From: Acidobacteriaceae bacterium
Lineage (GTDB): Bacteria > Acidobacteriota > Terriglobia > Bryobacterales > Bryobacteraceae
DNA: 34,390 nucleotides
NCBI GenBank assembly: GCA_020247055.1
Contig: JADCJL010000244.1
Location: 1-34,390 of the forward strand
Direction: 5' to 3'
In this document: in pieces, positions 1 through 34,390 of the stretch
Numbering within the stretch: the stretch's first letter is position 1
Layout: the number at the start of each line of letters is the position of its first letter
Position numbers and translations under genes: made by a program
Notes under the pieces: model-generated
Database searches by the model: none
Seen by the model: only the letters and a program-made list of their open reading frames with translations
Told to the model about the DNA's origin: nothing

Positions 1-1253
1 CCCCAACTCCTCCACCCCCAGCGGCCCCGCGTACGCCTCATACCGCGTCACCGCCCGCACCTGCCCCGCCAACCCACCCGGCCCCCGCCCCGGCGCCGCC
101 CGCAGCGCCCCCAACCGCCGTACGTTCAACGTGCTCACCGTCTCCCCGCCTATCTGCCCCTGCTCAGAGACCTGCAAATCCTCCTCCAACTCCACGGCAA
201 ACCGCGGCTCCGGCGCCGCCCCGGCCCTCCCCGTGAGCCACTTCCGCATCCACGCATAAATCGCCCCCCGCGTATCCGCCCGCATCCCGTGCCCGCCCGG
301 CGCCGTAAACCACGCAATCTTATCCTCGGCCCCGAACCGGTTATAAATCCCCTTGGCCTCTTCATAAGTCCGCCGCGCCCCCGCCAGCGGAAAAAAGTCC
401 TCCGTCGTCGACGCAATCAGATAAGGCTTCGGCGCCGCCGCAATCACTAGATCCCCGTGGTCAAACCCATCCCGCAGCTGATCCGGAAACTGCTGTTCGG
501 CATCCTGCGGCCCCGTCCCGCCCAACTGCTCCTCCCACGCCGAAGTGTAACAGGCCGGCGCCGCCGCCTGCACCCGCTCGTCCAGCGCCGCCAGGTAAGC
601 CGTCAACGTCCCGCCCCCCCCACCACCCGCCACCCCCACCCCCCTCGCCTCCACCTCCCGCCCCACACCCTCGCCCGCGCCAGACGCTCGCCCCCCAGCA
701 GCGACTGAATCCCCACCATCTGGTGCTCCACCGTCGTCCCGCCCACTTTCGAATCCCCCAACTCCCGGTCAAAGAAGATCCGCCGCTCCCCCTGCCCCAA
801 CGGATCGTAAGTCAGCACCACAAAGCCATACTTCACTAACCCAATCGACAGGCTCTGGTATAACTCCCGCGCCTTGGCCGTCAAGCTATGTCCGGTCGGC
901 TGCAACACCGCCGGAAACGGTCCCGCCCCCGTCTTCGGCACATACAGATTCGCCGTCACGAAAAACCCCGGCTGCGACGCAAACACAATCTTCTCGACGC
1001 GATAATCCTCCCGCTCAATCACCCCCGTCCGCCGCATTTGCAACGGCGTCCGCTCCGCCGGCAATCCCCCCATCCATCGCAGCAGCTTCTCCCGCACCCC
1101 CCGCCCGTAAGCCCGAATCTCGTCCGGCGTCCGCAACCCGGCCACCACGCGCCGCCGCTCGGCCAGTTGCCGCTGCGCCAGCCCTTCCAGCCACGGATAC
1201 GGCGACTGCCCCGCCAAGGGCACAGCAAGCAACAGCAAAAGAAAGGTTTTCAC
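1..1253 (-). pseudogene. Frameshifted secreted alpha/beta-hydrolase (acetyl-xylan-esterase-like), 3' part cut by window edge
   Basis: A GTG start at 1253 follows an AGGAGG ribosome site and opens a signal peptide (MKTFLLLLLAVPLAGQ). The first frame runs 216 codons, through a hydrolase N-terminal half with VLTYDPLGQGER, and stops at 603. From about 650 down to position 1 the homologous C-terminal half continues in another frame: TLTAYLAALDER, ACYTSAWEEQ, the acid-loop region STTEDFFPL and a catalytic-His motif PGGHGM. At the junction the family's G-N-S-G-G nucleophile elbow reads as a run of glycines, so the serine is absent. About ten residues between RVW and the elbow also seem to be missing. 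The junction is an extreme C-run on the plus strand (C8 at 614-621), so an assembly or basecalling error is a real alternative to gene decay. The gene is divergent from the Gfo/Idh/MocA gene, with a 45-base gap. Confidence 0.75.
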
Positions 1254-1298
1254 AGGCCTCCTAGCCTATCGCAACCAACAATTGATTAAGATAACGAG

Positions 1299-2540
1299 GT
1301 GACTCGTCGCACCTTTCTCGCTGCCAGCGGGGCCGCCCTCGCCGCCCCCCACGACCGCATCAACGTCGGCTTCATCGGCGTCGGCAACATGGGCACCAGC
1401 CGCCTCAACGGCTTCCTCAAACACCCCGACGTCAACGTCGTCGCCCTCTGCGATCTCGACGACAAATACCTCGCCCGCGCCACCGGCATCGTCAAAGCCA
1501 GCCGCGGCGTCGAACCGCCCGTCCTCAAAGACTTCCGCAAACTCCTCGCCATGAAGGAGATCGACGCCGTCTGCATCGCCCCCCCCGACCACTGGCACGC
1601 CATGCCCACCGTCCAGTCCCGCGCCGCCGGCAAAGACGTCTTCGTCGAAAAACCCCTCAGCTACTCCATCGGCGAAGGCCGCGCCATGGTCACCGCCGCC
1701 CGCAAATACCAGCGCGTTACCCAGATGGGCAACCACATCCACAACGACCTGCCCAACTACCGCCGCGCCGTCGAACTCATCCGCAGCGGCATCGTCGGCA
1801 AGGTCAAACGCGTCCACGTCTGGAAAACCTCGGAATCGAAAGGCCTCGGCGCCCCGCCCGACGCCCCGCCCCCCGCCGGCTTCGACTACGAAACCTGGCT
1901 CGGACCCGCCCCCCGCCGCGCCTTCAACCCCAACCGCTCCCACTTCAACTACCGCTACTTCTGGGACTACTCCGGCGGCATGTTCATCGACTTCTGGTGC
2001 CACATCACCGACGTCGCCTACTGGGCCCTCGACCTCACCGCCCCCAAATCCGTCGTCGCCACCGGCCGCCGCGAAATCGAAGACGACAACGCCGAAACCC
2101 CCAACTACCTCGACCTCGTCTACGAATACCCCGGACTCAACCTCACCTGGGGCCTCAACCCCATGGCCCCCGCCGGCTTTGAAGATAAAGGCATCGGCTG
2201 CATCTTCCAGGGCAGCGCCGGTAGCCTCTTTGTCGACTACGGCTCCCACCAGCTCTTCGTCAAAGGCAAACCCGTCAAAGACTTCCCCCGCCCCGCCCCC
2301 TCCATCCCCGACTCCCCCGGCCACATCCGCGAGTTCCTCGACAGCGTCAAATCCCGCAAACTCGCCACCTGCGACATCGAGTACGGCCACAAACTCACCA
2401 AAGCCGGCCTGCTCGGCAACATCGCCTACCGCACCGGCCGCCGCATCACCTGGGACGACACGAAAGAACAGATCGTCGGCGACCCCCAGGCCAACAAAAT
2501 GGTCACCCGCAAATACCGCAAACCCTGGAAACTGGCATGA
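1299..2540 (+). CDS. Gfo/Idh/MocA-family oxidoreductase with Tat signal
   Basis: This is a predicted NAD(P)-dependent sugar or sugar-derivative oxidoreductase of 413 residues, likely exported. The GTG start gives MTRRTFLAASGAALAAP, a twin-arginine signal typical of acidobacterial and planctomycete members. A Rossmann motif follows (VGFIGVGNMG), then the family signature EKPLSYS, and a C-terminal substrate domain with an FWDYSGGMFIDFWCHITD segment where the catalytic His/Asp region normally lies. The stop overlaps the next start by 4 bases (ATGA), so it is translationally coupled to the metallo-beta-lactamase-fold gene. Substrate cannot be read from sequence. Relatives act on glycosides, inositols or amino sugars. 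Confidence 0.93.
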   Translation: MTRRTFLAASGAALAAPHDRINVGFIGVGNMGTSRLNGFLKHPDVNVVALCDLDDKYLARATGIVKASRGVEPPVLKDFRKLLAMKEIDAVCIAPPDHWHAMPTVQSRAAGKDVFVEKPLSYSIGEGRAMVTAARKYQRVTQMGNHIHNDLPNYRRAVELIRSGIVGKVKRVHVWKTSESKGLGAPPDAPPPAGFDYETWLGPAPRRAFNPNRSHFNYRYFWDYSGGMFIDFWCHITDVAYWALDLTAPKSVVATGRREIEDDNAETPNYLDLVYEYPGLNLTWGLNPMAPAGFEDKGIGCIFQGSAGSLFVDYGSHQLFVKGKPVKDFPRPAPSIPDSPGHIREFLDSVKSRKLATCDIEYGHKLTKAGLLGNIAYRTGRRITWDDTKEQIVGDPQANKMVTRKYRKPWKLA

Positions 2541-4270
2541 TCCTCCTCGCCGCCCTCGCCCTGAACTCCATCCTCCTCCCCGGCGGCGTCGCCATCTACT
2601 CCGGCCCGGCCGAGCACGTCCTGCTCACCTCCACCCGCCGCGACCTCCTCCCCCCCGGCGGGCCCCTCATTGTCCCCGCCGGCGAAGCCGCCGCTCTTGA
2701 AGATCCCGCCAAGTTCTGGCGCCTCTTCGCCCAACTCCGCTTCCACGACTACGCCCAGAAAACCACCAAAGTCCCCGTCGAACCCCGCCCCGTCGCCCGC
2801 ACCGTCCGCGGCGGCGACGTCCTCACCTTCGGCCCCACCAAAATCACCGTCCTCGATACCCCCGGCTACTCCCCCGCCGCCGTCTCTTACCTGTTCGAAC
2901 AAAACGGCAAACGCGTCATCGCCACCGGCGACCTCATCTACTCCGGCGGCCGCCTCCTCGATCTCTACAGCCTCCAGAACGAGGTCCCCGAAACCAAAAC
3001 CCGCGGCTACCACGGCTTCGCCGCCCGCGCCGGACAACTCATCGCCAGCCTCCGGTCCGTCGCCGCCCAAAAGCCGGACCGCCTCCTCCCCGCCCGCGGC
3101 CCCGCCATCGAAGACCCGCAAAAAGAGATCGCCCTGCTCATCTCCCGTCTCGAACGCCTCCTCGACAGCCACTTCTCCACCGACGCCCTCCGCTGGTACT
3201 GGGGCGAAGAAAGCTGGCAAACCCGCGCCAAACTCGCCATGGGCCGCGCCCCCTCCGCCCCCATGCCCATGTCCGAACAGCGCGACCTGCCCGACTGGAT
3301 CATCCCCATCGGCAACTCCCGCCTCCTCGTCTCCCCCTCCGGCGCCGCCTTCCTCCTCGACGCCGGCTACCCCCAAATCATCGAAAAACTCGAAGAACTC
3401 CAAACCGCCGGCCGCTTCAAAACCCTCGAAGGCCTCTGGATCACCCACTACCACGACGACCACACCGACCACGCCGCCAAAGTCGCCAAACGCTTCGGCG
3501 CCAAAGTGCTCTATAGCAATAAGATCCAGGACATCGTCGAAAACCCCGGCCGCTACCGCATGCCCTGCCTCACCACCAACCCCATCACCGGCGAAGTCAA
3601 AGGCGAGGCCGACTCCTGGCAGTGGCGCGAGTTCCGCATGGCCAGCTACTTCTTCCCCGGCCAGACCCTCTACCACGGCGGCCTGCACATTGAACGCGAA
3701 TCCGGCGAAAAGATCTTCTTCGTCGGCGACTCTTTCACCCCCTCCGGCACCGACGATTACTGCCTCCAGAACCGCAACTTCACCGGCGAGGACGAAGGCT
3801 ATCTCTACTGCCTCCGTCTTCTTGAAAAGCTCGGCGGCAACCCCTGGCTCATCAACCAGCACGTCCTGCCCATGTTCCGCTACGACGCCGCCCGCGTCGA
3901 GCGCATGCGCCTCGAACTCCGCCGGCGCGCCCAGCTCCTGGCCGAACTCACTCCCCTGCCCCACGCCAACTACGCCGTCGACGAAAGCTGGGCCCGCATC
4001 TACCCCTACGCCTCCTCGGGCGAGCCCCTCGAGCTCCGCCTCATGAATCACACCGACAAAGAGCAGACCTTCCGCGTCAAATGGCACCTCCCCCCCGGCT
4101 GGACCATCGACCATGCCGACGAGACCGTCCGCGTCCCCGCCCGCACCGAAGGCAAAGCCCGCCTGACCTTCAAAACAAGCCGCCCCACCCAACTCGGCGT
4201 CCTCACCGCCGACGTGACCTTCGCCGGCTTCACGTTCCACCATTGGACCGAAGGCCTCCTCCAGCCCTAA
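2537..4270 (+). CDS. Secreted two-lobed metallo-beta-lactamase-fold hydrolase
   Basis: This 577-residue protein has a short signal-like N-terminus. It seems to hold two metallo-beta-lactamase (MBL) lobes. The first (about 20-190) keeps a terminal GDLIYSGG strand but has no HxHxDH motif, so it looks catalytically dead. The second (about 250-480) has the full metal motif THYHDDHTDH (H304, H306, D308, H309) and a later VGDSF and NQHV. The last 80 residues (LELRLMNHTDKEQ to the end) look like an immunoglobulin-type or NPCBM-adjacent beta domain with a 'W-x-LPPGW' pattern. It overlaps the Gfo/Idh/MocA gene by 4 bases, which suggests one shared breakdown task. The reaction is unknown. Fold assignment is firm, and the dead-lobe reading is inference. 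Confidence 0.9.
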   Translation: MILLAALALNSILLPGGVAIYSGPAEHVLLTSTRRDLLPPGGPLIVPAGEAAALEDPAKFWRLFAQLRFHDYAQKTTKVPVEPRPVARTVRGGDVLTFGPTKITVLDTPGYSPAAVSYLFEQNGKRVIATGDLIYSGGRLLDLYSLQNEVPETKTRGYHGFAARAGQLIASLRSVAAQKPDRLLPARGPAIEDPQKEIALLISRLERLLDSHFSTDALRWYWGEESWQTRAKLAMGRAPSAPMPMSEQRDLPDWIIPIGNSRLLVSPSGAAFLLDAGYPQIIEKLEELQTAGRFKTLEGLWITHYHDDHTDHAAKVAKRFGAKVLYSNKIQDIVENPGRYRMPCLTTNPITGEVKGEADSWQWREFRMASYFFPGQTLYHGGLHIERESGEKIFFVGDSFTPSGTDDYCLQNRNFTGEDEGYLYCLRLLEKLGGNPWLINQHVLPMFRYDAARVERMRLELRRRAQLLAELTPLPHANYAVDESWARIYPYASSGEPLELRLMNHTDKEQTFRVKWHLPPGWTIDHADETVRVPARTEGKARLTFKTSRPTQLGVLTADVTFAGFTFHHWTEGLLQP

Positions 4271-4282
4271 CGCCGCGCCACA

Positions 4283-4332
4283 TGCATTCATCCAGCACCG
4301 TGATAGAATGCAGATAATGAATGCAAGGCATT
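4283..4332 (+). promoter_or_regulatory. Candidate autoregulatory operator of the toxin-antitoxin module
   Basis: Four copies of one half-site lie across the antitoxin start: TGCATTC at 4283-4289, GAATGCA at 4306-4312, GAATGCA at 4319-4325, and GCATT at 4328-4332. The last two form the palindrome AATGCaagGCATT (4320-4332). A TAGAAT box (5/6 match to a -10) sits at 4304-4309 inside the array. Ribbon-helix-helix antitoxins are known to bind repeated short boxes at their own promoter, so this is a natural operator. If that -10 is used, transcription would begin near the ATG at 4317 and the mRNA would be nearly leaderless. No good -35 was found. Confidence 0.6.
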
Positions 4333-4568
4333 TGACCGTCCGAAACCTCCCGCCGGAACTGGCCGCGGCCCTGGACCAAGCCCGCCAAGAAAGCGGAAAA
4401 AGCCTGAACAGCACCGTGATTGCTGTTCTCGAGCGAGGTCTCGGCGTCGCCACCAGGCGCTCGAACGGTCTCGCCAAACTCGCCGGCGGTTGGACGAAGG
4501 CCGACGCCGAAGAGTTTGAACGCAACACGGCCAGCTTCTCTGCAATCGATCCTGAGATCTGGCGTTGA
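4308..4568 (+). CDS. Ribbon-helix-helix antitoxin (FitA/VapB-like)
   Basis: This 86-residue protein has an N-terminal ribbon-helix-helix DNA-binding segment: strand HLTVRNLPPEL, then helix AAALDQARQESG and helix SLNSTVIAVLERGLG. The remaining C-terminal part (about 48-86) is polar, with a WTKADAEEFERN patch that probably wraps around the toxin. An in-frame ATG at 4317 is a plausible alternative start and would leave the operator boxes mostly upstream. The stop overlaps the toxin's TTG start (TTGA, 4565-4568), the standard coupled arrangement. It should neutralise the PIN toxin and repress its own promoter through the repeats at 4283-4332. Confidence 0.9.
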   Translation: MQIMNARHLTVRNLPPELAAALDQARQESGKSLNSTVIAVLERGLGVATRRSNGLAKLAGGWTKADAEEFERNTASFSAIDPEIWR

Positions 4569-4969
4569 GTCGCTACGCCCTCGACACCAGCGCCTACGGC
4601 GCCTTTCGCCGCCAGGACCCGAGGGTGATCACCCTCATCGACGAAGCCTCCTGGATCGGTATGCCGTCCATCGTGCTCGGCGAGCTGTTCTCCGGTTTTG
4701 CCAACGGAACCAGAACCCGCCAAAACCAGGATCTGCTGCAGTCGTTTCTGGCGCATCCCGTGGTCGAAACACTGGCCGTGGACGAATCCGTCGCCTCGAT
4801 CTACAGCGAACTGCTGACCGCCCTGCGGCAGCAGGGAACCCCCATCCCCACCAACGACATCTGGATCGCCGCCACCGCCATCCGCCACGGTGCCCCCCTC
4901 GTCACCAGCGACCAGCACTTTCATCGCGTCGTCCGCCTCGCCACCATCCTTCGCCCCCCCGCCCCTTAA
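4565..4969 (+). CDS. vapC: PIN-domain ribonuclease toxin (VapC family)
   Basis: This 134-residue PIN domain spans the whole protein. The acidic residues that bind Mg/Mn are all present: D7 in ALDTSAY, E40 in VLGELFSG, D98 in PTNDIWIAA and D116 in VTSDQHFHRV, so it looks catalytically intact. It starts with TTG inside the antitoxin stop. Family members cut RNA, often tRNA or rRNA, when the antitoxin is degraded. The target here is unknown. The module stands alone between a metabolic pair and an unexplained stretch, a typical acquired position. Confidence 0.93.
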   Translation: MSRYALDTSAYGAFRRQDPRVITLIDEASWIGMPSIVLGELFSGFANGTRTRQNQDLLQSFLAHPVVETLAVDESVASIYSELLTALRQQGTPIPTNDIWIAATAIRHGAPLVTSDQHFHRVVRLATILRPPAP

Positions 4970-5368
4970 CGAACGTCCCCCCCCAAACCAAACGGCCGCC
5001 CCGCATCGAGTCAGCAAACAACGACGATCCGTTGCATGAGATGCTGGCCAGGGCGCTTAAGGGACCTCCGCCGGAGAACCACCGGCTAATGACGAACCTA
5101 CGGTGCAAAATACGACGACTGAGAGTTATGACTCCTTGGCGGATAGCGACCGTTTCCGCACCAGGGCTACACCCGGAGCGGGTGCATGCGCAGAGCGCGC
5201 ACCTCGCCGAAGTTGTCACGCCCCAGCGGCTGGAGGCGTCGGTAAGGTTTGGTATGATCAAGGGGGTCGATAGTCGCAACGGCGAGTCGGGCGAATTAAT
5301 CCTCATCTCAACTTTTGGGCAGGGCAATGTTGGTTCACCAAAACGCGAATCCGAATCGAAGGTGCAGG
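4970..5368 (+). other. Unexplained non-coding stretch, possibly gene debris
   Basis: No convincing gene was found in these 399 bases. Base use is less C-biased than in the genes to the left. A frame through 5026-5120 reads NNDDPLHEMLARALKGPPPENH, which faintly resembles the N-terminus of acidobacterial anti-sigma or zinc-finger proteins but has no start codon and then loses sense. A small hairpin (CACCCG/CGGGTG) lies near 5170-5184. An extended -10 element, TGGTATGAT, at 5250-5258 may serve the downstream secreted protein. Confidence 0.4.
5250..5258 (+). promoter_or_regulatory. Possible extended -10 promoter for the 5369 gene
   Basis: TGGTATGAT matches an extended -10 (TGn followed by TATGAT, 5/6 to TATAAT). 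It would start transcription near 5265, leaving about 100 bases of leader before the ATG at 5369. No matching -35 was found at the usual distance, which extended -10 promoters do not require. Confidence 0.3.
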
Positions 5369-5791
5369 ATGTCGCTGCTGCGCCGAATGTTGTACCTGTT
5401 GGCCGCGGCAAGCCAACTGTGCTCGCAAACAGCCGAGCAACCTCCCTTGCGCGCCGTGGAATTGACATTCCTGAAGGCCACCCCAGGGAATCGCGAGAAT
5501 CTCAAGCAGTTCATTGCTCTGAACTGGTTTGCGATGGACAAAATCGCCGTGGCGCAGGGACTCATGAAAGAGTTCAAGGTGATGGATACGGGCTCTGATG
5601 AGGGAGCCTGGAACGTGCTGGTCTCGGTAACCTACCGGAATCCCCGCGGCTATGAAGGCGTTGCCGTCGAATTCGAAAAAATCAGAGCCAGGCACAAGGT
5701 TGTGCTGGTAAACGGCAAGCGCATGCCTGAGTTAGGAGCCGTGGTGGACTCCCGCAAGCTCTATGAAAATCCGGCGCAAGGCTCCCCGTAA
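5369..5791 (+). CDS. Small secreted protein, possible ferredoxin-like (ABM/NIPSNAP-type) fold
   Basis: This 140-residue protein begins at the ATG at 5369, which has an AAGG ribosome site about 8 bases upstream. An in-frame ATG at 5315 would put a charged stretch before the signal peptide and is less likely. The N-terminus MSLLRRMLYLLAAASQLCSQ is a signal peptide. The mature part has the rhythm of a small alpha/beta dimeric barrel: strand VELTFLKATPGNRENLKQF, helix, then WNVLVSVTYRNPRGYEGVAVEFEKI. No catalytic motif was recognised. It is convergent with the M28 peptidase, with 41 bases between the gene and the peptidase's conserved tail. Confidence 0.75.
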   Translation: MSLLRRMLYLLAAASQLCSQTAEQPPLRAVELTFLKATPGNRENLKQFIALNWFAMDKIAVAQGLMKEFKVMDTGSDEGAWNVLVSVTYRNPRGYEGVAVEFEKIRARHKVVLVNGKRMPELGAVVDSRKLYENPAQGSP

Positions 5792-5832
5792 GTAGCAGGA
5801 GCGCCTGTTGCGATTCAGCTTGCCTCAAGCCG

Positions 5833-5958
5833 TCAAAGGCTCTCGCCCTGCCCGCCGCCCGCCAGTTTCTCCATTCGCTGGTCCAGAATCCCCACAAACA
5901 CCGCCAGGAATCGATACGTCTCCCGATACCTCTCCCGGTCCACCGCCGAAAGGACGTC
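5833..5958 (-). pseudogene. Read-through tail of the M28 peptidase beyond an in-frame TAG
   Basis: Translation of the same frame past the TAG at 5961-5959 gives about 41 sensible residues, DVLSAVDRERYRETYRFLA followed by VFVGILDQRMEKL and a Gly-rich end, then a TGA at 5835-5833. This matches what M28 peptidases carry after the 'LHT..D' segment: a helix that closes the fold. The tail therefore belongs to the gene, and the TAG is either a recent nonsense mutation or a base error. Confidence 0.7.
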
Positions 5959-6663
5959 CTAGTCCGTGTGCAACAGCCGCAAGGACTTCTGATCCAACGA
6001 ATGAAAATCGATCACGGGCACTTTCTTGTCCACAAACGGGTGCGAATCCGAATCCCCCACCGCATCCACATCCATCACGGAGATTTCAATCTCCAGACTC
6101 TTCGCCACCGCCGCCGCCAGGTTGGTAAACGGCCGGTGCGCCCGCTTCCCCCACACCTTCAAACTCCCTGCTCCCATGCTGTCCAGATTCACAAAGGCCT
6201 TCAGCCGCGCTAACTCCTCCCGCGGCATCTGCTTCACAAAGGCCTTCGAACCCACCAGCCCCGCCTCCTCATCCGTGAAGGCCACGAACCAGATCGCATG
6301 CCGGTGCGGATAAGCCTTGTGGCTCTGGTACAGGCTCGCCAGCAGCGATACTCCGGTCCAGTTATCAATCGCGCCTTCGCCATCCTTCACTTTGTCGTAA
6401 TGCGCGCCGACAAGCAGGATATGCTCGCTCGAACCCGGCAGGATACAAACCAGGTTCGGCAGCTTCGAACCCTTCACCCGATCTTCACGAAGGCTCTCCC
6501 CGGAGCAACCAGCTTCTGTGAACATCTCCTGCATCGCCATCTTGCGATCCGGATTCAACTTTTGCACCGCCTCCAACCGGCGGTCCAAAACAACATCCGT
6601 CAACCGGTCAAAGGCGACCTTTTCGGCTGACAACACCGAAATGGCCGCCCAACTGACCAGCAA
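5959..6663 (-). CDS. M28-family zinc aminopeptidase, truncated at an in-frame TAG
   Basis: The 234-residue product has the co-catalytic zinc site of family M28: H and D in GAHYDKV, the bridging D in DNWTG, the acid/base pair in FTDEEAG, D in NLDSMGAG and H in GDSDSHPF. All metal ligands lie before the stop, so an active but shortened enzyme is possible. A TTG at 6663 opens a hydrophobic signal-like segment (LVSWAAISVLSA). The frame is hydrophobic further upstream too ([15 protein letters not shown]), so the true start is uncertain. It lies 11 bases after ndk, last in the sucC-sucD-ndk run. The role is probably periplasmic peptide breakdown. Confidence 0.8.
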   Translation of the reverse strand: MLVSWAAISVLSAEKVAFDRLTDVVLDRRLEAVQKLNPDRKMAMQEMFTEAGCSGESLREDRVKGSKLPNLVCILPGSSEHILLVGAHYDKVKDGEGAIDNWTGVSLLASLYQSHKAYPHRHAIWFVAFTDEEAGLVGSKAFVKQMPREELARLKAFVNLDSMGAGSLKVWGKRAHRPFTNLAAAVAKSLEIEISVMDVDAVGDSDSHPFVDKKVPVIDFHSLDQKSLRLLHTD

Positions 6664-6674
6664 CCAACGCCTGC

Positions 6675-7088
6675 CTACAGCAGTTCCGAGTGCGAGAAGA
6701 AAAACACCGTCTCCACCGCCGCCGTCTCCGGCGCATCCGAACCGTGCGAAGCGTTCCGCTCAATCGACTCGGCAAACATCTTCCGGATCGTCCCCTCCGC
6801 CGCATTCGCCGGATTCGTCGCCCCCATCAGATCCCGCCACGCCTTAATCGCCCCTTCTTTCTCCAGCACCAGCAGCACCGAAGGACCCGAAGTCATGAAC
6901 GACACGAGCGACCCGAAAAACGGACGCTCCCGGTGCACGCCATAGAAACCCTCGGCCTCTTTCTGGCTAATCGTGTGCTTCTTCATCGCAACAACCCGAA
7001 AGCCGTTCTGCTCAATCACGCTCAGAATCGCTCCGGTCTTCCCGGTCGCCACCGCGTCCGGCTTAATCATGGCAAATGTACGTTCCAT
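6675..7088 (-). CDS. ndk: Nucleoside diphosphate kinase
   Basis: This 137-residue protein is the normal family size. It transfers the gamma-phosphate from ATP to NDPs through a phospho-histidine, here H115 in the active-site motif NASHGSD. The N-terminus [12 protein letters not shown] is the family signature. The ATG overlaps the sucD stop by one base (TAATG, 7086-7090), so translation is coupled. A longer upstream reading of the frame lies inside sucD and is discarded. Succinyl-CoA synthetase makes NTP from succinyl-CoA and Ndk redistributes it, so co-expression is functionally logical. Confidence 0.97.
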
Positions 7089-7960
7089 TACAGTCCTAAT
7101 CTTTCCTTTACCTTCTGACCAATCTCGGCCGGCGTCGCGCAAACGGTAATCCCCGCCGCCGTCATCGCCGCCATCTTGTCTTCCGCCTTGCCCGACCCGC
7201 CGGCCACAATCGCGCCCGCATGGCCCATCCGCCGCCCTTCCGGCGCCGTCTGTCCGGCAATAAACCCAATCACCGGCTTGGTCACGTTGTCTTTGATCCA
7301 CGCCGCCGCGATCTCTTCGTTATTGCCGCCAATCTCGCCCACCATGATAATGGCGTGCGTATCCGGGTCGGCGTTCAACAGCTGAATCGCATCCAGGTGC
7401 GTCGTCCCGATAATCGGGTCGCCGCCAATCCCAATACAGGTCGACTGACCAATCCCCAACGCCGACAACTGCCCCACGGCCTCGTACGTCAACGTTCCCG
7501 ACCGGCTCACCACGCCAATGTTGCCCGGCTTGAAAATATGCCCCGGCATAATGCCGATCCGGCACTCGTTCGGCGTGATAATCCCCGGACAGTTCGGCCC
7601 GATCAGCCGCACGTTCTTGTCCTTCAGGAACTGCTTCACCGCAATCATATCCCGCACCGGAATGCCTTCGGTGATGCACACAATCAGCGCCACCCCCGCA
7701 TCCGCCGCCTCCATGATCGAATCGGCCGCAAACGGCGGCGGCACAAAGATCACGCTAGCGTTGGCGCCCGTCTCCTTCACGCAATCCGCTACGGTGTTGA
7801 ACACCGGCCGGTCCAGATGCTTGGTGCCGCCCTTACCCGGCGTCACCCCGCCCACCACCGTCGTCCCGTAGTTGATCGACTGCGTCGCGTGAAAGGTGCC
7901 CTGCGCACCGGTATAGCCCTGCACCAGCAGGCGAGTATTCTTATTTACGAGTACGCTCAT
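7088..7960 (-). CDS. sucD: Succinyl-CoA ligase, alpha subunit
   Basis: This 290-residue subunit binds CoA and carries the phosphorylated histidine of the TCA-cycle reaction succinyl-CoA + NDP + Pi = succinate + CoA + NTP. The CoA-binding Rossmann region begins [17 protein letters not shown]. The active-site histidine is H247 in [21 protein letters not shown] and GGDPIIGT are family motifs. It overlaps the 3' end of sucC by 4 bases (ATGA at 7957-7960) and the start of ndk by one base. Length and motifs are complete. Confidence 0.98.
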
Positions 7961-9114
7961 TGTGCCGCCCTCACGACCTGCTCGGCCCCGTCCTTCATCC
8001 CATCGGCCACGCCGAAGTTGAAGCCCGACTCAGCCAGAATCTTCTTGCCTTCCGCCACGTTCGTGCCCTCCATCCGGATCACGATCGGCACGCTGATACC
8101 CAACTCCCGCGCCGCGTTCACCACGCCCGTCGCCAGAATGTCGCACCGCAGAATGCCCCCGAAAATGTTGATGAAAACGGCCTTCACCGCCGCGTCGCTC
8201 AACAGAATCCGGAACGCGTTCTTGATCTGTTCCTCGTTAGCGCCACCGCCCACGTCCAGGAAGTTGGCCGGCTCACCGCCCGCGTACTTCACAATGTCCA
8301 TGGTCGCCATCGCCAACCCCGCGCCGTTCACCATGCAGGCAATGTTGCCATCGAGCTTGATGTAGTTCAGGCTGAACTTCGAAGCCTCCACCTCAAGCGG
8401 ATCCTCCTCGGCCAGGTCACGCAACTCGGCAAACTCCGGATGCCGGAACATCGCGTTGTCGTCAATGTTGATCTTGGCGTCGAGCGCCATCACGCGCCCG
8501 TCCTTCAGCAAAATGAACGGGTTGATCTCGGCCAGCGAACAATCAATCTCGTCGTAAGCCTTCGCCAGCGCAATCATCGCCTTGGCCGCCGCGTTCACGC
8601 TCGCCGCCGGAATCCCGATCCCGAACGCCAGCTTCCGCGCCTGGTAGCCCGACAAACCAATGCCCGGCTCAATCACTTCCTTCAAAATCTTTTCAGGCGT
8701 ATGGTGGGCGACCTCTTCGATCTCCATGCCCCCCTCGCTCGACGCCATGAACACGTTCTTCCCGCTCGCGCGGTCCAGCGTGATGCCCAGGTAGAGCTCT
8801 TTCTCAATCGGCAGCGCCTCTTCCACCAGCAGCCGCCCCACCTTCTGGCCCTGCGGCCCCGTCTGGTGGGTCACCAACTGCATCCCGAGGATCTTCTGCG
8901 CGGCTGCCACCGCGTCCTCCACCGTCTTGACGACCTTCACGCCGCCGCCCTTACCGCGGCCTCCGGCGTGGATCTGCGCCTTGACGACGACGAATCCTCC
9001 CAGCTCTCTCGCTGCTGCCTCAGCCTCTTCTACCGTGAATGCCACCTTGCCTTTCGGCACCGGCACTCCGTAGCGGGCGAGTATGGCTTTGCCTTGATAC
9101 TCGTGGATTTTCAT
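7957..9114 (-). CDS. sucC: Succinyl-CoA ligase, beta subunit
   Basis: This 385-residue ATP-grasp subunit begins [20 protein letters not shown], the textbook N-terminus of SucC. It contains the nucleotide-binding loop AGGRGKGGG, the Mg-binding region LAEINPF, and the C-terminal CoA-ligase lobe with [13 protein letters not shown] and [11 protein letters not shown]. It is first in the minus-strand run sucC-sucD-ndk-M28. Only 22 bases separate it from the divergent trpD. No Shine-Dalgarno sequence is evident before the ATG. Confidence 0.98.
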
Positions 9115-9119
9115 ACGCT

Positions 9120-9133
9120 AAACTCTAAAGTTT
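9120..9133. promoter_or_regulatory. Inverted repeat in the 22-base sucC/trpD divergent gap
   Basis: AAACTctaaAGTTT is a symmetric repeat with 5-base arms and a 4-base centre. It fills most of the only non-coding sequence between two divergent genes. It could be a shared operator or part of overlapping promoters. Neither gene shows a clear ribosome site in this gap. Function is inferred from position alone. Confidence 0.3.
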
Positions 9134-9136
9134 ACC

Positions 9137-10150
9137 ATGGCATTTTTACCGTTCCTGCACCGTGTAACTGAAGCGAAACCATTAACCGAGCAGGAAGCCG
9201 AAGCGGCCATGCATCTCATCCTCACCGGACACGCCGCCCCCGTCCCCCTCGCCGCCTTCCTCGCCGCCTACCGCGTCGTCGGCCTCTCCGGCGAAGACAT
9301 CACCGGCTTTGCCCGCGCCCTCCGCGCCCACCTCACCCCCGTCCCCGTCTCCCTCCAACCCGGCGAAGTCCTCCTCGATACCTGCGGCACCGGCGGCGAC
9401 GGCACCGGCACGTTCAACATCTCCACCGTCACCGCCTTTGTCGTCGCCGGCGCCGGCGTCAAAGTCGGCAAACACGGCAACCGCAGCGTCTCGAGCGTCT
9501 GCGGCTCGGCCGACATCCTCGAAGCCCTCGGCGTCCCCATCCACTCCGACCCCGCCCGCATGGCCGCCGATATCGAACGCGCCGGCTTCGCCTTCCTGTT
9601 CGCCGCCGTCCTCCACCCCGGCATGAAACACGTCGCCCCCGTCCGCGCCGAACTCAAAATGCGCACCCTGTTCAACCTCCTCGGCCCCCTCGCCAACCCC
9701 GCCTCCGCCTCCGTCCAACTCATCGGCGCCCCCTCCGTCCACGACGCCTCCCACCTCGCCCACGCCCTCTACGCCCTCGGCAACCGCAACGCCCTCGTCG
9801 TCCACGGCTCCGACGGCCTCGACGAACTCACCACCACCGGACCCACCACCGTCTTCCGCATCGCCGATGCCGTCCACCAGGAAACCTGGCACCCCGAAGA
9901 CTTCGGCCTCCCCCGCGCCTCCCTCTCCGACCTCCTCGGCGGCGACCGCGACCACAACGCCGCCATCGCCACCGCCATCCTCTCGAATGAAGACCAGGGC
10001 CCCAAACGCGACATCGTCCTCCTCAACGCCGCCGCCGCCCTCTCCCTCGCCCGCCACCTCTCCCCCCGCGATTCAATCGCCGCCGCCCGCGCCTCCCTCG
10101 ACTCCGGCGCCGCCCTCGGCGTCCTCCGCGCCCTGCAAAATCGCGGGTAG
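9137..10150 (+). CDS. trpD: Anthranilate phosphoribosyltransferase
   Basis: This 337-residue protein performs the second step of tryptophan synthesis, joining anthranilate to PRPP. The PRPP/Mg loop is DTCGTGGDGTGTFNIST (about 81-97) and the next family motif is GKHGNRSVSS (111-120). The length is normal. No other trp gene is in the window, so the pathway is split on this chromosome. Its last 78 bases overlap the receiver-domain gene on the opposite strand. The C-terminal residues after SLARHLSP are low complexity. Confidence 0.97.
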   Translation: MAFLPFLHRVTEAKPLTEQEAEAAMHLILTGHAAPVPLAAFLAAYRVVGLSGEDITGFARALRAHLTPVPVSLQPGEVLLDTCGTGGDGTGTFNISTVTAFVVAGAGVKVGKHGNRSVSSVCGSADILEALGVPIHSDPARMAADIERAGFAFLFAAVLHPGMKHVAPVRAELKMRTLFNLLGPLANPASASVQLIGAPSVHDASHLAHALYALGNRNALVVHGSDGLDELTTTGPTTVFRIADAVHQETWHPEDFGLPRASLSDLLGGDRDHNAAIATAILSNEDQGPKRDIVLLNAAAALSLARHLSPRDSIAAARASLDSGAALGVLRALQNRG

Positions 10151-10459
10151 CCGTTCACTAAACACACTCCGCGCCAGCACCCGCCCACACCCCGCCTCCG
10201 CCGCCGCCCGCCGCAGCTCCGTCTGCACGTGCGAAACAAAGCCGATCACCCGCTCCCCCGGCAGCTCCCCCAGCAGCCCCAACACATCCACCCCTTTCAG
10301 ATTCAAATCAACCACCACCAAATCCGCCCCCGCCGCCCCCGCCCGCGCCGCCTCCGCCGTCTTCACAAACCGCACCACCCACCCCGCCTGCCGCGCCGCC
10401 GCCTCAATCTTCACCGCGAAAAACAGGTCCTCCACCACTGCCAATAACTGTCGCTTCAC
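10073..10459 (-). CDS. Single-domain response-regulator-like protein with degenerate receiver
   Basis: The protein is about 128 residues and reads as a lone CheY-like receiver: beta-1 with acidic residues (LLAVVEDLFFAVK), beta-3 with a candidate phospho-acceptor Asp (ADLVVVDLNLKG), beta-4 with Ser (VIGFVSHV), and a final VLARSVFSERLP where receivers usually have a conserved Lys. That Lys seems replaced, so phosphorylation switching may be altered. There is no output domain. GTG at 10459 is preferred; TTG at 10462 is possible. The Gly-rich end (from about EDAEGGAG) lies inside trpD on the other strand and is probably a read-over extension. Confidence 0.7.
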   Translation of the reverse strand: MKRQLLAVVEDLFFAVKIEAAARQAGWVVRFVKTAEAARAGAAGADLVVVDLNLKGVDVLGLLGELPGERVIGFVSHVQTELRRAAAEAGCGRVLARSVFSERLPAILQGAEDAEGGAGVEGGAGGGD

Positions 10460-10494
10460 CAATCCAGCATAGCCGCAATGCTATTTTGAAGGTC

Positions 10495-12012
10495 ATGGCT
10501 GATGCCAACCCGTTTCAGGACCCCCAGCGCTTCGAACGCCGGGTCCCCCCCTGCGCCCTCGTCATCTTCGGAGCCAACGGCGATCTCACCAAACGCAAAC
10601 TCGTCCCCTCCCTCTACCGCCTCGCCATCGAACGGCGCCTGCCCCAAGGCTTCGCCATCGTCGGCACCTCCCGCACCCCCCTCTCCGACGAAGCCTTCCG
10701 CGAAAAAATGGAAGCCGCCGTCCGCGAACACCTCGAAAACTCCCACTTCGACGAAGCCATCTGGGACGAATTCGCCCGCGGCCTCTTCTACGTCGCCGGC
10801 GACCTCGCCTCCCCCGATCTCTACTCCGCCCTCACCGCCCGCCTCGCCGAAGTCGCCCAACAACGCCAAACCGGCGGCAATATTCTCTTCTATCTCTCGA
10901 CGCAACCCAGCCAGTACTCCACCGTCGCCCGCGGCCTCGCCCCCCTCGCCCGCCCCAACGGCGGTTGGCGCCGCCTCGTCGTCGAAAAACCCTTCGGCCA
11001 CGACGACCGCTCCGCCCGCGAACTCGAAACCGCCCTCCACGAATGCTTCACCGAAGACCAGCTCTACCGCATCGACCACTACCTCGGTAAAGAAACCGTC
11101 CAGAACATCCTCGCCTTCCGCTTCGGCAACCCCATCTTCGAACCCCTCTGGAATCGCCAGTACATCGATCACGTCCAAATCACCGCCGCCGAATCCATCG
11201 GCGTCGAAGGCCGCGGCGCCTACTACCAGGAAGCCGGCGCCCTCCGCGACATGATCCAAAACCACCTCCTCCAGGTCCTCGCCACCATCGCCATGGAGCC
11301 CTCCGCCGTCTTCGAACCCGGCGCCGTCCGCGATGAACGCGCCAAACTCCTCCGCTCCATCCGCCCCTTCCGCCCCGCCGACGTCGCCACCCACGCCGTC
11401 GCCGGACAGTACGGCCCCGCCGCCATCGGCGGCAAAGACATCCCCGGCTTCCGCGCCGAACCCGGCGTCAACCCCCACGCCATGACCGACACCTACGCCG
11501 CCGTCACCTTCCTCATCGATAACTGGCGCTGGGCCGGCGTCCCCTTCTACGTCCGCAGCGGCAAACGCATGCCCAAACGCGTCACCGATATCGCCATCCG
11601 CTTCCGACCCGTCCCCCACTCCCTCTTCTCGAGCGAGTCCGCCCGCCCCAACCTCCTCATCCTCCGCATCCAACCCGAAGAAGGCATCTCCCTCCGCTTC
11701 TCCTCGAAACAACCCGGCTCCGGCATGAAGCTCCGCCCCGTCTCCATGGACTTCAACTACGGCACCAGCTTCGGCATGCGCACCCCCACCGCCTACGAAA
11801 CCCTCCTCGTCGACGCCATGGCCGGCGACCCCACCCTCTACACCCGCCAGGACATGGTCGAAGCCAGCTGGGCCGCCGTCCAACCCATCCTCGACGTCTG
11901 GGCTAACCAACCCGCTCCCGGCCCCTTCCCCAACTACCCCGCCGGCACCTGGGGCCCCGCCGCCTCCGACGACATGCTCGCCGCCCGCGGCCACGTCTGG
12001 AGAGTCCCTTGA
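10495..12012 (+). CDS. zwf: Glucose-6-phosphate 1-dehydrogenase
   Basis: This 505-residue enzyme oxidises glucose-6-phosphate to 6-phosphogluconolactone with NAD(P)+, the entry to the oxidative pentose phosphate pathway. The coenzyme motif is FGANGDLTKRKL, and the substrate/catalytic motif YRIDHYLGKE holds the catalytic His. VEKPFGHD and the C-terminal RSGKRMPKR are also family marks. ATG at 10495 is preferred over the upstream TTG at 10486 because GAAGG precedes it, although the spacing is tight. It is first of zwf-opcA-pgl-capA, and its stop overlaps opcA. Confidence 0.97.
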   Translation: MADANPFQDPQRFERRVPPCALVIFGANGDLTKRKLVPSLYRLAIERRLPQGFAIVGTSRTPLSDEAFREKMEAAVREHLENSHFDEAIWDEFARGLFYVAGDLASPDLYSALTARLAEVAQQRQTGGNILFYLSTQPSQYSTVARGLAPLARPNGGWRRLVVEKPFGHDDRSARELETALHECFTEDQLYRIDHYLGKETVQNILAFRFGNPIFEPLWNRQYIDHVQITAAESIGVEGRGAYYQEAGALRDMIQNHLLQVLATIAMEPSAVFEPGAVRDERAKLLRSIRPFRPADVATHAVAGQYGPAAIGGKDIPGFRAEPGVNPHAMTDTYAAVTFLIDNWRWAGVPFYVRSGKRMPKRVTDIAIRFRPVPHSLFSSESARPNLLILRIQPEEGISLRFSSKQPGSGMKLRPVSMDFNYGTSFGMRTPTAYETLLVDAMAGDPTLYTRQDMVEASWAAVQPILDVWANQPAPGPFPNYPAGTWGPAASDDMLAARGHVWRVP

Positions 12013-12989
12013 TCACCGCCGTCCAGCCCGAAAAACTCCTCAAAGAGCTCGAACAGCTCTGGGCCAACCTCGGTCACGATCAGCCCGCCGACGCCCTCCT
12101 CCGCGCCTGCTCCATGACCCTCCTGGTCGCCACCACCGACCCCACCGACGACGCCGAACTCAAAAACACCCTCGCCGGCCTCATGCGCGCCCACCCCGGC
12201 CGCATGATCATCCTCCGCATCCTAAACTCCCCCGCTCCCATTCTCGAAGCCACCGTCACCGCCCAGTGCCTCCTCGCCTTCGGCGGCCGCCAGCAACTCT
12301 GCTGCGAAATCATCGAAATCCGCTCGACGCGCGACCGCCTCGCCGATGTCTACGCCGCCTCGCTCGGCCTCACCGTCGCCGACCTCCCCGTCCTCCTCTG
12401 GCTCAAAGACATCCGCCTCCTGAACGAAGCCGCCTTCCAACCCCTCCTCCAACTCGCCCGCACCCTCCTCGTCGACTCCGTCCCCCTCGGCGCCGCCATC
12501 CTCCCCACCCTCAACGACCGCCGCCGCGCCGGTTGGCGCCTCAAAGACCTCGCCTGGACCCGCTGTACCGCCTGGCGCGAAACGCTCGCCCAGGCCTTTG
12601 AAAGCACCTGCCTCCAGGGCCAGATCCCCCAGATCACCCGCGTCGATATCGCCTACGCCGGCGCCACCCCCTCCGTCAGCGCCCTCTACCTCCGCGCCTG
12701 GCTCGCCGCCCGCCTCCCCCAGGCCGCCTTCCACTTCGTCCCCGCCCCGCCCCGCCGCCACGGCAACCTCCAAGCCCTCCGCTTCCACGCCGCCACCCAG
12801 GAGCTCGAACTCCGCGCCGAAGATGATGCGACACTGGAAATTGTTACCAACACCTTGACCACCCGCGTCCTCGCCCCCGCCCGCTCCGAAGTCGACCTGC
12901 TCGAAGAAGAGCTCTCCATCCTCGGCGACGACCTCATCTACGAGGCCACCCTCGCCGCCACCGTCACCCTCGTTCCCACTGCCGAATGA
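12009..12989 (+). CDS. opcA: Glucose-6-phosphate dehydrogenase assembly protein OpcA
   Basis: This 326-residue protein belongs to the OpcA family, known from cyanobacteria and actinobacteria to aid assembly or activation of Zwf. Recognition rests on the family pattern DLPVLLWLKDIRLL followed by a DS (VDSVPLG) and the DLAWTRCTAWRETLAQAFE region, plus position directly after zwf. It starts with TTG inside the zwf stop (TTGA) and overlaps pgl by 4 bases (ATGA). Expected partner: the Zwf encoded next door. Confidence 0.88.
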   Translation: MITAVQPEKLLKELEQLWANLGHDQPADALLRACSMTLLVATTDPTDDAELKNTLAGLMRAHPGRMIILRILNSPAPILEATVTAQCLLAFGGRQQLCCEIIEIRSTRDRLADVYAASLGLTVADLPVLLWLKDIRLLNEAAFQPLLQLARTLLVDSVPLGAAILPTLNDRRRAGWRLKDLAWTRCTAWRETLAQAFESTCLQGQIPQITRVDIAYAGATPSVSALYLRAWLAARLPQAAFHFVPAPPRRHGNLQALRFHAATQELELRAEDDATLEIVTNTLTTRVLAPARSEVDLLEEELSILGDDLIYEATLAATVTLVPTAE

Positions 12990-13711
12990 CCCCCCGCACC
13001 GAAATCTCCCCCACCCCCGCCGCCGCCGCCGAAGCCTGCGGCCTCGCCCTCCTCGACATCCTCACCGCCGCCCTCGCCGCCCGCCCCACCGCCTCGCTCG
13101 CCATCTCCGGCGGCTCCACCCCCAAGCTCCTGTTCGCCTGGCTCGCCGAACAGCCCTTTGATTGGTCCCGCGTCCACCTCTTCTGGGTCGATGAACGCGC
13201 CGTCCCCCCCGGCGACCCCCAATCGAACTTCACCCTCGCCGACACCCACTGGCTCACCCCCGCCGCCTTCCCCAAAGAAAACATCCACCGCATCCACGCC
13301 GAAAAACCCGTCGGCGAAGCCGCCTCCCTCTACGCCGACCACATCCGCGGCCACTTCCACCTCGCCGAAGGACAAATCCCCGTCTTCGACGTCATCCAGC
13401 AGGGCATGGGCGCCGACGTCCACACCGCCTCCCTCTTCCCCGGCGACCCCGCCGTCCTCGACTCCACCGGCCTCACCGCCGCCGTCTACGTCGACAAGCT
13501 CAAATCCGCCCGCATCACCCTCCTGCCCGCCGTCCTCGTCGCCGCCCGCCACACCCTCATGCTCGTCTGCGGCGAAGACAAACAACCGGCTCTCGAAACC
13601 GTCTTCCACGGTCCGGAAAACATCGCGCACTACCCTGCCCAGTGGACCCGCCATCACCAGGGTGAAGTCATTTGGTTCCTCGATGAAGCGGCTTCCCGCC
13701 CTCTCTCTTAG
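12986..13711 (+). CDS. pgl: 6-phosphogluconolactonase
   Basis: This 241-residue DevB-type lactonase hydrolyses 6-phosphogluconolactone, the product of Zwf. The sugar-phosphate loop is LAISGGSTPKLLF, followed by HLFWVDERAVPPGDPQSN and the GMGADVHTASLFPG motif, all typical. Start and stop overlap its neighbours: ATGA with opcA, and 29 bases with capA. With zwf and opcA it completes the two lactone-forming and lactone-opening steps. 6-phosphogluconate dehydrogenase (gnd) is not in the window. Confidence 0.95.
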   Translation: MTPRTEISPTPAAAAEACGLALLDILTAALAARPTASLAISGGSTPKLLFAWLAEQPFDWSRVHLFWVDERAVPPGDPQSNFTLADTHWLTPAAFPKENIHRIHAEKPVGEAASLYADHIRGHFHLAEGQIPVFDVIQQGMGADVHTASLFPGDPAVLDSTGLTAAVYVDKLKSARITLLPAVLVAARHTLMLVCGEDKQPALETVFHGPENIAHYPAQWTRHHQGEVIWFLDEAASRPLS

Positions 13712-14630
13712 CCTTCTCCTCCTCACCGCTTGCGCGCCGCCGTCGCCCCGCAAGAAGAAAGAACCTCCGCCCGAGGTTCCCCCTCCCATCAACCGCCTCC
13801 TGTTCGGCGGCGATGTCATGCTCACGCGCCACGTCGGCCAGGTCATCGCCGCCCACCGCGACCCCGCCTGGCCCTTCCGCCAGATCGCCGCCGACTTCGC
13901 CCGCGCCGACCTCGCCTTCGTCAACCTCGAATCGCCTTTCACCGACCAGGGCAAACCCACCACCTCCGGCATGGTCTTCCGCGCCGACCCCGCCCACCTC
14001 GCCGGCCTCACCCTCGCCGGCATCGACGTCGTGTCGTTTGCCAACAACCACTCCCGCGACGCCCACGAACACGGCCTCCTCTACACCCTCGATCTGCTCG
14101 AAAAAAACAAAATCGCCGTCGCCGGCGCCGCCCGTGACGAAGCCGCCGCCCGCGCCGGCGCCGTCCTCGAACGGCAGGGCGTCAAGTTCGGCTTCCTCGC
14201 CTACACCTACGACCAGCGCAACGGCAACCACAAAGCCGACGATCCCCGCATCAACACGCTCAATCTCGTCCGCCTCCGCGAAGACATCCAGTCCATCCGC
14301 GCCCGCTCGAACGTCACGATCGTGTCGCTCCACGCCGGCCTCGAATACGCGCGGAAGCCCAACGACCAGCAGCGCCAGATGGCCCACGCCGCCATTGAAG
14401 CCGGCGCTTCACTCGTCATCGGCCACCACCCCCACGTCACCCAGCCCTGCGAAGACTACCGCACCGGCGTCATCTGCTACTCCCTCGGCAACCTGGTCTT
14501 CGACCAGACCATCCCCGGCACCAACGACGGCGCCGTCGTCGAAGCCGAGTTCAAAGGCCCCTCCCTCCGCAAGGTCCGGCTCCGCAAAATCCGCATCCAA
14601 AACACCCAACCCGTCTTCGTCCAACCCTGA
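13683..14630 (+). CDS. CapA/PgsA-type metallophosphoesterase lipoprotein
   Basis: This 315-residue protein begins MKRLPALSLSLLLLTAC, a lipoprotein signal with lipobox Cys17, so it is probably membrane-anchored. After a Pro/Lys-rich linker the CapA fold starts: FGGDVMLTRHV, NLESPFT, FANNHSRD, VSLHAGLEY and IGHHPHV, the metal-ligand motifs of the calcineurin-like fold. CapA relatives are tied to poly-gamma-glutamate or cell-surface polymers, but most are uncharacterised. The start lies inside the pgl 3' end. Longer readings of the frame are pgl shadows. A functional link with the pentose phosphate genes is not obvious. Confidence 0.9.
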   Translation: MKRLPALSLSLLLLTACAPPSPRKKKEPPPEVPPPINRLLFGGDVMLTRHVGQVIAAHRDPAWPFRQIAADFARADLAFVNLESPFTDQGKPTTSGMVFRADPAHLAGLTLAGIDVVSFANNHSRDAHEHGLLYTLDLLEKNKIAVAGAARDEAAARAGAVLERQGVKFGFLAYTYDQRNGNHKADDPRINTLNLVRLREDIQSIRARSNVTIVSLHAGLEYARKPNDQQRQMAHAAIEAGASLVIGHHPHVTQPCEDYRTGVICYSLGNLVFDQTIPGTNDGAVVEAEFKGPSLRKVRLRKIRIQNTQPVFVQP

Positions 14631-14780
14631 CCCGCCCCACCGGCATCGGCAAACCTCGCAAACCATCCGGACGAAAGAAAGCTGCGTCCACCCGGCTTCG
14701 CCCGAACTGCCGCGCAACACCCAAGTCAGCCCAGCCAGGGCTCTCTAGCTTTCGCCCTCGGCATCGGACATACTGAGGTC

Positions 14781-14987
14781 ATGCGACAGGTTCTCCTCTA
14801 TCGTGGCGAGGATGGTTTCTGGATTGCCGGTTGCCCTAGCTTGCCCGACTGTGTCACCCAGGGTGAAACCCAGGAAGCCGCGCTAGCCAACAGGAGAGAA
14901 GCCGTCCAGGCGTACGTGGGTGCCCTGAAAGGCGATAACTTACCGGTCCCTGAAGAACATTTCGACGCTCGCCTCGTCAACGTGTGA
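14781..14987 (+). CDS. hicB: HicB-type antitoxin
   Basis: This 68-residue protein has the partial RNase H-like HicB fold: YRGEDGFWIAGCPSLPDCVTQGETQEAALANRREAVQAYV-type sequence, with the family's CPSLPxCxxxGxTxEEA pattern. It lacks a separate DNA-binding tail, as short HicBs do. A GAGG ribosome site precedes the ATG. The stop overlaps the start of a decayed hicA by 4 bases (GTGA). Its toxin appears dead, so the gene may be a relic or may now act as an orphan immunity or regulatory protein. Confidence 0.88.
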   Translation: MRQVLLYRGEDGFWIAGCPSLPDCVTQGETQEAALANRREAVQAYVGALKGDNLPVPEEHFDARLVNV

Positions 14988-15118
14988 ACCATCTTCCCGT
15001 CGTCTCCCGAAGGGATGTTCGCCCAGTGGGGAGCCGCGCCGTAATGCGGAGCGAAAGCCCGTTTTTCGAGACTCTGCGCTCCATTCTTCGCTCGGCCGGA
15101 CACCGTCCGGACAAGCAG
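14984..15118 (+). pseudogene. hicA: Decayed HicA toxin
   Basis: The frame opening at GTG 14984 reads MNHLPVVSRRDVR, matching the usual HicA N-terminus (LPVVSG..ELI/VRAL). It then jumps to VGSRAVMRSESPF, matching the family's GSH..M/L core, and then ETLRSILRSAGHRPDKQ, matching the family's last helix (GTLRAILRDAG). About 10-12 residues appear missing at each of two points, and the catalytic His of GSH is Arg. The frame has no stop near the expected end. Alignment is from memory of the family, so deletion sizes are approximate. Confidence 0.7.
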
Positions 15119-15321
15119 GGCCGTGCATCGCCCCGGACACCGGCGGCATCACCACGCCCTGCCATAAACCATGGCCCCTTGGCAGGATCAACCGCGCACC
15201 GGCCCAAACGATACCGTTGCCCGCGATCCTGCCCAAGCAACGCCCACCTGCCATGTCCCGTCTCTCGCTGTTTCACCCAGGAGCACCCGGCGCACCGCCC
15301 TCGGCCGGCGCCACCCCCGCC
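15119..15321 (+). other. Intergenic stretch between the hicA remnant and the sulfatase end
   Basis: No gene was recognised in these 203 bases. A short hairpin, CCGGAC-acc-GTCCGG, lies just before at 15096-15110. It has no T-run, so it is not a clear terminator. The plus and minus readings are low-complexity Pro/Arg strings. Confidence 0.4.
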
Positions 15322-16767
15322 CTACTTCGCCGTCACCGGCCCCGTCGCCGCCCCCAACTCCCACTCCCGCGCCGCATCATACTTCGCATTCTTCACCGGA
15401 ATCTGCGCCCCCGTCGCCACCAGCCACGCCTCCAGCCGCTTCCGCATCGCCGCCGCCTTCCCCGGCTGCTCCCTCGCCAAATCCCGCTTCTCCCCAATAT
15501 CCTCCCGTAAGTTATATAACTCCACCCGGCTATCTTCAAAAAACAGAATCAACTTATCCGCCCCGTTCCGTATCGCCGCCGCCGGCCGCCCTAACTGCGG
15601 GCTGTAATGCGGATAGTGCCAGAACACATCCCGCGTTTTACCCGCCCGCCCCCGCAGCGCCCCCGCGAAACTCCGCCCGTCCATGCCCGCCCATCTCTCC
15701 CGCGGCACCCCCGCCGCCTCCGCCATCGTCGGCGCATAGTCATAACTCACCACCGGCTCCCCGCTCACACTCCCCGCCCTCGTCACCCCCGGCCACCGCA
15801 CCACCAACGGCACCCGGATCCCCCCTTCGTAAACATGCCCCTTCCCCACCCGCAGCGGCAGATTCGACGTCACCGGCCGCCCCTTCCACTCCCGCGACGT
15901 CACCCCGCCGTTGTCCGAACTGAACACCACCAGCGTATTCTCCGCCACCCCCGCCGCCCGCAGCGCCTCCATCACCCGCCCCACGCTCTCGTCCATGCTC
16001 TCCACCATCGCCCCGTACTCCCCGTAGTTCTGCCCCTCCTCCGGCCGCGCCTTGGCGTCGTACTTCTTCACCTTCTCGGGCTTACCCTCAATCGGCGTAT
16101 GCACCGCGAAATGCGGCAGATACAGAAAAAACGGCCGGTCTTTGTTACTCGCGATAAACTCCTCCGCCAGCGTCGTCAACCGGTCCGTCAGATACTCCCC
16201 CGGCTTGCCCTCCAAACTAACTTTCTTCAGCCAGGCCGGATAGAAGAAGTTATTGGTCGACCCCGCCTCGTCCCCCCCGTGCACCACGTCAAACCCCTGG
16301 TCCCCCGGCAGAAACCCCTTCGTCCCCAAATGCCACTTCCCGATGCAGGCCGTCCGGTACCCCTGCTCCCGCAGCAGCTCCGCTATCGTCACCTCCTCCA
16401 GCGGCAGCGCCAGCCGCGTATTCGGCGGAACTACCTTGGCAAAGTGATACCGGTTCGATGCCCCCTGCAAATGCGCCGTCAAATGCAGCCGCGCCGGATA
16501 CTTCCCCGTCATAATCGCCGACCGCGTCGGCGAACATACCGGACTCGCCGAGTACCCGTCGGTAAACACCATCCCCTCCCGCGCCAGCCGGTCCAGGTTC
16601 GGCGTCTCGTAGAACTTACTCCCGTGATACCCCGTATCGCGCCATCCATAGTCATCAATCAGAATCAGCACGATATTCGGCCGCCGGCCCCTCGGCGCCG
16701 CCGCTGCCTTGGCCGCCCGTAAGCCGGCCCCCGCCCATCCTAGAAACGCTCTCCGCTCCATCTTCAT
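15322..16767 (-). CDS. Tat-exported type I sulfatase
   Basis: This 481-residue arylsulfatase-family enzyme begins at ATG 16767, with AGGGAG upstream. The frame is open further but overlaps the dehydrogenase. The signal has a twin-arginine motif (MERRAFLGWAGAG). The metal site starts NIVLILIDDYGW, and the formylglycine motif is C78-S-P-T-R in ASPVCSPTRSAIMTGKYPAR. IGKWHLG and VVFSSDNGG are further sulfatase motifs. An anaerobic or FGE-type maturase must act on C78; none is in the window. Substrate is likely a sulfated polysaccharide or ester. It follows the PQQ dehydrogenase by 25 bases. Confidence 0.95.
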   Translation of the reverse strand: MKMERRAFLGWAGAGLRAAKAAAAPRGRRPNIVLILIDDYGWRDTGYHGSKFYETPNLDRLAREGMVFTDGYSASPVCSPTRSAIMTGKYPARLHLTAHLQGASNRYHFAKVVPPNTRLALPLEEVTIAELLREQGYRTACIGKWHLGTKGFLPGDQGFDVVHGGDEAGSTNNFFYPAWLKKVSLEGKPGEYLTDRLTTLAEEFIASNKDRPFFLYLPHFAVHTPIEGKPEKVKKYDAKARPEEGQNYGEYGAMVESMDESVGRVMEALRAAGVAENTLVVFSSDNGGVTSREWKGRPVTSNLPLRVGKGHVYEGGIRVPLVVRWPGVTRAGSVSGEPVVSYDYAPTMAEAAGVPRERWAGMDGRSFAGALRGRAGKTRDVFWHYPHYSPQLGRPAAAIRNGADKLILFFEDSRVELYNLREDIGEKRDLAREQPGKAAAMRKRLEAWLVATGAQIPVKNAKYDAAREWELGAATGPVTAK

Positions 16768-16792
16768 CACGTGCTCCCTCTCTCGCTCAATC

Positions 16793-19060
16793 TCACCGCC
16801 GCGGCAACGCAAACGCCACATACCCCTTCGGCAAATCCCCCCGCAGCCCCGCCTTCACCCCCGCGTGCGCCGCGTGCCCCCCGCCCGGCGTCACGTTCGA
16901 CGACGCCGAAACCACCAGAAACTGCCGCCCCCCGGCCTCGTACATCGACGGTACCCCCTCCGCCCCCGCCGGCAGCGTCGCCGTCCACAGCACCTGCCCG
17001 GTCTCGGCGTCCATTGCCCGCACCTTCCCGTCGCTCGCCGCGATAAACAGCAGCCCCGTCGCCGTCACAATCATCCCGTGGTGCTCCGCCATGAACGCCC
17101 CCGTATCTTTCGCCCCCTGCGCCGCCGCCGCCGCATCCTGCCCCAGCGGCGCCTTCCAGCGAATCGTCCCCTGGTTCAGGTCATACGCCACCACCTGCGA
17201 CCACGGCGGCCGCAGCACGTACGGCTGGTTCGGGTACAGCCCCCAGTCCGTGTAGTAGCGCGCCCGCGGCGCCCCGCTCCCCGCCGGATACTCCGGCCCG
17301 CCCAGCGGCGTGTACCGCCCCGCCGTGCTCTCCCGCGCCGCCAACCCGCCCGGCGCCCCGCCACGCGCCACCACCGGCCCCGCCGCCCGCGCCGCCTCCT
17401 GCTTCACCACCGGCGCCGCCCCCCGGCCCAGCATCCGGTAAATCCCCGCCACCTCCGCCGCCTCCAGGTCCCGGTACGCCGGCATCTTCCCCCGCCCGTT
17501 CCGCACCACCGCCTCAAACGCCTCCAGCGTCAGCCGCCCCCCAATCCCCGCCAGCGCCGGCGGACCCGCCCCCGCCCGCACCCCGTTCTCCCCGTGGCAA
17601 ACCTGGCACCGCGCCGCGAAAACCTCCCGCGCCCCGCCCCCGCCGCTCCGCCGCCCCAGCGGATCCTCCGCGCTCAGCTTGTAAATCGTCGGCCAGTCCT
17701 GCGTGTTCAGATACAGCATCCCCTTCGCCCCGTTCACCGCCCCACTCCCCCAATTCGACCCACCCCGCGCCCCCGGCATCGAAATCGTCTCCTCGAACCC
17801 CGGCGGCGTATACAACCCCTCGTTCCGCATCTTCCCGATCCGTTCCTTCCACGCCTTCTGCTCGGCCTCGGTCAGAATAAACGGATTCACGTCCTCCACC
17901 GACACGGTCTGCCGCGCAAACGGCGGCGGCGCCGTCGGAAACGGCTGCGTCGGCCACGCCTGCTCCCCCGGCATCCGGCTCGCCGGCACCGGCCGCTCGT
18001 CAATCGGCCACAGCGGCTCCCCGGTCACCCGGTTGAACACATACAGAAACCCCTGCTTGCTCGACTGCGCCACCACGTCCACCCGCCGCCCCTTGTGGGT
18101 CACCGTCAACAGCTGCGGCGCCGCCGTCGTGTCGTAGTCCCAAAGATCGTGGTGAACCAACTGGTAGTGCCACAGCCGCTTCCCCGTCCGCGCGTCCAGC
18201 GCCACCAGGCAGTTCCCGAACAGGTTCTGCCCAATCCGGTCGGCCCCGTAGTAGTCGTAGGTGGGCGACCCGGTCGGCAGGTACGCGATGCCCCGCTTCT
18301 CGTCAATCGTCATCTCGCCCCACACGTTCGTTCCGCCGCTGTACTTCCAGGCCTCCTTCGGCCAAGTCTCGTACCCAAACTCGCCCGGATGCGGAATCGT
18401 GTGGAAGGTCCACTCCAGCTTCCCCGTCAGGACGTTATACGCCCGCACATCGCCCGGCGCCGACAGATACGCCTCCCCCGGCGTCGATCCCATCAGAATC
18501 AGGTTCTCAAACACCCGGCCCGGCGTATCGGTCTGAATCCGGTTCACCGTCTTCGGATCTCTCCCCAGCCCCTCCCGCAGATCCACCAGCCCGTTCTTGC
18601 CGAAGCTGAGGATCGACTTCCCTGTCCGCGCGTCAATCTGCTGCAGGTAGTCGTTGATAGCGAACAGCAGCCGCCGGTCCTTCCGGTCCGGGCTCTCCCA
18701 GTAAGCGATGCCGCGCGTCGACAGGCCGGGCAGGTTCTCGTGGATCCAGATCTCCTTCCCCGTGGCGGCATCCAGCGCCACCAGCGAGTGATTCCGCGCC
18801 AGCACGTACATCACCCCGTCCACCACCACCGGGTTGAACAGATAGGCGTGTTGATCCCCGGAAGGATAGACCCAGGCTACCTCCAGCTGTTTCACGTTCT
18901 CGCGGTTGATCTGCTGCAGGTTGACGAAATGCGAAGAGTCCGCCCCGCCCCCGTAGTCGGGCCAGTTGCGCGGATTCTTCCGCGCCGGCTGCCCCCACAG
19001 GGCAACGACTAACCAGGCGCCCGCCAATCCGCGGGCCAGGGATAACAAAGAAGGTCTCAT
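16793..19060 (-). CDS. Periplasmic PQQ-dependent dehydrogenase with embedded cytochrome c domain
   Basis: This 755-residue quinoprotein starts at ATG 19060 with GGAGGA seven bases upstream. An in-frame start at 19111 is less likely. A signal segment (LARGLAGAWLVVALWG) precedes propeller repeats such as NWPDYGGG, AWVYPSG and DAATGKEIW. A cytochrome c domain sits inside the propeller, with heme motif C485-Q-V-C-H489 and a likely Met ligand in GKMPAYRD. The propeller then resumes (WSQVVAYDLNQGTIRWKAPLG) to the end. Such enzymes oxidise sugars or alcohols and pass electrons from PQQ to the heme. The mid-chain heme domain matches quinoprotein glucose/alcohol dehydrogenase-like proteins of Acidobacteria. 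Substrate is unknown. Confidence 0.92.
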   Translation of the reverse strand: MRPSLLSLARGLAGAWLVVALWGQPARKNPRNWPDYGGGADSSHFVNLQQINRENVKQLEVAWVYPSGDQHAYLFNPVVVDGVMYVLARNHSLVALDAATGKEIWIHENLPGLSTRGIAYWESPDRKDRRLLFAINDYLQQIDARTGKSILSFGKNGLVDLREGLGRDPKTVNRIQTDTPGRVFENLILMGSTPGEAYLSAPGDVRAYNVLTGKLEWTFHTIPHPGEFGYETWPKEAWKYSGGTNVWGEMTIDEKRGIAYLPTGSPTYDYYGADRIGQNLFGNCLVALDARTGKRLWHYQLVHHDLWDYDTTAAPQLLTVTHKGRRVDVVAQSSKQGFLYVFNRVTGEPLWPIDERPVPASRMPGEQAWPTQPFPTAPPPFARQTVSVEDVNPFILTEAEQKAWKERIGKMRNEGLYTPPGFEETISMPGARGGSNWGSGAVNGAKGMLYLNTQDWPTIYKLSAEDPLGRRSGGGGAREVFAARCQVCHGENGVRAGAGPPALAGIGGRLTLEAFEAVVRNGRGKMPAYRDLEAAEVAGIYRMLGRGAAPVVKQEAARAAGPVVARGGAPGGLAARESTAGRYTPLGGPEYPAGSGAPRARYYTDWGLYPNQPYVLRPPWSQVVAYDLNQGTIRWKAPLGQDAAAAAQGAKDTGAFMAEHHGMIVTATGLLFIAASDGKVRAMDAETGQVLWTATLPAGAEGVPSMYEAGGRQFLVVSASSNVTPGGGHAAHAGVKAGLRGDLPKGYVAFALPRR

Positions 19061-19295
19061 GACAGCGTCCTCCGAACAGCCTATCACCCTGCGCGAAACT
19101 CCGTTCACCACCCGACTAACAAAATATCTCCCCTCTTTTCAACAACACCAACGCCCCACCCTCCCGAAACCCGGAAAGCACCGGTTATCATAAAAACAGG
19201 AAGAGCCCGCGGAAAACTCCATCGCGACCCCGCCCGCCAGCCGTTCCACCCCGAGCTTGGGTTCGAATCGCAAAACAGCTACCCGCCAGCGCTCC
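19061..19295 (-). other. Intergenic region between dapD and the PQQ dehydrogenase
   Basis: These 235 bases carry the dehydrogenase promoter (19123-19151) and the downstream end of the dap operon. A TATGAT-like box on the minus strand near 19190 is a second possible -10. No clear intrinsic terminator for dapD was found, and no ORF was recognised. Confidence 0.5.
19123..19151 (-). promoter_or_regulatory. Candidate promoter of the PQQ dehydrogenase-sulfatase operon
   Basis: On the minus strand, TTGGTG (19151-19146) and GATATT (19128-19123) are separated by exactly 17 bases, each with 4/6 consensus matches. Transcription would start near 19116, leaving about 56 bases of leader before the ATG at 19060. 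Confidence 0.5.
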
Positions 19296-20135
19296 CTACC
19301 GCAGCAGATCCTCCAACTGAATCCGCGCGTCCGTCTTCGCATCCCGGTACTTGATGATCACCGGCGTATAGATCGAGATCCCCCAATCCTTACCCGGCCC
19401 GCTCGTCACCGCCCGCGAACCCGCCACCACCACCGCACCCTCCGGAATCACCAACGGCTCCTCGTCCGTCGCCCGGATCACCGTCCCGTTCACCAGGTCA
19501 TACACCGGCGTCGACCGGTTCAGAATCGTCCCCGTCCCCAGCACCGCCCGCGTCTTCACCACCGTCCCCTCGTACACGCCGCAGTTGCCCCCGCACAGCA
19601 CATCATCCTCGATGATCACCGGCAGCGCCCCCACCGGCTCGAGCACCCCGCCAATCTGCACCGCCGCCGACAGATGCACCCGCGCCCCAATCTGCGCGCA
19701 GGAACCCACGAGCGCATGCGAATCCACCATCGTCCCGTCGCCCACGTAAGCGCCCACGTTAATGTACATCGGCGGCATACAAGTCACCGACTTGCCAATA
19801 TAACAGCCGTCCCGCACGCTCGACCCGCCCGGCACAATCCGGATCCCCGCCCCCGCCGGAAACTGCCGCACCGGGTACGTCGCCTTGTCCATGAACGGCT
19901 GCCGCTGCGGGTCCACCGACATGTCCACAATCGCCCCCAGCCGGAACCCCAGCAGGATCCCCTTCTTCACCCACGCATTCACCCGCCACCCGGTCTTCTC
20001 CCCAGGGTCCGGCGACGCGCTGCGGATCGTCCCCGCGTTCAGCGCGGCCTTGAACTCGGCGAACAGCTTCCAGTGCTCTTCCGTGTAGCCGCCCGCCGGC
20101 TTGTTGTCAAACGCCTCTTCAATTCTTGCCTGCAA
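19296..20135 (-). CDS. dapD: Tetrahydrodipicolinate N-succinyltransferase
   Basis: The enzyme adds a succinyl group to tetrahydrodipicolinate in the succinylase branch of lysine and diaminopimelate synthesis. The left-handed beta-helix hexapeptide repeats are evident ([21 protein letters not shown], then further repeats), and the N-terminal helical domain (ARIEEAFDN) is normal. The TTG at 20135 is preferred because GGGAGG lies six bases upstream (20147-20142). An ATG at 20156 in the same frame would add seven residues (286 in total) and lacks a ribosome site. Either start overlaps dapA. It is last in the dap operon. Confidence 0.93.
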
Positions 20136-21000
20136 GCAATGCCTCCCATACCGCATCTAATTTCGCCATCGCCGCCGCCGAAGGCGGACACATCGGCAGC
20201 CGCCACACGGGCTCGAGCAGCCCCATCTTCGCCATCAGATACTTCACCGGAATCGGGTTCGACTCGACAAAGTTCACCTCCATCAACGGCAGCCACCGCC
20301 GCTGCAGGATCCGCGCCACCTCATACTCGCCCAGCCGCGCCTTCAACGCCAGCAGCGTCATCTCCCGCGGTATCTGGTTCGATACCACCGAGATAATGCC
20401 CTTCCCCCCCAACGCCGTCAGCGGAATCGTAATCGAGTCGTCCCCGCTCAGCACATGAAAGCTCTCCGGCACCTCGTGGATCACGCGCGCCATTTGACTG
20501 ATGTTGCCCGAAGCCTCCTTCACGGCCACAATGTTGTCAATCGCCGCCAGCCGCTGCAGCGTCGCCGGCTCCACGTTCACGCCCGTCCGCCCCGCCACGC
20601 TGTACACCACAATCGGCGTCTTCACCGCCGCCGCAATCGCGGCATAGTGCTGATAGAGGCCCTCCTGCGTCGGCTTGTTGTAGTAAGGGGTCACCGACAG
20701 CAGCCCGTCCACCCCCATCGCCGCCAACTCCTTGGCCAGCGCAATCACCTCGGCCGTGTTGTAGCCCCCCGCCCCGGCCACCACGGGAACCTTCCCCTTG
20801 GCCTCCTCAAGCGTGATCTCCACCACCCGCAAGTGCTCGGCGTGCGTCAACGTCGGCGATTCGCCCGTCGTCCCGCAGGGCACGAGAAAATCGATGCCCT
20901 CGCTGATCTGCCGCTGCACCAGCGCCCGCAGCGTCGCCTCGTCCAGCGACTGGTCCCGCCGGAAAGGTGTTACTAACGCGGTCCCGCATCCCGTAAACAT
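20119..21000 (-). CDS. dapA: 4-hydroxy-tetrahydrodipicolinate synthase
   Basis: This 293-residue TIM-barrel aldolase condenses pyruvate and aspartate semialdehyde. The Schiff-base lysine is K161 in VAVKEASGN, the proton-relay Tyr region is [13 protein letters not shown], and [11 protein letters not shown] is the family signature. SVAGRTG stands where many homologs read NVPGRTG. It lies 6 bases after dapB and overlaps dapD. Lysine feedback at the protein level cannot be judged from motifs alone. Confidence 0.97.
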
Positions 21001-21006
21001 GGTTCC

Positions 21007-21702
21007 TTACCTCACTCCAAACAAGATCTCGGAAAACTCGTAAAAGCCCTGCTTGCCCACCACCCACCGGGCGGCCTGCAGCGCCCCCCGCGCAAATCCC
21101 TCCCGGCTCCGCGCCGTATGCCGCAGCGTGATCGTATCGGCCGCCGAGTCAAAGCCGATCTCGTGCGTCCCCGGCACGCGCCCCGCCCGGTTCGAACTTA
21201 CGTCAATCGTCCGCCCGTAGCCCGCCGTCTTCATCTCGTCCACCAGCTTCAGCAGCGTCCCCGACGGCGCGTCTTTCTTCTCGTCATGGTGGATCTCCCA
21301 CGCATACGCCCCGTACTCCGGCTGCTCCTTCAGAAGCCGCGCCGCCTCGTGCACCAGCTTGAAGAACACGTTCACCCCCACCGAGTAGTTCGGCGACCAC
21401 ACCACCGGGCTCCCCTGCCGCTCACTCGCCGCCCGCACCCGGGCCATCTCGCCCAGCCACCCCGTCGTCCCGATCACCACCGGCACCCGCAGCGCCGTCA
21501 GCGCCTCCACGTTCCGCACCGTCGCCGTCGGTATCGAAAACTCAATGGCGACATCGATCCCGGCGAAGTTCTCCGCCGTCAGCCCCTCGAAGTTCGCGTT
21601 GTTGTGCTCGTCCAGAATCAGCCCGACCTCCAGCCCGTACTCCGGCGCCAGCGCCTCGAGCATCTTCCCCATCTTGCCGTAGCCAATCAGTGCCAGCTTC
21701 AT
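21007..21702 (-). CDS. dapB: 4-hydroxy-tetrahydrodipicolinate reductase (short form)
   Basis: This 231-residue enzyme uses NAD(P)H to reduce the DapA product. The Rossmann start is LALIGYGKMGK. The catalytic region is EIHHDEKKDAPSGTLLKL, with the substrate-binding Lys and His. SPNYSVGVNVFFKL is also typical. It is shorter than the E. coli enzyme (273 residues), in the insertion-poor style of several phyla. It overlaps the end of lysC by 4 bases (ATGA). Confidence 0.96.
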   Translation of the reverse strand: MKLALIGYGKMGKMLEALAPEYGLEVGLILDEHNNANFEGLTAENFAGIDVAIEFSIPTATVRNVEALTALRVPVVIGTTGWLGEMARVRAASERQGSPVVWSPNYSVGVNVFFKLVHEAARLLKEQPEYGAYAWEIHHDEKKDAPSGTLLKLVDEMKTAGYGRTIDVSSNRAGRVPGTHEIGFDSAADTITLRHTARSREGFARGALQAARWVVGKQGFYEFSEILFGVR

Positions 21703-23048
21703 TCAAATACCCTCCCGTCGAGCGTTGCAAAGAACTCGGCGTGCAGCGCCGCCACCGCCGCCGGCAGCTCCCGGTCCTCCACCACCATACTCAAATTCAG
21801 CAGCGAAGCGCCCTGGCTGATCATATGCAGATTCGCCGTCCGCACCGCGCCCAGCGCCCGCGCCGCCACGCCCGGCGTCTTCTTGATCCCCTCGCCCACC
21901 AGACAGATAATCGACAGATCCCGCTCCACCGTCACCTCGGCAATCTTCGCCAACTCGGCGACAATCGCCTCCAGATGCTCGGTCGTATCGATGGTCAACG
22001 ACACGGAAACCTCCGAGGTCGAAACCATATCCACCGGCGTCGCAAACCGGTCAAACGTCTCAAAGATCCGCCGCAGAAAGCCGTGCGCCATCAGCATCCG
22101 CAGGCTCTGTATGTTCAGGAGCGTAATGCCCCGCTTGCACGCAATCGACTTCACCACATTGGCCGAAGCCACCGCCTCGGCCACAATCCGCGTACCCGGC
22201 GAAGCCGGGTTCCGCGAGTTCAGAATCAGCACCGGGATGTTCTTCTCCACCGCCGGCACTACCGTCGCCGGATGCAGCACCTTCGCGCCGAAGTAAGCCA
22301 GCTCGGCCGCCTCGGCAAAGCTGATCAGCTTCACGCGGTGTCCGCCCGGCAGAATCCGCGGGTCGCACGTCAGCATGCCATCCACATCGGTCCAGATCTG
22401 GATCTCGCTCGCCCCGATGCCCGCCCCGAAGATCGCCGCCGAAAAGTCGCTCCCGCCCCGCCCCAGCGTCGTCGTAAAGCCGTCCTGCGTCGAGCCGATA
22501 AACCCGCCGAGCACCACCACCTTGCCCATCTCCGCCAGCGGCTTCAAAATGCTCTGGCACTTGGCATAGGTGCGGGCATAAAGCGGCGCCGCCTGCTTAT
22601 GCCGCCGGTCGGTGATCAGCACCTCCCGCGCGTCCACGTGCACGCTCCGCAGCCCCAGCTTCTCAAACGCCACGGCCACAATCTTCGACGACAGCCGCTC
22701 CCCGTAGCTCGAGATCAAATCGACGTACTGGTCCGGAAACTCGCCAATCTGCGTGAGCTCATCGAGAAACGCGCCCAACTCCTGAAAGTGCAGCGCAATG
22801 AAAGCGGCAAGCGAATCATCCGCCTCGCCCAGCGTGAACCGCTCGAGCGCATCGAGCTCCGCCTGCGCCGCCTCGCGCTGCCCGCTCGCAGCCAGCTCCG
22901 CCGCCGCCAGCAGCCGGTTCGTCGTCTTGCCCATCGCCGAAACCACCACCACCGGCTGCTCCTCCAGCCGCTCCCGCACAATCCCGGCCACCCGCGTAAT
23001 CGCCGCGGCGGACTCGACCGACGAGCCGCCGAACTTCATCACAATCAT
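21699..23048 (-). CDS. lysC: Aspartate kinase
   Basis: This 449-residue enzyme phosphorylates aspartate, the first step toward lysine, threonine and methionine. The N-terminus IVMKFGGSSVESAAAI is the family signature, and VVSAMGKTTNRLL and RGGSDFSAAIFG belong to the catalytic domain. The C-terminal third (about 300-449) holds two ACT domains, the usual lysine- or threonine-binding regulators. There is no homoserine dehydrogenase fusion. The ATG follows the dapE stop directly. With the L-box upstream it is probably controlled at both RNA and protein level. Confidence 0.96.
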   Translation of the reverse strand: MIVMKFGGSSVESAAAITRVAGIVRERLEEQPVVVVSAMGKTTNRLLAAAELAASGQREAAQAELDALERFTLGEADDSLAAFIALHFQELGAFLDELTQIGEFPDQYVDLISSYGERLSSKIVAVAFEKLGLRSVHVDAREVLITDRRHKQAAPLYARTYAKCQSILKPLAEMGKVVVLGGFIGSTQDGFTTTLGRGGSDFSAAIFGAGIGASEIQIWTDVDGMLTCDPRILPGGHRVKLISFAEAAELAYFGAKVLHPATVVPAVEKNIPVLILNSRNPASPGTRIVAEAVASANVVKSIACKRGITLLNIQSLRMLMAHGFLRRIFETFDRFATPVDMVSTSEVSVSLTIDTTEHLEAIVAELAKIAEVTVERDLSIICLVGEGIKKTPGVAARALGAVRTANLHMISQGASLLNLSMVVEDRELPAAVAALHAEFFATLDGRVFE

Positions 23049-24062
23049 CTATGCCAACCCTTCCAGTAACTGCGTCACCAGCGTCTGGTAATGCTCCACC
23101 GCCGCCAGTAACTCCCGCTTCGGCACCCGCTCCTCGCTCGTATGTGCCACGTGGATCGTCCCGGGGCCGAACAGTAGCGGCTCGCCCCACTCCCCGCCAA
23201 ACGCCGGGATGTCGGTCGTGTACGCCACGACGGTCGTCGGAATCCCCGGCACCGGCTTCAGATGAACCGCCGGGATGCAGATCACCTCCCGGGCCTCCAC
23301 AAGGCCCTCGCACGCCGCCGCCATCGCCGCCCGCAGCGGCGCCGGGTCATCCACCAGCCGGAAAAAGACATCGGCCTTCGCCGCGTCCGGAATCACGTTC
23401 GGCGCCCGCCCCGCGGCCAGCGTCCCGATGTTCAACGTGCACGGCCCCAGAATCGGATGCGTCGGCAGTTCAATCTTTCGTACCCGCTCCAAAGCATCAA
23501 GCAGCTTCAACACGGCCGATTCGCCCAGCTCCGGGTATGCCGAATGCGCCATCCGTCCACTCGCGTGCAGCTCATAGCGCAGCGCGCCCTTCGAGCCCAG
23601 CGCCAGCTGGCACTCGGTCGGCTCGCCGTTGATAAGAAACTTCGACCCGCGCGGCTGCTTGGCCATGAAGTAGGCGCCGGCCGAGTTCCGCTCCTCGCCG
23701 ACGACAAACAGCAGCGCGAAGTTCCGCGTCCCTTTGGCGAGCAGCGCCTCGGCGGCCTTGATCATGGAAGCGATGATGCCCTTGACATCGCAAGCCCCGC
23801 GGCCCCAGATGAACTCGTCATCCTCTCGCGACGGAAAAAACGGCGGCACCGTGTCGGTATGCGTCGACAGCGTCACGAGCGGCTGGCCAAAGGTGACGAG
23901 AATGTTGGGCCGGTTCGGCTCCACCTCGATCAGCTCCACCGTGCCGCCGTACTGCGCGGCCAGCGGCCGCAGGTACGCCTCCAGGTAAGCGACGTGCGGG
24001 GCCTCGTTGCCGGTGATCGACTCAATATCGATGAGCGCGCGGGTCAGTGCAAAGACATCCAT
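23049..24062 (-). CDS. dapE: Succinyl-diaminopimelate desuccinylase (M20 family)
   Basis: This 337-residue zinc peptidase-like enzyme has M20 ligands in STHTDTVPPF (His and Asp), the bridging Asp of WGRGACDVKG, the Glu pair of GEERNSAGA, a further Glu in NGEPTEC and a late His in HVAHTSEER. Family M20 alone cannot separate DapE from ArgE. The operon with lysC-dapB-dapA-dapD settles it as the desuccinylase. ATG at 24062 (MDVFALTRALIDIESITG) is right. The in-frame start at 24230 would translate the riboswitch. No clear ribosome site precedes 24062. Confidence 0.9.
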   Translation of the reverse strand: MDVFALTRALIDIESITGNEAPHVAYLEAYLRPLAAQYGGTVELIEVEPNRPNILVTFGQPLVTLSTHTDTVPPFFPSREDDEFIWGRGACDVKGIIASMIKAAEALLAKGTRNFALLFVVGEERNSAGAYFMAKQPRGSKFLINGEPTECQLALGSKGALRYELHASGRMAHSAYPELGESAVLKLLDALERVRKIELPTHPILGPCTLNIGTLAAGRAPNVIPDAAKADVFFRLVDDPAPLRAAMAAACEGLVEAREVICIPAVHLKPVPGIPTTVVAYTTDIPAFGGEWGEPLLFGPGTIHVAHTSEERVPKRELLAAVEHYQTLVTQLLEGLA

Positions 24063-24107
24063 AAGTTGTAAGTGTGGGGAGGGATTGCCGGAAGAAGGTA
24101 GGCCTTC

Positions 24108-24302
24108 CTCTCTAGCGCTCCACTCGAAAGGGCATCCGGCGTTGCACCGGCTCTTTGAGTGACAGTGGACCGGCTTTCGCCCGCATCCCCCAGCCCGTCC
24201 GCTTGCCAACCGCGCATCGTGCTTCGGCATTGAACCCTGGCCGGCTTGCTCCCGTTGGCGGGAACTGCCGCAAGGGACCGTGGTCCATGCACCTCTACAG
24301 AG
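24108..24302 (-). ncRNA. Lysine riboswitch (L-box)
   Basis: Five helices fit the lysine aptamer. P1 pairs CUCUGUAG (24302-24295) with CUAGAGAG (24115-24108) with one G-G mismatch. Then junction AGGU. P2 pairs GCAUGGACC with GGUUCAAUGC. Junction J2/3 is CGAAG, inside GCCGAAG at 24228-24222. P3 is irregular. CUGGGGG (24193-24187) opens P4, capped by a GAAA loop. CCACUGUCAC (24168-24159) and GUGGAGCGCUAGAG close P5 and P1. These blocks match the T. maritima asd aptamer as remembered. P2 shows no AGAGUA loop-E/K-turn, and P5 is long. An 8-base-pair hairpin using the last three bases of P1 follows (GAGGAAGG/CCUUCUUC), with no U-run, so the expression mechanism is unclear. Lysine should turn off dapE-lysC-dapB-dapA-dapD. 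Confidence 0.9.
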
Positions 24303-24309
24303 TTATCTC

Positions 24310-24339
24310 AGAGTAGCGAAGCCCGCCCGCTGCCGTCAA
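24310..24339 (-). promoter_or_regulatory. Candidate promoter of the lysine riboswitch and dap operon
   Basis: On the minus strand, TTGACG (24339-24334, 5/6 to the -35 consensus, and containing the upstream gene's TGA) is followed 17-18 bases later by TACTCT (24315-24310, weak -10). Transcription would start about 24303, the first base of riboswitch helix P1. That coincidence raises confidence. Confidence 0.55.
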
Positions 24340-25241
24340 TCGTTCCCGAGGCCGCTCCAGATCCCTGCTGCCGTCCGGTACGTGTTCGCGTTCGCCCGCA
24401 CGGTCGCCTCAATCGGCTCGGCGTACCCGCCGCCGAGCAGCAGCACAAAGGGCTTGCCGTAGCCGTGCGCCGCCGTCATCACCCGCCGGTCGCGTTCGGC
24501 CAGGCCCGCGTGCGTCAGCGCCAATTTGCCCAGCTTATCCTCCCGCAACCCATCCACCCCGGACTGATAGAACACAAAATCGGGTCGGAACTCCCACACC
24601 CGCGGCAGATACTCGTCAAGCGCCGCCAGATACTCCTCATCGCCCGCCCCATCGGCAAAGTCCACATCAATGCGGCTCGTCTGCTTGCGGAACGGAAAGT
24701 TGTTCCGGCCGTGAAACGAGAGCGTCAATACGTCCGGATCATCCGCAAACAGCGCCGCTGTCCCGTCGCCCTGGTGCACGTCGAGATCCACCACCGCCAC
24801 GCGCCAGCCCCACCCGCGCCGCCGCAGGTCAGCGATCGAGACCGCAATGTCATTGAAGACACAGAACCCGGAACCCTCGGCCCGGTAAGCGTGGTGCGTC
24901 CCCCCCATCAGCGCCCCGCCAAAGCCGCTCTCCTGCGCCGCCTCCGTCGCGGCCAGCGCGCCGCCCACACTCGCCAGCGTCCGCAGCACCAGCGCCGGCG
25001 ACCACGGAAAGCCGATGCGGCGCACCGCCGCCGGCGGCAGTGCCCCTTCAAGGAACTGCCGCACATACTCCGGGTCGTGCGCCAGGCAGACCTCCTCGCG
25101 CGAAGCGAGCGGCGCCGGCAGGATCGCAAAGCGGCGATCGCCCGTCAGGGCGTCGCGCAACAGACGGTACTTGCGCGCCGGAAACCGGTGGTCCGGCGGC
25201 AAGCCCATGTCGTAGTGATCACAGTAGTAGAGCCGCAGCAA
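24336..25241 (-). CDS. Histone-deacetylase-family (AcuC/HDAC-like) deacetylase
   Basis: This 301-residue protein has the zinc deacetylase core: GGTHHAYRAEGSGFCVFND (catalytic His pair 116-117), VDLDVHQGDGT (zinc ligands D154 and H156), a third Asp in YQSGVDGLREDKLG, and the late GGGYAEPIEATVRANANTY. It starts with TTG five bases after the DUF1080 gene. Bacterial members remove acetyl groups from acyl-lysines, polyamines or small amides. Its neighbours (Pot-type transporter, glmM) would make a polyamine or amino-sugar substrate plausible, but this is inference. Its stop codon forms the -35 of the dap promoter. Confidence 0.88.
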   Translation of the reverse strand: MLRLYYCDHYDMGLPPDHRFPARKYRLLRDALTGDRRFAILPAPLASREEVCLAHDPEYVRQFLEGALPPAAVRRIGFPWSPALVLRTLASVGGALAATEAAQESGFGGALMGGTHHAYRAEGSGFCVFNDIAVSIADLRRRGWGWRVAVVDLDVHQGDGTAALFADDPDVLTLSFHGRNNFPFRKQTSRIDVDFADGAGDEEYLAALDEYLPRVWEFRPDFVFYQSGVDGLREDKLGKLALTHAGLAERDRRVMTAAHGYGKPFVLLLGGGYAEPIEATVRANANTYRTAAGIWSGLGND

Positions 25242-25246
25242 CGCGG

Positions 25247-25885
25247 CTACCGCTTGGTCAGGTCGCGAATCAGGATGTCCTTGAAGCGCATGTCGCCCGC
25301 GCCGCCCGAGTGCAGCTGCAGCGAAATCCCGCCGTCAAACGAGCGCGGCCGCGGGTCGGTAAAGTCCACCAGCACCACACCGTTCAGGCGCGAGACATAG
25401 CGGTTGCCCTCCACCTTCAGCAGATATTCGTTCCACTCACCCTTGCGCACCACGGTCTCGTTCTCGGGCGAGGGCCACACAATCCACTGCCGCCCGTCGC
25501 CATAAATGCCGCCCGTGTGCTGGCCGATCGTGCAGTCGATCTCAAACTGCAGACCCTGCGTAATGTCCGGCGTGCCCGGCTTGAACTCGGAGTGGAAGAA
25601 CACCCCGCTGTTGCCCGTGCCCTCACACTTGAACTTCATCGACAGGTGGAAGTCCTTGTAGTTCTCCTTCGTGCGCAGATAGCCGTAAGCCTTCGTGATG
25701 GCCTCGCCGTGGATCTCGCCGTTTTCGACCGTCCACTTCTCCTTGCCGATCTCGGTCCAGCCCGTGAGATCTTTGCCGTTGAACAGCGGCACCCAGTCTT
25801 CCCCCGGTAACTTCGCCTTCTTCTCCTGCGCGAACGCGCCTACTGCCAGAGCCAACAACAGAACGAATTTCATGACTGCCATCAT
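25247..25885 (-). CDS. Secreted DUF1080 protein (3-keto-disaccharide hydrolase-like)
   Basis: This 212-residue protein begins with a signal peptide (MKFVLLLALAVGAFAQ at the ATG 25873; the first ATG at 25885 overlaps the glmM stop by ATGA). The body is a concanavalin-like jelly roll: WVPLFNGKDLTGWTEIGKEKWTVENGEIHG, GTGNSGVFFHSE, and a C-terminal FDGGISLQLHSGG. DUF1080 proteins act on or bind 3-keto-glycosides and often accompany Gfo/Idh/MocA enzymes. Here it sits in an operon with glmM and the deacetylase. It is not fused to other domains. Confidence 0.88.
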   Translation of the reverse strand: MMAVMKFVLLLALAVGAFAQEKKAKLPGEDWVPLFNGKDLTGWTEIGKEKWTVENGEIHGEAITKAYGYLRTKENYKDFHLSMKFKCEGTGNSGVFFHSEFKPGTPDITQGLQFEIDCTIGQHTGGIYGDGRQWIVWPSPENETVVRKGEWNEYLLKVEGNRYVSRLNGVVLVDFTDPRPRSFDGGISLQLHSGGAGDMRFKDILIRDLTKR

Positions 25886-27213
25886 ACTAAGGCCGCCGCG
25901 ATCCGCGCGGCAATGGCTTGGGCATGGTGCTCGACGCGCTCAGCCGAAGGCCCTTCCACCATCACCCGCGCCAGCGGCTCCGTCCCCGAAAACCGCACGA
26001 GCACCCGCCCGGCGTCGCCGAACTCCCGCTCGCAATCGCGGATGGCATCCTGCACCGCCGCCTGCTCCTCGAGCGGCCGCTTCACGGCGAACCGCACGTT
26101 GATGAGGCGCTGCGGAAACACGGTGAACTCCTCGGTCAACGCATCAAGCCCGGCATCGTCGCGCAGCATCACATCGAGCAGCAGCAGCAGCGTCAGCACA
26201 CCATCGCCCGTTGTCGCGAACTCATGAAAGATCATGTGCCCGCTCTGCTCGCCGCCAATCACCGCCTCGCGCCGGATCATCTCCTCGAGTACATACTTGT
26301 CACCCACCGCCGTCCGCACGAGCGTAATGCCACAGCGGCGGAGCGCCACTTCGAGGCCAAGATTCGACATGACGGTCGCCACCACTTCGGCCTTCGGCAG
26401 CCGCCCGCGCCGCTTCAGGTCGCGGCCCAGGATGAAGAGCACGTGGTCCCCATCAATGACCTTACCGGTCGCCGAGACGAACATCGCCCGGTCGGCATCG
26501 CCATCAAACGCCACGCCGCACCAGGCGCCGTGCTCGACCACAGCCCGCCGCAGGTTCTCCGGATGGAGCGCCCCGCAGCCGGCGTTGATGTTGCGGCCAT
26601 CGGGCTCGCCCGACAGCACCATCACCTCGGCCCCCAGTTCGCGCAGCAGCAGCGGCGCCGAGGAGAAGGCCGCGCCGTTGGCGCAATCCATCACCAGCTT
26701 CCGGCCCGCCAGCGGGAGCGGAAACACACTCGCGAGGTGCTCGCGATAGGCCCGGTCCCGCATCCCGAACCACCGCCAGCTCACCGGCTCCGGCGCCGGC
26801 CCCGCCAGCGCAAAGATCCGGTCTTCAAGCTCCTGCTCCACCGTATCGGGCAGCTTGTAACCGCTGTGGGCGAACACCTTCAGCCCGTTGTCCTGATAGG
26901 GATTGTGGGAGGCCGAGATCATCACCCCGGCCACGAAGGGGCCGTGTTTGGTCAGCCACGCCACGCAGGGCGTCGTGACCACGCCATGATGGTCGGGCAT
27001 GACGCCCGCGGCCTTCAGCCCCGCCATCAGCCAGCGGGAGAGCTGCTCGCCCGACTCCCGCGTGTCCATGCCGATCGCCACGCGCGGCTCGGCGCTATGC
27101 TCGCGCGCCCACTCGCCGAGCGCCCGGCCGAACGCAAAGACGGTCGGCGCATCGAGCGGATAGTCGCCGGCCACTCCCCGCATGCCGTCGGTCCCAAAAA
27201 GTTGTTTCCCCAT
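25882..27213 (-). CDS. glmM: Phosphoglucosamine mutase
   Basis: This 443-residue enzyme converts glucosamine-6-phosphate to glucosamine-1-phosphate for UDP-GlcNAc and peptidoglycan. The phosphoserine is S102 in MISASHNPYQDNG, the metal loop is AFDGDADRAMF, and the C-terminal phosphate site is VRFSGTEPLARVM. The start MGKQLFGTDGMRG is the family signature. It directly follows the YbbR gene. Clustering cdaA-cdaR-glmM is well known in Firmicutes, where CdaA activity is linked to GlmM. Confidence 0.97.
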   Translation of the reverse strand: MGKQLFGTDGMRGVAGDYPLDAPTVFAFGRALGEWAREHSAEPRVAIGMDTRESGEQLSRWLMAGLKAAGVMPDHHGVVTTPCVAWLTKHGPFVAGVMISASHNPYQDNGLKVFAHSGYKLPDTVEQELEDRIFALAGPAPEPVSWRWFGMRDRAYREHLASVFPLPLAGRKLVMDCANGAAFSSAPLLLRELGAEVMVLSGEPDGRNINAGCGALHPENLRRAVVEHGAWCGVAFDGDADRAMFVSATGKVIDGDHVLFILGRDLKRRGRLPKAEVVATVMSNLGLEVALRRCGITLVRTAVGDKYVLEEMIRREAVIGGEQSGHMIFHEFATTGDGVLTLLLLLDVMLRDDAGLDALTEEFTVFPQRLINVRFAVKRPLEEQAAVQDAIRDCEREFGDAGRVLVRFSGTEPLARVMVEGPSAERVEHHAQAIAARIAAALV

Positions 27214-27882
27214 TTATTGCTCCAACGCCGGTTGGGCGATTCGTTCCATGATGATGCGCACGCGGACCAACGAAGGCCCCTCAATCCGCACCTGCCCATC
27301 GGCCACAAAGGTATTGACGCGGAGCTCGGCTTCGTTGAGCACCCCGCTCAGGTCGATCGGATCGGTCTCGGCGCTCTGCAACTCTTCGACCCGGCTCTGC
27401 GGCCCGACTACGCGCAGCACCTCCGGCGACACCTCCTGCTTCGCAATGCGATAGCCGGGCATCGGGGTGTTGGCGTAGCGAATGATCACCGGCACGTCGC
27501 GCGCGGTGCGCTGCTCGAAGCGCAACCGGATCTGCGAAGGAATCACGCGTTCGAGTGTGACGCCTTGCGGCAGGCGCAGGCTCTGCCGGTCGAGGTTAAA
27601 GGTCCGTTCGCCGGGCCGCTGCACTTCGCTCAGATCCACCACCAGCGCGGCGCCGGCCAGATTGCCGGCCTCGAGCTTTTCGGGCGCGGCGTGCACCAGC
27701 AGGTTCACCCGGCTCACCATCTCCGAGCTAGCCTCCAGGCTCTTCGGGAAGTTCTTGTACTCGACCGGTACCGAAACTGAGCTGCTCAGCTCCTGCTCGC
27801 CGACGATGGCCACCCAAAGCATACCGGCCAAGGCAAAGCTCAGCAGCTTCATGACGATGTTCTCCGTCAGGAGCCGCTTCAC
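27214..27882 (-). CDS. cdaR: YbbR-domain protein, CdaA regulator
   Basis: This 222-residue protein has one N-terminal membrane helix (VMKLLSFALAGMLWVAIVG) and a periplasmic part with YbbR-like repeats (VNLLVHAAPEKLEAG, VPVIIRYANTPMPGYR, VVGPQSRVEEL). CdaR relatives bind and modulate the membrane diadenylate cyclase CdaA. It overlaps cdaA by 4 bases (ATGA, 27879-27882) and is adjacent to glmM. Sequence similarity in this family is low, so the call rests partly on the operon. Confidence 0.87.
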   Translation of the reverse strand: MKRLLTENIVMKLLSFALAGMLWVAIVGEQELSSSVSVPVEYKNFPKSLEASSEMVSRVNLLVHAAPEKLEAGNLAGAALVVDLSEVQRPGERTFNLDRQSLRLPQGVTLERVIPSQIRLRFEQRTARDVPVIIRYANTPMPGYRIAKQEVSPEVLRVVGPQSRVEELQSAETDPIDLSGVLNEAELRVNTFVADGQVRIEGPSLVRVRIIMERIAQPALEQ

Positions 27883-28694
27883 GCCTGCCGCTCCTCGGCC
27901 ACGCCCATCACGCGCTTGAGCCCCGGCCGTTCGCGCTTGGTGAGCGCCTCCTCGACGCGTTCAAGCGGCACGTCGTATTCAATCTCGCCGTACTGCGCGA
28001 TGGAGATGCGGCCGGTCTCTTCGCTGACAATCAGTGACAGACAGTCGGTCTCTTCGGTCACGCCGATGGCCGCGCGGTGCCGCGTGCCCAGATAGCGCAA
28101 CAGCTCCGGGTTCATGGTCAGGGGCAGGAAGCAGGCCGCCGCGGCGATGCGATCGCCCTGGATGATCACCGCGCCATCGTGCATAGCCGCGCCCGGATGG
28201 AACAGCGCCAGCAGCAGGTCCCGCGAGATGGCCGCGTCGAGCGGCACGCCGCTTTCGACAAACGTCCGCAGGCCGATCTCGCGTTCGACGACGATCAACC
28301 CGCCAATCTTCTGTTGCGCCAGCTGCTGCAGGGCGAGCAGGATTTCATCCACCGTCTCCCGCCGCTGCAGCCGCGAGCCGAAGCCAATGAGCCGTTGTTT
28401 GCCCAGGCGGGCCAGGAGCCGGCGGATTTCGCTCTGGAACATGACGATCATGGCGAACGCCGAATACGGCGCGAGCGTGGCGAGTAACGTCCGCAGCAGC
28501 TCCATGCGGAAGGCGAGCGCCACCAGATAGACGAGCACCAATACGAGCAAGCCGCCAAACATATGCGCGGCGCGCCGCCCGCGCACGATCTGGAGCAGCT
28601 GATAAATGATCACCGCCACCAGCAGGATGTCGAGCGCGGCAACCCAGGTCAGTCGGGGCAGGGCGAACTCAAAGGGTGAGAGCAGCGGGATCAT
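27879..28694 (-). CDS. cdaA: Membrane diadenylate cyclase CdaA
   Basis: This 271-residue protein makes cyclic di-AMP from two ATP. It has N-terminal hydrophobic segments (about 17-36 and 45-62, with a third near 71-88), then a DAC domain with the catalytic DGA motif at 173-175 (MHDGAVIIQG) and RHR at 205-207. Both are required in the family. ATG at 28694 lies 28 bases after potD. It is first of cdaA-cdaR-glmM-DUF1080-HDAC. c-di-AMP commonly governs osmolyte and potassium uptake and cell-wall balance. Confidence 0.95.
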   Translation of the reverse strand: MIPLLSPFEFALPRLTWVAALDILLVAVIIYQLLQIVRGRRAAHMFGGLLVLVLVYLVALAFRMELLRTLLATLAPYSAFAMIVMFQSEIRRLLARLGKQRLIGFGSRLQRRETVDEILLALQQLAQQKIGGLIVVEREIGLRTFVESGVPLDAAISRDLLLALFHPGAAMHDGAVIIQGDRIAAAACFLPLTMNPELLRYLGTRHRAAIGVTEETDCLSLIVSEETGRISIAQYGEIEYDVPLERVEEALTKRERPGLKRVMGVAEERQA

Positions 28695-28721
28695 TCGTTC
28701 TTACAATTCTACCCCTGCTTT

Positions 28722-29729
28722 TCAACCAGACTTAATTTCAGTCCAGAGACGATCCCGCAACCGCTGCGCGGAAGAGGACAGGGTGGCAAACCACTCGGCG
28801 CGCGCCATGACGTCGGGGGGCGGATAGAGCGTCGGGTTGTCGCGGGTGGCGGGCGGCAGAATGCGTTTGGCCGCGAGGTTGGCGGTGGCGGTGCGCATGG
28901 AATCCGCCACGCGGGCGCTGACGCGGGGGCGCAGCAGGTAGTTGATCCAGTCGTGAGCGAGGGCCTGGCGCGGGCTCTCGCGGAGGATGACGGCGCAATC
29001 GAGGTTGACGGGGAAGCCTTCGCGGGGATAGACGAAGTCGAGATCAGGGGCGGCGTCGATGGCCTGCTGTGCGGTGGTGGACCAGAGCTGGGCGGCGAGT
29101 ACGTCGCCGGCGACGACCTGGTCGCGGACCTCAGAGTTGAGGTAGGCGCGCAGGATCGGCTTTTGGCGCAGCGCTTCGCGCTGGGCAGCGCGGAGTTCGG
29201 CGGGATCGCTCGCGTTGAGGCTGTAGCCGAGTTTGCGGAGGGCGGCGGCGAGGACCTCGGCGGGGTCGTCGAGCATGGTGATCTTGCCGGTGAAGCGAGG
29301 GTCCCAGAGGTCGGCCCAGGCGGTGGGCCGGGGTTGGAGCTTCCGGTTGAAGAGGATGCCGGTGGCGTTCCACATATACGGCACGGCGTGGGTGAGGAGG
29401 CCGGGGCGGGCGAAGGCGGGGTCGAGGTTTTGGAGATTCGGCAGCCGGGCATGGTCGAGCGGGGCAAGCAGGCCCTGCTCGACCATGGGCGGCACGATGT
29501 AGTGGGTCGGGAAGACCACGTCCCAGCCGGAGTTGCCGCTGAAGACGCGGGCGAGCATCTCCTCGTTGGACTCATAGACGGAGTAACGGACGCGGACGCC
29601 GAACTCGGCCGCGAAGTCGCCGACGGTCTCAGGGGCGACGTAGCTCGACCAGTTGAAGACGTTGAGGCGGGGCCGGGCGGGCGCGCAGCCGAAGGCCGCC
29701 AGGGAGAAGACCAGAGCGCGACGCTTCAT
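28722..29729 (-). CDS. potD: Spermidine/putrescine-type ABC transporter substrate-binding lipoprotein
   Basis: This 335-residue periplasmic binding protein has a lipoprotein signal with Cys15 in LAAFGCAPA. The mature start LNVFNWSSYVAPETVGDFAAE is the PotD/PotF signature, and WDVVFPTHYIVPPMVEQG and VPYMWNATGILFN are also typical. A PotD fold binds polyamines in studied members, but close relatives bind other cations or amines, so substrate is tentative. It overlaps potC by 4 bases and ends the transporter operon. Confidence 0.9.
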   Translation of the reverse strand: MKRRALVFSLAAFGCAPARPRLNVFNWSSYVAPETVGDFAAEFGVRVRYSVYESNEEMLARVFSGNSGWDVVFPTHYIVPPMVEQGLLAPLDHARLPNLQNLDPAFARPGLLTHAVPYMWNATGILFNRKLQPRPTAWADLWDPRFTGKITMLDDPAEVLAAALRKLGYSLNASDPAELRAAQREALRQKPILRAYLNSEVRDQVVAGDVLAAQLWSTTAQQAIDAAPDLDFVYPREGFPVNLDCAVILRESPRQALAHDWINYLLRPRVSARVADSMRTATANLAAKRILPPATRDNPTLYPPPDVMARAEWFATLSSSAQRLRDRLWTEIKSG

Positions 29730-30487
29730 GATTTCTGCAGCCTTTCAGAAGCCAGGATCAGGGCGCCGAGGCCGACGAGGATGACCGTGGAGATCGCGCT
29801 GACCACCGGGTTGGCGCCGCGGCGCGCCATGGCGTAGAGCATCATGGGCAGGGTTTCCGAGTCGACCCCGGCGACAAGCGAGGTGATGACGTAGTCGTCG
29901 AAGGAGACCGTGAAGGCGAGCAGCGCGGCGGCCGCGATGCCGGGGCGGAGCATGGGGAGCGTGACCAGGCGGAAGGCCTGCCACTCGGTGGCGCCCAGAT
30001 CAAGGGCAGCCTCTTCGAGCGCGGGGTCGGCGGTACGGAGCCGGGCCATGACGACGAGCAGGACGTAGGCGATCGAGAAAGTGACATGGGCCAGGATCAC
30101 CGTGTGCATGCCGAGCTGGAATTGGAAGTAGCGGAAGGCCCATTGGAAAGTGGCGAGCAGGGCGATGCCGGTAATGATCTCGGGGGTGACCAGCGAGAGG
30201 TAGAGAGAACCCGAGAGCAGCCGGGCGTTCTTCTTCCACAGGCCGTAGGCGGCGAGGGTGCCGACAGCGGTGGCGATGACAGTGGAGACGACGGCGATGA
30301 GGAGCGAGTTCCAGGTGGCTTCGGCCAGGGCGGCGTCGTTCCACATGGCGCGATACCAGACGAGCGAGAAGCTCTCCCAGACCGTGAAGCGGGAGGAGTT
30401 GAAGCTGAACGCGCACAGGATCAGCAGCGGGACATGCAGGAAGGCGTAGACGCTGACGACGTAGAGCGGCAGGAGGCGCTGCTTCAT
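29726..30487 (-). CDS. potC: Polyamine-type ABC transporter permease
   Basis: This 253-residue permease has about six membrane helices, including LLPLYVVSVYAFLHVPLLILCAF-type and LLIAVVSTVIATAVGTLAAYG-type segments. The EAA loop for ATPase contact is EEAALDLGATEWQAFRLVTLP. The start MKQRLLPLYVV at 30487 is chosen because it overlaps the potB stop (ATGA). A longer reading is a potB shadow. It pairs with PotB to form the channel. Confidence 0.92.
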   Translation of the reverse strand: MKQRLLPLYVVSVYAFLHVPLLILCAFSFNSSRFTVWESFSLVWYRAMWNDAALAEATWNSLLIAVVSTVIATAVGTLAAYGLWKKNARLLSGSLYLSLVTPEIITGIALLATFQWAFRYFQFQLGMHTVILAHVTFSIAYVLLVVMARLRTADPALEEAALDLGATEWQAFRLVTLPMLRPGIAAAALLAFTVSFDDYVITSLVAGVDSETLPMMLYAMARRGANPVVSAISTVILVGLGALILASERLQKS

Positions 30488-31314
30488 AGCATCTCTCCGC
30501 CATCGCGCCGCAGCAGGGTCCAGAGCAGGAGCATGACGATGGCCATCAGGGCGAGCGAGAGCGCCGAGCCGAAGGGCCAGTCGCGGGCCGAGGTGAACTG
30601 GTTCTGGACGAGGTTGCCGATCATCATGCTCTTGCCGCCGCCGAGCAGGTCCGGGGTGAGATAGGCGCCGAGGCAAGGGATGAAGACGAGGACGCTGGCG
30701 GCGCGGAGGCCGGGAGCGGTAAGGGGCAGGACGATGTGGAGAAGCGTTTGCCAGGGGCGGGCGCCGAGGTCGGCGGCGGCTTCCAGAAGCGACTTGTCGA
30801 GCCGCTCCAGATTGCTATAGAGCGGTAGCACGGCGAAGGGGAGATAGCCGTAGATGAGGCCGACGATGACGGCGCCGTCGTTGTAGAGCAGAGGGAGGGG
30901 TTCGGTGATCAGGCCGGCGGCGAGGAGGGCGGAGTTGATCAGGCCGGTATCGCGGAGCAGGAACATCCAGGCGTAGGTGCGGACGAGGAAGCTGGTCCAG
31001 AAGGGCAGCATGACGAGGTTGAGCAGCAGGGTTTTGCGGCGGCCGGAGCGGGCGATGTAGTAGGCAAGGGGGAAGGCCAGCGCCAGGCAGCCGAGCGTGG
31101 AGACGGCGGCCATGAGGAAGGAGCGGAGGAGGATGACGCCGTAGAGGGGGTCAAACAGGCGGACATAGTTTTCGAGGGTCCAGGGCGGTCCGACGCCGCC
31201 GTAGACGCCCTTGGTGCGGAGGGAGTAGGCCACGATGATGAGTAGCGGGCCGAGGAAGAGCAGCAGCGTGAAGGCCCAGGCGGGGAGCAGGAAGAGGGCG
31301 CGGAGGCGGTTCAT
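30484..31314 (-). CDS. potB: Polyamine-type ABC transporter permease
   Basis: This 276-residue permease has membrane segments from residue 8 on (LFLLPAWAFTLLLFLGPLL) and an EAA loop at LLEAAADLGARPWQTLLHIVLP. The start MNRLRALF at 31314 overlaps the potA stop by 4 bases; a start eleven codons earlier exists but lies in potA. VLVFIPCLGAYLTPDLLGGG is characteristic of the PotB branch. Confidence 0.92.
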   Translation of the reverse strand: MNRLRALFLLPAWAFTLLLFLGPLLIIVAYSLRTKGVYGGVGPPWTLENYVRLFDPLYGVILLRSFLMAAVSTLGCLALAFPLAYYIARSGRRKTLLLNLVMLPFWTSFLVRTYAWMFLLRDTGLINSALLAAGLITEPLPLLYNDGAVIVGLIYGYLPFAVLPLYSNLERLDKSLLEAAADLGARPWQTLLHIVLPLTAPGLRAASVLVFIPCLGAYLTPDLLGGGKSMMIGNLVQNQFTSARDWPFGSALSLALMAIVMLLLWTLLRRDGGEML

Positions 31315-32270
31315 TGGGGGAGCGCCATTTCGTCGTCGGGACGCCACCAGACGTGGACGCGGTCGCCGCGGCGGAACTCGCCGAGGCCGTGGGCGATCTG
31401 GGCGATGAGTTGGTCGCCGGCCGGGGTGCGGGTCTCTACCTGCAGGCAGTCGCCGAGAAACATGGCGGAGTTGACCGTGGCTTCAAGGACGCGGGCGCCG
31501 GGGGCGGGGGCTTCGCGGGAGATACGGGTGAGCTCGGGCCGGACGCCGACATCGCCGACCCAGTTGACGGCGCCGAGGAAGCCGGCGACGAAGCGGGTGG
31601 CGGGCTGGAGGTAGATCTGTTGGGGGGTGCCGATCTGTTCGAGGCGGCCTTTGTGCATCACGGCAATCTGGTCGGAGAGCGAGAGGGCTTCTTCCTGGTC
31701 GTGGGTGATGAACAGGAAGGTGATGCCGATGCGGGACTGGAGTTCTTTGAGCTCGAGACGCATCTGCTTGCGCAGTTTGGGATCGAGGGCGGAGAGGGGT
31801 TCGTCGAGCAGGAGGAGTTCGGGTTCAACGACAAGGGCGCGGGCGAGCGCGGTGCGCTGGCGTTCGCCGCCGGACATTTGGGCGGGGAGGCGGCCGGCTT
31901 TGGCGGAGAGTTGGACGAGGTCGAGCGCGGCCTGGACTTTGCGGGCGGCGTCGGGGTCGCGTCTGCGCTCAAGGCCGAAGGCGATGTTTTCAGCGGCGGT
32001 GAGATGAGGGAACAGGGCGTAGCTTTGAAAGACCGTGGTGACGGGGCGTTCGTAGGGGCGGAGCCCGTTGAGGGTGCGGCCGCCGAGTTGGATGGTGCCG
32101 CGGTCGGGTTCATCGAAGCCGCCGATCATGCGGAGGGTGGTGGTTTTGCCGCAGCCGGAGGGTCCGAGGAGGGAGTAGAAGCAGCCCTGGGGGATGGTCA
32201 GCGAGATGCCGTCCACAACCCGATGCGAGGGGAAGTCCTTGTAGATTGCGTCGAGAGAGAGAGCGCCCAC
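31311..32270 (-). CDS. potA: Polyamine-type ABC transporter ATP-binding protein
   Basis: This 319-residue ATPase has Walker A GPSGCGKTTT, the Q-loop FQSYALFPH, the signature MSGGERQRTALARAL, Walker B LLLLDEPLSALD and the H-loop ITHDQEEAL. The C-terminal part (about 235-319) is the TOBE regulatory domain of the PotA/MalK type. GTG at 32270 overlaps the guaD stop by one base (TAGTG), so it is probably translated by coupling. Confidence 0.95.
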   Translation of the reverse strand: MGALSLDAIYKDFPSHRVVDGISLTIPQGCFYSLLGPSGCGKTTTLRMIGGFDEPDRGTIQLGGRTLNGLRPYERPVTTVFQSYALFPHLTAAENIAFGLERRRDPDAARKVQAALDLVQLSAKAGRLPAQMSGGERQRTALARALVVEPELLLLDEPLSALDPKLRKQMRLELKELQSRIGITFLFITHDQEEALSLSDQIAVMHKGRLEQIGTPQQIYLQPATRFVAGFLGAVNWVGDVGVRPELTRISREAPAPGARVLEATVNSAMFLGDCLQVETRTPAGDQLIAQIAHGLGEFRRGDRVHVWWRPDDEMALPQ

Positions 32271-32734
32271 TAGTAACGTACTTTAGCGGAAAACTGGCGC
32301 CAGGCAAGCAGCGGGGCGAGGCCTTCGGCGGCGAGGGCCTGCCGCATGGGGGTGCGGCGGGCGGCGGGGGGCTTCGAGAGTTCGGCGTAGAAGGTGGAGT
32401 CGTCGAAACCGGCGGCGGCGGCATCGGACTGGGTGGCGGCGAAGACGATGCGGTCGAGGCGGGCCCAGAGGATGGCGCCGAGGCACATGGGGCAGGGTTC
32501 GCAGCTGGTGTAGATGGCGCAGCCGGACAGGTCGTGCGTTCGGAGGGCCTGGCCGGCAGCGCGGATGGCGGTAACTTCGGCGTGGGCGGTGGGGTCGCAC
32601 AGCGCGGTGACGCGGTTGACGCCTTCGGCGAGGATAGTGCCCGCGCGGACAATGACGGCGCCGAAGGGACCGCCGCCGGCGGCGACGTTTTCGCCGGCGA
32701 GGGCGATGGCGCGGCGGAGATAGGTTTCTTCCAC
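32270..32734 (-). CDS. guaD: Guanine deaminase-like nucleobase deaminase
   Basis: This 154-residue zinc deaminase starts at GTG 32734 (MEETYLRRAIALAG), which aligns with the Bacillus GuaD N-terminus; an ATG at 32782 would run into the divergent MoxR gene. Zinc ligands are H51 (with E53) in TAHAEVTAIR and C81/C84 in TSCEPCPMCLGA. FAATQSDAAAAGFDD is the GuaD-specific C-terminal swap region, which separates it from TadA. It is first in the operon with the Pot-type transporter, which suggests shared uptake and breakdown of a nitrogen compound. The C-terminal half retains the domain-swapped motif, so activity on guanine is likely but unproven. Confidence 0.88.
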   Translation of the reverse strand: MEETYLRRAIALAGENVAAGGGPFGAVIVRAGTILAEGVNRVTALCDPTAHAEVTAIRAAGQALRTHDLSGCAIYTSCEPCPMCLGAILWARLDRIVFAATQSDAAAAGFDDSTFYAELSKPPAARRTPMRQALAAEGLAPLLAWRQFSAKVRY

Positions 32735-32769
32735 AAAATCAGGGTATCTTGTTTCAAGGGAGTATTCGC

Positions 32770-33738
32770 ATGATGGCGCCATCGGCCGGCGATCTCACGG
32801 TCGCCCTGCGTAGCCGCCTTGAACAACTGGAAGGTCATCTCGGCACGGTGCTGCGCGGCAAGGCGGAGGTGGTGCGGCTGAGCCTGGTGGCCTTGCTGGC
32901 GCGGGGGCATCTGCTGATTGAAGACGTGCCGGGGGTGGGCAAGACGACGCTCGGCAATGCGCTGGCGCGGGCGGTGGACAGCGGCTTTCACCGGATTCAG
33001 TTTACGGCGGACATGCTGCCGGGAGATGTGCTGGGCGTGACGGTGTTCAACGCGCAGACGCAGGAGTTTGAGTTCAAGCCGGGGCCGATTTTCACGAACT
33101 TTCTGCTGGCGGACGAGATCAACCGGGCGACGCCGAAGACGCAGTCGGCGCTGCTTGAGGCGATGAACGAGCAGCAGGTATCGATCGATGGAAGGGTGTA
33201 TCCGTTGGCGCGTCCGTTTCTGGTGATTGCGACGCAGAACCCGGTGGAGCACCACGGGACGTATCCGCTGCCGGAGTCGCAGTTAGACCGGTTTCTGCTG
33301 CGGCTGCGGATTGGCTATCCGGATGCGGCGAGCGAGCGGGAGATTCTGCGGCGGGGGTCGGCGGAGGCGGGGGCGGCGCCGGCGGCGTTGTTGACGCAGG
33401 GGGAGGTGTTGGAGCTGCAGCAGGCGGTGGAGTCGGTGCATGTGGACGATGCCGTGGTGGACTACATGCTGGCGATTGTGGAGAAGACGCGGACGCACGA
33501 GGGGCTGGCGCTGGGGGTGAGCCCGCGGGGGGCGAAGGCGCTGTACCGAGCTTGTCAGGCGCTGGCGATGGTGGAGGGCCGGGGATTCGTGACGCCGGAT
33601 GAGGTGAAGCGCTTGGCGGTGCCCGTGTTCGCGCACCGGGTGGTACTGCAGGCGCGGGCGGCAGGGGCGCAGCGGGGGACGGCGGCGGCCGAGAGACTGC
33701 TGGAGACGATCCTTACGATGATCGACGTTCCGCTCTGA
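32770..33738 (+). CDS. MoxR-family AAA+ ATPase
   Basis: This 322-residue protein begins at ATG 32770 with AAGGGAG seven bases upstream. It carries Walker A in EDVPGVGKTTL (about 52-62), Walker B in LLADEINR, and sensor ATQNPVEHHGTYPLPESQLDRF, the MoxR signature. The C-terminal lid is helical. MoxR ATPases act as chaperones with DUF58 and von Willebrand (vWA) partners, none of which lies downstream; the next gene is convergent and overlaps its 3' end by 26 bases. So it appears as an orphan here, or partners lie elsewhere. Confidence 0.93.
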   Translation: MMAPSAGDLTVALRSRLEQLEGHLGTVLRGKAEVVRLSLVALLARGHLLIEDVPGVGKTTLGNALARAVDSGFHRIQFTADMLPGDVLGVTVFNAQTQEFEFKPGPIFTNFLLADEINRATPKTQSALLEAMNEQQVSIDGRVYPLARPFLVIATQNPVEHHGTYPLPESQLDRFLLRLRIGYPDAASEREILRRGSAEAGAAPAALLTQGEVLELQQAVESVHVDDAVVDYMLAIVEKTRTHEGLALGVSPRGAKALYRACQALAMVEGRGFVTPDEVKRLAVPVFAHRVVLQARAAGAQRGTAAAERLLETILTMIDVPL

Positions 33739-34390
33739 CGCTTTCGGGGAGGTAGTGAGGCCACTGGGTGGCGATGAGGCAGAGGGCGGCGATGGCGAGA
33801 CCGGCCGTGGCGAACCAGTCGCCGTAGCGGGTGTAGGGGGTGAGGTCGGAGCGCCAGCCAAAGTGCAGGGTACCGGCCATGGCCTGGAAGCCGGGGAAGG
33901 ATTGGCGGATGGCGCCGGCGGGGTCGACCGCGGCGGTAATGCCGTTGTTGGTGACGCGGAGGATCCAGCGGCGATTTTCAACGGCGCGCATGCGGACCAG
34001 TTGGAGATGCTGTTCGCGGGCGGCGGAGGCGAAGAAGTAGCCGTCGTTCGAAAGGTTGACGAAGAGTTCGGCGCCGGCGCGGGCGAACTGGCGGACGTGG
34101 TGGGGCACGGCGCTTTCGTAGCAGATAAAGGCCCCGACGGAGCGGCCGTCGACCGGGAAGGTGACCACGCGCTGGCCCGGGGCGTAGGCGCCGACCTCGC
34201 CGCTGACCTGGTTGACCCAGGAGAAGAGTTCGGGGACGTACTCGCCGAAGGGGACGAGGTAGACCTTGTCGTAGCGGGCGCCGGTTTCGCTTTTGGCGTT
34301 GACGAACTGGGCGGTGTTGAGGGCCTGGCCGGTGGCGGTGCGCGCGATGGAGCCGAAGAGCATGGGGGCGCGGAGGGCGGCGGTGATGTC
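33713..34390 (-). CDS. lnt: Apolipoprotein N-acyltransferase, 3' part (5' end beyond window)
   Basis: Only the C-terminal 225 residues are present. The nitrilase domain includes the Lys of YDKVYLVPFGEYVPE and the nucleophilic Cys of FICYESAVPH, both members of the family's Glu-Lys-Cys triad. A late membrane segment (FATAGLAIAALCLIATQ) fits Lnt. The enzyme adds the N-acyl chain to lipoproteins in the inner membrane. The frame is open through the right edge, so the N-terminal membrane domain lies outside. It is convergent with moxR and overlaps it by 26 bases. Confidence 0.92.
   Translation of the reverse strand, partial: DITAALRAPMLFGSIARTATGQALNTAQFVNAKSETGARYDKVYLVPFGEYVPELFSWVNQVSGEVGAYAPGQRVVTFPVDGRSVGAFICYESAVPHHVRQFARAGAELFVNLSNDGYFFASAAREQHLQLVRMRAVENRRWILRVTNNGITAAVDPAGAIRQSFPGFQAMAGTLHFGWRSDLTPYTRYGDWFATAGLAIAALCLIATQWPHYLPESVRAERRSS

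Follow-up and report, generated by a model that had tools for sequence, protein, structure and literature searches.

In the window, a 34,390-base stretch of acidobacterial DNA, the 5' leader of a dapE-lysC-dapB-dapA-dapD mRNA very probably contains a lysine riboswitch, where formation of the P1 helix would lower expression of the operon. Computation recovered the aptamer, arms that covary among relatives, a kissing contact between loops L2 and L3, the order of the genes, and the loss of the sarcin-ricin (loop E) motif from the P2 arm. The riboswitch class, its occurrence in the phylum, and the pathway are already known. The peculiarity of this aptamer is its P2 arm, which has lost the sarcin-ricin motif, the more conserved feature of that arm.

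A lysine aptamer upstream of a dapE-first operon

We scanned the window with the Rfam covariance models (cmscan). The Lysine family, RF00168, was matched over its full length, and the score of 47.4 bits exceeds the gathering score of 30 (E = 1.4e-9, counting both strands of the 34,390 bases and 4,227 families); no other family exceeded its gathering score in the window. This is also the sole RF00168 match in the genome, which is 97.7% complete. The core blocks UAGAGG-GC, GCCGAA, UGGGGG, CCACUGUCAC, and GUGGAG-GCUA were all found at the site where an earlier note had proposed a lysine riboswitch, and they are invariant across eight aligned window-like aptamers except for one variable letter in the first and the last block. 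The cmscan match line likewise shows the conserved junction blocks of the family (AGAGG, GCCGAA, UGG, CUGUCA, GGAG-GCU), and a lysine biosynthesis gene follows on the same strand. The span 24108-24302 given in the earlier note coincides exactly with the stretch bounded by the outermost P1 bases of our structure model, and its oversized P5 corresponds to the bases inserted there relative to RF00168 (Table 1).

Folding energy did not distinguish the element (z -1.39; 20 of 200 shuffles fold equally well), and the unconstrained minimum-energy fold is not the aptamer; the evidence for the aptamer therefore consists of the covariance model and comparative pairing. In an alignment of the eight window-like aptamers (A2), 95.1% of 488 structure cells are paired, against 25-46% in controls with slid partners. 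Because the structure was drawn from these same, related rows, such percentages lean its way, and two-sided changes are the stronger point. These occur in 13 of 61 pairs, compared with 6.8 ± 1.6 in shuffled alignments (0 of 500 as high), and further pair types number 31 versus 26.3 (3 of 500). Seven of the two-sided changes fall in P2/P2a, three in the kissing pair, and three in P3, with none in P1, P4, or P5; P1 is invariant in all eight sequences, so covariation is absent there. An RNAalifold consensus of the eight differs from the proposed structure in P1 and P3.

The aptamer match ends 42 nt upstream of the ATG at 24062 that we chose as the start of the dapE-like gene (the mechanical reading frame starts at 24230, within the aptamer). 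Five genes follow contiguously on the minus strand, adjacent or overlapping with gaps of at most 6 nt, and would form one transcript, judging by this adjacency. All five had been assigned to the lysine pathway in the earlier note. For lysC, dapB, dapA, and dapD this assignment was borne out by scores above a curated NCBIfam cut-off. The first gene passes the Pfam M20 cut-offs and falls below every NCBIfam cut-off among the best 25 of 38 matches, including DapE-ArgE (119.6 bits, cut-off 217.6), so its name rests on fold family and context. The dapD product scores 177.9 bits against TIGR00965, under the cut-off of 375.4; the ATG used for dapD lies within dapA, giving an overlap of 38 nt, and translation may really begin further downstream. 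For lysA the best match (503.8 bits) exceeds its cut-off and, like the best match for asd, the semialdehyde dehydrogenase gene, is on another contig of the genome. The operon is thus not the complete pathway, and the suggestion that the whole succinylase branch core sits under one switch was overstated. Upstream of the riboswitch, at 24336-25241 on the minus strand, lies an apparently unrelated gene for a histone-deacetylase-domain protein (Pfam 193.2 bits).

Table 1. Features of the riboswitch, its leader, and the downstream genes, in window positions
Feature	Position	Strand	Evidence or remark
Lysine riboswitch aptamer, RF00168 full length	24105..24305	-	cmscan 47.4 bits, E 1.4e-9, model 1-182/182
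P1 5' strand CUCUGUAG	24295..24302	-	7 pairs and one G.G mismatch with 24108-24115
P2 arm (P2, P2a, P2b, L2), no sarcin-ricin motif	24227..24290	-	arm fold
2x2 internal loop, 5' half AC, at consensus AUGAGUA	24280..24281	-	cmscan and fold
L2 kissing loop GCCAAC	24254..24259	-	six pairs with L3; covaries in relatives
2x2 internal loop, 3' half AG, at consensus GAAAGG	24237..24238	-	cmscan and fold
P3 arm	24193..24222	-	two-sided changes in 3/10 pairs; 88.8% of cells paired (8 sequences)
L3 kissing loop GUUGGC, P3 tip	24205..24210	-	six pairs with L2; covaries in relatives
P4 arm, with L4 GAAA tetraloop at 24175-24178	24167..24188	-	GAAA read directly
P5, enlarged, inner hairpin	24121..24161	-	~20 inserted bases relative to model; helices nearly invariant
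P1 3' strand CUAGAGAG	24108..24115	-	7 pairs and one G.G mismatch with 24295-24302
Candidate anti-P1 hairpin GAGGAAGG-CCUA-CCUUCUUC	24091..24110	-	overlaps P1 3' strand CUAGAGAG
CCCUCCCC tract, between hairpin and start codon	24076..24083	-	invariant in 8/8
dapE-like M20 deacylase, first gene	23049..24062	-	Pfam M20 76.1 bits, M20_dimer 59.7 bits
lysC, lysine-sensitive aspartokinase type	21699..23048	-	NF006570 486.2 bits, cut-off 455
dapB	21007..21702	-	TIGR00036 133.3 bits, cut-off 122
dapA	20119..21000	-	TIGR00674 329.5 bits, cut-off 206.15
dapD (succinyltransferase)	19296..20156	-	NF008808 296.1 bits, cut-off 204

We also evaluated the distribution of the riboswitch in related genomes. Within the genus, 17 of 19 genomes had an RF00168 match; for the family the figure was 137 of 200, for the order 126 of 200, and for the phylum 43 of 396. 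These samples overlap and include many incomplete genomes, and the family, order, and phylum searches (more than 40 genomes each) used stricter filters by which weak matches are lost. The two genus genomes that gave no match are G632, which is 58% complete, and G590, whose contig with a 72% identical dapE match ends inside the leader, so that the lack of a match seems to reflect the end of the assembled sequence. The aptamer does seem to be absent from some family members, as in G441, where a dapE match has no visible aptamer in the 420 nt upstream; in G458 the motif search found no start. Two genomes of another family, f24 (G316 and G340), each carry two lysine riboswitches, while the other matching genomes of the phylum sample carry one.

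Of 198 loci tried, a regular expression extracted 165 aptamers, which after removal of 12 repeats left 153 distinct ones (148 from the window's family); among the 33 loci that failed extraction, 24 from other families were read separately, one (L176) was read by hand, and eight were left unclassified. The first downstream gene was dapE-like for 147 of the 153 aptamers, all from the family, and lysC for three from other families, with no match for three, two of which have less than 100 nt of downstream sequence. Within the family, this amounts to 147 of 148 distinct aptamers, the remaining one being short of sequence, and the 24 further loci from other families of the phylum have dapE first in 18 and lysC first in 6. 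The dapE-first arrangement is therefore not special to this genome. Named relatives of the window's lysC are mostly from acidobacterial metagenome-assembled genomes, many labeled Bryobacterales, and the full dapE-lysC-dapB-dapA-dapD order occurs in 29 of 80, the others being incomplete or different. In L090 and L107 a putative asd-like reading frame, named by its motifs, lies between dapE and lysC. The L090 record (CALQCC020000002.1) is titled Bordetella parapertussis and has an operon like that of the window; it appears to be G187:C2 of the window's family, and the species label looks wrong. In L209 (G443), 395 nt with an apparent separate reading frame separate aptamer and dapE, compared with a median of 62 nt.

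The arrangement had been thought little described in Acidobacteria. For the phylum this does not hold, since Table 1 of PMC5584792 lists a lysine riboswitch on asd-lysC in Candidatus Solibacter usitatus; for the dapE-first operon it stands as far as that source goes, the word dapE being absent from its main text. The Solibacter switch shares the phylum and a lysine pathway operon with the window but precedes asd-lysC, whereas the window operon begins with the dapE-like gene and has its best asd match on another contig. A literature search with sparse coverage of subscription papers named no lysine riboswitch on a dapE-first operon, which is weak evidence.

The P2 arm and its tertiary contacts

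Where P2 meets P2a, lysine aptamers normally have a sarcin-ricin motif, which is common but not absolute, and a K-turn in P2 is found in many lysine riboswitches but not all. The Rfam consensus at the joint is AUGAGUA opposite GAAAGG. In the window, the cmscan alignment and the arm fold place an AC/AG 2x2 loop there instead, between P2 and a re-paired P2a, and the AGUA and GAAAGG strands of the motif are absent from the arm, in agreement with the loop E deficit described in the earlier note. We counted this absence as a variant rather than a defining feature because the RF00168 model is still satisfied. An asymmetric six-base bulge is kept between P2a and P2b, with no obvious tandem G.A pairs in the predicted fold. 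The rebuilt helix (columns 23-36/57-71) shows two-sided changes in 7 of its 12 pairs among the eight sequences.

The same replacement, by a 2x2 or smaller internal loop, is found in 8 of the 17 riboswitches of the genus. These eight window-like aptamers score 44.6-53.7 bits, and the 2x2 loop appears in seven predicted folds, being interrupted by an additional U-A pair in G554. Eight others form a sister subgroup that has the AGUA strand and scores 69.7-76.4 bits. The seventeenth (L176, in G629; 54.3 bits) has a degenerate motif, AAGAA/CAAAAGG, and was excluded from the variant set after reading by hand. Elsewhere in the family the motif is gone from 13 of 14 aptamers of genus g250, where a 4x4 loop is predicted for nine of the 13, and from L166 (genus g273) and L250 (genus g216); L009 has both motif strands and L018 has one strand altered. 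In other families of the phylum, the GAAA strand is present at all 24 loci and the AGUA strand at 22, the exceptions being L016 (AUUA) and L017, whose start is trimmed although the motif is visible.

Strict patterns applied to the 153 aptamers found both strands in 99, only the 5' strand in 26, only the 3' strand in 5, and neither in 23. Our list of 23 aptamers that lost the motif was set by hand: the pattern-negative L161 (AGUC/CAAAAGG) was assigned to the kept class, which includes aptamers with one altered strand, and L166, pattern-positive solely through an AGTA elsewhere in the arm, to the lost class. On a tree of dapE covering 143 of 147 aptamers (in the other four, dapE was too short to include), the lost/kept label needs four changes, and the window group stands apart from the g250 group (SH-aLRT 100 and 99, respectively). 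Since L040 nests within g250 and L250 stands beside g250 with weak support, three losing lineages can be distinguished but not an exact count of losses. L040 (G435), with an intact motif amid motif-less relatives, could represent a regain, a transfer, or several losses.

Lysine riboswitches that lack the K-turn have been described in Thermotoga maritima (PMC4316175) and among variants in PMC2258182, where the K-turn of P2 is missing from a number of sequences and the sarcin-ricin motif is more highly conserved. The window aptamer may resemble these, its P2a/P2b bulge showing no obvious K-turn, and here the sarcin-ricin motif is gone as well. Our literature search, with the same sparse coverage of subscription papers, named no lysine riboswitch without the motif, including in the available parts of PMC13273304 and PMC9331176.

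The loops at the ends of P2 and P3 have kept their contact. This L2-L3 interaction is essential, with pairs that are poorly conserved in sequence (PMC3764141), and the pairs change in step: the window has GCCAAC/GUUGGC, G570 and G578 have UCACC/GGUGA, L166 has CAGAGUU/AACUCUG, and L250 has CAGACC/GGUCUG. For 151 of the 153 aptamers, the mean L2-L3 pairing score was 14.1 compared with 10.9 ± 0.2 for permuted partners (500 permutations, highest 11.4), using loop windows that take in a few stem letters. The 23 motif-less aptamers alone scored 14.0, against 10.6 ± 0.6 when partners were drawn at random and 11.5 ± 0.6 when they were permuted within the set, with 0 of 300 reaching the observed value. 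Among the eight window-like aptamers, L148, L149, and L153 have only three to four contiguous kissing pairs (4, 5, and 5 paired positions out of 6), an argument against uniform conservation.

A change in L4 accompanies the lost motif in the window lineage, a coincidence that is suggestive only. By direct reading L4 is GAAA in all eight window-like aptamers, and UAACA, UAAUA, or UAAGA in the sister subgroup. In the numbering as we read it, A23 and G69 would correspond to the A and the G lying farthest out in the sarcin-ricin joint. At that position, seven of the window-like aptamers have an A.G mismatch and the eighth has A.A. An A127-A23-G69 triple, fully conserved in the alignment of PMC3764141, links L4 to P2. 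The loss may thus have deleted the central part of the motif and left in place the pair contacted by L4. Exchange of P2 and P4 motifs in a clade-like manner has already been described for lysine riboswitches (PMC4333381). A family-wide link between GNRA loops in L4 and loss of the motif was considered and dropped: an automatic count over 152 aptamers found GNRA in 2 of 23 that lost the motif and 2 of 129 that kept it, a count that delimited P4 wrongly for six of the eight aptamers in the window group, all GAAA by direct reading. Genus g250 lost the motif, kept its own L4 loops, and has no GAAA, and family f24 has a GAAA L4 alongside an intact motif. We thus claim the L4 change for one lineage only.

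We consider it an evenly balanced proposition that Bryobacteraceae-like Acidobacteriota have repeatedly rebuilt P2, cutting the sarcin-ricin receptor down to about one A.G pair (with a GAAA L4 in addition in the window lineage), while the kissing contact of L2 with L3 stayed in place and the lysine pocket still works. The lower covariance scores of the window-like aptamers relative to the sister subgroup, the missing motif, the weakened kissing pairs in three of eight, and the want of a recognizable read-out would also suit a decaying or former riboswitch that no longer binds lysine, its leader a relic. That the core blocks stay invariant in all eight while the arms covary, that the kissing loops changed in a compensatory way within the lineage, and that seven rebuilt P2/P2a pairs changed on both sides make such decay quite improbable. 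Rewiring of the periphery, with the joint lost and L4 changed to GAAA, might in principle have accompanied a shift to another ligand, such as a lysine analogue or a pathway intermediate, but the letters of the junction core match the lysine consensus with no core change seen, and the genes downstream are those of the lysine (diaminopimelate) pathway; we find this hardly credible.

The leader and the read-out of the switch

In the lysine riboswitch family, lysine stabilizes P1 and expression falls. By analogy, the ligand here would be lysine, and lysine would turn the operon off. When plentiful, lysine would bind the five-way junction, which L2-L3 kissing and the packing of L4 on P2 hold together, and lock P1, and operon expression would be lowered once P1 has formed. 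With the sarcin-ricin joint shrunk to a 2x2 AC/AG loop, the P2 arm must reach its kissing partner through a simpler joint. When lysine is scarce, the downstream hairpin GAGGAAGG-CCNN-CCUUCUUC would take the 3' strand of P1. This candidate anti-P1 hairpin is kept in all eight window-like leaders, with one mismatch in G570, and because its strands are nearly invariant, covariation says nothing in its favor. With the arms fixed and no ligand or tertiary terms, anti-P1 is predicted to be 1.9-8.3 kcal/mol better than P1 in all eight, as a switch would need in the absence of ligand; unconstrained energies lie 3.5-14.9 kcal/mol below the better constrained fold in the same eight.

A simple consensus scan found no intrinsic terminator in 23900-24500, and a pattern search found no Shine-Dalgarno match in any of the eight leaders of the window subgroup, including the one before 24062. 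Accordingly, P1 formation may be read out on the C-rich stretch that precedes the start codon, through access of Rho, loading of the ribosome (S1), or decay of the RNA, all of which are speculative. The same pattern search found a Shine-Dalgarno match in all eight sister-subgroup leaders. Seven of these (L152, L157, L158, L159, L168, L172, and L175, but not L150) have UACUCUCC upstream of a GGAGAGU beside the ATG with which it can pair, L175 having GGAGACU and one mismatch. The candidate helix in these seven would be a textbook masking design, and the window subgroup is without it.

Masking of the Shine-Dalgarno sequence by the lysine-stabilized fold, as in the candidate design of the sister subgroup, seems unlikely for the window, whose own subgroup offers no Shine-Dalgarno match to mask; moreover, across the family, leaders pair no more strongly with their own ribosome site than the leaders of other genomes do (z 0.9, n = 139). 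Rho-dependent termination is a tentative possibility that we would not put beyond a minority chance. Family leaders are rich in C and poor in G (0.385 and 0.212, n = 140) relative to control leaders (0.283 and 0.289, n = 127, not purged of dapE leaders), with Shine-Dalgarno matches in 25 of 140 versus 43 of 127, and C-rich leaders would, speculatively, suit Rho or S1 loading; the missing terminator fits as well. Against Rho, the window leader is not extreme in its excess of C over G, as about 19% of 78-base segments and 8% of 45-base segments of the contig are at least as C-rich, which weakens the idea, and nothing points to a pairing switch by which the leader would be exposed.

To look for such pairing, we computed RNA duplex energies between each leader and strands of its own aptamer, namely the 3' strand of P1 and those of P4 and P3/P4. 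Among 139 family leaders, P1 and P4 pairing showed no excess over dinucleotide-shuffled leaders (z 1.1 and 0.3, slightly weaker) or over other genomes' leaders (z -0.1 and 0.9), so no base-paired read-out can be demonstrated. The structure of the leaders themselves is also unexceptional across the family (mean z 0.07). A pairing between a G-run of the aptamer and the CCCUCCCC tract of the leader, proposed by RNAalifold, was dropped because P4 pairing is not enriched family-wide.

As a switch the element is ordinary, and its regulatory logic is as expected. In this family, represented here mainly by metagenome assemblies, a lysine regulon headed by dapE is the rule, and its read-out is not explained by the usual terminator and Shine-Dalgarno models. 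The periphery of the large lysine aptamer is thought to pre-organize the binding site. If P2 was indeed repeatedly rebuilt with the pocket kept, the most conserved peripheral joint of the aptamer would be dispensable, and these lineages would provide natural intermediates for the replacement of RNA tertiary contacts. If the trimmed P2 folds and binds lysine, eight aptamers without the motif and eight with it in one genus, together with the other losses in the family, would form a comparison set with which to ask what the sarcin-ricin joint is for.
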